Below are positions 1-64,000 of a stretch of DNA of 64,000 nt, one piece after another (position 1 is the stretch's first letter; each line of letters opens with the position of its first letter). The stretch comes from Streptomyces sp. NBC_01445 (lineage in GTDB: Bacteria > Actinomycetota > Actinomycetes > Streptomycetales > Streptomycetaceae). The stretch lies in the NCBI RefSeq assembly GCF_035918235.1, contig NZ_CP109485.1, positions 6,735,001-6,799,000 of the forward strand, written 5' to 3'. The position numbers and the translations under genes were made by a program. Below the pieces are notes generated by a model, which saw nothing but the letters and a program-made list of their open reading frames with translations, had not been told where the DNA came from and ran no database searches.

Positions 1-235
1 GGTGGAACGTTGACTATTCGACCGGGTTCACGGGTCGGAGGCTGTGAGTACTGCTCTTCGGAGCGTGGAAAGCATGATCTCCGGGCGGGACCGGGTCGGG
101 CACGCTGTTGGGTGTCTGAAGGTACGGCCGAGACGGTCGCCTTCAGTGCCGGCCCCAGTGCACTCGAATCTCTGGTTCGGGGTGATGGGTGGTTGGTCGT
201 TGTTTGAGAACTGCACAGTGGACGCGAGCATCTGT
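1..235 (+). other. 16S-23S internal transcribed spacer (3' part)
   Basis: Spacer directly before 23S rRNA, without a tRNA gene, as is usual in Streptomyces. Bases 214-230 are perfectly complementary over 17 nt to bases 3363-3379 behind the 23S gene, so the two segments form the base of the long processing stem cut by RNase III. The 16S gene lies outside the window. The open frames here are not genes. Confidence 0.9.
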
Positions 236-3358
<3,123 letters not shown>

Positions 3359-3446
3359 CAGTTGCTCGCGTCCACTGTGTTGGTTCTGAAACCACGAACA
3401 ACCCCACGTTTGTCACAGAGCGTGGTGCGGTTGACAGTTTCATAGT

Positions 3447-3565
3447 GTTTCGGTGGTCATAGCGTGAGGGAAACGCCCGGTTACATTCCGAACCCGGAAG
3501 CTAAGCCTCACAGCGCCGATGGTACTGCAGGGGGGACCCTGTGGGAGAGTAGGACGCCGCCGAAC
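3447..3565 (+). rRNA. 5S ribosomal RNA
   Basis: A 119-nt 5S rRNA, 88 nt behind the 23S gene. It starts GTTTCGGTGGTCATAGCG and ends CGCCGCCGAAC; both arms of the terminal stem and the conserved CCGAACCCGGAAGCTAAG segment are present. It is the last gene of the rRNA operon. Confidence 0.96.
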
Positions 3566-3574
3566 TATTTTTGA

Positions 3575-3619
3575 AGAAAACCCCCGTAACGGATGAGAAT
3601 CCTGTTACGGGGGTTTTCT
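3575..3619 (+). terminator. Intrinsic terminator of the rRNA operon
   Basis: Perfect 16-bp inverted repeat (AGAAAACCCCCGTAAC at 3575-3590 and its complement at 3604-3619) around a 13-nt loop, 9 nt behind 5S. The stem closes with A/T pairs, so the 3' arm itself supplies the T-run (GGGGGTTTTCT). Confidence 0.93.
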
Positions 3620-3694
3620 GCGTTTAAGGGATTGGTCCCCTTTTCCGACCGGACCCCTTTTCAGGGCCCGGCCGAATGCTGTGCGGGGATACAG

Positions 3695-4285
3695 TCAGGA
3701 ATTCAGGCCGCGGAGGACGAGATCCGTGAGGGCCCTGAACTCCTCGTCGATGCCGGCCTTCTGCCACTCACCCGCGTACGCCGGATCGTGGAAGCGATTC
3801 GTCGCGTCGAATACCGCGCGGGCGGTCAGAGCCGGGTCGGGGTGAGGGAGGCTGAACTCTCCCCTGGCGACGCCGTCTTGAATGATGTGGCCGAGCTGCA
3901 TGATCAGCTCACCGACGTGCAGTTCGACCACGCGGCTGTTCTCGCTGATCAGAACTTGGTAGGTGGCGAAGAGCTGCGGATCGTCGCCTGCCTTGCGGCG
4001 TTTGGCCGCGAACAGTGTCGAGAACCATTGGCGCAACAGGGCGGGCGACGTCAGCGAGCCATCTGTCATCAGGAGTTGCAGTTCATTCGTGGTGCGGTCG
4101 AGCCAGCGCTTCGTGACCGCCTCGCGCAACTGTGCCTTTGTGCCGAAATGCCGGTAGACACTGCCGTGGCTGACGCCCAGCGCGCGGGCCACGTCGACGA
4201 CGGTCGCCTTCGCGGGACCGTGGCGACGCAGCACCTCCTCGGTCGCCTCGAGGATGCGCTCGGTGGTCAGGGTCTCGGTTGCCAT
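3695..4285 (-). CDS. TetR/AcrR-family transcriptional regulator
   Basis: A 196-residue one-component repressor-type protein. The N-terminal TetR helix-turn-helix (about residues 9-55) ends in the typical GVSHGSVYRHFGTKAQL recognition-helix region; the rest is a variable helical ligand-binding and dimer domain. It starts 24 nt behind the aldo-keto reductase gene on the same strand, so the two probably form one operon. The 12-bp inverted repeat at 5409-5455 before the reductase is the natural candidate operator, giving feedback on both genes. The ligand cannot be read from the sequence. Confidence 0.9.
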   Translation of the reverse strand: MATETLTTERILEATEEVLRRHGPAKATVVDVARALGVSHGSVYRHFGTKAQLREAVTKRWLDRTTNELQLLMTDGSLTSPALLRQWFSTLFAAKRRKAGDDPQLFATYQVLISENSRVVELHVGELIMQLGHIIQDGVARGEFSLPHPDPALTARAVFDATNRFHDPAYAGEWQKAGIDEEFRALTDLVLRGLNS

Positions 4286-4309
4286 GATGCCGACCGTACC
4301 CGGCGGAGA

Positions 4310-5344
4310 TCAGCGCTCGCTGTCGAGGTGTGCCATCTGCGCCTCGGGATAGCGGTCACCGGCGGCGGCACCGGCCGGGACGGCCTTCTCGATAGCGGCG
4401 AGGTCCGCCGAGTCCAGGGTGACGTCGAGAGCGCCGAGCGCCTCCGTCAGCCGGTCCCTGCGACGTGCGCCGACAAGGGGCACGATGTCGTCGCCGCGGC
4501 CGAGGACCCAGGCGATGGCGACCTGCGCGACACTGGCGCCCTTCTGCTCGGCGATCTTGCGCAGCGACTCGACGAGGTCGAGATTGTGCTGGAGGTTCTC
4601 GCCCTGGAAGCGCGGGCTCATTCCGCGGAAATCGTTCGCGGCGAGCTTGCGGTCCCGGCCGAAGTGACCGGAGATCAGACCGCGCGACAGGACCCCGTAC
4701 GCCGTGATGCCGATGCCGAGCTCGCGGGCGACCGGCAGGATCGCGTCCTCGATGCCGCGGGAGATCAGCGAGTACTCGATCTGCAGATCAGAGATGGGGG
4801 CGGTGGCCGCGGCCCGCCGGATCGTGTCGGCGCCGACCTCGCTCAGGCCGATGTGCCTGACGTGTCCCTTCTCGACGAGCTCGGCGATGGCGCCGATGGT
4901 CTCCTCGATCGGTACGTCGGGGTCGACACGGGCGATCCGGTAGACGTCTATGTGGTCGACGCCGAGGCGCTGGAGCGAGTACGCCGCGAAGTTCTTCACG
5001 GCGGCCGGCCGGCCGTCGTAGCTGGACCAGCCGCCGTCCGGGTCCCGGAGAGCGCCGAACTTCACGCTGGTCAGCGCCTTCTCGCGGTGTGCGGCGGGGG
5101 CGGTCCGCAGGGCCTCCCCGATCAGCATCTCGTTGTGCCCCATCGCGTAGAAGTCCCCGGTGTCGAGCAGGGTGATGCCGGCGTCGAGGGCCGCGTGGAT
5201 GGTGGCGATGGACTCGCCCCGGTCGGCCTCGCCGTAGAGCGCGGACATTCCCATGCAGCCGAGCCCGATGGCGGACACCTGCGGACCGGTGGAGCCTAGG
5301 GAGCGGGGGTGGAGGGTGGGGGAGGTGGGAGTGGTGGGGGACAT
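4310..5344 (-). CDS. Aldo/keto reductase
   Basis: A 344-residue NADPH-dependent aldo/keto reductase of the YajO/AKR13-like type. It shows the [13 protein letters not shown] N-terminal motif, the [14 protein letters not shown] segment with catalytic Asp and Tyr, and the C-terminal cofactor-binding region. In the barrel, where a catalytic His is common, the text reads [16 protein letters not shown] ([12 protein letters not shown]), so the usual YQIHR-type His is not obvious. An AAGGAA ribosome binding site stands 7 nt before the ATG at 5344. It is first in the operon with the TetR gene behind it, which suggests induction by a toxic carbonyl or quinone compound. Confidence 0.9.
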
Positions 5345-5408
5345 AGAGCGTTCCTTGGGTCGGTGCCGTCAGTTCGAGAGTTCGGTGTCTCCCTATCCAC
5401 GATGGCAT

Positions 5409-5455
5409 GACAGATAACAGATTTCAATATCTGTCATCTGTCAGCTGTTATCTGT
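5409..5455. promoter_or_regulatory. Candidate TetR operator before the aldo-keto reductase
   Basis: GACAGATAACAG at 5409-5420 is repeated as its exact complement CTGTTATCTGTC at 5444-5455. Between them two further ATCTGTC copies occur (5429-5442). The cluster lies 65-111 bp before the reductase ATG, in an A/T-rich stretch suited to a promoter. The assignment to the adjacent TetR protein is inferred. Confidence 0.6.
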
Positions 5456-5491
5456 CGTGCGATGCCGGGCGCAATCGTTGTCGGACCCTCT

Positions 5492-5523
5492 GCCCGGTGG
5501 CCCGGTGGCCCGGTGGCCCGGTG
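5492..5523. repeat. GCCCGGTG tandem microsatellite
   Basis: Four perfect head-to-tail copies of the 8-mer GCCCGGTG, followed by a degenerate fifth copy, in the 403-bp intergenic stretch between the divergent reductase and VOC genes. No other feature was seen between here and the VOC start. Confidence 0.9.
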
Positions 5524-5747
5524 GCCGGGTTTCGCTGTTGAGCCTGTCCCGGCTGGGCGTTAGCGTTCTTTGCATGACTGCCGGGTCGGCCTTGGGCCGC
5601 GTACGAGTGAGGCGCCCGGCCTTCGGGTGAGGGTGGCGCGGGGCCGAGGGCCGCCGCGAGTCTCCGTGTTCCTTCCCGGCGCCCGTGTGCGGGGTGCCGC
5701 GTTCCTTCAGCAGCCGAAGAAGCGTATGAACCGGAGAACTGTCACCC

Positions 5748-6131
5748 ATGTCTGCTCAGTTGAATCACACCGCCGTCTATGCCCACGACCGTCATCTGTC
5801 GGCCGAGTTCCTCGCCGCCGTGTTGGGGTTGAAGGTCGGCGCTCCGTTCGGGCCGTTCCTGCCGGTCGATCTCGGTAACGGCGTGACCCTCGACTTCTAC
5901 GAGAAGCGCGACGAGCCCATTCAGTCGCAGCACTACGCCTTCCTCGTGCCCGACGAGGAGTTCGACGGGATGATCGGCCGCCTCGACGCCGTCGGAGTCA
6001 TCTACTTCGCCGACCCCAGCCACACGGAACCCGGCCGGATCAACCGGCTCTTCGGCGGCCGAGGCGCGTACTTCAGCGATCCCGACGGGCACAACATGGA
6101 GATCATGACTCGCCCCTACGTTCGCCCCTAG
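5748..6131 (+). CDS. VOC (glyoxalase/dioxygenase superfamily) protein
   Basis: A 127-residue single-module vicinal-oxygen-chelate protein. It has the paired beta-alpha-beta-beta-beta pattern: LNHTAVYAHD at the start gives the first metal-ligand His, and the end reads GAYFSDPDGHNMEIMTRPY, the classic C-terminal signature with His and Glu ligands. VOC proteins of this size act as dimers in glyoxalase, ring-cleavage or antibiotic-resistance reactions; which one applies here is not determined. GGAG lies 11 nt before the ATG. The adjacent genes are unrelated. Confidence 0.87.
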   Translation: MSAQLNHTAVYAHDRHLSAEFLAAVLGLKVGAPFGPFLPVDLGNGVTLDFYEKRDEPIQSQHYAFLVPDEEFDGMIGRLDAVGVIYFADPSHTEPGRINRLFGGRGAYFSDPDGHNMEIMTRPYVRP

Positions 6132-6149
6132 CTGGTGGTGGGGCGGGCA

Positions 6150-7592
6150 TCACCCCACCACCCGCGGCAGTCGCACGCTCAGTGCTGTCGTCAGGGCGAT
6201 GCCCGCCAGTTGCACCAGCAGGGTCGTCACCAGTGCGTCTCGTGTGCCCAGGCTTGGGATCAGGGTGAGGAACAGGGAGCCGAGTGTGGCTACGCCGAGG
6301 GCCAGGGCCGACTGCTGGGTGGTGATCATGACGCCGCTGCCTACTCCCGCCCGCGACGCCGGTACCTCGGACAGGATGAGCCGGAAGAGTATGGGGAGTT
6401 GGAGTGCCTGGCCCGCGCCCGCGAGTGCGGCGCCCGGCATCAGTTCCAGGACGCCCAGGTCGGGCCAGGTTCGCCAGGCCGCGAGGGCGATCAGGGCGAC
6501 GCCGGCCCCCTGGATGATGCCGCCCGCGGTGACGATCCGGGTGCCGTAACGGGCGATGAGGCGCGGGCCCGCGAGGGACACCGCGAAGAAGGCGACGGCC
6601 ATGGGCGCGAGGGCCAGGCCCGCCGGTACGGGGCCGAGGTGTTCGCCCTGCTGGAGCGCCACTGCGATCACGAACATGAAGCCGCTGAACCCGATGGAGA
6701 ACGGCACGACCATGATCAGGCCGCGGCGCAGTGAGACCAGCGCGAAGAGGCTGGGTGGGACCAGGGGGGTGCGGCCATGGCGGTCCGCACGGCGTTCCAC
6801 CTGGTAGAAGGCGTACGCGATGAAGGGGAAGACCGCGAGCGAGAGCCACGTCCACAGGGGCCAGCCCGCCGCCCTGCCCTCGGTCAGGGGTGCGAGGAGC
6901 GTGAGCAGGGACGCGGCGAGGAGTACCGTGCCGGGACCGTCGACCGGCTCGGGGTGCTCGGAGCGCGTCTCGGGGACGGCGCGGGCGGTCAGGAAGAGGC
7001 CGACGAGGACTACGGGCACGTTCACCAGGAACACCGACCGCCAGCCGGTCCCGAACACGTCTGCTGCGATGAGGACGCCGCCGAGGATCTGGCCGGCGAC
7101 CATGGACAGGCCCGCCGTCGCCCCGTACAGGCCCATGGCCTTCGCCCGGCGCCGGCCCGTCGTCGTCGACTGGATGGTGGCGAGGACCTGCGGGAGCATC
7201 GCGGCCGACGCGGCGCCCTGCGCGACGCGCGCGGCCACAAGGGTCCAGGCGTCGGGGGCGAGGCCGCAGGCCAGCGAGGTCAGGCCGAAGGCGATCATGC
7301 CGCCGAGGAACAGCCTGCGCCGGCCGAAGAGGTCGCCGAGCCGTCCGCCGAGGACGAGCAGGACGGCGTACGCGAGTCCGTATCCGGCGACGACGAGTTC
7401 GAGGAGCGCCTCGCCCGCGGCCAGGTCGTGGCCGATGGTGGGCAGGGCGACGTTCACGATGAAGAAGTCGATGAGAGGGAGGGCGGCACCTACGAGCACG
7501 GTGAAGAGCCCGAGTCCGCCGAGTGCCGGTGGGGCCGTGGCGGCGCGGGCAGTGGTGGCGACAGAGAGGGAACGGGTCCCGGTTCCGGTCAT
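6150..7592 (-). CDS. MFS drug exporter, 14-TM DHA2 type
   Basis: A 480-residue major facilitator of the drug:H+ antiporter-2 family (EmrB/QacA-like). TM1 carries IDFFIVNVALPTIG, the loop between TM2 and TM3 the motif GGRLGDLFGRRRLFL, and TM5 the antiporter motif (GPxxGG-like: QILGGVLIA). An in-frame start exists 24 codons upstream, but the ATG at 7592 (MTGTGTRSL) gives the usual N-terminus and leaves the upstream operator-like DNA free. The gene is divergent from the MmyB-type regulator at 7694, which probably controls it. The substrate is unknown. Confidence 0.9.
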   Translation of the reverse strand: MTGTGTRSLSVATTARAATAPPALGGLGLFTVLVGAALPLIDFFIVNVALPTIGHDLAAGEALLELVVAGYGLAYAVLLVLGGRLGDLFGRRRLFLGGMIAFGLTSLACGLAPDAWTLVAARVAQGAASAAMLPQVLATIQSTTTGRRRAKAMGLYGATAGLSMVAGQILGGVLIAADVFGTGWRSVFLVNVPVVLVGLFLTARAVPETRSEHPEPVDGPGTVLLAASLLTLLAPLTEGRAAGWPLWTWLSLAVFPFIAYAFYQVERRADRHGRTPLVPPSLFALVSLRRGLIMVVPFSIGFSGFMFVIAVALQQGEHLGPVPAGLALAPMAVAFFAVSLAGPRLIARYGTRIVTAGGIIQGAGVALIALAAWRTWPDLGVLELMPGAALAGAGQALQLPILFRLILSEVPASRAGVGSGVMITTQQSALALGVATLGSLFLTLIPSLGTRDALVTTLLVQLAGIALTTALSVRLPRVVG

Positions 7593-7619
7593 GGGTACCA
7601 GCGTCGTCGGGCGCTCAGA

Positions 7620-7661
7620 CTGGTACCAGAGTGTCCTTATCCTGGTAGAAGGACTACCTGG
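7620..7661. promoter_or_regulatory. Divergent promoter region with palindromic operator candidates
   Basis: Only 101 bp separate the MFS gene from the regulator gene. The region contains a perfect palindrome CTGGTACCAG (7620-7629) and a second dyad GGTAG-n5-CTACC (7644-7658), both with a GGTA/TACC core; a third GGTACCAG copy lies at 7594-7601 beside the MFS start codon. The cluster suggests one autoregulatory protein acting on both promoters. Confidence 0.5.
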
Positions 7662-7693
7662 CAACAGGCTCCGTGGCGCGGCAGGCTGGAGGC

Positions 7694-8680
7694 ATGACCA
7701 CGATGGCGCGGATTACTACGACGACTGGGGCAGAGGGACGGGCGCGGGCCGAGGCGGAGGCCCCGGCTCAGGCGGAGGCTCAGGCGAAGGCTGGAGGGCG
7801 GCCCGGGCAGGTGGCGCCCCCGCTCGAGTCGCCCAAGCGCGAGTCCGAGATCCGGCGGCATGAGCTCGCCGACTTTCTGCGCAGCCGTCGCGCCCGCATC
7901 ACCCCCGAGCAGGTCGGGCTGCCGCGCGGCCGGCGCCGGCGTACCCCCGGGCTGCGGCGTGAGGAGATCGCGCAGCTGTCCGCGGTCGGAGTCACCTGGT
8001 ACACGTGGCTCGAGCAGGCGCGGGACATCCAGGTGTCGGTTCAGGTCCTGGACGCGCTGGCCCGCGCGCTGCTCCTCGACGCGAGTGAGCGCGCGCATCT
8101 CTTCCAGCTCGCCGGGGCCGTCGATCCGTCGCCCGCGGCGAGCTGTCAGACCGTCACGCCGGCGCTGCGTCTGATGCTGGAGAAGCTGGAGCCGCTGCCC
8201 GCCTGCATCCAGAACAGCCGGTACGACATCCTCGCGTACAACCGTACGTACGGGCGGCTGCTGTGTGATCTGGACACGGTGGCACCCGAGGACCGCAACT
8301 GCATGGTGCTGATCTGCACGAACGAGCAGTGGCGGAAGTCGTTCGTGTTCCTGGAGGACACGATCCGGCTGATGGCGGCCAAGTTCCGCGGGTCGATGGC
8401 CGGTCATCTGGGCGAGCCCGCCTGGGAGTTGCTGCTCAAGCGGCTCGAGGACGAGTCGCCGGAGTTCCGTGAGGCGTGGCAGCTGCACGAGGTGGTGGGC
8501 ACGCGCAGCAAGACGAAGTACTTCCGCAACGCGTACGTCGGGCCGCTGTCCCTGGTCCACACCGATCTGTGGCTCGGCCCGGACCAGGGGGCCCGTCTGG
8601 TGACGTACACGCCCGCCGACGAGGAGTCCCGGGAGCGGCTCGACCGGCTTCAGGAGCTGGCGCTCGCCGTGGCCTCCTGA
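7694..8680 (+). CDS. XRE-family regulator with MmyB-like ligand-binding domain
   Basis: A 328-residue regulator. About 45 N-terminal residues are low-complexity (Ala/Glu/Gln repeats such as RAEAEAPAQAEAQAKAG). A lambda-type helix-turn-helix follows (ELADFLRSRRARI to RRTPGLRREEIAQLSAVGVTWYTWLEQ), then the MmyB-like domain, a PAS-like pocket with the motifs LEKLEPLPACIQNSRYDILAYN and the C-terminal YRNAYVGPLSLVHTDLWL-type segment. The ATG at 7694 has GGAGG 3 nt before it, a tight spacing, so a later start is possible. Many Streptomyces proteins of this family control a divergent oxidoreductase or MFS pump, as here. Confidence 0.9.
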   Translation: MTTMARITTTTGAEGRARAEAEAPAQAEAQAKAGGRPGQVAPPLESPKRESEIRRHELADFLRSRRARITPEQVGLPRGRRRRTPGLRREEIAQLSAVGVTWYTWLEQARDIQVSVQVLDALARALLLDASERAHLFQLAGAVDPSPAASCQTVTPALRLMLEKLEPLPACIQNSRYDILAYNRTYGRLLCDLDTVAPEDRNCMVLICTNEQWRKSFVFLEDTIRLMAAKFRGSMAGHLGEPAWELLLKRLEDESPEFREAWQLHEVVGTRSKTKYFRNAYVGPLSLVHTDLWLGPDQGARLVTYTPADEESRERLDRLQELALAVAS

Positions 8681-8761
8681 GTCTCCGGCTGCTCCGGCAA
8701 GGCGCAAGGCGGCTGGTGGCCGGCCTGGGGAACGGCTGTGCCGTGGCCGGCGGCGGTCGCT

Positions 8762-10231
8762 TCAGGAGCTGGCGCCCGCTGTGGCCTCCTGGATTTCCGG
8801 CTGTTCCAGGCAGCGGGCGGTGCGCTGTGCTGTGGAGCGTGCCCAGCGGCCGCTGGTGAGGAGGCCGACCAGGAGTACGGCGAGGCCGCAGCCCACGATG
8901 ATCCACCAGCCGCCGCGGCTCGCGTCGACGAACGTGGTCGCGTACGCCGATGTGCCGACGGCCCCCGCGACGCCCGACGCGAGGACCGCGCCGATGACGG
9001 CGACGCCGAGGGTCTGGCCGATCTGCCGGCTGGTGGAGGCCACCGCGGCGGCGACGCCCGCCTGGGCGCGGGGCATGCCGGAGACAGCGGTGTTCGTGAT
9101 GGGGGCGTTGACGAAGCCGAAGCCGAGGCCGAACAGGACGTAGCCGATGAAGCGGGTCACGTTCGACGTCTCCGCCTCGAACGCGGCGAACAGGAGGCCG
9201 CTCGCCGTCATCGCGATGCCCGCGACGAGCAGCGGGATCCTCGGGCCGCGGCTGCCGACGATGCGGCCGGAGACCGGAGCGCACACCAGGGTCATGGCCG
9301 CCATCGGCAGCATCCACAGGCCTGCGTCCAGGGCGTTGAGGCCGCGTACGTTCTGCAGGTAGAGCGTCGACAGGAACAGGAAGCCGCCGAGCGAGGCGAA
9401 CGCGCTGATCGCTATCACCGTGGCGCCGCTGAAGGGTGCCGAGCGGAAGAAGCGCAGGTCGATGAGGGGTTCGGCGCGGCGCGGCTCGTAGACGACCAGT
9501 CCGATGAGGGCCACGAGGGCGAGCAGTGCGAACGTCGCGATGGTGGGGGACGTCCACCCCGCTTCGGGGGCCTCGATGATCGCGTACGTGAGTGAGCCGA
9601 GGAGCACCATGACGAGGAGCTGCCCGATCGGGTCCGTGCGGCGCGGCTTGGGGGCGCGGGACTCGGGGACGTAGCGGATGGTCAGCAGGAGGGCGGCGAG
9701 GCCCACCGGCAGGTTGATCCAGAAGATGGAGCGCCAGCCGACCGAGTCGACGAGGACGCCGCCCACGATGGGGCCCGCGGCCATGGAGATGCCGACGACG
9801 CCGCCCCAGACGCCGATGGCCCGGGCGCGTTCGCGGGGCTCGGTGAACGTGTTGGTGATGATCGACATAGCGACGGGGTTGAGCATCGAGCCGCCGACCG
9901 CCTGGACCATGCGGAACACGATGAGGGACTCCAGGTTCGGCGCCACCGAGCACAGCACCGAGCCCACGGTGAAGATCACCAGGCCGGCCTTGAAGATCCG
10001 GCGGCGCCCGATCCGGTCGGCCGTCGAGCCCGCCAGCATCAGGAGCGACGCAAGGACCAGCGTGTACGCGTCGATGGTCCACTGCATGCCGGAGACGCTC
10101 GCGCCGAACTCCTTCTGCATGCTCGGCAGTGCGACGTTCAGGACGGTGTTGTCGAGGCTGACGATCAGCAGGCTCATGCAGCAGATCGCGAGGACGAGCA
10201 TCCGCCGGCGAGGAGTCAGTGGGGGTGGCAT
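8762..10231 (-). CDS. MFS drug exporter, 14-TM DHA2 type
   Basis: A 489-residue exporter, paralogous in type to the one at 6150 but clearly different in sequence. TM1 has SLDNTVLNVALPSM; motif A is GSTADRIGRRRIF; TM5 has the antiporter motif GPIVGGVLVDSVGWRSIFWINLP. The start chosen is the ATG at 10231 (MPPPLTPRRR); the longer open frame upstream is antisense to the dihydrouridine synthase gene and is not coding. The gene is convergent with the MmyB-type regulator and divergent from dus. The substrate is not evident. Confidence 0.9.
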   Translation of the reverse strand: MPPPLTPRRRMLVLAICCMSLLIVSLDNTVLNVALPSMQKEFGASVSGMQWTIDAYTLVLASLLMLAGSTADRIGRRRIFKAGLVIFTVGSVLCSVAPNLESLIVFRMVQAVGGSMLNPVAMSIITNTFTEPRERARAIGVWGGVVGISMAAGPIVGGVLVDSVGWRSIFWINLPVGLAALLLTIRYVPESRAPKPRRTDPIGQLLVMVLLGSLTYAIIEAPEAGWTSPTIATFALLALVALIGLVVYEPRRAEPLIDLRFFRSAPFSGATVIAISAFASLGGFLFLSTLYLQNVRGLNALDAGLWMLPMAAMTLVCAPVSGRIVGSRGPRIPLLVAGIAMTASGLLFAAFEAETSNVTRFIGYVLFGLGFGFVNAPITNTAVSGMPRAQAGVAAAVASTSRQIGQTLGVAVIGAVLASGVAGAVGTSAYATTFVDASRGGWWIIVGCGLAVLLVGLLTSGRWARSTAQRTARCLEQPEIQEATAGASS

Positions 10232-10266
10232 GTATCCGACGGTAGCCCGACGGTGGGCGGGGGCGC

Positions 10267-10318
10267 CCGCCAGGTCGGGGACAACCCTGGGCGGGGCTGT
10301 CCGCCAGGTGGGGGACAA
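10267..10318. repeat. 18-bp direct repeat in the MFS/dus promoter region
   Basis: CCGCCAGGTCGGGGACAA (10267-10284) recurs with one change at 10301-10318, 34 bp apart, in the 136-bp divergent promoter region. The second copy ends in an ACAATG hexamer that could serve as a -10 element for dus. It may be a regulator site pair or a simple duplication. Confidence 0.6.
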
Positions 10319-10367
10319 TGGAGAACTGCCCCTGCCCACAGCCCCACGATTTCGGAGAGCCCGCCCG

Positions 10368-11498
10368 ATGTCCCAGCAGCTCACCATCGGTCCGCACCTC
10401 GTGCAGCCGCCCGTGGTCCTCGCGCCCATGGCCGGGATCACGAACGCGCCCTTCCGCACCCTGTGCCGGGAGTACTCCGGCGGCAAGGGCCTCTTCGTGA
10501 GCGAGATGATCACGACGCGGGCGCTGGTCGAGCGCAACGAGAAGACCATGCAGCTGATTCGCTTCGACGCGAGCGAGCAGCCCCGGTCGATCCAGCTGTA
10601 CGGCGTCGATCCGGCGACCGTCGGCAAGGCCGTCCGCATGATCGCCGAAGAGGATCTCGCCGATCACATCGACCTGAACTTCGGCTGCCCGGTCCCCAAG
10701 GTGACGCGCAAGGGCGGCGGCTCCGCGCTCCCGTACAAGCGGAATCTGCTGCGGGCCATCCTGAAGGAGGCCGTCAGCGGGGCCGGGGACCTGCCGGTCA
10801 CGATGAAGATGCGCAAGGGCATCGACGACGACCACATCACCTTCCTCGACGCGGGCCGGATCGCCGTCGAGGAGGGCGTCACCGCGATCGCCCTGCACGG
10901 GCGGACCGCGGCGCAGCACTACGGCGGCACGGCCGACTGGGACGCCATCGCCCGCCTGAAGGAGCACGTCCCGGAGATTCCCGTCCTCGGCAACGGCGAC
11001 ATCTGGTGCGCCGACGACGCGGTGCGGATGATGCGCGAGACCGGCTGCGACGGTGTCGTGGTGGGGCGCGGCTGCCTGGGGCGGCCGTGGCTGTTCGGTG
11101 ATCTCGTCGCCGCCTTCGAGGGCACCGGCGCGCCCGCCGCGCCCGACCTGCGCAAGGTCGCCGACGCGATGGTGCGGCACGCCGGGCTGCTCGGCGAGTG
11201 GATCGGCGACGAGGCACGCGGTGTCATCGACTTCCGTAAGCACGTGGCCTGGTATCTCAAGGGCTTCTCGGTCGGTTCCGAGATGCGCAAGCGGCTCGCC
11301 GTCACGTCGTCGCTCGCCGAGCTGCGCGCGGGGCTCGACGAGCTGGACCTCGACCAGGCGTGGCCCGTGGGCGCGGACGGGCCTCGCGGCCGTACGTCCG
11401 GCAACAACCGGGTGGTGCTGCCGGACGGCTGGCTCAAGGACCCGTGGGACTGCGCCGGCGTCAGTGAGGACGCGGAGCTGGACACGTCCGGGGGGTGA
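10368..11498 (+). CDS. dus: tRNA-dihydrouridine synthase
   Basis: A 376-residue FMN enzyme that reduces uridine to dihydrouridine in tRNA D-loops, of the actinobacterial DusB-like group. The TIM barrel starts LAPMAGITNAPFRTLCREY; DLNFGCPVPKVTRKGGGSAL holds the catalytic Cys and the Lys; ALHGRTAAQHYGGTADW and GNGDIW give the FMN and phosphate contacts; VGRGCLGRPWLF closes the barrel and the helical C-terminal domain follows. The ATG at 10368 was chosen because the family starts just before the barrel; the long upstream extension of the frame is antisense to the MFS gene. Confidence 0.95.
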   Translation: MSQQLTIGPHLVQPPVVLAPMAGITNAPFRTLCREYSGGKGLFVSEMITTRALVERNEKTMQLIRFDASEQPRSIQLYGVDPATVGKAVRMIAEEDLADHIDLNFGCPVPKVTRKGGGSALPYKRNLLRAILKEAVSGAGDLPVTMKMRKGIDDDHITFLDAGRIAVEEGVTAIALHGRTAAQHYGGTADWDAIARLKEHVPEIPVLGNGDIWCADDAVRMMRETGCDGVVVGRGCLGRPWLFGDLVAAFEGTGAPAAPDLRKVADAMVRHAGLLGEWIGDEARGVIDFRKHVAWYLKGFSVGSEMRKRLAVTSSLAELRAGLDELDLDQAWPVGADGPRGRTSGNNRVVLPDGWLKDPWDCAGVSEDAELDTSGG

Positions 11499-11543
11499 CT
11501 GGTGGCGGGGGAGTTGTTTCCCCCACCCCGCCCCTTCCCGGAA

Positions 11544-11563
11544 CCGGGGGGCTCTGCCCCCGG
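11544..11563. terminator. Hairpin between convergent dus and glycosidase genes
   Basis: CCGGGGG (11544-11550) pairs with CCCCCGG (11557-11563) across a GCTCTG loop, in the 163-bp space between two convergent genes. This is the common Streptomyces GC-only hairpin and probably acts in both directions; there is no T-run. Confidence 0.6.
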
Positions 11564-11661
11564 ACGTCCGGACCCCCGGTCGCTCAAACGCCGCGACCGG
11601 CTGAAAGACCTCCCCAAGACCCCGTCGCCCGAAGACCCCGGTCGGCCGAAGACCCCCGTTG

Positions 11662-13653
11662 CTAATAGACCGCCGTGAGCAGCGCGAGCGGCGCCGCCGC
11701 CGACCGTGACTCGCGCTCGCACGCGTGCGGGTAGGGGACGGGCGCCGGGTACGACTCCCGCGCGTACCCGGCGAGCACCTCGGGCAGCCGGTGGCCGGAG
11801 GCCGCTGCGGCCTCCACCAGCGCGTTCGCCACCGTCCGCGCCTCGTCGTGCAGTCCGTAGCGGGCGAGCCCGAGCGCGATCAGCGCGTTGTCGTGCGGCC
11901 ACACCGAGCCCCGGTGGTAGGAGAGCGGGTGGTAGGCGGCCTGCCCCGCCGCGAGCGTGCGCACCCCCCAGCCGGAGAAGAAGTCGGGCTCCAGGAGACG
12001 CCGGCCGACCACTTCCCCGTACTCCTTGTCGAGCAGGCCCGACCACAGGAGATGGCCCGCGTCGGACGCCAGCGCGTCGACGTGCCGCCCCTCGCCGTCC
12101 AGGGCGAGCGCGGGGAACGCGCGGTCCGCCATCCAGAAGTCCCGCTGGAACCGGTCCCGCAGATCCGTCGCCGCCTGCTCCAGAAGGTCCGCGTACACCG
12201 GGTCGTCCCAGGCCGTGCGGGCGAGCGCGGCCGTGCGGCGCAGCGCGTCGTACGCGTAGCCCTGGGCGCCCGCCGCCGTCACGGGTCCCGTGGGGCGGCT
12301 GCCGTCGGCCGAGCAGATGGCGCCCGGCGAGTCCTTCCAGTTCTGGTTGGCGAGGCCGCCCCGGTCGGCGCGGTAGACGAGATAGCCGCGTGAGGTGAGG
12401 CCGCCGTGGTCGAGCATCCAGCTGACGGCGGCCCGCGCGTGCGGTTCGAGGCGGCGGGCCGTGGCCAGGTCGCCGGTCCGGTCCGTGTACGCGCCGAGCA
12501 GGACGAGGAAGAGGGGCGTCGCGTCGACTGAGCCGTAGTAGCGGGCGAAGGGGACCTGGCCGAAGTGCGCCAGCTCGCCGTGCCGCACCTCATGGACGAT
12601 CTTGCCGGGCTGGGCCACGGCGCCCTCGGTGGACTCCGTGGCCTGCGTCGCGGCGAGCACCGGGAGCGTCGCGGCGGCCAGCCCCGGCCGGTAGGGGAGG
12701 GCGAACAGGGAGGTCAGGAGCGCGTCACGGCCGAGGAGCGTGAGGAACCAGGGGACGCCCGCGCCCGGCACGCTCAGCCGCTCGCCGTCCGGGCCGGTGG
12801 CCGGGACCTGGAGCACGGCCAGGTCGGCCAGGCCCCTCGTGCACGCCGCTGCGAGTCCGGGCCAGGCGGCGGGCAGGGTGACGTCCCGGGTGAACTCCTC
12901 GGTGCGCGCGGCGAGTTCGGCCGCCGCGTCGGCGGGGGACGCGGGCACCGGGGTGCGGGGGGCGCCGTGCGGGCGGGCCGCGACGCGCAGGTTCAGGTCG
13001 GCCGTGCCGTGCCCGGCCAGTTCGAGGGACCAGACGAGGCGGCGGGCGCCGGTGCCGGTCTCCTCGACGGCGTCGGGCGCGGGCTCTGCGGTCACCGTGG
13101 TCGACGAGCGCCATTCGCCCCGCCGGTAGCCGAACCGGACGCCGTCCTCCAGGACCGACCGGGAGCGGACCGCGCCGGTCTTCGCGTACGTGCGGTGGTC
13201 GGCCCGCAGCTCGAACTGGTCGGTGAAGTCGGCGTCCACGGTCAACGCGAGCTGTACCGTCGTCGGCACCGCGCGGTTGGAGACGACCCGCAGGGTCTCG
13301 ACGAACGCGCCGTCCGCCACGGCCTGTTCGCGGAAGAGCGTGTACGCGGGCGGCTCCAGGCGGCCGCCGCGCGGCACCAGCACACAGCGCGCCACGCCTT
13401 CACCGGCGCCGGTCCGCCCGGCCGCGTCCCCGCCGGTCCGCCCGCCCGCGTCCCCGCCCGGCCGTCCGGCGGGCGTGAGCACCTCGGGTGCGGCGCCGTC
13501 CGCCGTGAGCTGCCAGCGGCTGAGGTGCCGGCCGTCGCGCACGAACAGGCCGTCGGGCGAGCCGGATCCGCGTACGCCGCTGATGTCGCCGCCGGGGCCG
13601 ATCGCCGCGAACGTGGCTCCCCGCACGAGCAGTTGATGCTGTCGGTCCGTCAT
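11662..13653 (-). CDS. Amylo-alpha-1,6-glucosidase / glycogen-debranching-like protein
   Basis: A 663-residue protein. The N-terminal beta-rich domain (about residues 1-230, with GVRGSGSPDGLFVRDGRHLSRW) matches the glycogen-debranching N-terminal domain; the C-terminal (alpha/alpha)6 barrel (about 240-660) holds FLTLLGRDALLTSLFALPY, NQNWKDSPGAICSADGS and YHRGSVWPHDNALIALGLARYG, where the acidic residues typical of GH15/GH133-like catalytic centres sit. It overlaps the upstream gene by ATGA (13650-13653), so the two are translationally coupled. A cytoplasmic role on alpha-glucosides is likely (no signal peptide); a plant-type bacterial debranching role is not established. Confidence 0.82.
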   Translation of the reverse strand: MTDRQHQLLVRGATFAAIGPGGDISGVRGSGSPDGLFVRDGRHLSRWQLTADGAAPEVLTPAGRPGGDAGGRTGGDAAGRTGAGEGVARCVLVPRGGRLEPPAYTLFREQAVADGAFVETLRVVSNRAVPTTVQLALTVDADFTDQFELRADHRTYAKTGAVRSRSVLEDGVRFGYRRGEWRSSTTVTAEPAPDAVEETGTGARRLVWSLELAGHGTADLNLRVAARPHGAPRTPVPASPADAAAELAARTEEFTRDVTLPAAWPGLAAACTRGLADLAVLQVPATGPDGERLSVPGAGVPWFLTLLGRDALLTSLFALPYRPGLAAATLPVLAATQATESTEGAVAQPGKIVHEVRHGELAHFGQVPFARYYGSVDATPLFLVLLGAYTDRTGDLATARRLEPHARAAVSWMLDHGGLTSRGYLVYRADRGGLANQNWKDSPGAICSADGSRPTGPVTAAGAQGYAYDALRRTAALARTAWDDPVYADLLEQAATDLRDRFQRDFWMADRAFPALALDGEGRHVDALASDAGHLLWSGLLDKEYGEVVGRRLLEPDFFSGWGVRTLAAGQAAYHPLSYHRGSVWPHDNALIALGLARYGLHDEARTVANALVEAAAASGHRLPEVLAGYARESYPAPVPYPHACERESRSAAAPLALLTAVY

Positions 13654-15131
13654 CCCCAGGTCCCTCCCTCGTGCCGCTCCCGCGGCTCCTGCAGCAGATC
13701 CAGGGCGAGCGCGGCGCTCCAGGCGAAGCCGCGCGCGCCGCAGCCGCGCCCCGTGTACGGATCCACGTATTCGGCGAAGGCCGTGTCGAGCGCCGTGCCG
13801 AGCAGCGCGGCGCGCAGGCGTTCGGCCTCCGCGTGCTCGCCGTGGAGGCGCAGGCCGCGCTCGATCAGCCAGTTCGTGTTGAACCAGGCCGGTCCGCGCC
13901 AGTAGCGGTGCGGGTCGAAGGCCGGTCCCGTCAGGTCGTAACTCGGCACGAGCCGCACCGTGGTGCCGAGGCCGAAGCGGGGGCCGCGGGCGACGCGCAG
14001 CAGTCCGGCGGTCACGTGCCGAGGGAGCGTCGGCAGGATGAGCGGGATCAGGCCCGAGACGCCGTACTCGGGGATCAGGGCGGGGGGTGAGGACCGGCCG
14101 GCGGTTCGGGGTGTGTCGTGTCCCGGTGCGCGGGGCGCGTGGTGGCCGTCGGCCGCGCCGCGCAGGTCGCGGCAGAAGAACATGCCCGTCGCGGGGTCCC
14201 ACAGGCGCTCGACCAGCGCTGCCGTGAGGCGTTCGGCGCGGGCGTGGCGGGCCGTGCCCGCGGCGCCGAGTTCGCAGGCGATGCGGGCGAGGGCGTGTTC
14301 GGAGGCGATCAGGAGGGCGTTGAAGGAGGGGTCCTCCACGGCGAACTCGCCTTGTCCGTCGGCGTATCGGCCGTTCCGGTAGTCCGTCGCCAGGCGCACG
14401 TACCGGCCGTAGTCGAGGTCGGTGGGGCGGTCGTCGGGCGCGCCGTGCTCCAGGTCGGCGCGGCGGAACGCGCGCGCGGGTGCCGGGGCGATCCGGCTCA
14501 GCGGGGCGTCCCAGCACGGGCTGTTGTCCATGCCCTGCTCCCAGGGATGGATCACGCTGGCGAGGCCGCCGCCGCCCAGGTCCCTGCGGTGGAGGAGGTA
14601 GCGGTGCCAGGCCGCGAGCTTCGGATAGACGCGGGCCAGGAACGAGCGGGACCGGGACAGGCCAGGGTCGGCGCGGTGCACGAGCCAGGCCGCCAGCGCG
14701 TGCACCGGCGGCTGCACGATGCCGGAGGTCTGCACGGAGCGCGGCGCTCCGGCCGCCCGGCCCGAAGTGGAGGAGCGCCAGAAGTCGGGGCTGGGAAAGT
14801 AGGCGTCGAGGGGGACGGAGGGGTTGAACACGATGTGCGGCACCCGGCCGTCGCCCCACTGCGCGTCGAACAGCGTCTCCAGCTCCAACTGGGCTCGCAG
14901 CGGCGACACATGACGTGACCCGATGGCGACGAACGCGGAGTCCCACGACCACTGGTGCGGATAGAGGGTGCGGGAGGGGACCGTGGACGTGCCCGTCCAG
15001 TTCGTCTCCAGGACCCGTGCCGCCCGCTCGCGCAGCGCGGCCCGCTCGAGCGAGGGCGCGGCGACGGCATCGGAGGCGCGGCGCACAGCCGCACCGGTCC
15101 GCCGGGTTGTGCGGTCCACACGAACTCCCAC
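13650..15131 (-). CDS. GH63-like (alpha/alpha)6-barrel glycosidase
   Basis: A 493-residue protein of the mannosyl-oligosaccharide glucosidase / glucosylglycerate hydrolase type. Recognisable are NWTGTSTVPSRTLYPHQWSWDSAF near residue 45, SVIHPWEQGMDNSPCWD with a candidate catalytic acid, EDPSFNALLIASEHALARIA, and YWRGPAWFNTNWLIERGL. Known bacterial relatives hydrolyse glucosylglycerate or mannosylglycerate, so a compatible-solute or storage-sugar role is plausible. It is the first gene of a two-gene operon with the debranching-like protein, divergent from the ROK regulator at 15228. No signal peptide is seen. Confidence 0.82.
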   Translation of the reverse strand: MGVRVDRTTRRTGAAVRRASDAVAAPSLERAALRERAARVLETNWTGTSTVPSRTLYPHQWSWDSAFVAIGSRHVSPLRAQLELETLFDAQWGDGRVPHIVFNPSVPLDAYFPSPDFWRSSTSGRAAGAPRSVQTSGIVQPPVHALAAWLVHRADPGLSRSRSFLARVYPKLAAWHRYLLHRRDLGGGGLASVIHPWEQGMDNSPCWDAPLSRIAPAPARAFRRADLEHGAPDDRPTDLDYGRYVRLATDYRNGRYADGQGEFAVEDPSFNALLIASEHALARIACELGAAGTARHARAERLTAALVERLWDPATGMFFCRDLRGAADGHHAPRAPGHDTPRTAGRSSPPALIPEYGVSGLIPLILPTLPRHVTAGLLRVARGPRFGLGTTVRLVPSYDLTGPAFDPHRYWRGPAWFNTNWLIERGLRLHGEHAEAERLRAALLGTALDTAFAEYVDPYTGRGCGARGFAWSAALALDLLQEPRERHEGGTWG

Positions 15132-15140
15132 GGTCTGTCA

Positions 15141-15178
15141 GTTAAGCCGTATCCAGCATAGAGTTACGTCTACTTAAC
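15141..15178. promoter_or_regulatory. Candidate ROK operator in the divergent promoter
   Basis: The 96-bp space between the glycosidase operon and the ROK gene is A/T-rich and holds GTTAAG (15141-15146) and CTTAAC (15173-15178), an inverted pair 32 bp apart centre to centre. The position fits control of both directions by the ROK protein, but the arms are short. Confidence 0.35.
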
Positions 15179-15227
15179 CAGCAAAACCCAATATGTAACG
15201 CGCAGTTGATGAACGCAAGGGGTGCGA

Positions 15228-16490
15228 ATGGCCGGGGACCGGACGAGAGAGCGGCCGCGGAGCCAGGCGAGCGCCGGGGATCTGCTGGACCTCGTGCGCA
15301 GCGGCCGGGCGACCACGCGCGGCGCGCTCCAGGAGGCCACCGGGCTCTCCAGGGCCACCGTCGGCCAGCGCCTCGAACGGCTCTTCCGGGCGGGCTGGCT
15401 GCGTGAGGGCGCGGGTGGTCCGGCCGGGTCGCCGACGGGCGGGCGGCCCTCCCTGCGCCTGGAGTTCGACGACGCCCACGCGGTCGTGCTCGCCGTCTCC
15501 CTCGACACCCGGCACGCGCGCGCCGCCGTCCTCACTCTCACCGGCGAGCTGCTCGCCGAGCGCTCCGGCGCCCTGTCCGTCGACGAGGGGCCGGAGCGGG
15601 TGCTCGGCGCGCTCGGCGGCTGGTTCGCCGGGCTGCTGAAGGAGGCGGGGCGGACCGCGGACGCGGTGTGCGGCATCGGCATCGGGGTCCCGGGTCCCGT
15701 GGACAGCGCCACGGGCCGCGTCGTACAGCCGCCGATCATGCCGGGCTGGGACGGCTACGACATCAGGGGCCGCCTGGGCCGCGCCTTCGCCGAGCAGACG
15801 GGCGGCGGGGGTGACGTGCGTGACGCGGGTGACGCAGATGGCGCAAGCGGCGTCCCCGTTCTCGTGGACAACGACGCCAACCTGATGGCCTACGGCGAGC
15901 AGCGCACCGGACACCCGGACTGCGCGGCCTTCGCCCTCGTCAAGGTGTCCACCGGCATCGGCGCCGGCGTCGTCGTCGGCGGCCGGATCTACCGGGGCAT
16001 CGACGGGGGAGCGGGCGACATAGGGCATATCCGGGTGCCCGAGGGCGCGGGCACGCTGTGCCGGTGCGGCTCGTACGGGTGCCTGGCCTCGGTGGCGAGC
16101 GGGCGCGCCCTTGCGCGGCGGCTCACCGAGGCCGGGGTGCCGGCGGAGTCGGGATCGGATGTGCGTGAGCTGCTCGCCGAGGGGCACCCCGAAGCGGTGC
16201 GCCTGGCACGGGAGGCCGGGCGCAGCGTGGGCGAGGTCCTGGCGACGGTGGTGACCCTGCTCAACCCGGGGGTCCTGATGATCGCGGGGGATCTGGCCGG
16301 AACCCCCTTCCTCACGGGCGTACGCGAGCTGCTCTACCAGCGGGCCCTGCCGCGCTCCACCGCTCATCTGGACGTGGTCACCGCGCGGCTCGGCGAGCGG
16401 TCTGCCCTGGTGGGGGCGGGTGCGCTGGTCGTGGAGCACCTTTACGCGCCGGACCGGGCGGAGGAACGGCTCGCGGCGCTCGGCCTGTGA
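15228..16490 (+). CDS. ROK-family transcriptional regulator
   Basis: A 420-residue repressor-type ROK protein (NagC/XylR family). The N-terminal winged helix has TTRGALQEATGLSRATVGQRLERLFRAGWL. The sugar-kinase-like ATPase/sugar domain has GIGIGVPGPVD, LVDNDANLMAYGE and STGIGAGVVVGGRIYRG, plus the zinc motif CRCGSYGCLASVASG. Residues near 190-205 (GGGGDVRDAGDADGASG) are an Asp/Gly-rich insertion made by GTGACGC-like repeats. The ATG at 15228 lies 6 nt behind AAGGGG. It is divergent from the glycosidase operon, so an intracellular sugar from that pathway is the likely ligand. Confidence 0.92.
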   Translation: MAGDRTRERPRSQASAGDLLDLVRSGRATTRGALQEATGLSRATVGQRLERLFRAGWLREGAGGPAGSPTGGRPSLRLEFDDAHAVVLAVSLDTRHARAAVLTLTGELLAERSGALSVDEGPERVLGALGGWFAGLLKEAGRTADAVCGIGIGVPGPVDSATGRVVQPPIMPGWDGYDIRGRLGRAFAEQTGGGGDVRDAGDADGASGVPVLVDNDANLMAYGEQRTGHPDCAAFALVKVSTGIGAGVVVGGRIYRGIDGGAGDIGHIRVPEGAGTLCRCGSYGCLASVASGRALARRLTEAGVPAESGSDVRELLAEGHPEAVRLAREAGRSVGEVLATVVTLLNPGVLMIAGDLAGTPFLTGVRELLYQRALPRSTAHLDVVTARLGERSALVGAGALVVEHLYAPDRAEERLAALGL

Positions 16491-16569
16491 ACGTCCGCTT
16501 TGCGTCCGGATGCTGACATCGCGGGGCCCGGAAACGGCGTGATTCTCGCCACCCCTGATAGGGGTGGCG

Positions 16570-16681
16570 CTCAGATGAGCAACTTGAAGGCGGCTGTACA
16601 TTTCTAAGGCATGGCACTGAGTGCCACTGTTCGATCATTTACAACTTGAACTCACCTGAGTGTGTAGTGCGCTCACGTGAG
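16570..16681. promoter_or_regulatory. Three CTCA-NN-TGAG dyads upstream of ppdK
   Basis: CTCAGATGAG (16570-16579), CTCACCTGAG (16651-16660) and CTCACGTGAG (16672-16681) share the form CTCA-NN-TGAG. The third is the core of a perfect 14-bp palindrome CGCTCACGTGAGCG (16670-16683). Copies two and three are 21 bp apart, two helical turns, so one face of the DNA would be bound. They lie in the 394-bp stretch between the ROK gene and ppdK, which also holds a TGTCTTC-n7-GAAGACA hairpin (16707-16727). No gene was seen in that stretch. Confidence 0.6.
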
Positions 16682-16884
16682 CGATATTCGGGGTCTACGG
16701 GGGTTGTGTCTTCAAGAAATGAAGACAAGGCCCTGGGTGTCGCCGCCCGTTAGTTACTTTCGATCTAGCGGCGGACGGGTGGTTACGGCCGTATGACGCA
16801 CAAGTGGACGTACCCAGATGCCTTCGATCTGGGTATGTTCCTCGCCGTCAGGGCAGCCACCGAGTCATCGAGGAGTCGAGACCC

Positions 16885-19602
<2,718 letters not shown>

Positions 19603-19683
19603 GAACCGGTCCGCAAAACTCCGGAGCCGTTGTCTGGGTGCCCGACCCTCACGAAAGGCAGCGGCTCCGGTGCACCGAAGGAG

Positions 19684-19720
19684 AGGGCGGTACCCCTTGT
19701 GCGGGGGGTGCCGCCCTTTC
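19684..19720 (+). terminator. Terminator behind ppdK
   Basis: AGGGCGGTACCCC (19684-19696) pairs with GGGGTGCCGCCCT (19705-19717) with one G-T pair and an 8-nt loop, followed by TTCGTGT. A further 9-bp inverted repeat (CCGGAGCCG at 19621 with its complement at 19662-19670) precedes it. Confidence 0.75.
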
Positions 19721-19817
19721 GTGTGGGCGGGGCGGGCGCTCTTGGAAGTCGTGTGGGCGGGGGCGGCCGCTCTTGGGAGTTCTGTGATGTCCGTTCCCTT
19801 GTGAGGCCCGGAAGGCA

Positions 19818-19833
19818 AGTGGTGTAGTCCAAT
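19818..19833 (+). promoter_or_regulatory. DasR-like operator before the hexosaminidase
   Basis: AGTGGTGTAGTCCAAT matches the known DasR consensus ACTGGTCTAGACCAGT at 12 of 16 positions and ends 2 nt before the ATG. It covers TAGTCC (19825-19830), a -10-like hexamer placed for a leaderless transcript. DasR, the GlcNAc-responsive GntR repressor, controls many Streptomyces hexosaminidase genes. The match is my own reading, with no score computed. Confidence 0.5.
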
Positions 19834-19835
19834 GC

Positions 19836-22220
19836 ATGCCTCCGAGTAACGGTTCGACTTCACCGCGTCTGTCACGCCGCTCGTTCGTCACCGCCCTCGC
19901 GGTGACCTCGGCGGTCACCGCCCTGCCGCTCGGGCTCGGGTCCGCCGCCGCGCGGGCCGCGGGCGGGAACGCGGCCAACGAACGCCCCGTCGTCATCCCC
20001 GCCCTCCAGAACTGGGCCGGATCCACGGGCCGCTACCGGCTCGAAGCGGGCGCGCCGATCGTCGTACAGGCCGCGAAAACGAGTGAACTCCTGGCGCTCG
20101 CCCGGCAGTTCGCCGACGAGATCGAAGAGGTCACCGGCATCAGGCCCGGCGCTCCCCGCGCCGGCCGCGGAGTGCGTGGCGGCCTGCGGCTCGTCCTCGA
20201 CCCGGCCGACCGGCACGCGCCCGGCGGCGACCGGTACACCGAGGAGGGTTACACCCTCAGCGTCACCGCGGCCGCCATCACGGTCACCGCACCCACCCGC
20301 ACCGGCCTCTACTACGGAACCCGCTCGGTCCTGCAGATCCTCCTGCGCTCCGACGGGCGCCGCGAACTGCCCACCGGCACCGCGCACGACTGGCCCGACT
20401 ACCGGCTGCGCGGCTTCATGCTGGACGCGGGCCGCCGTTTCTTCACCCCGGGCTTCATCCGCGACCAGCTGCGCCTGATGGGCTGGTTCAAGCTCAACGA
20501 CCTGCAACTGCATCTGAACGACAACGAGATCAGCCCGGCCGGCGGCGACTGGTCCAAGGCCTATGACGCGTTCCGGCTGCGCAGCGACAAGCCCGAATGG
20601 GCCGGGCTCGCCGCGCCCGACGGCTCGTACTCGCGGGGGGACTGGGACTCCTTCGAGGACACCGCGGCCGCCCACGCCGTCCAGCTCACCCCCGAGATCG
20701 ACGCGCCCGCGCACGCCCGCTCCTTCGTGCGCTTCCGCCCCGAACTCGGCCTGAAGGGCGGCAACTCCGACCACCTCGACCTCGCCAAGCCGGAGACGAC
20801 GGCCTTCATGAAGAAGGTCTTCGACGAGTTCGCGCCCTGGTTCCGCAGCCCCGAGATCCACTACGGCGCCGACGAGTACACCGGCCCCGAGGAGCAGTAC
20901 CGCGGCTACTTCAACGCGATGGCCGCCCACCTGCGCACCCTCGGCAAACACCCCCGCGCCTGGGGCAGCCTCACCGAGATGGCGCCCTCCGGCACCTCCG
21001 GCTACGACCGCGACGTCACCATCCACAGCTGGAACAACGGCTGGTACGGGCCCAAGGCCGCCACCGCCGACGGCTACGAGATCGTCAACACGAACGACGG
21101 GCTCCTCTACATCGTCCCGTTCGCCACCTACTACCACCCGCTCGGCCTCGACGGCCCCTACCTGTACGAGAGCTGGGCCCCGCACGTCTTCCCCGGCGAC
21201 CAGAGCCTCCAGCCGCACGACCCGAAGCTGCGCGGCGCCATGTCCGCCGTGTGGAACGACCTCGTGCACGCCACGTACACCCAGCAGGCCGTCCACGGGC
21301 TGGTCGAGAAGACCTTCGGCACGCTCGCTCAGAAGATGTGGAGCGGGTCCGGAGCGGGCCTGAGCTACCGCGACTTCACGGCCGAGCTGCGGCGTGGGAT
21401 CGCCGGACCCGGGCTCACCACCCTCACGCCCGCCCTCGCCGAACCCGACCAGATCTCCCTGGACGCCCCCGCCACCGCCTCCTCCACGGCAGCGGGATCC
21501 CGCCCCGCGTACGCCACCGACGGCAGCCCGGTCACCCGGTGGACCAGCGGCCGCGAGCGCGCTCCCTGGCTGGCCGTCGACCTCGGGCACAGCCGGCCGG
21601 TACAGCGCGTGCGCGTCGAATGGGGGCCGGAGCACGGCACCGCGTACGCCGTCGAGGTCTCCGACGACGGCGGCGCATGGCGCACCGTCGCCGAGCGCAC
21701 CGGCCGCGACCGCGCGGGCTGGGACGAACTCGGCTTCCCGGCGACCAGCGCGCGCCATGTACGCCTGCGCGGCCGGGAGCGCGCGAGCACGCGCTACTCG
21801 GTGTGGAGCCTCCAGGCGTACGACATCCCCGACCTGGCGCTCGGCCGCCCCACCACCGCGTCCTCCGCCGAGACGGCCACGCTCACCGCGCCCAACGCCA
21901 CCGACGGAGACCCGGGCACCCGCTGGGCGTCGAAGTACACCGACGGCGAGTGGATCGAGGTCGACCTGGAGCAGACCCGGACCGTGCGGCGGATCGTCCT
22001 CGACTGGGAGACGGCCGCGGGACGGGACTACGACCTCCAGGTCTCCGCCGACGCCACCGGCTCGTCCTGGCGCACCGTCGCCGCGCGCCGCGACCGCACC
22101 ACGGCCGGGGTGGACACGGTCGACCTCGACGCCGTTCAGGCGCGGCGGGTGCGGATGCTCGGGGTGAAGCGGCAGACGACGTACGGCTACTCGCTCTACC
22201 GGTTCGAAGTGCGGGGCTGA
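19836..22220 (+). CDS. Secreted beta-N-acetylhexosaminidase (GH20) with C-terminal F5/8-type domains
   Basis: A 794-residue exo-enzyme that removes terminal beta-GlcNAc/GalNAc from chitin oligomers or glycans. A Tat signal peptide (RRSFVTALAVTSAV, cleavage near AARAAG at about 40) is followed by the GH20b domain (about 50-165), then the GH20 barrel with DYRLRGFMLDAGRRFF and the catalytic Asp-Glu pair D346-E347 in HYGADEYTG. Two discoidin-like carbohydrate-binding modules follow (about 545-660 and 665-794), each opening with ATASSTAAG/TTASSAET and a W-x-S pattern. No classical ribosome binding site is seen; TAGTCC 5 nt before the ATG suggests a leaderless mRNA under a DasR-like site. Confidence 0.93.
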   Translation: MPPSNGSTSPRLSRRSFVTALAVTSAVTALPLGLGSAAARAAGGNAANERPVVIPALQNWAGSTGRYRLEAGAPIVVQAAKTSELLALARQFADEIEEVTGIRPGAPRAGRGVRGGLRLVLDPADRHAPGGDRYTEEGYTLSVTAAAITVTAPTRTGLYYGTRSVLQILLRSDGRRELPTGTAHDWPDYRLRGFMLDAGRRFFTPGFIRDQLRLMGWFKLNDLQLHLNDNEISPAGGDWSKAYDAFRLRSDKPEWAGLAAPDGSYSRGDWDSFEDTAAAHAVQLTPEIDAPAHARSFVRFRPELGLKGGNSDHLDLAKPETTAFMKKVFDEFAPWFRSPEIHYGADEYTGPEEQYRGYFNAMAAHLRTLGKHPRAWGSLTEMAPSGTSGYDRDVTIHSWNNGWYGPKAATADGYEIVNTNDGLLYIVPFATYYHPLGLDGPYLYESWAPHVFPGDQSLQPHDPKLRGAMSAVWNDLVHATYTQQAVHGLVEKTFGTLAQKMWSGSGAGLSYRDFTAELRRGIAGPGLTTLTPALAEPDQISLDAPATASSTAAGSRPAYATDGSPVTRWTSGRERAPWLAVDLGHSRPVQRVRVEWGPEHGTAYAVEVSDDGGAWRTVAERTGRDRAGWDELGFPATSARHVRLRGRERASTRYSVWSLQAYDIPDLALGRPTTASSAETATLTAPNATDGDPGTRWASKYTDGEWIEVDLEQTRTVRRIVLDWETAAGRDYDLQVSADATGSSWRTVAARRDRTTAGVDTVDLDAVQARRVRMLGVKRQTTYGYSLYRFEVRG

Positions 22221-22318
22221 GCACTCCGAGAGGGGAAACGGGGGTGCGGGGTTCCGCATCTACTGGCCGGTAAGTACAGTCGGGCACCCCCGTATCCCCT
22301 CGTCCAGGGAGCACAGCC

Positions 22319-23233
22319 ATGACCGGCTGGAACGCGAGCGACATCCCCGACCAGAGCGGCCGCACGGCCGTGGTGACCGGCGCCAACAGCGGCATCGGCT
22401 ACATCACGGCACGCGAGCTGGCCCGCAAGGGCGCCCACGTCGTCCTCGCCTGCCGCAGTGAGGAGCGGGGCACGGCCGCCCTCGACCGGCTGCGCTCCGA
22501 AGTGCCGGGCGCGCAGGCCGAGTTCGAGCAGCTCGACCTGGGCGACCTGTCGTCCGTGCGGAAGTTCGCCGGAGCGCGCGGCAGCGGGGAGCGGCTCGAC
22601 CTGCTGATCAACAACGCGGGCGTGATGGCGCTGCCCCTCGGGCGGACCGCCGACGGCTTCGAGACGCAGTTCGGCGTCAACCACCTCGGCCACTTCGCGC
22701 TGACCGGGCTGCTCCTGCCCCGGCTCCTCGACACACCCGGCGCCCGCGTCGTCAGCGTCTCCAGCATGTTCCACGTCCTCTCGGACATCGACATCGCGGA
22801 CCTCAACAGCGAGCGCCGCTACCGGCGCTGGATCGCGTACGGCCGTTCCAAGACGGCGAACCTGCTGTTCATCCACGAGCTGGCGCGCAAGCTGGCGGCG
22901 CGCGGGTCCGACGTCGTAGCGGCGTCCGCGCACCCGGGGTACGCGTCCACGAACCTCGCGACGCAGGGCGTGCGCATGGAGGGCCGCAAGGCCGTCGAGC
23001 GGGTCGTCGAGCTGGGCAACCGGGTCATCGCCCAGCCCGCCGAGGCGGGCGCGCTGCCCACGCTGTACGCGGCGACGGCACCCGGTGTGCGCCCGGACTC
23101 GTTCACCGGGCCGTCCCTGATGATGTGGCGCGGGGCGCCCGCGAAGTCGTGGCGGGCCGGGCGGACCCTCGACGACGTGGCGGGGGAGCGGCTGTGGGCG
23201 GCGTCGGAACAGCTGACGGGCGTGACGTTCTAG
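22319..23233 (+). CDS. Short-chain dehydrogenase/reductase, retinol-dehydrogenase-like
   Basis: A 304-residue NAD(P)-dependent oxidoreductase of the extended RDH/WWOX-like SDR group. It has the cofactor motif TGANSGIGYIT, NNAGVMALPLG, VSVSSMFH with the catalytic Ser, and YGRSK with catalytic Tyr and Lys. AGGGAG lies 8 nt before the ATG. It stands alone between the hexosaminidase and the convergent membrane protein; the substrate is unknown. Confidence 0.9.
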   Translation: MTGWNASDIPDQSGRTAVVTGANSGIGYITARELARKGAHVVLACRSEERGTAALDRLRSEVPGAQAEFEQLDLGDLSSVRKFAGARGSGERLDLLINNAGVMALPLGRTADGFETQFGVNHLGHFALTGLLLPRLLDTPGARVVSVSSMFHVLSDIDIADLNSERRYRRWIAYGRSKTANLLFIHELARKLAARGSDVVAASAHPGYASTNLATQGVRMEGRKAVERVVELGNRVIAQPAEAGALPTLYAATAPGVRPDSFTGPSLMMWRGAPAKSWRAGRTLDDVAGERLWAASEQLTGVTF

Positions 23234-23267
23234 GGCGAACCACCAGGGCCTTTCCGCGCCGGAGGCC

Positions 23268-23825
23268 CTAGTCCAGCTCCGAGGCCTCGAACACCGCGCG
23301 GGCCGCGTCGCCGTCGATGCGGGCCGCGAGGCGGTCGACGACCGGGGTGCCGCAGCGGAGCAGCCCGTTCGCGCGGGCCCGGCGCGCGCCCGTCTCCAGG
23401 CGGTGCCAGACGACGGGGTTGTCGGTGAGCACCTTCGGGTCCAGCTCGACGCGCCCGCCGAGCGCGTCCCGCAGCACGAGCCGCGGCGTCACCCCGTCGC
23501 TGTGGCGCACCGACGTGAGCAGGTCCGTGCAGACCCGCCGTGTGCCCCAGACGCCGCGCACGGCGAGCCAGCCGGGACCCGCGCTGACCAGCGGCGGATG
23601 CAGCACGGCGTGCAGCAGCGCCGAGAGCCCCGCCCACAGCCCGACCCGCGCCGCGCTGAGCGTGCCGTTGGCCGTGTCGATCACCAGGATCAGGCAGAAC
23701 AGCGTGAGCGCGCAGAACACCGCCGCCCGCAGATCGGCGGCCCACCGCCGGTCCCGCACCACCGTGTCCTGCGAAGCCGGCGCCGCCGCCCGCCCGCGGG
23801 ATCCCGCCCTCGTGTCTCGTCCCAT
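23268..23825 (-). CDS. Hypothetical membrane protein
   Basis: A 185-residue protein from the ATG at 23825 (a GTG three codons earlier is the alternative; neither has a clear ribosome binding site). A charged N-terminus is followed by two hydrophobic segments (about 31-50, ending LFCLILVIDTANG, and 56-74). The cytoplasmic C-terminal half holds a WLAVRGVWGTRRVCTDLLTSVRHSDG segment like a small PH-like module, then a Gly/Asp/Leu-rich part. Convergent with the SDR gene. I recognise it only as a type common in Streptomyces; the function is unknown. Confidence 0.75.
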   Translation of the reverse strand: MGRDTRAGSRGRAAAPASQDTVVRDRRWAADLRAAVFCALTLFCLILVIDTANGTLSAARVGLWAGLSALLHAVLHPPLVSAGPGWLAVRGVWGTRRVCTDLLTSVRHSDGVTPRLVLRDALGGRVELDPKVLTDNPVVWHRLETGARRARANGLLRCGTPVVDRLAARIDGDAARAVFEASELD

Positions 23826-24045
23826 GCAGCGCACCGTAAGCCCGTGCGGCGCCCCAGGTCAGCACTCTTGACGCGTCGCTGATCCAGCGGCCGCGCATGT
23901 TGACGCCGTGCTGACGGGAGGGCCGACATACGGCTGTAGTCCCTCTGTCGTAATCCGGCCGCATGGTTGATCGTTGGGCCGTCGGAATCCGTGGACGCCG
24001 AAAGAAGCCGGCGTTCAAGAGCAGCGAGAAGCAGGGGGACGATCA

Positions 24046-25293
24046 ATGACCATCAGCCGCAGGGGACTGCTCGGGACCGGCGCCGCGCTGGGGCTGCTCA
24101 CCGCGTGCGGCTCCAACACGGGCCGGGACGATGGAGGCTCGGGCGGCGGGCCGGAGCTTTCGCAGTGGTACCACCAGTACGGCGAGCAGGGCACCGAGCA
24201 GGCCGTGAAGAAGTACGCCGCCGCGTACGACAAGGCGCGCGTCACCGTCCAGTGGCGGCCGGGCAACTACGACGAGCAGACCGCCGCCGCGCTCCTCACC
24301 GACTCGGGCCCCGACGTCTTCGAGGTCAACGGGCCCACCCTCGACCAGATCCAGGGCAAGCAGACCGCCGACCTCACCGGCCTGTTCGAGGGGGTCAAGG
24401 ACGACTTCAACCCGGCGGTCCTCGCTCCGAAGACGTACGACGGCAGGATCTGGGCGATCCCGCAGGTCATCGACATGCAGATGCTCTACTACCGCAAGAG
24501 CCTGCTCGCCGACGCGGGCGTCGAGCCGCCGGAGACGCTCGACGAGCTCGTGGACGCCGCGAAGAAACTCACCTCGAAGAAGGCGAAGGGCCTCTTCCTC
24601 GGCAACGACGGCGGCGCGGGCGTCCTCGGCGGTACGCCTCTGTACGCGGCCGGCCTCGAACTCGTCACCGAGGACGGCAAGGTCGGCTTCGACGACCCGG
24701 CCGCCGCGCGAGCCCTCGGCAAGATCCACCAGCTGTACGCCGACAAGTCGCTGCTCCTGGGCGCGCCCTCCGACTGGTCCGACCCGTCGGCGTTCGTCCA
24801 GGGCCTGACCGCCATGCAGTGGTCCGGCCTGTGGGCGCTGCCCACCGTGCAGAAGGAGCTCGGCGACGACTTCGGCGTCCTGCCCTTCCCGAAGGACGGC
24901 GCGGGCAGGCCGTCGGTGCCGGTCGGCGCATACGGCGCGGCGGTCTCCACCCGTGGCGAGCACCAGCAGGCCGCGAAGGACTACCTCAGGTGGCTGTGGA
25001 TCGACCGCACCGAATACCAGGAGGACTTCGCCCTCTCGTACGGCTTCCACATCCCGGCCCGTATCTCGCTGGCGAAGAAGGCCGCGAAGCTGCGGAAGGG
25101 CGCGGCGGCCGACGCCGTCCGCTTCACGACCGACCACGGCTTCGCCCAGCCCTTGAGGTGGACACCCGCGAGCCAGACCGCGTACCAGGATGCCCTGAGC
25201 CGCATCATCAAGGACGGCGCGAGCCCGGACAGCGAGCTCAAGGGAGTCGTGCGGAAGGTGTCGGCCGAGCTCGACCGCGTGAAGAAGAAGTGA
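24046..25293 (+). CDS. ABC transporter sugar-binding lipoprotein
   Basis: A 415-residue extracellular solute-binding protein of family 1. The N-terminus has a twin-arginine motif (SRRGLLG) and a lipobox LLTAC, so it is probably Tat-exported and anchored by a lipidated Cys. The middle has SGPDVFEVNGPTLDQIQ and WAIPQVIDMQMLYYRKSLL, typical of oligosaccharide binders. The ATG at 24046 follows AGGGGGAC by 4 nt. It is first in a three-gene importer operon; the permease GTG overlaps its stop (GTGA). No regulator gene is adjacent, and the sugar cannot be named. Confidence 0.93.
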   Translation: MTISRRGLLGTGAALGLLTACGSNTGRDDGGSGGGPELSQWYHQYGEQGTEQAVKKYAAAYDKARVTVQWRPGNYDEQTAAALLTDSGPDVFEVNGPTLDQIQGKQTADLTGLFEGVKDDFNPAVLAPKTYDGRIWAIPQVIDMQMLYYRKSLLADAGVEPPETLDELVDAAKKLTSKKAKGLFLGNDGGAGVLGGTPLYAAGLELVTEDGKVGFDDPAAARALGKIHQLYADKSLLLGAPSDWSDPSAFVQGLTAMQWSGLWALPTVQKELGDDFGVLPFPKDGAGRPSVPVGAYGAAVSTRGEHQQAAKDYLRWLWIDRTEYQEDFALSYGFHIPARISLAKKAAKLRKGAAADAVRFTTDHGFAQPLRWTPASQTAYQDALSRIIKDGASPDSELKGVVRKVSAELDRVKKK

Positions 25294-26273
25294 GCCTGCG
25301 GCAAGAGGGCCGCCGCCAGGCGATCCCTCGGCAGAGAGGCGGCGGGCAGGGCGGCACGGCACGGAAGTGGGCCGGAGTCCAGAACCGCACCCTCTGGTTC
25401 TGGATCTTCGTCGGGCCCTTCCTCCTCGGCCTCGGCGTCTTCACGTACATCCCGCTCGGCTGGAGCGTCTACCTCAGCTTCTTCGACGCGCACAACACCG
25501 TCACCCCGAGCGACTTCGTCGGCCTCGGCAACTACACGGCGATGCTGAAGAACGAGGCCTTCACCGACAGCCTGTGGACCTTCCTCGTCTTCTCGCTCTT
25601 CATCGTGCCCGCGACCTACGCGCTCTCGCTCGCCCTCGCCCTGATGGTGAACCGGCAGCGCCGCGCCCAGGCGTTCTTCCGCTCGGTCTTCTTCCTGCCC
25701 GCCGCCTGTTCCTACGTGGTGGCGGCCCTGATCTGGAAGATGTCGATCTTCAACGGGGTGCGGTTCGGGCTCGCCAACACCGTCCTCGGCTGGTTCGGCG
25801 GTGACCAGATCGCCTGGCTGTCGACGACCGACCCGCCCTGGTACTGGGCCGTCATCGTCACCGTACGGCTCTGGCTCCAGGCCGGCTTCTACATGGTGCT
25901 GTTCCTCGCGGGGCTCCAGCGCATCAGCCCCACCCTCTACGAGGCGGCGGCCGTCGACGGGGCGCGGCCCGGCTGGCAGGTCTTCCGGCACATCACGTTC
26001 CCGCAGCTGCGGGCCACCTCCGTGGCGGTCGTCCTGCTTCTCGTCATCAACGCCTTCCAGGCCTTCGACGAGTTCTACAACCTGCTCTCGGACGCCCGCG
26101 GCTATCCGCCGTACGCCAGGCCCCCGCTCGTCTACCTCTACTACACGGCGCTCGGCCAGGGGCAGAACCTCGGGCTCGGCAGTGCGGGCGCGGTGCTGCT
26201 CGCGCTGATCATCGCGGTGGTGACGGTAGGGCAGGCCAAGTGGTTCGGCCTCGGCCGCAAGGAGGCACAGTGA
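25290..26273 (+). CDS. ABC sugar transporter permease, MalF type
   Basis: A 327-residue inner-membrane permease with six predicted TM helices (first WFWIFVGPFLLGLGVFTYIPL) and the EAA loop YEAAAVDGARPGWQVFRHITFPQLR that docks the ATPase. The start is the GTG at 25290 inside the stop of the binding-protein gene, so translation is coupled. No ATPase gene is present, as is usual in Streptomyces, where the shared MsiK ATPase serves many sugar importers. Confidence 0.93.
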   Translation: MSLRQEGRRQAIPRQRGGGQGGTARKWAGVQNRTLWFWIFVGPFLLGLGVFTYIPLGWSVYLSFFDAHNTVTPSDFVGLGNYTAMLKNEAFTDSLWTFLVFSLFIVPATYALSLALALMVNRQRRAQAFFRSVFFLPAACSYVVAALIWKMSIFNGVRFGLANTVLGWFGGDQIAWLSTTDPPWYWAVIVTVRLWLQAGFYMVLFLAGLQRISPTLYEAAAVDGARPGWQVFRHITFPQLRATSVAVVLLLVINAFQAFDEFYNLLSDARGYPPYARPPLVYLYYTALGQGQNLGLGSAGAVLLALIIAVVTVGQAKWFGLGRKEAQ

Positions 26274-27109
26274 GGGACGAATCCCGGGTCAGGGCCGGCC
26301 GCGCCCTGCGCCTCGCCCTGCTGATCGCGCTGGCGCTCCTGTTCCTGATCCCTTTCTACCTCCTGGTACGCAACGGGCTCGCGGCAGAGAGCGACATCAC
26401 CTCGCCCGAGTGGACGTTCTTCCCGTCCTCGCTGCGCTGGGGAAACGTGCGGGAACTCTTCGCCGACACGTCCGTCCCCTACGCCCGCTCGCTGCTCAAC
26501 TCCGCGCTCATCGCGGTTGCGACGACGCTCGGCACCCTGCTCCTCGCCTCGCTCGCCGGCTACGGCCTGGCCCGCATCCCGTACCGGCACGCGAACAAGG
26601 TCTTCTACGCGATCCTCGGCACCCTGATGGTCCCGGCCGCGGTCACCTTCGTGCCGAGCTTCGTGCTCGTCTCGTCACTGGGCTGGATCTCGACACTGCG
26701 CGGCCTGATCGTCCCGACCCTGTTCTCCGCGTTCGCGTGCTTCGTCTTCCGCCAGTACTTCCTCGGTTTTCCGGGGGAGCTGGAGGACGCGGCGCGCGTC
26801 GACGGGCTCGGCTACTGGCGTACGTACTGGCGGGTGGTCGTGCCCAACTCCCGGCCCGTTTTCGCGGCCGTCGGCACCATCGTCTTCATCGGCGCGTGGA
26901 ACTCGTTCCTGTGGCCCCTGGTCATCGGCCAGGACCGCAACGCGTGGACCGTCCAGGTGGCACTGTCGTCCTTCACCACGGCCCAAGTGGTGCGGCTCCA
27001 CGAGCTGTTCATCGCGGCGGCCGTGTCGATCGTGCCGCTGCTCGTGGTGTTCCTGTTCTTCCAGCGGTGGATCGTGGCGGGGGTGGAACGCTCGGGCATC
27101 GACGACTGA
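26270..27109 (+). CDS. ABC sugar transporter permease, MalG type
   Basis: A 279-residue permease with six TM helices; the first is ALRLALLIALALLFLIPFYLL and the EAA loop is LEDAARVDGLGYWRTYWRVVVPNSR. The GTG at 26270 overlaps the preceding stop by 4 nt. It pairs with the MalF-type protein to form the channel and ends the operon. Confidence 0.93.
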   Translation: MRDESRVRAGRALRLALLIALALLFLIPFYLLVRNGLAAESDITSPEWTFFPSSLRWGNVRELFADTSVPYARSLLNSALIAVATTLGTLLLASLAGYGLARIPYRHANKVFYAILGTLMVPAAVTFVPSFVLVSSLGWISTLRGLIVPTLFSAFACFVFRQYFLGFPGELEDAARVDGLGYWRTYWRVVVPNSRPVFAAVGTIVFIGAWNSFLWPLVIGQDRNAWTVQVALSSFTTAQVVRLHELFIAAAVSIVPLLVVFLFFQRWIVAGVERSGIDD

Positions 27110-27131
27110 CCCCACCCCCTCTCTCTACGGG

Positions 27132-27899
27132 CTATGCGGCCGAGCCGCCGTCGATCACCAGGTCGGCGCCGACCACGGACGCGGCGTCCTCGGACGCCAG
27201 GTACAGCACGGCGGCGGCTACCTCGTCCGGCGCCGAGACCCGGCCGAGCGGTGACTGCTCCTTCATACGGACGGCCCGCTCGGCCTCGGTCTCGCCGGGG
27301 AGCAGGGACATGGCGGTCGCGGAGGGGCCCGGGCTCACCGCGTTGACACGGACCCCGTCACCGATGTGGTCGAGGGCCGCGCCCCTGGTCAGGGCGGAGA
27401 CGGCCGCCTTCGACACGGCGTAACCGGTCACGCCCGCCCGGGACTTGTGGGGGCCGAGGTTGGAGGAGATGTTGACGATCGCGCCGCCGCGCTCCTGCGT
27501 CCGCATCTGCGCGACCTCGGCCTGGAGGGCGAGAAGCACGCCGGTGACGTTGATGTCGAGCATCATCTGCCAGTCACCGGACGCGAGTTCGGCGACGGGG
27601 CCCGCGCCGCGGAAGACGCCGGCGTTGTTCACGGCGACGTCGAGCGACCCGAACCGCTCGACGATGGCGCGCACCAGGTCCTGAAGGTCTCCGGCCCGGC
27701 TCACGTCGGCGGTGTGCGCGACGGCGGTGCCGCCCGCCGCTTCGATGAGGTCCACGGTCGCGTCGAGGGTGGCGCGGGTCCGTCCGGCGACGACGACGCG
27801 CGCGCCTTCTGCGGCGAAGGCGAGCGCGATGGCCCGCCCGAGCCCGGTTCCGGCACCGGTGACGAGGACGCTCTTACCGGCGAAGCGACTGCGGGACAT
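27132..27899 (-). CDS. SDR-family oxidoreductase
   Basis: A 255-residue classical short-chain dehydrogenase. It has TGAGTGLGRAIALAF (cofactor), NNAGVF, IVNISSNLG (Ser), YAVSK (Tyr, Lys) and the C-terminal GADLVIDGGSAA. The start at 27899 is marked by AAGGAG 7 nt upstream; the 29 extra codons before it are not coding. It follows the TetR gene on the same strand with 116 bp between, and an operator-like site at 27946-27960 resembles the one before the TetR gene. Confidence 0.92.
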   Translation of the reverse strand: MSRSRFAGKSVLVTGAGTGLGRAIALAFAAEGARVVVAGRTRATLDATVDLIEAAGGTAVAHTADVSRAGDLQDLVRAIVERFGSLDVAVNNAGVFRGAGPVAELASGDWQMMLDINVTGVLLALQAEVAQMRTQERGGAIVNISSNLGPHKSRAGVTGYAVSKAAVSALTRGAALDHIGDGVRVNAVSPGPSATAMSLLPGETEAERAVRMKEQSPLGRVSAPDEVAAAVLYLASEDAASVVGADLVIDGGSAA

Positions 27900-27945
27900 G
27901 AAGGGCTCCTTGGGTGGTGGGCCGGGCGGTGGATCAGGCATTTCC

Positions 27946-27960
27946 AGAACGATTGGTTCA
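27946..27960. promoter_or_regulatory. Operator candidate before the SDR gene
   Basis: AGAACGATTGGTTCA contains the dyad GAAC-n5-GTTC and matches AGAACGATCGGTCA at 28647 in AGAACGAT-GGT. Shared sites before the TetR gene and its neighbour point to control by that TetR protein. Confidence 0.55.
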
Positions 27961-28015
27961 GTATGTGGGCATGCGGAAGAGTCCATGGGTGGATCAGGGG
28001 CGGCCCCTCGCTCGC

Positions 28016-28624
28016 TCAGAAGCTCTCTGGCGCAGCCGCTCGGTCCAGGAGGCCGAGCGCCTGCTCCGCCGCGTCCCGTACGCGCGCCGGGTCCGGCGAT
28101 GCCTTGCCGACGACGCGCATGCCCTGCATCAGGACGAGCAGCAGACGGGCGAGTGCCCGGGGGTCGCGGTCGGCGGGCAGCTCGCCCTGGGCCCGCGCCC
28201 GGGTGAGCGTGGCGTGCAGCAGCGTCTCGATGTGCTCCCAGCTGCGTTCCACGCGGCGTGCGGCGGCCGTGTCGTGCGGGGCCAGCTCCGTCGCCGTATT
28301 GGTGACGAAGCAGCCGGTCAGGCGCCGTTCGTCGGCCGTCGCCTCGGCGGCGAAGCGCCGGACGAGCCCGCGCACGGCCGGCAGCGCGGGGCCGCCGGCC
28401 GACAGGTCCGCGAGGATGGCCGCGTCGGCGGACTCGGCGTACCGGTCCATGGCCTTCAGGTACAGCTCGTGCTTGTTGCCGAAGGTCGCGTAGATGCTGG
28501 CGCGGCCGATGCCGAGATGGTCGACGAGGTCCGCCATCGACGTCGCCTCGTAGCCGCGCCGCCAGAACAGCTCCAGGGCCGACTGGAGTGCGGCGTCCGG
28601 ATCGAATTCCTTGGTCCTGGCCAG
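28016..28624 (-). CDS. TetR/AcrR-family regulator, probable CTG start
   Basis: The frame from the only ATG (28537) begins with MADLVDHLGIGRASIYATFGNK and would lack helix 1 of the DNA-binding domain. Upstream the frame stays open and reads LARTKEFDPDAALQSALELFWRRG before YEATS, which is the missing normal TetR N-terminus. No ATG, GTG or TTG is present there; the best start is the CTG at 28622-28624, giving 202 residues. No ribosome binding site precedes it, so a leaderless transcript from the promoter next to 28647 is possible. The C-terminal part fits the TetR_C group of SDR/quinone regulators (GCFVTNTATELAPHD). Confidence 0.82.
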   Translation of the reverse strand: MARTKEFDPDAALQSALELFWRRGYEATSMADLVDHLGIGRASIYATFGNKHELYLKAMDRYAESADAAILADLSAGGPALPAVRGLVRRFAAEATADERRLTGCFVTNTATELAPHDTAAARRVERSWEHIETLLHATLTRARAQGELPADRDPRALARLLLVLMQGMRVVGKASPDPARVRDAAEQALGLLDRAAAPESF

Positions 28625-28646
28625 GGAAAGGAGACTAGGCGTAACT

Positions 28647-28660
28647 AGAACGATCGGTCA
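28647..28660. promoter_or_regulatory. Operator candidate before the TetR gene
   Basis: AGAACGATCGGTCA, centred on the palindrome CGATCG with near-symmetric GAA/GTC flanks, 23 nt before the CTG start. It resembles the site at 27946 before the SDR gene. Confidence 0.55.
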
Positions 28661-28674
28661 AGAAGTGCGGCCGG

Positions 28675-29037
28675 TCACGCGAGGCTCGACGTCGTCTGTA
28701 CGGCATACGTGGCCACCGCGTACGCCTCGTCGTCGAGGCACGTGCCGCTCTCCAGGTCGAAGCGCTGCTTGAGCAGCGGTGACGCGACGAACGGGCGGCC
28801 CTGCGACGAGCCGATCAGGCCGCGGGAGAGGACCGCGGCGCCCGTGAACGGGTCGCGGTTGCCGACCGCGTACAGGCGGCCCGAGCGGTCCAGGAACACG
28901 GCGGCCTGCCGGCCGTCGGGGAGCAGCGCCGCGACCCCGCGGCCCGGGGTCAGCCGGGCCAGCTCGCATACCGTGAACCAGGCGTCACCCAGGTGGAGTT
29001 GCACCATCACGGCGGTCTTCTCGGGAGCGACGGTCAT
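28675..29037 (-). CDS. nirD: Nitrite reductase (NAD(P)H) small subunit
   Basis: A 120-residue Rieske-like fold subunit of assimilatory nitrite reductase (nitrite to ammonium). It has the NirD pattern WFTVCELARLTPGRGVAALLPDGRQAAVF, a YAVGNRDPFTGAAVLSRG core and the end LKQRFDLESGTCLDDE. The Cys/His pairs of true Rieske proteins are absent, as is normal for NirD. It overlaps nirB by ATGA (29034-29037). Confidence 0.95.
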   Translation of the reverse strand: MTVAPEKTAVMVQLHLGDAWFTVCELARLTPGRGVAALLPDGRQAAVFLDRSGRLYAVGNRDPFTGAAVLSRGLIGSSQGRPFVASPLLKQRFDLESGTCLDDEAYAVATYAVQTTSSLA

Positions 29038-31589
29038 GACGTCACCGATCCTTCCAGGGGGCGGGAGCCGATGGAGAGCAGGGGCAGGTCGGGCTTGATC
29101 TGGTCGCGCTCCGGGACGAACCGCACCAGCGGGTCCGGGGCGTCGGGCGCGTTCACGAAGGACACGAAGCGCTCCAGGCGCTCCGGGTCGTCGAGGGTGT
29201 CGGCCCACTCGTCGCGGTAGTGCGCGACATGGTCGGCCATCAGGGCCTCCAGCTCGTCGCAGAGGCCGAGGGAGTCGTGCACGACGACGTCCCGTACGTG
29301 GTCGAGGCCGCCCTCGATCCGCTCCAGCCAGCCCGCCGTGCGCTCCAGACGGTCGGCCGTGCGGATGTAGAACATCAGGAACCGGTCGATCAGCCGGATC
29401 AGCTCGGCGTCGGAGAGGTCCTGCGCGAGGAGGTCCGCGTGGCGTGGGGTCGCGCCGCCGTTGCCGCCCACGTACAGGTTCCAGCCGTTGGCCGTGGCGA
29501 TCACCCCGAAGTCCTTCGACTGGGCCTCCGCGCACTCGCGCCCGCAGCCCGACACGGCCGACTTCAGCTTGTGCGGCGCCCGCAGACCCCGGTACCGCAG
29601 CTCCAGGTCGATCGCCATGCGCACGGAGTCCTGGACGCCGTAACGGCACCACGTCTGCCCCACACACGACTTCACCGTCCGCAGCGCCTTGCCGTACGCG
29701 TGGCCCGACTCGAAACCGGCGTCCACCAACCGTGCCCAGATCAGCGGCAGTTGCTCGACCCGCGCGCCGAACAGGTCGATCCGCTGACCTCCGGTGATCT
29801 TTGTGTAGAGGCCGAAGTCGCGGGCCACCTCGCCGATCACGATGAGCTTCTCCGGGGTGACCTCGCCGCCGGGGATGCGGGGCACGACCGAATAGGAGCC
29901 GTTCTTCTGGAGGTTGGCGAGGAAGTGGTCGTTCGTGTCCTGGAGGGCCGCCTGCTCGCCGTCGAGGACATGGCCCTCGGCGCCGATCGTCGGGGCGAGC
30001 GAGGCGATGATCGAGCCGACGGCCGGCTTGCAGACCTCGCACCCCTCGCCGCCGCGCGCGCCGTCACGCCCGTGCGCGTCGAGCAGGTCCGCGTACGACG
30101 CGATCCGCTTGACCCGGACGATCTCGTACAGCTCGGCGCGCGTGTGCGGGAAGCAGCCGCACAGGCCCTTGTCGCCGCTCTGGGGCAGGAGCTGGCCGAT
30201 CAGCTTCACGCAGCTGCCGCAGCCCGTACCGGCCTTGGTGCACTTCTTCACCTCGGGCAGCGTGGCGTGCGCCTGGATCGCTTCCTTGGTGACGTTGTGG
30301 CAGGAGCAGATCACCGCGTCGCCGGGCAGCGCCTCCGGGCCCAGCGCCACCGGCGCCCCCGCCCCCGCGGGCAGCACCAGCTGCTCGGGCGCCACGGGCG
30401 GCACCGAACCGGTCAGCGCGCGCAGTGTCCCGTACGCCTCCGCGTCCCCGACCAGGATCCCGCCGAGCAGCTCCCCCTCCGGACCCACGACCAGCTTCTT
30501 GTACGTGCCCGAGCGCGAGTCCGAGTAGACGACGTCGAGGCAGCCGTCGGCCGCGCCGTGCGCGTCGCCGAACGACGCCACGTCCACGCCGAGCAGCTTC
30601 AGCTTCGTCGACAAGTCGGCACCGGTGAACTGCCCCTCCTCCGACGCGATCGAGGCGGCCACCGTCTGCGCCATCTCGTAGCCCGGCGCGACCAGGCCGT
30701 ACACGCGGCCGTCCACGGCCTGCGCGCACTCGCCGATCGCGTACACCGCCGGGTCGCTGGTGCGGCAGCGCTCGTCGACGGTGATGCCGCCGCGTTCGCC
30801 GACTGTGAGCCCCATGTCGCGGGCGAGCTGGTCGCGCGGCCGTACGCCCGCCGAGAACACCACCAGGTCGGTCGCCAGTTCCGAGCCGTCCGACAGCTTC
30901 ATGGCGCGCACCGCGCCGGCCGTACCGTCGGGGCCCTCGGTCAGGATCTCCTGCGTGCCGACGCCCGTGTGGACGCTCAGGCCCATGCCCGTGATGGTGC
31001 GCAGGAGGGCCGCGCCGCCGCCTTCGTCGACCTGCACCGGCATGAGGCGCGGTGCGAACTCCACGACGTGCGTGTCGAGGCCGAGGCCGCGCAGGGCACC
31101 CGCCGCCTCCAGGCCGAGCAGCCCGCCGCCCACCACGGCCCCGGTCGTGGCGTGCTTCTTCGCGTACTCCTCGATCGCGAGCAGGTCCTCGATCGTGCGG
31201 TACACGAAACAGCCCGTCGCGTCCTTGCCGGGCACGGGCGGCACGAACGGGTAGGAGCCGGTCGCGAGGACGAGGGCGTCGTACGTGACCTGGAGACCGG
31301 AGCGCGCCGTGACCGTCCGCGTATCGCGGTCGATGTGCTCGGCGGGGTCCCCGAGGTGCAGCTCGATGCCGTGCCGGGCGATGAACTCCGCGTCCGTGAG
31401 CGAGAGGTCGTCCGGTGTGCGGCCCGAGAAGTACGAGGTGAGCTGGACCCGGTCGTAGGCGGGGCGCGGCTCCTCGCACAGCACGACGACGCGGTGCGTG
31501 TCCGTGAGCCCGCGCTCGGCGAGGGCCTCGAGGAAGCGCTGGCCGACCATGCCGTGGCCGACGAGGACGAGTGTGGGCATGGTGGGCAT
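29034..31589 (-). CDS. nirB: Nitrite reductase (NAD(P)H) large subunit
   Basis: An 851-residue siroheme and Fe-S flavoprotein. Order of domains: FAD/NAD(P)H reductase (1-about 400; GHGMVGQRFLEAL, GGGLLGLEAAGAL, GECAQ); BFD-type [2Fe-2S] domain (CSCHNVTKEAI to CTKAGTGCGSC); a second Cys-rich repeat (CGCFPHTR to CEVCKPAVG); nitrite/sulfite reductase half-domain; siroheme/[4Fe-4S] ligands in SCVGQTWCRYG and SGCGRECAEAQ. The start at 31589 has GGAGGA 8 nt before it; MPTMP also allows 31580. It lies 1 bp behind the FAD reductase gene, in one operon with nirD. A GlnR-like box precedes the operon. Confidence 0.96.
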   Translation of the reverse strand: MPTMPTLVLVGHGMVGQRFLEALAERGLTDTHRVVVLCEEPRPAYDRVQLTSYFSGRTPDDLSLTDAEFIARHGIELHLGDPAEHIDRDTRTVTARSGLQVTYDALVLATGSYPFVPPVPGKDATGCFVYRTIEDLLAIEEYAKKHATTGAVVGGGLLGLEAAGALRGLGLDTHVVEFAPRLMPVQVDEGGGAALLRTITGMGLSVHTGVGTQEILTEGPDGTAGAVRAMKLSDGSELATDLVVFSAGVRPRDQLARDMGLTVGERGGITVDERCRTSDPAVYAIGECAQAVDGRVYGLVAPGYEMAQTVAASIASEEGQFTGADLSTKLKLLGVDVASFGDAHGAADGCLDVVYSDSRSGTYKKLVVGPEGELLGGILVGDAEAYGTLRALTGSVPPVAPEQLVLPAGAGAPVALGPEALPGDAVICSCHNVTKEAIQAHATLPEVKKCTKAGTGCGSCVKLIGQLLPQSGDKGLCGCFPHTRAELYEIVRVKRIASYADLLDAHGRDGARGGEGCEVCKPAVGSIIASLAPTIGAEGHVLDGEQAALQDTNDHFLANLQKNGSYSVVPRIPGGEVTPEKLIVIGEVARDFGLYTKITGGQRIDLFGARVEQLPLIWARLVDAGFESGHAYGKALRTVKSCVGQTWCRYGVQDSVRMAIDLELRYRGLRAPHKLKSAVSGCGRECAEAQSKDFGVIATANGWNLYVGGNGGATPRHADLLAQDLSDAELIRLIDRFLMFYIRTADRLERTAGWLERIEGGLDHVRDVVVHDSLGLCDELEALMADHVAHYRDEWADTLDDPERLERFVSFVNAPDAPDPLVRFVPERDQIKPDLPLLSIGSRPLEGSVTS

Positions 31590-31590
31590 C

Positions 31591-32814
31591 TCAGAGTCCT
31601 CCGTCGTGAGTGAGCAGGTGGAGCAGGGGCGCGCCGTCGTCGGGCAGCGGGTCGTCGGCCTCCCAGGCCCGGGCGAGCGCCCCGACCGTGCCGAGCTCGC
31701 CGACCAGCACCCCGCCGACGAGCCGGTCACCGCGGACGACGACCTTGCGGTACGTGCCGCGGGTCGCGTCGGCGAGCTGCACGACGTCGTCACCTGGCAG
31801 CGCCTCGGGCTCCCCGAACGCCGCGAGGTCGAGCGGCCCGGCCTCGTGCGGCAGGGTCAGCCGGGTGAGGGTGCGGGTGCCCGCGTAGGGGCGCCGCCGG
31901 CCGGAGAGCAGGTTCTCGGCGAGCGCGTCGGCCTGTTCGAGGGCGGGGGTCGCGAGCCCGTAGACGCGGCCCGCGTGCTGGGCGCAGTCCCCGACCGCGC
32001 GGACGCGGGGGTCCGAGGTGCGCAGATCGTCGTCGACGACGATCCCTTCGCGCACGTCGAGCCCCGCCGCCAGTGCGAGCCCCGTACGGGGACGCACCCC
32101 GCACGCGAGGACCGTCAGATCCGTGCCGAGTACATAGCCGTCGGCGAGCTCGACGCTGCGGACCGCCCCGTCGACGACGCCCACGCCCCGTACGCGGCAC
32201 TGCGTGTGTACCTCGACGCCGCGCGCGGTGAGGTGCTCGTGCACGAGACGCGAGGACCGCGGGTCGAGCTGGCGCTCCATCAGGCGCTCGGACTGCTGCG
32301 TGAGCACCACCTGGGCGCCGCGCCGGGCGAGCGCACGGGCCGCGGACACCCCGAGGAGCCCGCCGCCGACGACGACCGCGCGCACCCCGGGAACCACCGC
32401 CCGCGACAGCGCCAGGCAGTCGTCCATGGTGCGGAAGGCGTGCACCCCGCCCGGCAGCTCAGCCGCACCGGGCGCGAACAGGCCGCGCAGAGGAGGCAGG
32501 ACCGGGTTCGACCCGGTGGCGAGCACGAGGGTGTCGTACGGGACGTCGGAGCCGTCCTCGCAGCGCACCACCTGCTCGGCGCGGTCGATACGCACGGCGC
32601 GGGTCCGCAGGTGGGTTCCGGTGTGGCGGGGCAGCGCGATGACGTCGGCGCCGTAACTGCCCGCGAGGACCTCGGCGAGCAGCACCCTGTTGTACGGGGC
32701 GTGCGCCTCCTCGCCGATGAGTACGGCGGCAGCGCCCAGGCGTCGGGCGAGCCGGGTACCGGCGAGGCCGGTGCCGATCACCACCACGCGCCCGGGGTCC
32801 GTCGAAAAGGTCAT
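31591..32814 (-). CDS. FAD-dependent NAD(P) oxidoreductase of the nir operon
   Basis: A 407-residue flavoprotein like the N-terminal third of NirB: GTGLAGTRLARRLG at the N-terminus for FAD, TLVLATGSNP, GGGLLGVSAARALARRG for NAD(P)H, and VRAVGDCAQHAGRVYGLATPALEQA near the end. It has no Fe-S or siroheme motifs. First gene of the operon with nirBD. It may be an additional electron-input or assembly factor for nitrite reduction; the exact role is not established. Confidence 0.87.
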   Translation of the reverse strand: MTFSTDPGRVVVIGTGLAGTRLARRLGAAAVLIGEEAHAPYNRVLLAEVLAGSYGADVIALPRHTGTHLRTRAVRIDRAEQVVRCEDGSDVPYDTLVLATGSNPVLPPLRGLFAPGAAELPGGVHAFRTMDDCLALSRAVVPGVRAVVVGGGLLGVSAARALARRGAQVVLTQQSERLMERQLDPRSSRLVHEHLTARGVEVHTQCRVRGVGVVDGAVRSVELADGYVLGTDLTVLACGVRPRTGLALAAGLDVREGIVVDDDLRTSDPRVRAVGDCAQHAGRVYGLATPALEQADALAENLLSGRRRPYAGTRTLTRLTLPHEAGPLDLAAFGEPEALPGDDVVQLADATRGTYRKVVVRGDRLVGGVLVGELGTVGALARAWEADDPLPDDGAPLLHLLTHDGGL

Positions 32815-32837
32815 GCACGGCAGCCTGCGGGGCCGGT

Positions 32838-32864
32838 GTTACCCGGCCGCATCCCTCCCGTTTC
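32838..32864 (-). promoter_or_regulatory. GlnR-like box of the nir operon
   Basis: Read on the minus strand the site is GAAAC-n6-GATGC-n6-GTAAC, with the 11-bp step of GlnR half-sites (consensus alternating gTnAC and GaAAC, n6 apart). It ends 24 bp before the start of the first gene. GlnR controls nirBD in S. coelicolor according to published work as I remember it. Confidence 0.55.
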
Positions 32865-32912
32865 CCACGGGGAACGCTGCGCTCAGCGCGCGCGAGGAGG
32901 GAGTGTGAGGGC

Positions 32913-33551
32913 TCAGCGGCTGCCCGTCAGATGCGCGAACACCACGACGTTCCCCCGGTAGCCGGTCTGCTTCGAGTAGCCGCCCCCGCAGGTTATGACG
33001 CGCAGCTCGGGCCGGTCGGCCGCGCCATACACCTTCTCGTCGGGGAAGGCGCGGGCGTCGTAGACCTCGACGGCGTCGACGGTGAACACGGCGACTGAGC
33101 CGTCGCGGCGGTCGACCTCGATGGCGCGGCCCCTGGTCAGCGCGCCCAGGTCGTAGAAGACGGCGGGCCCCTCGGCGTTGTCGACGTGGCCGGCCACGAC
33201 CGCTGTGCCGCGGACCCCGGGCGCGGTCCCGGCGTCGTACCAGCCGGCCAGGTTCTTCTGCTCCGGCGGCGGGACGCCCAGGCTGCCCTGCGGGGTCAGG
33301 GCGAGCCCCATGAGCGGTGCGTCGACCCGGATCGAGGGGATGCGTATGCGGTCGGGGGGCGAGGAGGAGAGGGGGGCCGCGCCGGGCGGCTCGTGGCCGG
33401 GGAGCGCGGACCCGGCCTGCGCCGTGGACGGCTGCGGCGGTCCGTGTATCTCGGTGCCCTGGAGCAGCAGCCAGGCGCCCAGACACAGGGCGAGAGTGGT
33501 GACCGCGGCTATGAGTCCGCTGCTGACTCTGCGGCGGCGCGCCTGAGGCAT
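32913..33551 (-). CDS. Class F sortase
   Basis: A 212-residue membrane-anchored transpeptidase. A single N-terminal signal-anchor helix (about 12-31, SSGLIAAVTTLALCLGAWLLL) is followed by a Pro/Ser-rich stalk and the sortase beta barrel. The catalytic His lies in AVVAGHVDN, the Cys in VITCGGGYS, and the Arg in GYRGNVVVFAHL. Class F enzymes are the actinobacterial type of unclear substrate range. The gene directly upstream codes for a secreted protein with a C-terminal TM helix, possibly its substrate. Confidence 0.92.
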   Translation of the reverse strand: MPQARRRRVSSGLIAAVTTLALCLGAWLLLQGTEIHGPPQPSTAQAGSALPGHEPPGAAPLSSSPPDRIRIPSIRVDAPLMGLALTPQGSLGVPPPEQKNLAGWYDAGTAPGVRGTAVVAGHVDNAEGPAVFYDLGALTRGRAIEVDRRDGSVAVFTVDAVEVYDARAFPDEKVYGAADRPELRVITCGGGYSKQTGYRGNVVVFAHLTGSR

Positions 33552-33686
33552 CGGCTTCTCCAGGTCGGGATCGGTGGGGGCGCCTTCCTCTCCCGGCCGC
33601 GGGAGGGGGGTGCGTGGCCGGGAGAGGAGAGGACAAGCGGTACCAGGGGGCCGGAGGGACAGCGGAGGTCGTCCGTCCGGCGCCCG

Positions 33687-34208
33687 TCAGATCCCTTCGC
33701 CTCTCGCCCGGCGATGCAGGAGCCAGGTACCGCCCGCGGCGGCGACAGCAAGCGCTGCCACTCCTGCCGCGGTCTTCACGGGGTCGGTGCCGAGCGCGCC
33801 GCCGACCCCCGTCTTCACATGGCCCTTCGGAAGGACCTGGTCCGACGATGAGGCGAGCGCGACCATCAGATCGCCCGTCACCTGCCCGCCGCCGGAGCAC
33901 TTCGCGACGATCTCGTACGTCCCGGGCGGCGCCGACGGAGGCACCTGGAAGCGCCCCACGGCGTCCTTCGCCTGCGAGCCCGGGGCGAGCATGAAGGTGC
34001 CCGCGCCGACCGCGCTCGCGTCCCCGGCGGCGGTGCGGCTCGCACCGCACGCGGTGGTGTTGACGGTGACCGTGGCGCCCGCGGTGGCGTTCGCCGGGTA
34101 CACCTCAAGACCGCCCGAGCCGCCCTTACCGGCGTACGAGGGCGCAGCGGTCAGTGCCGCGGCGGCCGCGGCGAGCGCGGCGGCGGTCAGCAGGCGGGAT
34201 GTGCGCAT
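33687..34208 (-). CDS. Secreted protein with C-terminal membrane anchor, possible sortase substrate
   Basis: A 173-residue protein: signal peptide (1-about 27, ending APSYAG), an extracellular domain rich in Thr/Ala/Gly with two Cys (TACGAS and AKCSGG, perhaps a disulphide), then a C-terminal part HVKTGVGGALGTDPVKTAAG, a TM helix (VAALAVAAAGGTWLLH) and a positive tail RRARGEGI. This is the layout of a cell-wall sorting signal, but no canonical LPxTG or LAxTG is present; HVKTG is the nearest. GGAGGAGC precedes the ATG at 34208. It lies just before the sortase gene in the same direction, 135 bp apart. Confidence 0.8.
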   Translation of the reverse strand: MRTSRLLTAAALAAAAAALTAAPSYAGKGGSGGLEVYPANATAGATVTVNTTACGASRTAAGDASAVGAGTFMLAPGSQAKDAVGRFQVPPSAPPGTYEIVAKCSGGGQVTGDLMVALASSSDQVLPKGHVKTGVGGALGTDPVKTAAGVAALAVAAAGGTWLLHRRARGEGI

Positions 34209-34316
34209 CGTGTCGTGCTCCTCCGAGGGGGCACGGCCCGCGGCACCCCCAAGTGCCGCTGCGTCGGTCACGCCCCTGCCCTACCGAGGTAAGTGGCACT
34301 CGCCCCGTAACGCCTC

Positions 34317-34331
34317 CTGATGCACCATCAG
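34317..34331. promoter_or_regulatory. CTGATG-CAC-CATCAG inverted repeat
   Basis: Perfect 6-bp inverted repeat with a 3-bp spacer, 109 bp before the secreted-protein gene and in the space shared with the FMN reductase. It is a good operator candidate for the secreted-protein/sortase unit; the regulator is unknown. Confidence 0.45.
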
Positions 34332-34462
34332 AAAACCGGTGAAAGGGCGTCATCTGACACCCCGGCAGGAACATTCCAGCAGGTCACCGGCGCGTCGAAG
34401 AAAAGAAGCCGAAGGGGCAGCGGACGCCGGTGAACGGGTGACCGGACCCGCGCGGCGCCCGC

Positions 34463-34493
34463 TTGACCTCAACCAAGCTTCAGGTAGCAGGCT
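34463..34493 (+). promoter_or_regulatory. SoxR-box promoter of the FMN reductase gene
   Basis: TTGACC (34463-34468) and CAGGCT (34488-34493) are spaced 19 bp, the long spacing of MerR-family promoters. Between and over them lies CCTCAACCAAGCTTCAGG (34467-34484), one mismatch from the SoxR dyad CCTCAA-n6-TTGAGG. The ATG begins 6 nt behind the -10 hexamer. Confidence 0.7.
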
Positions 34494-34499
34494 TGCGCC

Positions 34500-35138
34500 A
34501 TGAACCCCACAGCGGTGCAGACCGCAGCCCCCGTCACCGCCCCCGTTTCCACCCCCACCGAGGCCCCCGTACGGGTCGCAGTCGTCATCGGCAGCAACCG
34601 CGAGGGCCGTTTCGGCCCGGTCGTCGCCGACTGGCTCATGTCCCTGCTCGGGGAGCGCCCCGACCTCGCCGTCGACGTGATCGACGTAGCCGCCACCGAC
34701 CTGCCCACCGCACTCTCCTACGACCCGTCCCCCGAGGTACGGGCCGAGCTGGCCAAGGTCACCCCGAAGCTGGCCGCGGCCGACGCCTTCATCGTCCTCA
34801 CCCCCGAGTACAACCACTCCTACCCGGCGTCCCTCAAGAACGTCATCGACTGGCACCACGCCGAATGGCAGGCCAAGCCGGTCGGCTTCGTCTCCTACGG
34901 CGGCATCTCCGGCGGCCTGCGCGCGGTCGAGCACCTGCGCACCGTCTTCGCCGAGCTGCACGCCGTCACGGTCAGGGACACCGTCTCCTTCACCCATGCG
35001 GGCAGCCACTTCGACGCATCCGGCGCCCACCGCGACCCCGAGGCGCCGGCCACCGCGCTGAAGGCGATGCTCGACCAGCTGGCGTGGTGGGCGAAGGCGC
35101 TGCGGGAGGCGAAGGAGGTACGCCCGTACGGCAGTTGA
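34500..35138 (+). CDS. NADPH-dependent FMN reductase, SoxR-regulon type
   Basis: A 212-residue flavodoxin-fold reductase. After about 22 Pro/Thr/Ala-rich residues the domain starts VRVAVVIGSNREGRFGPVVADWL (FMN phosphate loop); the LTPEYNHSYPASLKNVIDW motif and SYGGISGGLRAVEHLR follow. No ribosome binding site precedes the ATG and the -10 hexamer stands 6 nt upstream, so the mRNA is probably leaderless. As I recall, the S. coelicolor homologue in this place (SCO2478) is a SoxR target induced by redox-active antibiotics. Confidence 0.92.
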   Translation: MNPTAVQTAAPVTAPVSTPTEAPVRVAVVIGSNREGRFGPVVADWLMSLLGERPDLAVDVIDVAATDLPTALSYDPSPEVRAELAKVTPKLAAADAFIVLTPEYNHSYPASLKNVIDWHHAEWQAKPVGFVSYGGISGGLRAVEHLRTVFAELHAVTVRDTVSFTHAGSHFDASGAHRDPEAPATALKAMLDQLAWWAKALREAKEVRPYGS

Positions 35139-35202
35139 GACCGGGCAGCCGAAGGCCCCCGCAGCCGACGACTACGGGGGCCTCCCTCACTCATGCGCGA
35201 TG

Positions 35203-36852
35203 TCAGCCCACGGACACGGCAGACCAGGTCGCGGCCACGGCGGCGTACTCCGCGCTGCCGGCGCCGTACAGGTCCTTCGCCGCACTGAGGGTCGCCGTGC
35301 GGGCGCCCGCGTAGTTCGTCGAGGACGTCATGTAGACGGTCAGGGCCCGGTACCAGATCTTGCCGAGCTTGTCCTTGCCGATGCCGCTCAGCGTCGAGCC
35401 GTTGCACGTCGGGCTGTTGTGCTGGACGCCGCCGATGACCTTCGGCCCACTGCCTTCGGCCAGCAGGTACGCGAAGTGGTTGGCGACCCCGGACGAGTAG
35501 TGCACGTCGAGATTGCCGACCGACGAGCTCCAGCAGTCGGCGGAGTTGCCGTCCTTGCTGGGCTTGTCCATGAAGCGCAGCGCGGGCTGGCCGAAGCCGG
35601 GCTTCACGATCTTCTCGCCGATGAGCCAGTCGCCCGGGTCGGACGCGTTGTTCGCGTAGAACTCGACGAGCGTGCCGAAGATGTCGGACGTCGCCTCGTT
35701 CAGGCCGCCGGACTCGCCCGAGTAGGTGAGCCCCGCGGTCTTCGACGTGACGCCGTGCGACATCTCGTGCCCGGCGACGTCGAGCGCCACGAGCGGCCCG
35801 AACGTCGAGCCGTCACCGTCGCCGTACGTCATGCAGAAGCAGGTGTCGTCCCAGAAGGCGTTGTTGTAGTTGCTGCCGTAGTGGACGCGGTTGTACGAGC
35901 CCTTGCCGTCGCCGCCGATGCCGTTACGGCCGTGGACGTTCTTGTAGTAGTCCCACGTCGTGTCGGTCCCGTACTGGGCGTCCACGGCGGCCGACGAGCG
36001 GTCGGAGTTCGCGCCGGTGCCCCAGTGGTTGTCGGCGTCGGTGAACACCACCGCGGGAGCGCGGCTCCAGCAGATGGTCAGGATGCAGCCGTCGGTCTTG
36101 TTCTGCGCGTCACCCGAGTAGGTGCCGCCCCGCGTCGCGTCCTTGAGCTGGTACGTGGACCCGGACTGGGTCGTCTCCAGCGGGACCGTGCCCGCGTAGA
36201 GGGACTTTCCGTCGCCGGTCGCGGTCTCGATGCTGTCCCAGGCGTCGATCTGCTTGCCGGTGGTGGCGTCGGTGAGGACGACGCGGGCGACCGGGTTGCC
36301 GAGCGAGTCCTTGCCCGCGGTGTCCGTGCGCCACGCCAGCTTCGGCGCGCCGTGCAGCGCGTCCACGACGAGCGCGGGCTTGGCGACGACCTTGCGCAGG
36401 AGCTCGCCCGGATTGGCGGCGCGCAGCGCGGCGGCGGCGATGTCGGCGGCCTTCGGGGCGGGGAGCCCCGGCGTCACGCTCGGCACGGCGAGGTCGCCGA
36501 GGACCGCGCGGTTCGCGGAGCGGTAGCCGCCGTCGCGGTTCAGATGGACGACGAAGTCGCCGCCGAGAACCGGCAGTTGGCGGTAGGTGCGGTTGTAGCG
36601 CACATGCTGGGTGCCGTCGGCGTCGACGACGACGTCCCGCACGGAGGCACCCTGCGCGCCGGTGATCCCGAGGCGGGCGGCCTCGGCGGTGAGCGCGGCC
36701 GTCGCATGGCGTACGGCGTCGGCCCGGGTGGGTGGCGTGGGGTCGCCGGAGTCGGCGCCCGCGGTGGGGGCGAGGGCGGCGGCCACCAGGGTGGCGGCCG
36801 CCGTGGCTATGCCGGCGGTGGTGAGTCGCGATGTGGTCCGGGCAGGTCTCAT
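35203..36852 (-). CDS. Secreted M4-family metallopeptidase (thermolysin-like)
   Basis: A 549-residue preproenzyme: signal peptide (1-about 33, ending APTAGA), FTP/PepSY propeptide (about 45-205, QHVRYNRTYRQLPVLGGDFVVHL), then the catalytic domain. The zinc site is HEMSHGV with the second ligand in GGLNEATSD; the substrate His is in the segment DVHYSSGVANHFAYLL. CDTCFCMTYGDG-like Cys pairs (DDTCFCMTYG and NKTDGCILTICW) may form disulphides. It is monocistronic, with a 14-bp palindrome 71 bp before the start. Confidence 0.95.
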   Translation of the reverse strand: MRPARTTSRLTTAGIATAAATLVAAALAPTAGADSGDPTPPTRADAVRHATAALTAEAARLGITGAQGASVRDVVVDADGTQHVRYNRTYRQLPVLGGDFVVHLNRDGGYRSANRAVLGDLAVPSVTPGLPAPKAADIAAAALRAANPGELLRKVVAKPALVVDALHGAPKLAWRTDTAGKDSLGNPVARVVLTDATTGKQIDAWDSIETATGDGKSLYAGTVPLETTQSGSTYQLKDATRGGTYSGDAQNKTDGCILTICWSRAPAVVFTDADNHWGTGANSDRSSAAVDAQYGTDTTWDYYKNVHGRNGIGGDGKGSYNRVHYGSNYNNAFWDDTCFCMTYGDGDGSTFGPLVALDVAGHEMSHGVTSKTAGLTYSGESGGLNEATSDIFGTLVEFYANNASDPGDWLIGEKIVKPGFGQPALRFMDKPSKDGNSADCWSSSVGNLDVHYSSGVANHFAYLLAEGSGPKVIGGVQHNSPTCNGSTLSGIGKDKLGKIWYRALTVYMTSSTNYAGARTATLSAAKDLYGAGSAEYAAVAATWSAVSVG

Positions 36853-36922
36853 CGGGCTCCTAGTGACGGCGCGCGGGCGCGCTGAGGGGGGTCACACTGA
36901 TGACGTCTCAGATTTAAAGGTC

Positions 36923-36936
36923 CATGACATGTCATG
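36923..36936. promoter_or_regulatory. CATGACATGTCATG palindrome before the M4 peptidase
   Basis: Perfect 14-bp palindrome in the 166-bp divergent region between the M4 peptidase and cutA, next to the A/T-rich GATTTAAAGG. It is a plausible operator for the protease gene; no candidate regulator is adjacent. Confidence 0.45.
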
Positions 36937-37018
36937 TCCATAGCGCCCCCGTGGTGGAGCTGTGAATAGGTGTTCACGTGCAGAATCAAGGGGCGCACGG
37001 CCCGTGAAAGGAACGGAC

Positions 37019-37345
37019 ATGAACGCGATGGCCCTGACGGTCCTCACGACGACCGACGACGAGGTCAAGGCCCGAGCCCTGGCCACGGGAGCGGTCGAGG
37101 CACGCCTGGCGGCCTGCGCCCAGATCGCGGGCCCGGTCATGTCGGTCTACCGCTGGCAGGGCAACACGGAGACCGCCCAGGAATGGCAGGTGCTACTCAA
37201 AACCACGGCAGAGGGCTACGAGGCCCTGGAGTCCTGGCTGTTGGAGGCGCACGACTACGAGACACCCGAGATCATCGCGACACCGGTGGTGCGGGGGAGT
37301 GCCGGGTACCTGGCGTGGATCGCGGGGGAGACGGGCGGAGCCTGA
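37019..37345 (+). CDS. cutA: Divalent-cation tolerance protein CutA
   Basis: A 108-residue trimeric CutA1 protein. The family pattern is clear: LTVLTTTDDEVKARALATGAVEARLAACAQIAGPVMSVYRWQG and the C-terminal ETPEIIATPVVRGSAGYLAWI. AAAGGAAC precedes the ATG by 4-5 nt. Implicated in metal tolerance in E. coli; the physiological role elsewhere is uncertain. A single-gene unit. Confidence 0.95.
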   Translation: MNAMALTVLTTTDDEVKARALATGAVEARLAACAQIAGPVMSVYRWQGNTETAQEWQVLLKTTAEGYEALESWLLEAHDYETPEIIATPVVRGSAGYLAWIAGETGGA

Positions 37346-37438
37346 GCGCGGGAGCCGGAAAAGCCGACGGCCCGAGCGCTCCAGCACCCGGACCGTCACC
37401 GCTCACCGATGCACGACGTCACCGATTCACGACCGACC

Positions 37439-37990
37439 TCACTTGCGCAACACCAGCGTGATCCCCGCCACGACCAGACCGAGGGCCACGGCCGCGACTC
37501 CGTATCCGAGGCGGTGGGACCGAAGCCCCGGCAGAAAGCGGTCGAAGGCGATGCGCCCCGGGCCGGTCAGGGCGAGCGCCACCGCGCCGAGGGCGATCAA
37601 GAGCTCGTACTCGATGCCCTGCGGCGCGAAGAATCCGCCGCCCCACTTCACGGCGATGGCATTGACCAGGGTGCCGGCCACGGCCGCGGCGGCCAGCGGG
37701 GTGAGCAGACCGAGCACGAGGCCGAGCCCGCCGAGGGTCTCGCTGAGCCCGGCGACCAGGGCGAACGCCTTCGGCGACGGGTAGCCGGACGCGGCGAAGA
37801 ACTGCCCGGTGCCGTCGATCCCGCCTCCGCCGAACCAGCCGAAGAGCTTCTGCGCACCATGCGCGGCCATGGTCAGGCCGAGGGCGAGGCGCAGGACGAG
37901 AAGACCGAGGTCATAGGCGTGGGCGGGCGCGGCGGGGGCGGGGGAGCCGGGCGCGCGGAGCGGCCCGAGCTGGTTCGCGAGAGAGGTCAC
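37439..37990 (-). CDS. DoxX-family membrane protein
   Basis: A 183-residue DoxX-like protein with four TM helices: GLLVLRLALGLTMAAHGAQKLFGWFGG is the diagnostic first helix and loop. The GTG at 37990 (VTSLANQLGPL) was preferred over the ATG at 38020, because AGGAG stands 9 nt before the GTG, while the ATG has no ribosome binding site and abuts the operator dyad at 38021-38036. DoxX proteins are associated with redox and sulfur stress. It lies convergent with cutA. Confidence 0.9.
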   Translation of the reverse strand: MTSLANQLGPLRAPGSPAPAAPAHAYDLGLLVLRLALGLTMAAHGAQKLFGWFGGGGIDGTGQFFAASGYPSPKAFALVAGLSETLGGLGLVLGLLTPLAAAAVAGTLVNAIAVKWGGGFFAPQGIEYELLIALGAVALALTGPGRIAFDRFLPGLRSHRLGYGVAAVALGLVVAGITLVLRK

Positions 37991-38020
37991 GTGGGGGTTC
38001 TCCTGACTCGGAAGGGACAT

Positions 38021-38036
38021 GCTTGAACTTTCAAGC
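38021..38036. promoter_or_regulatory. GCTTGAA-CT-TTCAAGC operator before doxX
   Basis: Perfect 7-bp inverted repeat with a 2-bp spacer. With the GTG start it lies 30-46 bp upstream of the gene, where a repressor would block the promoter. The form suits MarR or HxlR family dimers, but no such gene is nearby. Confidence 0.6.
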
Positions 38037-38068
38037 TATGACCAAGCTAACCGCCCGCCCACGATGTT

Positions 38069-40189
38069 TCAAACGTGAACGACACCGTCCGAGCGGTCAC
38101 CGGAGCCGGAGTCGATACCGGCCGCCTCGACCCGTACCGCGCACACCTTGAACTCCGGCATCCGGGACGTCGGATCGAGAGCGGGGTTGGTCAGGTTATT
38201 GGCGCGCCCGGCGCCCGGCCAGTGAAACGGCATGAACACTGTGTCGGGCCGGATGCCCGCCGTGATCCGGGCGGGCGCCTCGGCCCGCCCGCGCCGGGAG
38301 ACGACGGCGACCGGCTCGCCCTCCGCCACCCCGATCAGCGCGGCGAGCCGCGGATGCAGCTCCACGAAGGGGCCGGGCGCGGCGGCGTTGAGCTCGGCCA
38401 CCCGCCGGGTCTGCGCACCCGACTGGTACTGCGACACGACGCGTCCGGTCGTCAGATGGACCGGGAACTCGGCGTCCGGCTCCTCGGCGGCGGCCCGGTG
38501 CGAGACGGCGACGAACCGGGCCCGCCCGTCGTCGGTGGCGAACCGTTCCAGGAAGAGCCGGGGCGTCCCGGGATGTTCCTCTTCAGGACAGGGCCAGAAC
38601 ACCCCGTCCTCCTCGACGAGCCGCCGATAAGAGATCCCCGCATAGTCGGCAGGCCCCCCTTCCGAAGCCAGCCGCAACTCCTCGAAAACCTCCTCAGGAT
38701 CGGCCGGGAACCCCTTCTCCACCCCCAGCCGGCCGGCCAGCTCACGCAGCACCTCCAGATCGCTCCGCACCCCGTCCGGAGGCGAGAGCGCCCGACGCCG
38801 CAGCAGCACACGCCCCTCCAGACTGGTCACGGTCCCCGTCTCCTCGGCCCACTGGGTGACGGGAAGCACCACATCGGCAAGAGCGGCGGTCTCGGAAAGC
38901 ACCACATCGGCCACGGCCAGAAAGTCGAGCGACCGCAGCCTGTCCTCCACATGGGCGGCACGAGGAGCCGACACCACCGGATTCGACCCCATGACCAGCA
39001 GAGCCCGTACGTCACGCCCCAGCGCGTCGAGCAGTTCGTACGCGGAACGGCCGGGCCCGGGGAGGGAGTCGGGGTCAACGCCCCACACGCCGGCCACGTG
39101 TGCACGCGCCGCAGGGTCGGTCAGCTTCCGGTACCCGGGCAGCTGGTCGGCCTTCTGCCCGTGCTCGCGCCCGCCCTGCCCGTTGCCCTGCCCGGTCAGG
39201 CACCCGTACCCGGAAAGGGGCCGCCCGGCGCGCCCGGTTGCGAGGCACAGGTTGATCCAGGCGCCCACGGTGTCGGTGCCCTTGGACTGCTGCTCGGGCC
39301 CACGCGCGGTGAGCACCATCGCGGCCTCGGGCTCGCAGAACATCCGCACGGCCTCGCGCAGTTGAGGCACCGGAACGCCGGTCACACGCTCCACGTACTC
39401 GGGCCAGTGCGCCATCACGGCGGCCCGCGCGTCCTCCCAGCCGCGGGTCCGCGTGCGCACGAACTCCTCGTCGACCCGCCCCTCGGTCACCACGAGATGC
39501 AGCATGCCGAGGGCCAGGGCGAGATCGGTCCCGGGCCGGGGCGCGAGATGGAGATCGGCGAGCTCGGCGGTGCGCGTGCGGCGGGGGTCGATGACGACCA
39601 ATGTGCCGCCGTTCTCCCGCAGTTCGTTCAGATAGCGCACAGCAGGGGGCATGGTCTCGGCCATGTTCGACCCGACCAGGACCACACATCCCGTACGCGG
39701 AATGTCCTCAAGGGGGAACGGCAGCCCGCGGTCGAGCCCGAACGCGGCGAGCTGCCCCGCCGCGGCGGACGACATGCAGAACCGCCCGTTGTAGTCGATC
39801 TGCGAGGTCCCGAGCACGACCCGGGCGAACTTCCCGAGCGTGTACGCCTTCTCGTTGGTGAGCCCGCCCCCGCCGAAGACCCCGCACGCGTCCGGGCCAT
39901 GAGCAGAACGCGTACGGGAGAGCCCCTCGGCGACACGGTCAAGCGCCTCACCCCAAGAAGCGGCCTCGAGCGCGTCCCCTTTGCGAACAAGCGGCCCACT
40001 CAACCGAACCCCCGGCTCGAGCACGGCAGCGGCCGTACGCCCCTTCCCGCACAGGGCGCCACGATTGACGGGAAACCCGGCACGCTCCGCGACCTCGACA
40101 ACACCAGAGGCAGTCGGGACGAGATTCATCCCGCACTGAAGGGAGCAGTAGGGGCAGTGGGTGGGCGTGACAGTGAGCATGAGGCTCAC
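38069..40189 (-). CDS. nasA: Assimilatory nitrate reductase, molybdopterin catalytic subunit
   Basis: A 706-residue bis-MGD enzyme of the Nas/Nap class that reduces nitrate to nitrite. The [4Fe-4S] ligands are C12, C15, C19 and C47 (CPYCSLQCG and CGKG); the Mo-binding Cys is in YNGRFCMSSAAAG; GSNMAETMP, GPEQQSKGTD and the C-terminal FMPFHWPGAGRANNLTNPALDP bind the cofactor. The C-terminal BFD Fe-S domain of cyanobacterial-type NasA is absent. The start may be the GTG at 40189 or the ATG at 40180, neither with a ribosome binding site. Works with nirBD and the siroheme chelatase. Confidence 0.95.
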   Translation of the reverse strand: MSLMLTVTPTHCPYCSLQCGMNLVPTASGVVEVAERAGFPVNRGALCGKGRTAAAVLEPGVRLSGPLVRKGDALEAASWGEALDRVAEGLSRTRSAHGPDACGVFGGGGLTNEKAYTLGKFARVVLGTSQIDYNGRFCMSSAAAGQLAAFGLDRGLPFPLEDIPRTGCVVLVGSNMAETMPPAVRYLNELRENGGTLVVIDPRRTRTAELADLHLAPRPGTDLALALGMLHLVVTEGRVDEEFVRTRTRGWEDARAAVMAHWPEYVERVTGVPVPQLREAVRMFCEPEAAMVLTARGPEQQSKGTDTVGAWINLCLATGRAGRPLSGYGCLTGQGNGQGGREHGQKADQLPGYRKLTDPAARAHVAGVWGVDPDSLPGPGRSAYELLDALGRDVRALLVMGSNPVVSAPRAAHVEDRLRSLDFLAVADVVLSETAALADVVLPVTQWAEETGTVTSLEGRVLLRRRALSPPDGVRSDLEVLRELAGRLGVEKGFPADPEEVFEELRLASEGGPADYAGISYRRLVEEDGVFWPCPEEEHPGTPRLFLERFATDDGRARFVAVSHRAAAEEPDAEFPVHLTTGRVVSQYQSGAQTRRVAELNAAAPGPFVELHPRLAALIGVAEGEPVAVVSRRGRAEAPARITAGIRPDTVFMPFHWPGAGRANNLTNPALDPTSRMPEFKVCAVRVEAAGIDSGSGDRSDGVVHV

Positions 40190-40203
40190 ACTGCGCGCAC
40201 GCT

Positions 40204-40230
40204 GTTACGCGACAGCCCACGCCCGATTAC
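40204..40230 (-). promoter_or_regulatory. Weak GlnR-like sites before nasA
   Basis: On the minus strand GTAAT-n6-TGGGC-n6-GTAAC: the two gTnAC elements are 22 bp apart, as in GlnR boxes, but the middle GaAAC element is degenerate. Only suggestive. Confidence 0.3.
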
Positions 40231-40420
40231 ACGCAAGGCACGACGCCCTCTTAGCGGCACCGGCGGGACGGTGAGAACAGCGGCGGATCAGCCGCGAAAC
40301 CGTCGCGAGGGGACGTGGGGGTGTGTCCGCCCGGAGCACGGAGGTGCAGGCGCCGGTGAAGGGACACAGGGCGGAGGCGCCACGATGGCGAGGACGGACA
40401 CACCCCCGCGGCCCCGCCCC

Positions 40421-40560
40421 ACGTCACACGAGGCGATTGAGCGAAGCCGAACAACAGGCGATTGAGGGAAGCCGAACACAAGGCGATGCACCGAAGCCGA
40501 ACGTCACACGGGGAGCATCACCGAAGCCGAACGTCACACGAGGCGCATCAGCGAAGCCCC
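40421..40560. repeat. Five-unit 25/30-bp degenerate tandem repeat
   Basis: Units at 40421-40450, 40451-40475, 40476-40500, 40501-40530 and 40531-40560, of 30, 25, 25, 30 and 30 bp. The first four end in GAAGCCGA and the fifth in GAAGCCCC; the longer ones add ACGTCACACG at the start. The array fills most of the space between nasA and the DUF218 gene and overlaps the last 13 bp of the latter. The rest of the 358-bp gap (40190-40420) holds no gene I can support. Confidence 0.85.
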
Positions 40561-41222
40561 ACCTCAAGAGCCTCCCGAACCCCAGCCTCCCGTTGGCCGA
40601 GAAACCGGGGATCGGGCCGGAACACGGAGTCGATGACGGCCTTCCCCGCAGCGAACACCTCACGGGCCCCGCCGTAATACCAGGTCACGTCGTGCCGGTC
40701 GTCGACGCCGACGCCGTACGACGAGACGCCCGCCGCCTCGCACAGGGCGACCGCGCGCCGAATGTGGAACCCCTGGCTGATCAGCACGGCCCGGTCGACC
40801 CCGAAGATCTTCTTGGCCCGCACGCACGAGTCCCACGTGTCGAACCCGGCGTAGTCGCTGACAACGGCCTTGTCCGGCACCCCGTGCCGGGTCAGATAGG
40901 CGCGCATGGCGTCGGGCTCGTCGTAGTCCTCGCGGCTGTTGTCGCCGGTCACCAGAAGGACCCGGATCCGCCCGTCACGGTAGAGCTGGGCCGCGGCGTC
41001 GAGCCGGTGAGCGAGATACGGCGAAGGCTCGCCCTCCCAGAGCCCGGCCCCGAACACCACAGCGACATCCGTGCGCGGAGCATCGTCAACCGTACGCAGC
41101 CGGTCCCCGGTCACCACAAACATCCACGTAGCCGGCAACAGCGCCAGCACACACACGGCCACTGCGCCCTGTACGAACAGCCGCCACCCCCGTCGCGTAC
41201 GCGGCAACCGGATCCGCACCAC
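40548..41222 (-). CDS. SanA/YdcF-family (DUF218) membrane protein
   Basis: A 224-residue protein with one N-terminal TM helix (about 12-36, LFVQGAVAVCVLALLPATWMFVV) and a DUF218 domain: VAVVFGAGLWEGEPSPYLAHRLDAA, LLVTGDNSREDYDEPDAM, and VLISQGFHIRRAVALCEAAG. Homologues SanA and ElyC affect cell-envelope integrity and vancomycin resistance in E. coli. GTG start at 41222 behind a GGGGGT sequence. The gene ends inside the tandem repeat array, so its last residues may differ between strains. Confidence 0.9.
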   Translation of the reverse strand: MVRIRLPRTRRGWRLFVQGAVAVCVLALLPATWMFVVTGDRLRTVDDAPRTDVAVVFGAGLWEGEPSPYLAHRLDAAAQLYRDGRIRVLLVTGDNSREDYDEPDAMRAYLTRHGVPDKAVVSDYAGFDTWDSCVRAKKIFGVDRAVLISQGFHIRRAVALCEAAGVSSYGVGVDDRHDVTWYYGGAREVFAAGKAVIDSVFRPDPRFLGQREAGVREALEVGLR

Positions 41223-41408
41223 TGACCCCCACCCCCACCCCTCCGAAAACGTCGTCGCACGACTGGACGCACGTTTCCGCCGGCCGGTTCACGCGGCAAG
41301 CGGGGACCCGACCACCTCACATCCGTCCGAACACCCGGTGAGCCCAGGGGAAGCGACCCGTCACCGCCCCGCAACGACGCCGCAACCTCCCGCGGACAGG
41401 ATCGGTTC

Positions 41409-42314
41409 ATGACGGCGTCGAAACATCAGCGCGACGAGCCCACCGGCACGGCCCACCTCGACAGTACGGCGCAACTCATGACCAGGATCACCAGTCAGCT
41501 CGGCACCCAGCTGAGCCATGTCAGGCTCGACGGCAGCCGCCGCACACCCCCGCAGCCCCCGCCCGCCCCGCCGGCCCTGGTGGTCGTGGCGCACGGCAGC
41601 CGCGACCCGAGGGCGCTCGCCACGGTCCACGCCCTGCTGGACAAGGTGCGCGAGGAACGCCCGGGACTCCCCGTCCACCTCGGCCACATCGAGCTGAACG
41701 AACCGCTCCTGACCGACACCCTCGCGGGCCTCGCCCCCGGCCGCGCCGTCCTGGCCCCGCTGCTCCTGTCCCGCGGCTACCACGTGAAGCAGGACATCCC
41801 GGCAGCCCTGGCCACGGCCCCGCACCTGACGGCCCGCGTCGCCCCGCCGCTGGGCCCCCACCCGCTCCTCGTGGAAACGCTGTACGCCCGCCTGGTAGAG
41901 GCGGGCTGGGACCCGCGCCCCGACGCCCGTACCCGCAGGACCAGCGGCGTAGTCCTCGCGGCGGCCGGCTCCCGCGACCCCGACTCGGCCGTCGACACGG
42001 CCCGTACGGCCGCGCTCCTGGCGAACCGGCTCGGTGTCCCGGTGGTGCCCGCCTACGCGAGTGCCGCCGCGCCCACCGTCCCGGCCGCGCTGCGGGCGCT
42101 GGCCGCGAGAGGCAGGCACCGAGCCGCCGTCGCCGCGTACTTCACGGCGCCGGGCCGCTTCGCCACGCAGTGCGCGCAGGCCGCCCCCTGGATAGCCGCC
42201 GCCCCGCTGGGCGCGCACACGGCGATGGCGCGCCTCCTGCTCCACCGCTACGACACGACGCTCGCGTCCCCGGCGCGACCCGCTCCCGTACAGCGGCAGC
42301 TCACGTCGGCCTGA
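41409..42314 (+). CDS. Sirohydrochlorin chelatase (CbiX/SirB type)
   Basis: A 301-residue two-repeat class II chelatase that inserts Fe2+ (or Co2+) into sirohydrochlorin. The N-terminal 50 residues are a disordered Pro-rich lead; the first CbiX half has VVVAHGSRDPRALATVHALL (metal His) and APLLLSRGYHVKQDIPAAL, the second GVVLAAAGSRDPDSAVDTARTAALL. In the second half the His is replaced (AAAGSRDPD), so only the first site seems active. Its position near nasA and nirBD fits a role in siroheme supply for nitrite reductase. Confidence 0.9.
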   Translation: MTASKHQRDEPTGTAHLDSTAQLMTRITSQLGTQLSHVRLDGSRRTPPQPPPAPPALVVVAHGSRDPRALATVHALLDKVREERPGLPVHLGHIELNEPLLTDTLAGLAPGRAVLAPLLLSRGYHVKQDIPAALATAPHLTARVAPPLGPHPLLVETLYARLVEAGWDPRPDARTRRTSGVVLAAAGSRDPDSAVDTARTAALLANRLGVPVVPAYASAAAPTVPAALRALAARGRHRAAVAAYFTAPGRFATQCAQAAPWIAAAPLGAHTAMARLLLHRYDTTLASPARPAPVQRQLTSA

Positions 42315-42347
42315 CCGTTTGTCACCGCGTGCCTTTACTGTCAGTCC

Positions 42348-43739
42348 ATGGAAGGCACGCACGAGACACCCGCAGCGAAATCGGTCCCAGCCGTCCCAAC
42401 CGCCCCATCGCACCCCATCGACCAGTCCGGCTACGACGCTGCGGCGACGGAGCGCTGGGCCCCCGAGCCGGACAAACGCCCCGGCCGCACCGCCTTCCAG
42501 CGCGACCGCGCCCGCGTCCTGCACTCCTCGGCGCTGCGCCGCCTCGCGGGCAAGACCCAGGTGGTCACCCCCGGCACGATCCCCCAGGCTCTCGACTCCG
42601 CTCGAGCAGGGGGGACCCCCATCCGAGTCTGGGATGCCAGCCCCCGCACCCGTCTGACGCACTCCCTGGAGTGCGCGCAGGTGGGCCGGGAGCTCGGCGC
42701 GGCGCTCGGCTGCGACCCGGACCTCGTGGAGACGGCCTGCCTCTCGCACGACATGGGCCACCCGCCCTTCGGCCACAACGGCGAACAGGCGCTGAACGAG
42801 GTGGCGCAGGACTGCGGCGGCTTCGAGGGGAACGCGCAGTCGCTGCGCCTGCTGACCCGTATCGAACCCAAGCGCTTCGTCCAGAGCGCCGACACGGACG
42901 AGCTGGTCAGCGTAGGCCTGAACCTCACGCGCGCCGCGCTGGACGCCGCGACGAAGTACCCGTGGCCCCGCGGCGGCCACCCCACCGACCCGGCCTCGCC
43001 CAAGTTCGGCGTGTACGAGGACGACCGCCCGGTCTTCGACTGGATCCGCAAGGAGTCACCCGAGCGACGCACCTGCTTCGAGGCGCAGGTCATGGACTGG
43101 TCGGACGACGTCGCGTACTCGGTGCACGACCTGGAGGACGGCCTGCACGCCGGCCACCTGGACCCGAACATGCTGCACGCCGAGCCGGAGCGCCGTGACA
43201 TCTACGCGGTCGCGATCGGCCGATACGTACCGGCGGACACGGACCCCGAAGAGCTCGCGGCGGCGCTCGACCGGCTCCTCGACCAGGAGTGGTGGCCGCA
43301 CGGCTACGACGGCACGGCGGTCGCGCAGGCCCGCCTCAAGGATGCGACGAGCCAGCTCATCGGCCGCTTCTGCCTCGCGGCGGAGGGCGCCACGCGCACC
43401 CGGTACGGCTCGGGCCGCCTCACGCGCTACGAGGCCGAGCTGGTGGTGCCGCGCGAGGCACGGTACGAGTGCGCGGTCCTCAAGGCGGTCGCCGACCGGT
43501 ACGTGATGCAGCGCCCGCAGCAGGAGCGGCTCCGCGCCGACCAGCGCATCGTCGTGGCGGAGCTCGCCGAGGCGCTCACCCGGCGCGCCCCCGACGGCCT
43601 CGACCCGCAGTTCCGTGCCCTGTTCGACACGGCGGGCGACGACCGCTCCCGCAAGCGCGTGATCGTCGACCAGATCTCCTCCCTCACCGACGCCTCGGCC
43701 CGCGAGCTGCACGCGCGGCTGACAGGGCCCCGTCCATGA
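42348..43739 (+). CDS. dgt: Deoxyguanosinetriphosphate triphosphohydrolase-like protein
   Basis: A 463-residue HD-domain dNTPase that splits dNTP to deoxynucleoside and triphosphate. The metal centre shows [15 protein letters not shown] (first His) and [16 protein letters not shown] (HD pair and following His). [17 protein letters not shown] gives the last Asp. Between PGT and VWDASP about 16 residues ([16 protein letters not shown]) interrupt an otherwise well conserved segment; they are coded by a repeat element at 42579-42633. TACTGT 6 nt before the ATG and the lack of a ribosome binding site suggest a leaderless mRNA. Confidence 0.93.
42579..42633 (+). repeat. Hairpin-rich repeat element inserted in frame in dgt
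   Basis: CCCA (42583-42586) with TGGG (42630-42633), GACTC (42594-42598) with GAGTC (42625-42629), and GGGGG-A-CCCCC (42610-42620) in the middle. The core CTCGAGCAGGGGGGACCCCC matches, as I remember it, a small dispersed element of Streptomyces genomes found mainly between genes. Here it is in frame and has no stop codon. Confidence 0.65.
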
Positions 43740-44037
43740 GGGCGTCGCCCAGCGGGGTGCGGCGGTGCAGGACGGAGTCGCCGCGCCGCAGCGAACCGAC
43801 GGGACCCGCTTCTCGCAGGACCGTGGCGCGCCGGCTCGCGGTGGACGCGGTCGGCCGCAGCGGCCGGGCCAACCGCACGGTCGTACGCGGATGTTCGAGG
43901 GCTTCGATGGCTTCGAGGGCGAGCGCCGGGGTCGGCCACCCCGGCGCGGATCCCGGAGGACGCACGAGGACGGGGTCGAGCAGCGGGTCGGTCAGCGCCA
44001 CCGGTGACGCGACGGAGAGGAACGACGGGGCCCGCAC
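43684..44037 (-). pseudogene. Remnant of an ArsR-like winged-helix regulator
   Basis: The minus-strand frame reads LALEAIEALEHPRTTVRLARPL, then TASTASRRATVLREAGPVG, then [15 protein letters not shown]. This is the winged-helix C-terminal third of a common Streptomyces ArsR-like family (usual end: STASRHATVLREAGLV, VLHRLTPLGxALL). The N-terminal two thirds of the usual protein are missing; upstream sequence is not recognisable, and no good start is seen. The last 56 bp overlap the 3' end of dgt in antisense. The rest of the space up to 44223 shows a possible TM fragment on the plus strand (GFVRIALLCTVVVLVAKPAIDHW, ending TGA at 44127-44129). Confidence 0.6.
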
Positions 44038-44223
44038 CGCGCTGCGCCGCGGCGGGGTTCGTGCGGATCGCGCTCCTGTGCACGGTCGTCGTCCTCGTCG
44101 CGAAACCGGCCATCGACCACTGGGCGTGACGAAAAGATGCCCTGTTCGGACCATGCCCCCTTCCCGCATCACGCTCCGTGCGGGACGCTCGCATATGGCG
44201 CCATGGCAAAGAGGAGGCATCAC

Positions 44224-45498
44224 GTGGTCGACGCGGATCAAACGTTCGTCATTGTCGGAGGCGGGCTCGCCGGAGCGAAAGCGGCCGAGACGCTGCGCTC
44301 CGAGGGCTTCAACGGCAGAGTGATCCTCATCGGGGACGAGAGGGATCATCCGTACGAACGCCCGCCCCTGTCCAAGGGCTATCTCCAGGGCAAGGAGGAA
44401 CGGGACAGCGTCTTCGTCCACGAACCGGCCTGGTACGCGCAGAACGACATCGAGCTGCACCTCGGCCAGACCGTCGTAGCGGTCGACCCGGCCGTGAAGA
44501 ACGTCCGGCTCGGCGACGGCACGGTCGTCCACTACGACAAGCTGCTCCTGGTCACCGGCGCCGAGCCGCGCCGCATGGACATCCCGGGCACCGAGCTGGC
44601 CGGCGTGCACCACCTGCGCCGCCTCGCCCACGCGGAGCGCCTGAAGGGCGTCCTCGCCTCCCTCGGCCGGGACAACGGCCACATCGTGATCGCGGGCGCG
44701 GGCTGGATCGGTCTGGAGGTCGCCGCGGCGGCCCGCGAGTACGGCGCCGAGGTCACCGTCGTCGAGCCCGAGGCAACCCCGCTGCACGCGGTCCTCGGCC
44801 CCGAAATCGGCCAGATCTTCGCCGACCTGCACGCCGAGCACGGCGTCCGCTTCCACTTCGGGACCCGCCTCACCGGCATCACCGGCCAGGACGGCATGGT
44901 CCTCGCCGCCCTCACCGATGACGGCGAGGAGCACCTGGCCCATGACGTGCTGGCCGCGATCGGCGCCGCCCCGCGCGTCTCGCTCGCCGAGTCCGCCGGG
45001 ATCGAGCTCGCCGACCGTTCGCACGGCGGCGGCATCGCCGTCGACGCCTCGCTGCGCACCTCCGACCCGGACATCTACGCGGCCGGTGACGTGGCGGCCG
45101 TGCAGCACCCCCTCTTCGGGACCCGGCTGCGCGTCGAGCACTGGGCCAACGCGCTCAACGGCGGCCCGGCCGCCGCGCGCGCCATGCTGGGCCAGGAGGT
45201 GACGTACGACCGCGTGCCGTACTTCTTCTCCGACCAGTACGACGTCGGCCTCGAGTACTCGGGCTGGGCGCCCCCGGGCTCGTACGACCAGGTGGTCATC
45301 CGCGGGGACGCGGGCAAGCGGCAGTTCATCGCGTTCTGGCTCAAGGACGGGCGGGTGCTCGCCGGGATGAACGTGAACGTGTGGGACGTCACGGAGACCA
45401 TCCAGGCCCTCATCCGCTCCGGTGTCAGGCCCGGGGCCGAACGCCTGTCGGATCCGTCCGTCGCGCTCACGGCGCTGCTTGAGGGGGAGGACGGGTGA
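44224..45498 (+). CDS. FAD-dependent ferredoxin-reductase-like oxidoreductase
   Basis: A 424-residue NAD(P)H:ferredoxin/rubredoxin reductase of the type that serves P450 and dioxygenase systems. FAD motif FVIVGGGLAGAKAAETLR; YERPPLSKGYL; NAD(P)H motif IVIAGAGWIGLEVAAAARE; TSDPDIYAAGDVAA; the C-terminal Reductase_C domain has VEHWANALNGG and YFFSDQYDVGLEYSGWA. The GTG at 44224 follows GAGGAGG by 7 nt, so the ATG seven codons upstream is not needed. It stands 34 bp before dnaG. Confidence 0.92.
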   Translation: MVDADQTFVIVGGGLAGAKAAETLRSEGFNGRVILIGDERDHPYERPPLSKGYLQGKEERDSVFVHEPAWYAQNDIELHLGQTVVAVDPAVKNVRLGDGTVVHYDKLLLVTGAEPRRMDIPGTELAGVHHLRRLAHAERLKGVLASLGRDNGHIVIAGAGWIGLEVAAAAREYGAEVTVVEPEATPLHAVLGPEIGQIFADLHAEHGVRFHFGTRLTGITGQDGMVLAALTDDGEEHLAHDVLAAIGAAPRVSLAESAGIELADRSHGGGIAVDASLRTSDPDIYAAGDVAAVQHPLFGTRLRVEHWANALNGGPAAARAMLGQEVTYDRVPYFFSDQYDVGLEYSGWAPPGSYDQVVIRGDAGKRQFIAFWLKDGRVLAGMNVNVWDVTETIQALIRSGVRPGAERLSDPSVALTALLEGEDG

Positions 45499-45520
45499 CG
45501 TGAGTGTCGGCGGGTCACCG

Positions 45521-45526
45521 TAGAAT
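45521..45526 (+). promoter_or_regulatory. -10 element of the dnaG leaderless promoter
   Basis: TAGAAT matches the Streptomyces housekeeping -10 consensus (TAnnaT) and lies 6 nt before the GTG of dnaG. No ribosome binding site is present, so transcription probably starts at the GTG. Confidence 0.6.
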
Positions 45527-45532
45527 TCTTGC

Positions 45533-47431
45533 GTGGCAGGCAGGATCAATGACGAGGACGTGAAGGCGGTCCGGGACGCGGTCCCGATCGACGCCGTGGT
45601 GTCCGAGTACCTGCAACTGCGCAACGCGGGCGGCGGGAACCTCAAGGGCCTGTGCCCCTTCCACGACGAGAAGTCGCCGTCCTTCCAGGTCAGCCCGAGC
45701 AAGGGCTTCTTCCACTGCTTCGGCTGCCAGGAGGGCGGCGACACCATCACGTTCGTGATGAAGGTCGACCACCTCTCCTTCTCCGAGGCCGTGGAGCGCC
45801 TCGCCGGCCAGGCGGGCATCACCCTGCGGTACGAGGAGGGCGGCTACAACCCCTCGCACCAGCGCGGTGAGCGCATCCGCCTGGTCGAGGCGCACAAGGC
45901 GGCCGCCCAGTTCTACATGGACCAGCTGGAGAGCGCCGAGGCGGAGATCGGCCGCAAGTTCCTCGCCGAGCGCGGCTTCGACCAGGCCACCGCCGCGCAC
46001 TTCGGCGTCGGCTACAGCCCGGCCGGCTGGGACCACCTCACGCGCTTCCTGCGCGGCAAGGGGTTCACCGACAAGGAGCTCATCACCTCCGGGATCGCCC
46101 AGGAGGGCCGCCGCGGCCCCATCGACCGCTTCCGCGGCCGCCTCATGTGGCCCATCCGGGACATCGGCGGCGAGGTCGTCGGCTTCGGCGCCCGCCGCCT
46201 GCGCGACGACGACAACGGTCCGAAGTACCTGAACACGCCCGAGACGCCGATCTACAAGAAGTCCCAGGTGCTCTACGGCATCGACCTCGCGAAGAAGGAC
46301 ATCGCCAAGTCGAGCCGCGCCGTCGTCGTCGAGGGGTACACGGACGTGATGGCCTGCCATCTCGCCGGCATCACCACCGCCATCGCGACCTGCGGCACCG
46401 CCTTCGGCGGCGACCACATCAAGATCCTGCGCCGCCTCCTCATGGACAACGGGAGCGCCCGTGTGATCTTCACCTTCGACGGCGACTCGGCGGGCCAGAA
46501 GGCCGCCCTGCGCGCCTTCGAGGACGACCAGAAGTTCGCCGCCGAGACGTACATCGCCGTGGCCCCCGACGGAATGGACCCCTGCGACCTGCGCCTGGCC
46601 AAGGGCGACGAGGCGGTCGCCGACCTCGTCGAACCCCGCACCCCGCTCTTCGAGTTCGCCCTGCGCCACATCGTCTCCCGGTACGACCTGGAGACCCCCG
46701 CCGGCCGCGCCTCCGCGCTGGACGAGGCCGCCCCCGTCGTCGCCCGCATCAAGAACAGCGGCGCGCAGCACGAGGTAGCCGTCCAGCTCGCCGGCATGCT
46801 CGGCATCCTCGACACCCAGTTCGTCGTCAAGCGCGTCTCGCAGCTCGCCCGCTGGGCCCGCGACCGTGGTGGCCGCGGCCCCGCCCCGGCCCGCCCGCAG
46901 CAGTCCTACGAGGCCGCGGCGACGCGCGCCTCCGCCGCCGGCCCCGCCCTCACCCTGCGCAACCCCGTGTACGCCACCGAGCGCGAGCTGCTCAAACTGG
47001 CCCTCCAGCGGCCCGAGTTGGTCTCCCCGGCCTTCGACGCGTACGGCGTGGACGAGTTCACCGCCGCCCCGTACGCCGCGGTGCGCGAGGCGATCATCGA
47101 GGCGGGCGGCGCCGACCTCGGCACGCAGGACCCGCAGGCGTATCTCGTACGCGTCCGGGAGGTGGCGCCCGACGACGCGGTGCGCGCCATGGTCACCGAG
47201 CTCGCCGTCGAGGCGATCCTGCGCAGATCCGTCGACGAGGTGTACGCGGGCCAGCAGCTGGTCGCCGTGCGCCGCCGCGCCGTCGACCGGCGCATCCGCG
47301 ACGTACAGGGCTCCCTGACCCGCCTGGGCACGCACGGCGACCCGGCGCGCCTGTCCGCCGTCCAGGAGGAGCTGATGGTCCTCCAGCGCTACGACAGGGC
47401 ACTGCAGGACCTCGGCGCACAGGCGCTCTGA
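45533..47431 (+). CDS. dnaG: DNA primase
   Basis: A 632-residue primase that makes RNA primers at the replication fork. Zinc-binding domain CPFHDEKSPSF to HCFGCQEGGD (CHC2 type, residues about 42-66); RNA polymerase domain with the TOPRIM motif VVVEGYTDVMA and FDGDSAGQKAALRAFED; a Pro/Ala linker near 440-470 (RGGRGPAPARPQQSYEAA); and the C-terminal DnaB-interaction domain. The GTG start is supported by the -10 element and the family N-terminus (INDEDVKAVRD). It is followed by hrdA, a version of the common dnaG-sigma macromolecular synthesis arrangement. Confidence 0.97.
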   Translation: MAGRINDEDVKAVRDAVPIDAVVSEYLQLRNAGGGNLKGLCPFHDEKSPSFQVSPSKGFFHCFGCQEGGDTITFVMKVDHLSFSEAVERLAGQAGITLRYEEGGYNPSHQRGERIRLVEAHKAAAQFYMDQLESAEAEIGRKFLAERGFDQATAAHFGVGYSPAGWDHLTRFLRGKGFTDKELITSGIAQEGRRGPIDRFRGRLMWPIRDIGGEVVGFGARRLRDDDNGPKYLNTPETPIYKKSQVLYGIDLAKKDIAKSSRAVVVEGYTDVMACHLAGITTAIATCGTAFGGDHIKILRRLLMDNGSARVIFTFDGDSAGQKAALRAFEDDQKFAAETYIAVAPDGMDPCDLRLAKGDEAVADLVEPRTPLFEFALRHIVSRYDLETPAGRASALDEAAPVVARIKNSGAQHEVAVQLAGMLGILDTQFVVKRVSQLARWARDRGGRGPAPARPQQSYEAAATRASAAGPALTLRNPVYATERELLKLALQRPELVSPAFDAYGVDEFTAAPYAAVREAIIEAGGADLGTQDPQAYLVRVREVAPDDAVRAMVTELAVEAILRRSVDEVYAGQQLVAVRRRAVDRRIRDVQGSLTRLGTHGDPARLSAVQEELMVLQRYDRALQDLGAQAL

Positions 47432-47572
47432 CCCTCGGGGCCTGCCGTCGGACTCCCGCCTGCCCCGCGGCGGACGAGGAAAGACTGACGACAGGCCCTG
47501 GCCCCCGCCGGCCCGCGACGAGGTCCGTCCGGCCGGTTTCGGCCCGTCCGGCAGGGGCAGGCGTCGTGCACG

Positions 47573-47588
47573 GTAACCGGGCGGTTAC
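47573..47588. promoter_or_regulatory. GTAACCG-GG-CGGTTAC palindrome before hrdA
   Basis: Perfect 7-bp inverted repeat with a 2-bp spacer in the 387-bp stretch between dnaG and hrdA, which holds no gene I can support. It is a candidate operator about 230 bp before the hrdA start. Confidence 0.45.
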
Positions 47589-47818
47589 GCACCGGACTCA
47601 AAAAGTCGCCGCACGCCCCTCGTGGCGGCGTTGTGTCGTACAGCACACTGGGTCCGGTGCCTGAGTCCTCGGAGCGCGGCCGGAACCCCGACAACGGGTC
47701 CGACACCCCCGCGGTTCCGCCTATCGCGTACGGGACGGACAGCGGTGTGGCCGCCGTCGCCGATCCCGGTGTACCCCTGCCGCACGCCTCAGCAGCGATC
47801 ACCTTGGAGGTCGCCCCC

Positions 47819-49009
47819 GTGCAGACCCAGACCCTCAGCCAGACCGGTGCCGCGCGTGAGAGCGCCCAGGGCGCCCCCGCGCCGGACGCGGACGGAGAGG
47901 CGCTCCCGGCCGTCCCCCAGCAGCCCGGCGCCGCCGAACTACCGGAACCGGAACCGGAGCCGGAGCCGGAGCCAGGGCCCGAGTCGGAGACGGAGCCGCG
48001 GGAGGCCGGGCCCCGCCCGCCCGTCGCCCTCCTCCTCGACACCGTGGAAGCCGAGACTCCCGAGCCCCCGGCCTCCCGCGGCCGCACCGACACCGGCGGC
48101 CCGTCCTCGGACCTGTTCCGCCAGTACCTGCGCGAGATCGGACGGATCCCGCTGCTCACGGCCGCGGAGGAGGTCGACCTGGCCCGCAAGGTCGAGGCCG
48201 GGCTCTTCGCCGAGGAGAAGCTGACGGGCACCCCCGACCCCGACTCCCAGCTCGCCATCGACCTCGACAAACTCGTCGTCATGGGCCGGATGGCGAAGCG
48301 CCGCCTCATCGAGGCCAACCTCCGCCTGGTCGTCTCGGTCGCCAAGCGCTACGTGGGCCGCGGCCTGACCATGCTGGACCTGGTCCAGGAGGGAAACCTC
48401 GGCCTGATCAGGGCGGTCGAGAAGTTCGACTACGCCCGCGGCTACAAGTTCTCGACGTACGCGACCTGGTGGATCCGGCAGGCCATGTCGCGGGCCCTCG
48501 CCGACCAGGCCCGCACGATCCGCGTCCCGGTGCACGTCGTCGAGCTGATCAACCGGGTCGTCCGCGTCCAGCGCCGCATGCTCCAGGAACGCGGCTACGA
48601 ACCCACCCCCGAAGAGGTCGCCGCCCACCTCGAACTCGCACCCGAGCGGGTCAGCGAAGTCCTGCGCCTGGCCCAGGAACCGGTGTCGTTGCACGCGCCG
48701 GTGGGCGAGGAGGACGATGTCGCGCTGGGCGACCTGATCGAGGACGGCGACGCGACGTCCCCCGTCGAATCGGCCGCGTTCCTCCTCCTGCGCCAACACC
48801 TGGAGGCGGTCCTCTCGACCCTCGGCGAACGCGAACGCAAGGTGGTCCAGCTCCGCTACGGCCTGGCGGACGGCCGCCCCCGCACGCTGGAGGAGATCGG
48901 CCGCATCTTCGGGGTGACCCGCGAACGCATCCGCCAGATCGAGTCCAAGACCCTCAACAAGCTGCGCGACCACGCGTTCGCCGACCAACTGCGTGGCTAT
49001 CTGGACTGA
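47819..49009 (+). CDS. hrdA: RNA polymerase sigma-70 factor, HrdA type
   Basis: A 396-residue group 1/2 sigma factor. After a disordered acidic N-terminus ([17 protein letters not shown]) come region 1.2 ([29 protein letters not shown]), region 2 ([15 protein letters not shown] to [31 protein letters not shown]), region 3, and region 4 with the helix-turn-helix [29 protein letters not shown]. The GTG at 47819 was chosen because GGAGG stands 8 nt upstream and the length equals what I remember for S. coelicolor HrdA; the open frame continues to 47633. It lacks the long N-terminus of the essential HrdB. Confidence 0.9.
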
Positions 49010-49011
49010 TG

Positions 49012-49220
49012 GGGGCGCGGGGCTGTGACATGTGTGGCTCCGCCGCGTGGGCGCGCTCAACCCCCACGACCCGCACAGAGAACCATCAGGGGCGCGGGGC
49101 TGTGACATGTGCGGCTCCGCCGCGTGGGCGAGCTCAACCCCCACGACCCGCACAGAGAACCATCAGGGGCGCGGGGAACTGCGCAAACAAGACACGAACG
49201 ACCCGCACACAGAACCCCGC
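49012..49220. repeat. 77-bp tandem repeat, two full copies plus a partial third
   Basis: GGGGCGCGGGGC occurs at 49012, 49089 and (last base changed) 49166, exactly 77 bp apart. Copies one and two are nearly identical over their whole length (CTGTGACATGTG, CGGCTCCGCCGCGTGGGCG, CAACCCCCACGACCCGCAC); the third diverges after GGGGCGCGGGGAACTGCGC. The array fills the space between the convergent hrdA and ABC exporter genes and may terminate transcription. The short frames through it are not genes. Confidence 0.9.
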
Positions 49221-49234
49221 CCCCCATGACGCGC

Positions 49235-51163
49235 CTAGTCCACCTCGGCAACGGCCTGCGCGAACTGCGCGTTGTACAGCCGCTCATACGCCCCACCGGC
49301 AGCGCGCAGCGCCTCGTGCGTGCCCTGCTCCACGATGTCCCCGTTCTCCATCACCAGGATGGTGTCGGCATCGCGGATCGTGGACAGCCGGTGGGCGATG
49401 ACAAAGCTGGTCCGCCCGTGCGCGAGCCGCGCCATCGCCTTCTGGATGAACACCTCGGTACGGGTGTCGACCGAGCTCGTCGCCTCGTCGAGGACGAGTA
49501 TCACCGGGTCCGACAGGAACGCGCGCGCGATGGTGATGAGCTGCTTCTCACCGGCGCTGACCCCCGCCCCCTCGTCGTCGATCACGGTGTCGTAGCCCTC
49601 GGGCAGCGTCCGGATGAACCGGTCCGCGTGGGCGGCCCGGGCCGCCTCCTCTATCTGCTCCCGCGTGACGTCCTTCGAGGCGCCGTACGCGATGTTGTCC
49701 GCGATCGTGCCGCCGAACAGCCACGTGTCCTGGAGCACCATGCCGATCCCGGAACGGAGTTCGTCGCGCGACATCTTCGCCACGTCGACCCCGTCGAGGG
49801 TGATGCGCCCGCCGGTCACCTCGTAGAAGCGGAGCAGCAGGTTGACCAGCGTCGTCTTGCCGGCGCCCGTCGGGCCCACGATGGCGACGGTGTGACCCGG
49901 CTCCACGGCGAGCGACAGGTCCTCGATGAGCGGCTTGTCCTGCTCGTAGCGGAACGACACGTTCTCGAACTCGACGAGCCCGCGCAGCAGATCGGGCTTC
50001 TCGCTCGGCACCGGGTCGGCCTCCTGCTCGTCCGCGTCGAGCAGTTCGAAGATCCGCTCGGCCGACGCGACGCCCGACTGCACCAGGTTCGCCATCGAGG
50101 CGACCTGCGTCAGCGGCATGGAGAACTGCCGCGAGTACTGGATGAACGCCTGGACGTCACCGATCGACAGTGAACCCGAGGCGACCCGCAGGCCACCCAC
50201 CACGGCGACGAGCACATAGTTCAGGTTCGACACGAAGAACATCAGCGGCTGCATCATCCCGCTGTTGAACTGCGCCTTGAACCCGGCCTCGTAGAGCGCG
50301 TCGTTCTGCTCGGCGAACGCCTTCGCCGACTCCTCCTGACGCCCGAACACCTTCACCAGGGTGTGGCCGGTGTACATCTCCTCGATGTGCGCGTTCAGCT
50401 TGCCTGTGGTCTTCCACTGCTGCACGAACTGCGGCTGAGACCGCTTGCCGACCCGCGTCGCGATCAGGAACGACAGCGGCACCGTCACCAGCGCCACCAG
50501 CGCGAGCAGCGGCGAGATCCAGAACATCATCACCAGCACGCCGATGATGGTGAGCAGCGAGTTGATGAGCTGGCCCATCGTCTGCTGGAGCGTCTGCCCG
50601 ATGTTGTCGATGTCGTTCGTGGCGCGGCTGAGGACCTCACCGCGCTGCCGCTTGTCGAAGTACGACAGCGGAAGGCGCGACAGCTTCGCCTGGATGTCCT
50701 CGCGCATCCGGAAGACGGTCTTGTTCAGCGCCCGGTTCGACAGCCGCGTCGCCACGGCCATCAGGAGACCGGCCCCCAGGAACGTACAGAGGGCGAGTCC
50801 CAGCACGGAGCCCACGGCGTCGAAGTCGATGCCCCGGCCGGGCGTGAAGTCGATCCCGGAGAGCATGTCGGCGACCCCGGAGTCACCCTTGGCCCGCATC
50901 CCCGCGATGACCTGCGCCTTGCTGCTCCCGGACGGCATCTCACGCCCGATGATGCCCGCGAAGACCAGGTCGGTCGCCCGGCCCAGGATCTTCGGGCCCA
51001 GCACCGACAGGCCCACACTCAGGACGACGCACGCGACCATCGCGAACATCGTCGTCTTCTCGGGCTTGAACTGCCTGATGAGCCGCTTGCCCGAGCCCTT
51101 GAAGTCCATCGAACGCTGGTCGGGGCCGCCCCCGGCCATCATCCGCCCGCCTGGCCCCGCCAT
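49235..51163 (-). CDS. ABC exporter half-transporter (canonical NBD)
   Basis: A 642-residue type IV ABC exporter subunit: a TM domain of six helices (about 40-380), with a long insertion after TM1-2 (GREMPSGSSKAQVIAGMRAK), and an NBD with Walker A GPTGAGKTTL, signature VSAGEKQLI, Walker B ILVLDEATSSVD and H-loop IAHRLSTI. Walker B Glu and the His are present but the signature is not LSGGQ. The start overlaps the stop of the partner gene (ATGA). Together they form a heterodimeric multidrug or lipid exporter. Confidence 0.94.
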   Translation of the reverse strand: MAGPGGRMMAGGGPDQRSMDFKGSGKRLIRQFKPEKTTMFAMVACVVLSVGLSVLGPKILGRATDLVFAGIIGREMPSGSSKAQVIAGMRAKGDSGVADMLSGIDFTPGRGIDFDAVGSVLGLALCTFLGAGLLMAVATRLSNRALNKTVFRMREDIQAKLSRLPLSYFDKRQRGEVLSRATNDIDNIGQTLQQTMGQLINSLLTIIGVLVMMFWISPLLALVALVTVPLSFLIATRVGKRSQPQFVQQWKTTGKLNAHIEEMYTGHTLVKVFGRQEESAKAFAEQNDALYEAGFKAQFNSGMMQPLMFFVSNLNYVLVAVVGGLRVASGSLSIGDVQAFIQYSRQFSMPLTQVASMANLVQSGVASAERIFELLDADEQEADPVPSEKPDLLRGLVEFENVSFRYEQDKPLIEDLSLAVEPGHTVAIVGPTGAGKTTLVNLLLRFYEVTGGRITLDGVDVAKMSRDELRSGIGMVLQDTWLFGGTIADNIAYGASKDVTREQIEEAARAAHADRFIRTLPEGYDTVIDDEGAGVSAGEKQLITIARAFLSDPVILVLDEATSSVDTRTEVFIQKAMARLAHGRTSFVIAHRLSTIRDADTILVMENGDIVEQGTHEALRAAGGAYERLYNAQFAQAVAEVD

Positions 51164-52896
51164 CAGGCCGCCTCCGCTTCCGTCAGCTGGGAGAGAACGA
51201 TCTCCCGGTACGTCTCATTGCCGGCCATCAGCTCGTGATGGGTGCCGGTGCCCACGACATGGCCCTCGTCGAGGACCACGATGCGGTCCGCGTCGCGGAT
51301 GGTGGAGACCCGCTGGGCCACGATCACCACGGTCGCCTCGGCGGTCTCGTGCCCCAGCGCGGCCCGCAGCGCGGCGTCGGTCGCGTAGTCGAGCGCGGAG
51401 AACGAGTCGTCGAAGAGATAGATCTCGGGCCGCTGTACCAGCGTCCGCGCGATCGCGAGCCGCTGGCGCTGACCGCCGGACACATTGGTGCCGCCCTGCG
51501 CGATCGGGGAGTCGAGCCCGTTCTCCAGCTTCTTCACGAAGTCCTTGGCCTGCGCCACCTCCAGGGCGTGCCACAGGTCCTCGTCACTCGCGTCCGGATT
51601 GCCGTACCGCAGATTCGTCGCGACGGTCCCCGCGAAGAGGTACGGCTTCTGCGGCACGAGCCCGACGGTCCTGGCGAGGAGCGCCGGCTCGATGGTGCGC
51701 ACGTCGACGCCGTCCACCAGGACCTCGCCGTCGGTCGCGTCGAACAGCCGCGGCACCAGGCCGAGGAGGGTGGACTTGCCGCTGCCGGTCGAGCCGATGA
51801 CGGCGGTCGTCTCACCGGGGCGCGCGGTGACCTGGATGGCCTTGAGCACGGGCTCCTCGGCACCCGGGTAGCGGAAGCCCGCGTCCCGGATCTCCAGATG
51901 ACCGTGGCGGCGCAGCTCCCGCACCGGCGCGGACGGCGGCACGACGCTGGACTCGGTGGAGAGGATCTCCTGGATGCGCTCGGCACAGACCTCGGCGCGC
52001 GGCACCATCATGAACATGAAGGTGGCCATCATGACGCTCATCACGATCTGCATCAGATAGGCGAGGAACGCGGTGAGCGCGCCGATCTGCATGCCGCCGC
52101 TGTCGATGCGGTGCGCGCCGAACCAGACGACGGCGATCGACGAGATGTTCACCACGGTCATGACGATCGGGAACATCAGCGCGAGGAGCTTGCCGGTACC
52201 GAGGGAGACCGCGGTCAGATCGGCGTTGGCCTCGCGGAAGCGCTCCTTCTCGTAGTCGTCGCGTACGAAGGCGCGGATGACGCGGTTACCGGTGATCTGC
52301 TCGCGCAGCACCCGGTTCACCGTGTCGAGCCGCACCTGCATGGTGCGGAACAGCGGGCGCAGGCGGCGCACGATCAGGCTGACGCTGATCCCGAGGACCG
52401 GGACCACGGCGAGCAGCACGCCGGACAGGGGCACGTCCTGGCCCAGCGCCATGACGATGCCGCCGACGCACATGATCGGCGCCGACACCATCAGCGTGAA
52501 CGTCATGAGCGTGAGCATCTGGACCTGCTGCACGTCGTTCGTCGTGCGGGTGATCAGGGACGGCGCCCCGAACTGACCCATCTCGCGTGCCGAGAAGGAC
52601 TGCACGCGGTCGAACACGGAGGCCCGGACGTCCCGTCCGAGCGCGGACGCGGTGCGCGCGCCGTAGTACACGGCGCCGATGTTGCAGACCATCTGGACCA
52701 CGGTGATCGCGATCATGATGGCGCCGAAAGCCAGGATGTAGCCCGTGTCCCCCTTCACGACACCGTTGTCAATGATGTCCGCGTTGAGGGTGGGCAGGTA
52801 GAGAGAGGCGCAGGTCTGCAGAAACTGCAGCAGCACCAGCACGCCGATGGGTTTCTTGTACGGACTGAGGTACGTCCGAAGGAGTCGTATGAGCAC
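51163..52896 (-). CDS. ABC exporter half-transporter (degenerate NBD)
   Basis: A 577-residue partner subunit: six TM helices (IGVLVLLQFLQTCASLYLPTLNADIID first) and an NBD with Walker A GSTGSGKSTL, signature NVSGGQRQRLA, Walker B YLFDDSFSALD (Asp in place of the catalytic Glu) and AQRVSTI (Gln in place of the H-loop His). The start was set at the GTG at 52896 (VLIRLLRTYLSPY), which matches the family; ATG 52923 and GTG 52962 are alternatives without good ribosome binding sites. Confidence 0.92.
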   Translation of the reverse strand: MLIRLLRTYLSPYKKPIGVLVLLQFLQTCASLYLPTLNADIIDNGVVKGDTGYILAFGAIMIAITVVQMVCNIGAVYYGARTASALGRDVRASVFDRVQSFSAREMGQFGAPSLITRTTNDVQQVQMLTLMTFTLMVSAPIMCVGGIVMALGQDVPLSGVLLAVVPVLGISVSLIVRRLRPLFRTMQVRLDTVNRVLREQITGNRVIRAFVRDDYEKERFREANADLTAVSLGTGKLLALMFPIVMTVVNISSIAVVWFGAHRIDSGGMQIGALTAFLAYLMQIVMSVMMATFMFMMVPRAEVCAERIQEILSTESSVVPPSAPVRELRRHGHLEIRDAGFRYPGAEEPVLKAIQVTARPGETTAVIGSTGSGKSTLLGLVPRLFDATDGEVLVDGVDVRTIEPALLARTVGLVPQKPYLFAGTVATNLRYGNPDASDEDLWHALEVAQAKDFVKKLENGLDSPIAQGGTNVSGGQRQRLAIARTLVQRPEIYLFDDSFSALDYATDAALRAALGHETAEATVVIVAQRVSTIRDADRIVVLDEGHVVGTGTHHELMAGNETYREIVLSQLTEAEAA

Positions 52897-53033
52897 GCTC
52901 GGTCTCTCGAAGTCGGCCGACATGATGGGGGTCAGTGGTGCACGACCCCCATCGTCCGACACTCCACCCGCGTTACCTCAACCGATTTAGCCAAGTCCGC
53001 GCCAAGAAACCCACGTGGAGCGGGACGAAACGC

Positions 53034-54473
53034 TCATGCCCCCACGGAATCGAAGGCTCCGGGGTGCGTCTGCTCCCGTACGGCGGTGAACTGCTGGCGC
53101 ACCGCCTGCCCGACGGGCAGTTCCTCGCCCGGCTCCAGAACCTGCGCGGCCGCGCCCTGCCACTGCGGCAGCTGACCGCTCAGCGCCCACGCCGCCTGCC
53201 GCGCCGCACCGAGCGCCGCGTAGTCCGCGGGCTGCGGCACCACGACCTGCGTCCCGAACAGCATCGGCGCCGCCGCCTGCACCGCCGGCAGCTCGGCCGC
53301 CGCTCCGAGCAGGAACACCCGCCGCACCCCGACCCCACGCGCCCGCAGTACGTCCATGGCGTCCCCGAGCCCGCACAGCATGCCCTCGAACGCGGCACGC
53401 GCGAGATGCTCAGGCTTCATCGACTCCCGCCGCAGCCCGCTCAGGGTGCCCGCGGTGTGCGGCAGACTCGGCGTCTTCTCGCCCTCCAGATACGGCAGCA
53501 TGACCAGCCCGTGCGAACCGGGGGTCGACTTCATCGCCAGGTCGGACAGCTCCTCGATCCCGGAGAGCCCGAGCATGTCGGCCGTACCGCGCAGGGTCCG
53601 CACCGCATTGAGCGTATGGACGACGGGCAGATGCATGCCGGTCGCGTCAGCGAGCGAGGTGATCGTCCCGGACGGATCGACGAGCGCCTCGTGGTGCACC
53701 GCCATGACCGACCCCGAGGCGCCGAGTGACACCACGGCGTCGCCCTGCCGCACCCCGAGCCCGAACGCCGCGGCCATCGTCTCGCCCGTACCGGCAGAGA
53801 TGATCAGCCCTTCCGGAGTGGTGCCCGCCGCGTCCCCGGGACCGAGCACCTCCGGCAGCATCGCCTGGTGCCCGAGCGCCAGCTCGACCAGGTCAGGCCG
53901 GTAGGAGCCGCTCGCCGCCGACCAGTAGCCGGTGCCCGAGGCGCCGCCCCGGTCGGTGGTCCGCCGCGAGGGCCGGCCGAGGAGCTGCCACACCAGCCAG
54001 TCGTGGGCCTGGAGGACGAGCGCGACCCGCTGCGCGGCCTCCGGCTCGTGCTTCGCCAGCCACCGCAGCTTCGTCACCGGATGCGCGGCCTGCGGCACAC
54101 ACCCGACGGCCTGCGCCCACGCCTCGCGCCCGCCGAGCCGGTCGATGAGATCCGCGGCCGAGGCCTGCGTCCGCTTGTCGCCCCCTGGCATTGCGGGGCG
54201 CACGGTGTTGCCCTGCGCGTCCAGCGGCACCAGCGCGTTCTGCTGCGTGGAGACCCCGATGGCCTGCACGCCTTCGAGCAGCCCGCCGCCCGCGGCCTCG
54301 CCGAGCGAGAGGAGCCACGCCTGTGGATCGACATCGGCGGGACGGCCGCCGCCCTCGGCGGATTCGAGCGGGTGCGGGGCATAGCCCTGCTTGAGCACGG
54401 CACCGGAGTCCGCGTCACAGACCACGATCCGAGTGAAATCGGGCGAACTGTCCAGCCCGGCGACTATCCCCAT
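53034..54473 (-). CDS. FGGY-family carbohydrate kinase, xylulokinase-like
   Basis: A 479-residue sugar kinase. N-terminal half: IVAGLDSSPDFTRIVVCD, QAIGVSTQQNALVPLD, PAMPGGDKRT in place of the usual WxDxR; C-terminal half: SLGASGSVMAVHHEAL, LPYLEGEKTPSLPHTAG and LLGAAAELPAVQAAAPMLFG. It is most like xylulokinases, with a shortened N-terminal domain. The ATG at 54473 gives the family start (the six extra codons are not needed). Alone, not in a pentose operon, so the substrate is open. Confidence 0.88.
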   Translation of the reverse strand: MGIVAGLDSSPDFTRIVVCDADSGAVLKQGYAPHPLESAEGGGRPADVDPQAWLLSLGEAAGGGLLEGVQAIGVSTQQNALVPLDAQGNTVRPAMPGGDKRTQASAADLIDRLGGREAWAQAVGCVPQAAHPVTKLRWLAKHEPEAAQRVALVLQAHDWLVWQLLGRPSRRTTDRGGASGTGYWSAASGSYRPDLVELALGHQAMLPEVLGPGDAAGTTPEGLIISAGTGETMAAAFGLGVRQGDAVVSLGASGSVMAVHHEALVDPSGTITSLADATGMHLPVVHTLNAVRTLRGTADMLGLSGIEELSDLAMKSTPGSHGLVMLPYLEGEKTPSLPHTAGTLSGLRRESMKPEHLARAAFEGMLCGLGDAMDVLRARGVGVRRVFLLGAAAELPAVQAAAPMLFGTQVVVPQPADYAALGAARQAAWALSGQLPQWQGAAAQVLEPGEELPVGQAVRQQFTAVREQTHPGAFDSVGA

Positions 54474-54560
54474 GACTGAATTCTGCCGCACTCCGCGGCG
54501 GCCCCGTCCCGCGGGCCGGGGCCGGGGCCGAAGACCCGCTGAGCGGCGGGGCCGTGGGGC

Positions 54561-54869
54561 TCAGGTGTTGCTGGTGCCCCAGTCGTCCTCGGAGCCGTCG
54601 CCGCCCTGGCCGCGCTCTCGCAGCGAACGCACCCGGCCGGCCACCGAGTCGGGGACCCGGCTCTCGACCTTCACGCTCACCGAGTGCATGGCCTTGCCCG
54701 CGAAGTGACGCGTCTGCTGGGCCGCGGACTCCGCCGTGTTCCGGACGGCGGGGTTCTGCGCGAACCCGCGGGCGGACTTCTTGAGCTGCTCGTACCGCTC
54801 GCGTCCGGCCCGGGTCCCGAGCACGTAACCCAGGGCCAGACCGGCGACGAATGTGAGCCGGTAGCGCAT
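54561..54869 (-). CDS. YtxH-like small membrane protein
   Basis: A 102-residue protein. The N-terminal YtxH motif RYRLTFVAGLALGYVLGTRAGRERYEQLKKSARG gives one TM helix and a basic helix; the rest is amphipathic, ending GDGSEDDWGTSNT. AAGGG lies 9 nt before the ATG at 54869; a GTG three codons earlier is also possible. Function unknown; the family is common in actinomycetes and firmicutes. Confidence 0.88.
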   Translation of the reverse strand: MRYRLTFVAGLALGYVLGTRAGRERYEQLKKSARGFAQNPAVRNTAESAAQQTRHFAGKAMHSVSVKVESRVPDSVAGRVRSLRERGQGGDGSEDDWGTSNT

Positions 54870-55006
54870 GGCTGTCACCCTTCCCTTGTGATCACCGGGG
54901 GAACCGATTGGCGGAGCACCCCCCTGCTTGCGCTAATGTATGTGTCGCAGCGAGCGCACGCCCCCTGGCGAGTGCCCAGGTAGATGCGTTCGATGCAACG
55001 AGACAT

Positions 55007-55079
55007 TCCCCTGTAGCTCAATTGGCAGAGCAGCCGGCTGTTAACCGGCAGGTTACTGGTTCGAGTCCAGTCGGGGGAG
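55007..55079 (+). tRNA. tRNA-Asn (GTT)
   Basis: A 73-nt cloverleaf: acceptor TCCCCTG with CGGGGGA, D-arm GCTC-AATTGGCA-GAGC, anticodon loop CTGTTAA (anticodon GTT), T-loop TTCGAGT, discriminator G. No encoded CCA. Confidence 0.97.
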
Positions 55080-55084
55080 CTCGA

Positions 55085-55157
55085 TCTCCTGTAGCTCAAT
55101 TGGCAGAGCAGCCGGCTGTTAACCGGCAGGTTACTGGTTCGAGTCCAGTCGGGAGAG
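55085..55157 (+). tRNA. tRNA-Asn (GTT), second copy
   Basis: Identical to the first copy except for the acceptor stem third pair: TCTCCTG with CGGGAGA (C-G replaced by T-A). Five bp separate the two genes, so they are co-transcribed and end in one terminator. Confidence 0.97.
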
Positions 55158-55166
55158 CTGACGAAC

Positions 55167-55197
55167 AAGACCCCCGGGGAACCCCCGGGGGTCTTTT
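55167..55197 (+). terminator. Terminator of the tRNA-Asn pair
   Basis: 12-bp stem AAGACCCCCGGG (55167-55178) with its complement (55184-55195), 5-nt loop, then TT. Confidence 0.9.
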
Positions 55198-55344
55198 CGT
55201 GTCGTCTTCTCCACCAGGTGGAACCGTCTGCGGGCGCGGCGAGGTCCTCTACGTCGAGCAAGGCCGAGCATCCGGAGCAGGAGATCGTATGAGCGGCTAT
55301 GCTGCGGCAGACGGCGCGCACACATGTACGCGCCACGCCGTAAC

Positions 55345-55421
55345 GGGGCGGTAGCTCAGCCGGTTAGAGCAGCGGACTCATAATCCGTCGGCCGTGGGTT
55401 CGAGTCCCACCCGCCCCACCA
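55345..55421 (+). tRNA. tRNA with CAT anticodon (Met or Ile2), CCA encoded
   Basis: A 77-nt tRNA including CCA: acceptor GGGGCGG with CCGCCCC, D-arm GCTCAGCCGGTTAGAGC, anticodon loop CTCATAA, T-loop TTCGAGT, discriminator A. CAT fits elongator Met or lysidine-modified Ile; I cannot decide from the sequence. An encoded CCA is uncommon in Streptomyces. Confidence 0.93.
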
Positions 55422-56290
55422 AGGGTTTCCGATGCAGGAACGTTTTAACCTGCGACACACCGGAGCGTCCGTCGTTCGGCGGACGTGATTACCCGTCAGG
55501 TGGACCGTCGGCCGCCCGCTGCCGGCCCGAAGAGCTGGCGACCGCGCCGTTTGGGTGCAACCTCCGTCACCCGGCTCGGGGGGAGCCGCGAGCCGGTCGA
55601 GCGGGTCATCGATGACGATGCCCCTCGGCGCCTAAGGGGCCGGGCAGGTGTGCGCTCGGTGATCTGATCGATCCGCCCCTTCGCCCCCTGCCGCTTCTTC
55701 GGCCCGCGACGGATTCGCCGTCGACGCGCTGCACCTGCCTGGACGGGGCGTCGCGCGCGGTACGGGGAGTGTCCGAAAGAACGGCGGCCGGACGAGAGGG
55801 CGCTCTCCCCCGTCCGCGAAGAGGGACACCATCGACGTCGAGATCGCGGACGGTCGGGTCGCGAACCGGCCCGGTCTGCGTGGCGACGGCCGGGACCGCC
55901 GAAGGCGCCCGGGACGCCCGGGGCACCCTGGGGATCACGAGGCGGCCGCCCTGAAGCGCGGTCCGCGTGGCGTCGACGAGCTTCGCCCCGACCGGCAGGG
56001 GGCGCGAGCGACTGCGCGCCACGCGGAAATCCGCGACACGCCGTTGGAGGCTTGAGCAGTCGTCAGCGAGTCACCCGATAGGGCTAACGAGATGTCAACT
56101 CGCCTGTAAATCAAGCCAATTGAGAGTCGATGTGAGTGCCGCAGCCGACAGGTGCCGCCGCCGGCATACGGCCACTCGGATTATTTCTCGCATTTTCAGC
56201 ACGTCTTATAAGTGATGAATGGGGCGATTTATGTATCTTCTTTCACAGAGCGGCTGTCCGGCCGATCTCTCCGAGAAGGAAGAAACTGAC
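55422..56290. other. Gene-poor stretch behind the tRNA genes
   Basis: No gene can be supported here. A 138-codon minus-strand frame (55606-56022) has GC-rich third positions but no recognisable domain and a low-complexity Arg/Pro/Ser composition. From about 56070 the DNA becomes clearly A/T-richer (AATTGAGAG, ATTATTTCTCGCATTTTC), as expected for the promoter of the next gene. Confidence 0.5.
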
Positions 56291-56842
56291 ATGAGCAAGC
56301 GCTCCATTGCTGTCACCGCCGCTATTGCCGGCGCTGCAGCCCTCGCCGCCACCGGCATCAACTACGCCGCTGCTGCCGGCACGGAGGCCGCCCCGGCTGC
56401 TCCGGCTGTTCGTCAGGCGGCTGCTCCCGCGGCGGCGCCCCTCGGTGGCGACTCCGGCCAGGGCAAGGAGAAGGAAGACAACAACTACGGCGGCCGCCAC
56501 TACGAGGGTCGGATCCAGTTCAACGAGCGGTCTTACTCGGCCCTCGGGGATGGCTGCATCACTGTGGTCAGCGGTCTGGGCTCGCGTAGCTTCAACGTCC
56601 GCAACGACAGCTGGAAGACTGTTGAGGTCTTCCGTGGTGCGACCTGCGACAACGGGTCTCCCATTGCCACGGTCGGACCGTGGAGCACCAGCAACAGCAT
56701 CGTCCCCGCCCGCCACATCCGCGGCGGCGTGTTCGTCAAGAACGGCGTTGTGGGCAGCTTCCGTGTGGTCCACGACCACCGCGGCGGCGGCTACGGCGGC
56801 GGCTACGGCGGCGGCAACGGCGGTGGCAAGGGCAGCTGGTAG
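56291..56842 (+). CDS. Secreted glycine-rich hypothetical protein
   Basis: A 183-residue protein. A signal peptide (KRSIAVTAAIAGAAALAATGINYAAAAG, about 1-30) is followed by an Ala/Pro linker, a globular part with a Cys pair (DGCITVVSGLGSR to GATCDNGSP) that could form one disulphide, and a C-terminal tail of GGGYGGGYGGGNGGGKG repeats ending SW. GAGAAGGAAG stands 8 nt before the ATG. Third positions are less G/C-rich than in the neighbours. I do not recognise the family. A terminator follows. Confidence 0.85.
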   Translation: MSKRSIAVTAAIAGAAALAATGINYAAAAGTEAAPAAPAVRQAAAPAAAPLGGDSGQGKEKEDNNYGGRHYEGRIQFNERSYSALGDGCITVVSGLGSRSFNVRNDSWKTVEVFRGATCDNGSPIATVGPWSTSNSIVPARHIRGGVFVKNGVVGSFRVVHDHRGGGYGGGYGGGNGGGKGSW

Positions 56843-56869
56843 TACCTGCCTGTCGCTCGAATAGTTGAG

Positions 56870-56898
56870 GCCCCGGCCCGCCGGAATCGGGCCGGGGC
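56870..56898 (+). terminator. Terminator behind the secreted protein gene
   Basis: 11-bp perfect stem GCCCCGGCCCG (56870-56880) with its complement (56888-56898), 7-nt loop; followed by an A/T-rich GATCAACAAAAGATTAT. Confidence 0.85.
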
Positions 56899-56942
56899 GA
56901 TCAACAAAAGATTATCCCAGCCGGGCACGCCGCGCCCGAGAT

Positions 56943-57274
56943 GGCTGAATGCTCGTACGGATCACCTCACGGTCCGTGCCTGCATCGCGGTGATCTCGGG
57001 CGCACCCCCGGCATGTCGCGCTTCGTCGAAGACGTGCCGAGGTATGCCCGGTTCCTCGGGCTCGATCGAGCCCTCCAAGTCGCGTCGGCTGTCGTCGGTC
57101 ATGCTGCACATTCCGTATACGGACGGGGGTATACGAAACGGCGTCATGGCCGACCAGCCGAGAATCGCAATGGGTGGGATGCCGGCCGTGCGGGCTGAGC
57201 ATTCGCCAGGCGGCGGACTGTCTTGCTCCGTCGATCCGTGACGTCGAATCCGCCCCTTCGGACTTGAGGGATGC
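56943..57274. promoter_or_regulatory. Non-coding region before the SLATT-like gene
   Basis: 332 bp without a supportable gene. It holds the palindrome CCGTATACGG (57113-57122) and a second GTATAC 15 bp further, with CGAAACGG, a possible promoter/operator about 155 bp before the gene. Confidence 0.35.
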
Positions 57275-58159
57275 ATGAAAATGCCGCAGAGATCGCTCAC
57301 GAAAACGAAGACAACGGCCGCCGCTGCAATCTCGCAAAGACTTGAAGAGACCATCGAAAGCTCCGAGTACTGGGCAAGAAGGATGCCGCGCGAGGCCGTC
57401 CGCCTGGTACGCAAGGAGCGCCTCTACGGCGTCGCCGCAGGAGGGGTCAGCCTCCTCACCGGCCTTCTGGCCTGGCCTGTGGTGGCCGAGTCCTCCGCGC
57501 TCACGGCGCAGGTTCTCATCTCCGGGCTGTCGGGCCTGGCGGCGCTGGCCATTGCCGCCCCCTACGCGAGCGGCCTGACTGATCGCGGCGAGGACTCCGT
57601 CAAGCTGGGCAGCGCGTACGGGGAAATGCATCGCGAACTCCTGCGTGGCAGAGAGCAGATCGCCGCGGGATCCGCGGAAACTACGTCTCAACTGCCTGGA
57701 TTCTACCAACAGTTCGACTACATCGAGGAACGCAGAGACTCCCTCGGAATTCGGCCCATTCCCTCAAGGGTGAGCGCGTCCGGTGTTCCGCTGGCCGGCG
57801 AGGTCGGGCAGCGAGAGCGGGCCGTTCAGATCGCACCGAGAAGGTGCTCGAAGAGATCGGCACCGGAGACGCCGGTGGGTAGCGGTCGTACAGTGGTCGT
57901 GGATCAGGATGCGGTCGCCACGCTCATTTATCTCGTGGCGAATCAGTTGGCGTCGCAGAATCACCTTCAGCCACATATCTGCGAGCAGAGTTCGACGGGG
58001 CGTCTCGAACAGCATTGGCAGCCCGCCTTGCCGTTCGACTCCTCACGAAGTGAGGACCCGGGAAGGCGTGAGGAAAACCGCCTCACGGCAACGTCTCAAG
58101 CGCTTCTCTCGAAGCTGTCCGGTCCGGCGGGGCCACTGCGACGATTCAGCCGTTCATGA
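57275..58159 (+). CDS. SLATT-like two-TM protein, C-terminal part doubtful
   Basis: The first 160 residues fit the SLATT layout (SMODS/SLOG-associated two-TM effector domain): an amphipathic basic lead helix (SEYWARRMPREAVRLVRKERL), TM1 at about 51-71, TM2 at about 78-97, then the polar segment GSAYGEMHRELLRGREQI. SLATT proteins are predicted pore-forming effectors in nucleotide-signalling conflict systems. From residue about 160 to the TGA the frame has no recognisable content; an alternative frame with good codon use (RTEKVLEEIGTGDAGG, TAG at 57880-57882) runs beside it, so a frameshift or decay is possible. GAGGG precedes the ATG by 6 nt. No partner gene (CD-NTase, SLOG, reverse transcriptase) is nearby. 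Confidence 0.5.
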   Translation: MKMPQRSLTKTKTTAAAAISQRLEETIESSEYWARRMPREAVRLVRKERLYGVAAGGVSLLTGLLAWPVVAESSALTAQVLISGLSGLAALAIAAPYASGLTDRGEDSVKLGSAYGEMHRELLRGREQIAAGSAETTSQLPGFYQQFDYIEERRDSLGIRPIPSRVSASGVPLAGEVGQRERAVQIAPRRCSKRSAPETPVGSGRTVVVDQDAVATLIYLVANQLASQNHLQPHICEQSSTGRLEQHWQPALPFDSSRSEDPGRREENRLTATSQALLSKLSGPAGPLRRFSRS

Positions 58160-58599
58160 CGGCGTGTCCGGGCACGAACGGCGAGTGGTGTCGATGCCCG
58201 CACGCTGCCGGCTACTGAGGGCCCATCACCGGACCAGGCCCCGAAGACGTCAGCCGATCGGCTGAGCGGAAGTGCCCGGCGAGCCCTTGCGTCCGTCACA
58301 CGCAGGGGCTCGGCCCGGCTGAACCGAGCGGCGCGAGCGGCCTGGCGAGCCACCCGGTGACGAGGCGGTCCCGGGGGCTGTGTCCGTAGGTGAACTCGCG
58401 TGGTGCACAAGGTACTTGGCGGCCTGCGGCCGGGACGGCCGGACGCCGCCGCAGTCCGCCAGGCCCCGGACAGGCCGTTCCCGACACCGGTCGCGGCGCG
58501 GCCTCGCGGCACTGTTGATGTGTCCAGTCACGCGAACAGCGCAACGTTCCCACCGGAGCTCACCCGCGGGATCGGCCGGCCTGTAGCACCGTTCGCCGT
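58160..58599. other. Intergenic, no gene supported
   Basis: 440 bp; frames on both strands are short, Arg/Pro-rich and unrecognised. Possibly decayed sequence. I see no repeat or promoter of note. Confidence 0.5.
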
Positions 58600-58866
58600 A
58601 TGGACTCCACTCCGATAGTCGTGCACCCGCCCGCCCCCACCGGGGGCCGACGGGTAGCAATCCAGGGGCACGTCGCCGGGATCGTCCGGAGTGATGCCGA
58701 CCTCGTCGAACTCCTCTGTCAGGCCGGCGTGACAGTTCACAGCGCTCTCCTCGACGACGAGGCATGGGTGAAGTGGCGGGGAGGGCGAGCCCACCACTAC
58801 GCGTCCACGGTGAACATCGTGGACGCGCCAAGGGCAAGCGAGTCTCCACAGCCTCCTCAGTCATGA
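58600..58866 (+). CDS. Small conserved hypothetical protein
   Basis: An 88-residue protein with the pattern STPIVVHPPAPTGGRRVAIQGHVAGIVRSDADLVELLCQAG and VKWRGGRAHHY, which I recognise as a frequent Streptomyces small family of unknown function (typical: VVHPPSPTGGRRV and WRGG). No clear ribosome binding site before the ATG. It lies alone in the gene-poor stretch; the last 15 residues are low-complexity. Confidence 0.7.
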   Translation: MDSTPIVVHPPAPTGGRRVAIQGHVAGIVRSDADLVELLCQAGVTVHSALLDDEAWVKWRGGRAHHYASTVNIVDAPRASESPQPPQS

Positions 58867-59086
58867 CGCTCCGCGCGTGCGGACATGAGCCGCCCCATGC
58901 CGGCGATCGGAGGCTCCCGATCGTCCGCCCGGGCCGGCCTTCGCCGCCGAGCTGATCGGCGCCGGTCGCGCGCACCCTGCTGATGGGTGTGGTGGCGCTG
59001 GTCCTGTGCGTGGGTCCCGGACTGCTTGATGATCTGTTGCCACCCGGCCGGTCCGATGCTCGTGCGTCGCGACGCATCCGTGAAAT

Positions 59087-59149
59087 GCCCGAGCCCGCCC
59101 GCCTGCGCACCGGCCTTGGGGCTCGGTGCGCAGGCGGGCGGGCTCGGGC
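59087..59149. terminator. Very strong hairpin behind mbl
   Basis: A perfect 26-bp inverted repeat (left arm 59087-59112, right arm 59124-59149) with an 11-nt loop; arms start GCCCGAGCCCGCCCGC. It stands 58 bp behind the end of the mbl gene on the minus strand, where ATTTC follows. No T-run, but the stem is long enough to stop RNA polymerase or to protect the mRNA 3' end. Confidence 0.8.
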
Positions 59150-59206
59150 CCGCCACACGCGACATCGAAGGACGTCCCCGCGCCGCGTCGAACCCGGTCG
59201 CCGGAA

Positions 59207-60244
59207 TCAGCCGGCCACCGGGGTGAGGGTGAGGGGCTGGACCTTGCCCTCCAGCATCGCGCCGAGGCCGAGGACCGCGCAGACGTCGGGGCGTTCGGCG
59301 ATATGGACCGGTACGCCCGTGGCGTCGCGCAGCATCTGGTCGAAACCGGGCAGCAGCGCGCTGCCGCCGACCATCATGATGCCGCGGTCGGCGAGGTCGG
59401 CCACCAGGTCGGGCGGGCAGTCCCGCAGGACCTTGCCGATGCCGTCGAGGACGGCGGTCAGCGGGGTGTGGATCGCGTGGCGCACGGCCGCCGTGTCGAC
59501 CACCACCGAGCGGGCCAGGCCCGTCGCCACGTCCCGGCCGTGGATCTCCGTCGACTCCGGGCCGTACGGGGTGAGGCCATTGCCGCTGAGGGCGATCTGC
59601 AGGGGACGTACGGACTGGGACGGGAGCATCAGTTCGTGGTGCTGGCGCAGGTGCTGGACCACCGCGTGGTCGATGGCGTCGCCGCCGACCGGGATGCGCT
59701 CGGCGGTCACGATCGAGCCCAGCGACAGGACGGCGATCTGTGTCGTGGCCGCGCCGCACACGATGATCATCGTGCCTTCGGGGCGCTCCACGGGCAGGTT
59801 GCAGCCGACGGCGGCGGCGATGAGGGTGTCGACGAGTTCGACGCGGCGCGCTCCGAGCCCGACCAGGGTCTCGACGGCGGCGCGCTGTGCGAGCGGGTCG
59901 GCGTCGTGCGGGGTGCAGGCGGCGGCGCGCAGCCGGGGCTTGCGGCGCAGTGCGCGGCGCAGCTTCTCGCCGATGAGGTGGCGCAGCATGCGCTGGGCCA
60001 TGTCGATGTCGATGACAGTGCCGCCGGAGACGGGGCGCATGACGCGGATGTAGTCGGGGGTGCGGCCCGTCATCTTCTCGGCGAGCTCACCGACCGCGAT
60101 CAGGGCGCCGGTGCGGGTGTTGACGGCGGCGGCGCTCGGCTCGTCGACGACGAGGCCCGCGCCCTTCACGTACACCCGGGTCCGCGCGGCCCCCAGGTCG
60201 ACGGCGAGATGGCAGCGGCGCAACTGCTCCAGACTGACGGTCAT
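59207..60244 (-). CDS. mbl: MreB-like cell-shape protein (Mbl type)
   Basis: A 345-residue actin-fold protein. Phosphate loop CHLAVDLGAARTRVYVKG, GGTVIDIDMAQRMLRHLI, VDTLIAAAVGCNLPVERPEGTMIIVCGAATTQIAVLSLG (connect and phosphate 2) and GGSALLPGFDQML (adenosine motif). It fits the shorter, divergent Streptomyces Mbl rather than MreB, and acts in spore-wall synthesis with MreB. The ATG at 60244 follows GGAGGAT by 5 nt. No mreCD genes are adjacent, as expected for mbl. Divergent from the MFS gene. Confidence 0.88.
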   Translation of the reverse strand: MTVSLEQLRRCHLAVDLGAARTRVYVKGAGLVVDEPSAAAVNTRTGALIAVGELAEKMTGRTPDYIRVMRPVSGGTVIDIDMAQRMLRHLIGEKLRRALRRKPRLRAAACTPHDADPLAQRAAVETLVGLGARRVELVDTLIAAAVGCNLPVERPEGTMIIVCGAATTQIAVLSLGSIVTAERIPVGGDAIDHAVVQHLRQHHELMLPSQSVRPLQIALSGNGLTPYGPESTEIHGRDVATGLARSVVVDTAAVRHAIHTPLTAVLDGIGKVLRDCPPDLVADLADRGIMMVGGSALLPGFDQMLRDATGVPVHIAERPDVCAVLGLGAMLEGKVQPLTLTPVAG

Positions 60245-60396
60245 GGCAGATCCTCCCGAGAGCGCAGACCGTGACGGGTCGTCAAATAACGGCCCTCCTG
60301 AAATCCTGCGGCGGGGTGGCGCCGGGCGCGCGCTGGAATGAGCCGGGCGGGGTTCCGCCGGACGGGTGGTCTTGCCGGGCGTTGTTAGCATCCCGT

Positions 60397-61728
60397 GTGA
60401 CCAGCACCCCGTCCTCGCCGGACCAGGCAGACGCCTCCGAGACCCCTGCGATATCAGCTCCGGCACCGGTGAAGGGCCCCGCGCCGGGTGGTCGTCGCCG
60501 GATTCTCGCCGATCTCACCCCGTTGCGTATCTCCGTCGACTACCGGCGCCTGTGGGTCGGCAACACGGTGTCCTGGACGGGCCAGGCGATGACCGCGCTC
60601 GCGGTGTCCCTCCAGGTGTACGACATCACGCACTCCAGCTTCTCCGTGGGCCTGGTCGGCCTGTTCTCGCTGGTCCCGCTGGTCGTCTTCGGCCTCTACG
60701 GGGGTGCCATCGCGGACACGATGGACCGGCGCAAGCTCGGCTTGTACAGCGCGACCGGCTCGTGCGCGCTGTCCGTGGCACTGGCCGTCGCGGCGCTCGC
60801 CGGCTACCACCGCGTCTGGCTGCTCTACGCGGTCGTGGCCCTCCAGGCGATGTGCGGGGCGCTCAACTCCCCGGCGCGCACCTCGATGATCCCGCGCCTC
60901 CTGCCGCCCGAGCACCTGCCGGCGGCGAACGCGCTCAACTCCATGACGGGCACAGCCGGCGGCCTCATCGGCCCCATGCTGGGCGGCGTCGTGGTCGGCC
61001 TGTGGGGCTACCAGACGGCGTATCTGATCGACGCGGTCGCCTTCTCGGCGGCGCTGTACGCGATGTGGCGGCTGCCGGCGATGCTGCCGGACGCGCCGGA
61101 TGGCGAACGGCGGGGGCGCGCCTCGGTCATGGACGGCCTCCGCTTCCTGGCGGGCCGCCCCAACCTGCGCATGACCTTCTTCTCCGACATGTGCGCGATG
61201 GTGCTCGCGAGCCCGCGGGCGCTGTACCCGGCCGTCGCGCTGCTCTGGTACGGCGGCGACGCGCGGACGACCGGCCTGCTCGTCGCCGCTCCCGCGGTGG
61301 GCGCGCTGCTGGGCGGGGTGTTCTCCGGCTGGCTGGGCCGCGTGCACCGGCACGGCCTGGCGATCATCCTCGCCGTGTGCGCGTGGGGCCTCGCGATCGC
61401 CGTCTTCGGCCTGACCAGAAACCTCTGGCTCGGCCTCGTCTTCCTCGCCCTCGCCGGCTGCGCGGACACGATCTCGATGGTGTTCCGCGGCACGATGCTC
61501 CAGGTCGCGGCCCCCGACGAGATGCGGGGCCGCCTCCAGGGCGTCTTCATCGTGGTGGTGGCGGGAGGCCCCCGCCTGGGCGACTTCCTCGCGGGCACGG
61601 TCGCCGACCTGTCGTCCCCGACGGTGGCCATCACGGGCGGCGGCCTGGCCTGCGTAGTGGCGGTACTGCTGCTGGCGCTGAGGTCGCAGAGGTTCCTGCG
61701 GTACGACGGGCGGGAGCCGGAGGCGTGA
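60397..61728 (+). CDS. MFS exporter, EntS-like 12-TM type
   Basis: A 443-residue major facilitator of the MFS_3 / enterobactin-exporter group. A hydrophilic Ser/Pro lead of about 40 residues precedes TM1 (WVGNTVSWTGQAMTALAVSLQVYDIT), then GAIADTMDRRKLG, PARTSMIPRLLPPEHLPAANAL and the C-terminal MLQVAAPDEMRGRLQGVF. GTG start at 60397 with TAGCAT 5 nt upstream and no ribosome binding site: likely leaderless. No siderophore cluster is near, so the substrate is open. Confidence 0.88.
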   Translation: MTSTPSSPDQADASETPAISAPAPVKGPAPGGRRRILADLTPLRISVDYRRLWVGNTVSWTGQAMTALAVSLQVYDITHSSFSVGLVGLFSLVPLVVFGLYGGAIADTMDRRKLGLYSATGSCALSVALAVAALAGYHRVWLLYAVVALQAMCGALNSPARTSMIPRLLPPEHLPAANALNSMTGTAGGLIGPMLGGVVVGLWGYQTAYLIDAVAFSAALYAMWRLPAMLPDAPDGERRGRASVMDGLRFLAGRPNLRMTFFSDMCAMVLASPRALYPAVALLWYGGDARTTGLLVAAPAVGALLGGVFSGWLGRVHRHGLAIILAVCAWGLAIAVFGLTRNLWLGLVFLALAGCADTISMVFRGTMLQVAAPDEMRGRLQGVFIVVVAGGPRLGDFLAGTVADLSSPTVAITGGGLACVVAVLLLALRSQRFLRYDGREPEA

Positions 61729-61741
61729 CCGATCGGCGCCT

Positions 61742-64000
61742 TCATCGGCGTAAGGCGTCGACGATCTCGGTGAGGTTCCGCACCGTGTGGTGGGCGCCCG
61801 CGGCTCTCAGGCGGTCGTGAGTGCGGGGGGTGGGGGTATGGGCGATGAAGGGGAGGCCGATGGTCTGGGCCGCCGCCAGTTCCGTGGGGGTCGAGCCGAT
61901 GAGTACGGCGTGCGGGGTGGGGGAGCCCGGTTGGTGCAGGGCGCGGTGCAGGGCGTCGGGGTTCGGCATCAGGTGGGTGGCGTTGTCGGTGCGGCCGTGC
62001 ACGCCCGCCCGTACCGTCAGCGAACGGCTCTCCAAATAGGACCGGACGACGAGCCCGGACACGTCCGAGACGACGGCCACCGGGCGGCCCGTCGAGTTCA
62101 GGGTGCGCAGCAGGAGGTCGGACTCGCGGACCGGGCGCGCGGAGCGCAGGGCTCGTAGTTCGATCTGGTCGAGGCGTTCGAGCAGGGGTCCGGCCAGGCG
62201 CGGGTGGCGGGCGAAGGTGCGCAGCACGTCGAGGGGGTGGACGCCCTCCTCCCTGTGCGTGACGTTCGCCAGCAGCGCCGTGCCGTTGAGCGCCTCTTCC
62301 GGGTCGCGGAGTTCGGTGATCAGGGCGGTGAGTTCACTGGCGGCGTTGCGGGCGGTGCGGTCCGTGTAGAGGCGGACCAGCAGGCCGTCGAAGCCAAGCA
62401 GGAACTTCTCGGCCCCGGACAGTACGTCGTCGGTGGTGCGGGAGCGTGGCGTGTGTGGGGGCCGCGTGGTCCCCCAGGGGGCCTCGTCGCTTCCGGGGAG
62501 GGGGACGGCCGGTTCGGTGGCTGTCGTGGTGTCGTCCGGTTCCGTGGCTGCCGTTGCCTCCGTGGTGTCCCCGGTCAGCCGGCGTTCGAACGCCTCGGCC
62601 GCGTCCGCGCCCTCTATGGCCCGGACCGTCTCGACCAGGGCGAGTTCGCCGGTCGGCACGCTCAGTGCCGAACCGGCCAGGGTGGCCGCGTCCTCGCGCG
62701 GGCCGGGGCCTCGCAGGTCGACGGGCTGATGGAGGTGTGTGGCCAGGACCGAGGCGAACTCCCTCCGGCTTTCCGGGTCTTGCAGCCGGTCCAGGGTGTT
62801 CAGCGCCGTCGTCAGGCGGTGCAGCCGGTCGAGGCTCATGGCCGTGAGCATCCGGTACCAGTACGCGGGCGGGTCCCCGCCCATGGCGCGCAGGCCGAGC
62901 GCGGACACCGTGTACGGGTCGACGAGTTCGGGGGAGACGGTGACGCTGGACGCCGCCGAGTGCGCGGCGAGTTGGGCGTGGAGGGACTCGCGTGCCGTGC
63001 GGTGGGCGGGGCCCGCCGGCCAGAAGACCACAGTGACGTGCACTCCGGCGGGGAGCCCTGCGACGCGTACGGGGGCGGGTACGTCGGAGAGAGCGGCGGG
63101 GAGTTGGGTCACCGTCGACTCCAGCAGGTGCTGTGCGGCCTCCCCTGTCCTGACCGTGACCTCGTAGCCGCCTGGGATGCGCCGCATGCCATGGTTGACG
63201 CCGGCCGACTCGGTCAACTGGGAGACGATCTGAGCGAGGTCGACCTGCGAGTCGCCCGCCACCTCGAAGGTGACCGAGGTGTGGGCCCCGGACCGCGAGG
63301 CCTCCGCGCCGCGTGCCGCCAGGAGGTCCCGGTGGAGTTCGGCCAGTTCCGGGCCGGTCCGTCCGCCCGCCGCCTCGTACTCCTCGTACGCCCCGACGGC
63401 TTCCTCGATGCGGCCCTGGCGCTGCAGGGCGATCATCTGGAGGCGGCGGAAGTCCTCGCGGGACGGGTACGCGCGGATGAGGGCCGCGAGGTCCGTGGCG
63501 GCGCGCTCGAAGTCGCCCAGGTCCAGGTCGAGTTCGGCGCGGGTGCACCGGAGTGTGAGGTGGCGTTGGATGAGGCGGGTGCGGGCTCTCTGGGCGGCCG
63601 GGCCGCGGACTCCGTCCAGGGGGGTGCCCCGCCACAGCGAGAGGGCGGCGGCGATGTGGTCGCGGGCCGTGCGCAGGTTGCCCACGGCGCGTTCGACCTC
63701 GGCGTCGGCGACCAGGCCCTCGCACTGGTCGACGTCGACGGTGTCGGTGCTGGTGTGCAGGGCGTAGCCGTCGGGGAGCGTGGGGAGGACGCCGGGGCCG
63801 AGCGTCTTGCGCAGGCGGGAGGCGCACGTGCCGAGGAGGGCGTCGGCACGATCCGGGCGTCCGCCGGGGGCCCACATGCCTTCCATCAGTTCGGCACGGG
63901 TGACGGTGTTGCCGCGCCGGACCAGCAGCATGCCGAGCATGGACTGGAGTGCGGGGGCGGACGGGGTGACGGGCGTGCCGCCGCGCGTGACGGTCAGGGG
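61742..64000 (-). CDS. BTAD/SARP-like regulator fused to a degenerate HAD-like domain (5' end outside)
   Basis: The frame is open through the window edge; at least 752 residues are visible. N-terminal visible part: winged-helix OmpR-type half (ALQSMLGMLLVRRGNTVTRAELMEGMW, RADALLGTCASRLRKTLG) and BTAD helical repeats (LWRGTPLDGVRGPAAQRARTRLIQRHL to EDFRRLQMIALQRQGRIEEAVGAYEEYE). A middle beta-rich region and a Thr/Pro/Glu linker follow. The C-terminal 220 residues resemble a HAD hydrolase (KFLLGFDGLLVRLYTD, VAVVSDVSGLVVRSYLE, AVLIGSTPTELAAAQTIGLPFIA), but the nucleophile Asp is Gly and other catalytic residues are changed. Its neighbour mbl is not obviously related. Confidence 0.85.
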   Translation of the reverse strand, partial: PLTVTRGGTPVTPSAPALQSMLGMLLVRRGNTVTRAELMEGMWAPGGRPDRADALLGTCASRLRKTLGPGVLPTLPDGYALHTSTDTVDVDQCEGLVADAEVERAVGNLRTARDHIAAALSLWRGTPLDGVRGPAAQRARTRLIQRHLTLRCTRAELDLDLGDFERAATDLAALIRAYPSREDFRRLQMIALQRQGRIEEAVGAYEEYEAAGGRTGPELAELHRDLLAARGAEASRSGAHTSVTFEVAGDSQVDLAQIVSQLTESAGVNHGMRRIPGGYEVTVRTGEAAQHLLESTVTQLPAALSDVPAPVRVAGLPAGVHVTVVFWPAGPAHRTARESLHAQLAAHSAASSVTVSPELVDPYTVSALGLRAMGGDPPAYWYRMLTAMSLDRLHRLTTALNTLDRLQDPESRREFASVLATHLHQPVDLRGPGPREDAATLAGSALSVPTGELALVETVRAIEGADAAEAFERRLTGDTTEATAATEPDDTTTATEPAVPLPGSDEAPWGTTRPPHTPRSRTTDDVLSGAEKFLLGFDGLLVRLYTDRTARNAASELTALITELRDPEEALNGTALLANVTHREEGVHPLDVLRTFARHPRLAGPLLERLDQIELRALRSARPVRESDLLLRTLNSTGRPVAVVSDVSGLVVRSYLESRSLTVRAGVHGRTDNATHLMPNPDALHRALHQPGSPTPHAVLIGSTPTELAAAQTIGLPFIAHTPTPRTHDRLRAAGAHHTVRNLTEIVDALRR

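Follow-up and report, generated by a model that had tools for sequence, protein, structure and literature searches.

The HAD-like domain at the C terminus of a large Streptomyces protein is, on well-supported sequence evidence, catalytically dead, and in our alignments the catalytic loss is uniform among the intact vWA-fused HADs examined. From its domains and gene neighbourhood, the protein is assigned as the vWA component of a VMAP-MoxR-vWA ternary conflict system, a type of system with a predicted role in virus defence, with SARP/BTAD as one of several C-terminal modules. We consider it fairly probable (about 0.6) that the dead modules of this component serve as baits and that the trypsin domain on VMAP is the output. 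An inactive HAD of this kind is already in print, since a derived, possibly inactive HAD has been reported beside inactive kinases and cyclases in VMAP ternary systems (Kaur et al., 2020, PMC7159879); the uniformity of its loss is added by the present analysis.

Results

Gene, domains and operon

The window, which is the whole stretch of 64,000 nucleotides analysed from Streptomyces sp. NBC_01445, carries on its minus strand a frame that is open at 61742-64000 and runs past the window end, covering residues 744-1495 of a 1495-aa protein. Retrieval of the 5' end beyond the window, as advised in the original prediction, gave a complete ORF of 1495 aa with an ATG start (L009:6743-11230:-; 1501 aa in the frame of the genome search) and a GC3 of 0.90, and brought in a vWA-like core and a degenerate kinase, with MoxR and VMAP genes further upstream. 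Both the size of the gene and what is known of its kind exceed what the window alone reveals. Its product is arranged as vWA-like core, degenerate kinase, SARP wHTH/BTAD, degenerate nucleotide-cyclase-like domain, EAD2 and HAD, with the SAV_2336 N-terminal domain at residues 24-479 (E 9e-124) and the kinase-like region at approximately residues 512-660. The protein had been described from the window as a SARP/BTAD regulator fused to a HAD-like domain; these modules are indeed present, but they are parts of a vWA component rather than of a SARP regulator to which a HAD was added. The features of the window part are the following:

61742..64000, minus strand: vWA-component protein, 3' part (residues 744-1495 and stop); the 5' part lies beyond the window, at L009 9002-11230
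63794..63943, minus strand: SARP-type winged HTH (residues 763-812); Trans_reg_C E 0.0025, under its cut-off
63320..63739, minus strand: BTAD domain (residues 831-970); PF03704 E 2.6e-24, over cut-off
62840..63280, minus strand: degenerate class III nucleotide-cyclase-like domain (residues 984-1130); profile chain via A6
62594..62809, minus strand: EAD2, effector-associated domain 2 (residues 1141-1212); PF19956 29.0 bits, cut-off 23.8
62426..62584, minus strand: Thr/Glu/Pro-rich low-complexity linker (residues 1216-1268); sequence composition
61745..62416, minus strand: HAD-like domain without catalytic residues (residues 1272-1495); profiles and motif alignment
62387..62395, minus strand: motif I, G1279 (nucleophile position), F, D1281 (second Asp kept); alignment, codons checked
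62063..62068, minus strand: motif II, S1388 and D1389; alignment, codons checked
61967..61969, minus strand: motif III, M1421 at the Lys position (M-P); alignment, codons checked
61880..61894, minus strand: motif IV, S1446 and E1450 at the two Asp positions (G-S-TPT-E); alignment, codons checked

The AfsR model NF053617 aligns with both the wHTH and the BTAD domain (residues 728-975, E 1.9e-47), at a score far below the model cut-off. The linker at 1216-1268 is probably flexible, and residues 1216-1280 are identical to P0003 at 26/65 positions. Elsewhere in the window, the minus strand at 59207-60466 encodes what by eye looks like an MreB/actin-like protein (VDLGAARTRVYV, GGSALLPG).

Upstream and on the same strand lie a trypsin/VMAP-C gene and a gene for a MoxR-like AAA protein (339 aa), the latter with an 11-nt overlap with the vWA gene. 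The resulting order VMAP, MoxR, vWA on one strand is that of the VMAP ternary conflict system (Kaur et al., 2020, PMC7159879). VMAP-C was detected in the 5' gene (PF20028, E 2.4e-44) and in none of 14 control genomes, and the motifs AHV, DLAVLEL and GFSGA (His/Asp/Ser) of the VMAP trypsin domain were located. The MoxR-like gene matched AAA_5 (E 8.3e-9); its Walker motifs were read by eye, as were WPVYTG and PPWRAF for the N-terminal WxhapG and PsWRxa motifs. Reading by eye also gave HDTGPTM and SDCTGPQW as candidate sites of the two Asp of a vWA domain, for which Pfam had no match at E 0.1; the N-terminal ELAELLW is conserved, and the printed [D/E]xxx[D/E]xxxa spacing was not matched by eye. 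MoxR and VMAP homologues stand on the same strand in 20 of the 21 fused loci, the remaining one being cut by a contig end, and the SAV_2336 core was found over cut-off in 126/150 genomes of the genus.

Three VMAP-C genes and three EAD2 domains are present in the genome. Two more VMAP systems (L154 and L155, near C1:2754000 and C1:5161000) have NB-ARC/TPR proteins in the vWA position and carry EAD2 on VMAP or on an adjacent trypsin gene, whereas in the present system EAD2 lies inside the vWA component. A pairing of this EAD2 with the two other systems finds no support in sequence closeness, as it shares 20/77 and 20/78 identical residues with theirs against 52/78 with P0003.

Kinship and catalytic positions of the HAD domain

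As a single sequence the domain matches HAD_2 at E 0.012, under the Pfam cut-off. A profile of 21 fused HADs (A2) found AlnB (4ex6) as its best match among solved structures (E 1.4e-12) and 52 distinct solved sequences at E<=0.01, most of them annotated as HAD-type phosphatases, phosphoglucomutases or dehalogenases; against separately encoded HADs (A3, a selection of 20 of the 78 rows) it aligned over 220 columns with an hhalign probability of 100 and E 8e-47. By these profiles the fused domain is clearly HAD, and the kinship that had been proposed by eye is retained.

The HAD domain was searched against 150 genomes of the genus, its own included, of which 93 matched at E 1e-10; with 20 candidates scored in most genomes the counts of fused HADs are lower bounds, and, the query being a dead HAD, a more distant vWA-fused HAD with an intact site could be missed. 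The full-length set was drawn from 20 regions with fused genes, 60 further regions and earlier loci, with 31 matches of the genus search (all at E 5e-18 or weaker) outside it. A second protein search yielded 3 relatives and took no further part in the analysis. It comprised 102 HAD rows, namely 21 with a vWA core in the same ORF, our protein included, and 81 others. Membership of the fused class was defined by the vWA-core match, independently of the catalytic residues. Three of the 81 non-fused rows, L091 and two pieces of L092, were dropped before counting as apparent broken fused genes. These two fused-type genes, L092 (G040) and L091 (G067), are broken in different ways, one being split over two frames and one being a 188-aa open frame.

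In all 21 fused HADs, Gly stands at the nucleophile position, Glu at the last motif IV position and Met (13), Thr (6) or Leu (2) at the motif III Lys, and the first motif IV Asp is replaced by Ser (16), Ala (4) or Tyr (1). The second Asp of motif I is better kept (D 16, E 4, N 1; acidic in 20/21), as is motif II (T 14, S 4, A 2, G 1; T/S in 18/21). An Asp after motif II is found in every fused HAD and in 6/78 of those encoded separately. The separately encoded HADs keep the nucleophile Asp in 76/78, the second Asp and the motif II T/S in 78/78 each, the Lys in 76/78 and the motif IV Asp residues in 77/78 and 78/78, so that all six positions are intact in 74/78, against 0/21 fused HADs with the enzyme set of a HAD phosphatase (nucleophile Asp, Lys, motif IV Asp). 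The same four losses recur in 21/21 relatives for which fusion to the vWA core was the sole criterion of class, and so go beyond chance. The original prediction had read the losses (Gly for the nucleophile, no Lys, both motif IV Asp replaced) in the one protein; the residues that it named in motifs I, III and IV are all present, as confirmed codon by codon, and the conservation of the loss across Streptomyces, which it had proposed to look for, extends to every vWA-fused HAD of the sample.

A few separately encoded HADs also deviate. L108 (G024) and L109 (G023) carry Gly for the nucleophile Asp and keep the Lys, L108 being also devoid of the first motif IV Asp; both sit inside the standalone part of the HAD tree, and their changes look like independent losses. 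In L063 (G020) and L107 (G017) Glu replaces the motif III Lys, and the other five positions are kept.

Descent and selection

A tree of 99 HAD rows (midpoint rooting, quick search) places the fused HADs on one side of a branch with SH-aLRT 100, and the branch is still found with SH-aLRT 99 after removal of the catalytic columns. Repeated independent loss within the fused set is not needed, given this single grouping even without those columns. The dN/dS values, obtained by a simple Nei-Gojobori count, were 0.25-0.42 for the fused HADs in nine overlapping pairs, which have rows in common and were chosen for their closeness in the tree, 0.30-0.43 for the vWA core in those pairs, and 0.06-0.49 in ten pairs of separately encoded HADs. 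By this measure the fused HADs are under purifying selection. Neutral decay of the HAD is ruled out by dN/dS below 1 in nine of nine fused pairs together with the fixed replacements (Gly, Glu and the Asp after motif II, each 21/21). Purifying selection despite the lost catalytic residues points to a function of the dead domain.

Constraint in the lineage of our protein may be weaker, since the HAD comparison with P0010/L121, the nearest relative with DNA available for it, gave a higher ratio (dN 0.26, dS 0.45, dN/dS about 0.58; core dN 0.09, dS 0.32, about 0.28). In the same comparison the cyclase-like domain (dN 0.69, dS 0.79) and EAD2 with the linker (dN 0.92, dS 0.82) reached about 0.9-1.1, values that come from a poor alignment. 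The C-terminal part changes faster, as the core is 97% and the HAD 67% identical to P0003. In comparisons of P0001 with P0003 and P0004, identity dropped from 97% in the vWA core to 40-80% across the segments that follow it, starting with the kinase.

The same genome encodes a separate HAD (L010) with 35% identity to the fused domain and the same layout of motifs I-IV, but with D/D/T/K/D/D intact. The dead HAD probably arose from the family to which L010 belongs. At L010 2316-8795 this actinobacterial HAD lies beside a GntR gene, further GntR-like ORFs and a 755-aa ORF that by eye resembles a double APH-like kinase.

The other C-terminal modules

The kinase domain is over its Pfam cut-off and reads HGR at the HRD site and LFN at the DFG site. 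In an alignment of 34 rows, which like the wHTH rows are not independent (L050 and P0024 share one wHTH), the Asp is found at the HRD position in 3 (P0012, P0023, P0025) and at the DFG position in none. The kinase Lys is kept in our protein and in 13/34 rows in all; with this residue, the kinase-like module may still bind nucleotide.

The cyclase-like domain occurs in 20/21 fused proteins. Its profile (A4) had no direct match in Pfam or PDB, and its link to cyclases is an indirect chain, in which A4 matches A6, a profile built from further proteins of the genus (hhalign probability 96.5, E 7.3e-10), and A6 matches the guanylyl cyclase 3et6 (E 1.5e-5). A search of the genome gave no convincing second copy of this middle domain. 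A 1454-aa protein of G024 carries a cyclase-like domain and is absent from the matches of the HAD search. EAD2 was detected by Pfam in 2/21 fused proteins. Its place between the cyclase-like domain and the HAD is taken in 16/19 fused relatives by a segment of 156-220 aa, which matched no solved structure; our guess is that it corresponds to the domain that Kaur et al. (2020, PMC7159879) call 'Band seven'.

Discussion

The C-terminal string of the vWA component would be a series of degenerate versions of four kinds of cellular signalling protein (Ser/Thr kinase, SARP activator, nucleotide cyclase and actinobacterial HAD phosphatase). Binding is the likely role of its dead modules, since the HAD and the kinase are devoid of catalytic residues and the catalytic motifs are in place in the MoxR ATPase and the VMAP trypsin. 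We infer that these modules work by binding proteins and act as baits of a sensor formed by MoxR and vWA. An invader protein aimed at the active counterpart would bind the dead copy, the vWA-MoxR pair would relay this event with ATP, and the VMAP trypsin domain would be the likely output. The non-catalytic role that had been proposed for the HAD is supported by these data.

The published proposals differ in the direction of the signal. In Kaur et al. (2020, PMC7159879), the vWA C terminus is presented as effectors or decoys released by VMAP proteolysis and not as sensors. Dore et al. (2024, PMC10907252) propose the opposite, with the vWA protein as sensor and the VMAP N terminus as output. Their DGR-diversified VMAP systems resemble the present one in having a vWA protein with a variable C terminus, a trypsin on VMAP and a proposed sensor role; their variation, in contrast, is made by a retroelement in lectin-fold domains. 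The system described here differs from those in the main text of Kaur et al. in that its wHTH is a SARP with BTAD, two words absent from that main text, to which the comparison was confined, and in that its EAD2 is placed after the cyclase-like domain and before the HAD. No experimental test of a VMAP ternary system was found in the literature searched. The order from bait to protease is favoured here because the VMAP end appears to carry the active enzyme.

The release of decoy effectors is the first alternative to be weighed: the VMAP trypsin would cleave the vWA protein at its linkers, after which the dead kinase, cyclase and HAD, once free, would inhibit or titrate active counterparts or invader proteins. 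Trypsin motifs on VMAP, the low-complexity linker and the presence in this genome of a separate HAD gene whose catalytic set is intact all agree with such a course. To our knowledge, no cleavage and no cleavage site is known for the vWA protein, which counts against release. With a proposal in print on its side (PMC7159879) and one of opposite direction against it (PMC10907252), we regard release as possible at well under even odds.

Within the bait reading, a more specific version can be envisaged, in which the protein is a chaperone-linked sensor with several integrated decoys, so that phage attack on a kinase, SARP, cyclase or HAD node would trip one and the same MoxR-gated protease. Integrated decoys exist in plant immune receptors, and this version would be their bacterial counterpart. 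We put it forward as speculative.

Another possibility is a transcription switch, in which MoxR/vWA would gate the SARP wHTH/BTAD as the working output, with the dead HAD serving it as scaffold or as ligand sensor; it comes closest to the original prediction. The module follows the AfsR/SARP activators in the order wHTH-BTAD and in homology, but it is embedded in a vWA protein without an NB-ARC match at E 0.1, and several of the DNA and RNA polymerase contact residues described for AfsR (PMC10936776) are changed. In AfsR numbering, mapped through L002, R59, W74, P79, T88, S91, R92, R94 and K95 are kept, D71 is a Glu and thus still acidic, and S46, Q48, E76, S80, Q81 and R87 are lost. Five of the six recognition-helix contacts compared (T88, S91, R92, R94 and K95, with R87 lost) are therefore retained, and given these residues the wHTH of our protein may still bind DNA; the BTAD domain is intact. 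However, when 29 fused rows (28 distinct wHTHs) were compared with 6 SARPs of the same genome, a basic residue at 95 was found in 5/29 against 6/6 and R92 in 17/29 against 4/6. Position 76, at which AfsR needs its residue for activation (PMC10936776), is Gly in our protein and acidic in 3/29 fused rows, yet it is acidic in only 3 of these 6 SARPs. Moreover, BTAD is present in just 13/21 fused proteins by Pfam and 14/21 by phmmer. A transcriptional output is improbable on this balance.

The HAD might also have another activity, or sense a metal or ligand through D1281, S1388 and E1450. The frequent retention of the second Asp and of motif II, together with the invariant Glu of motif IV, fits such a role, and D1281 and E1450 could bind metal; with the nucleophile, the Lys and the first motif IV Asp lost throughout the fused HADs, we have little confidence in it. 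The motif III Lys of HADs would hold phosphate. Its loss in every fused HAD examined makes phosphate binding unlikely, and with it the sensing of a phosphorylated ligand that had been suggested for this domain.

The present counts make a quantitative case that the fused HADs are a group without catalytic residues throughout yet under purifying selection, and the wHTH of the vWA component can now be named as SARP/BTAD. With an intact, separately encoded HAD in the same genome, the decoy idea is open to a test. Should the bait reading hold, the modules of such proteins would tell which host pathways are attacked by the phages of Streptomyces.
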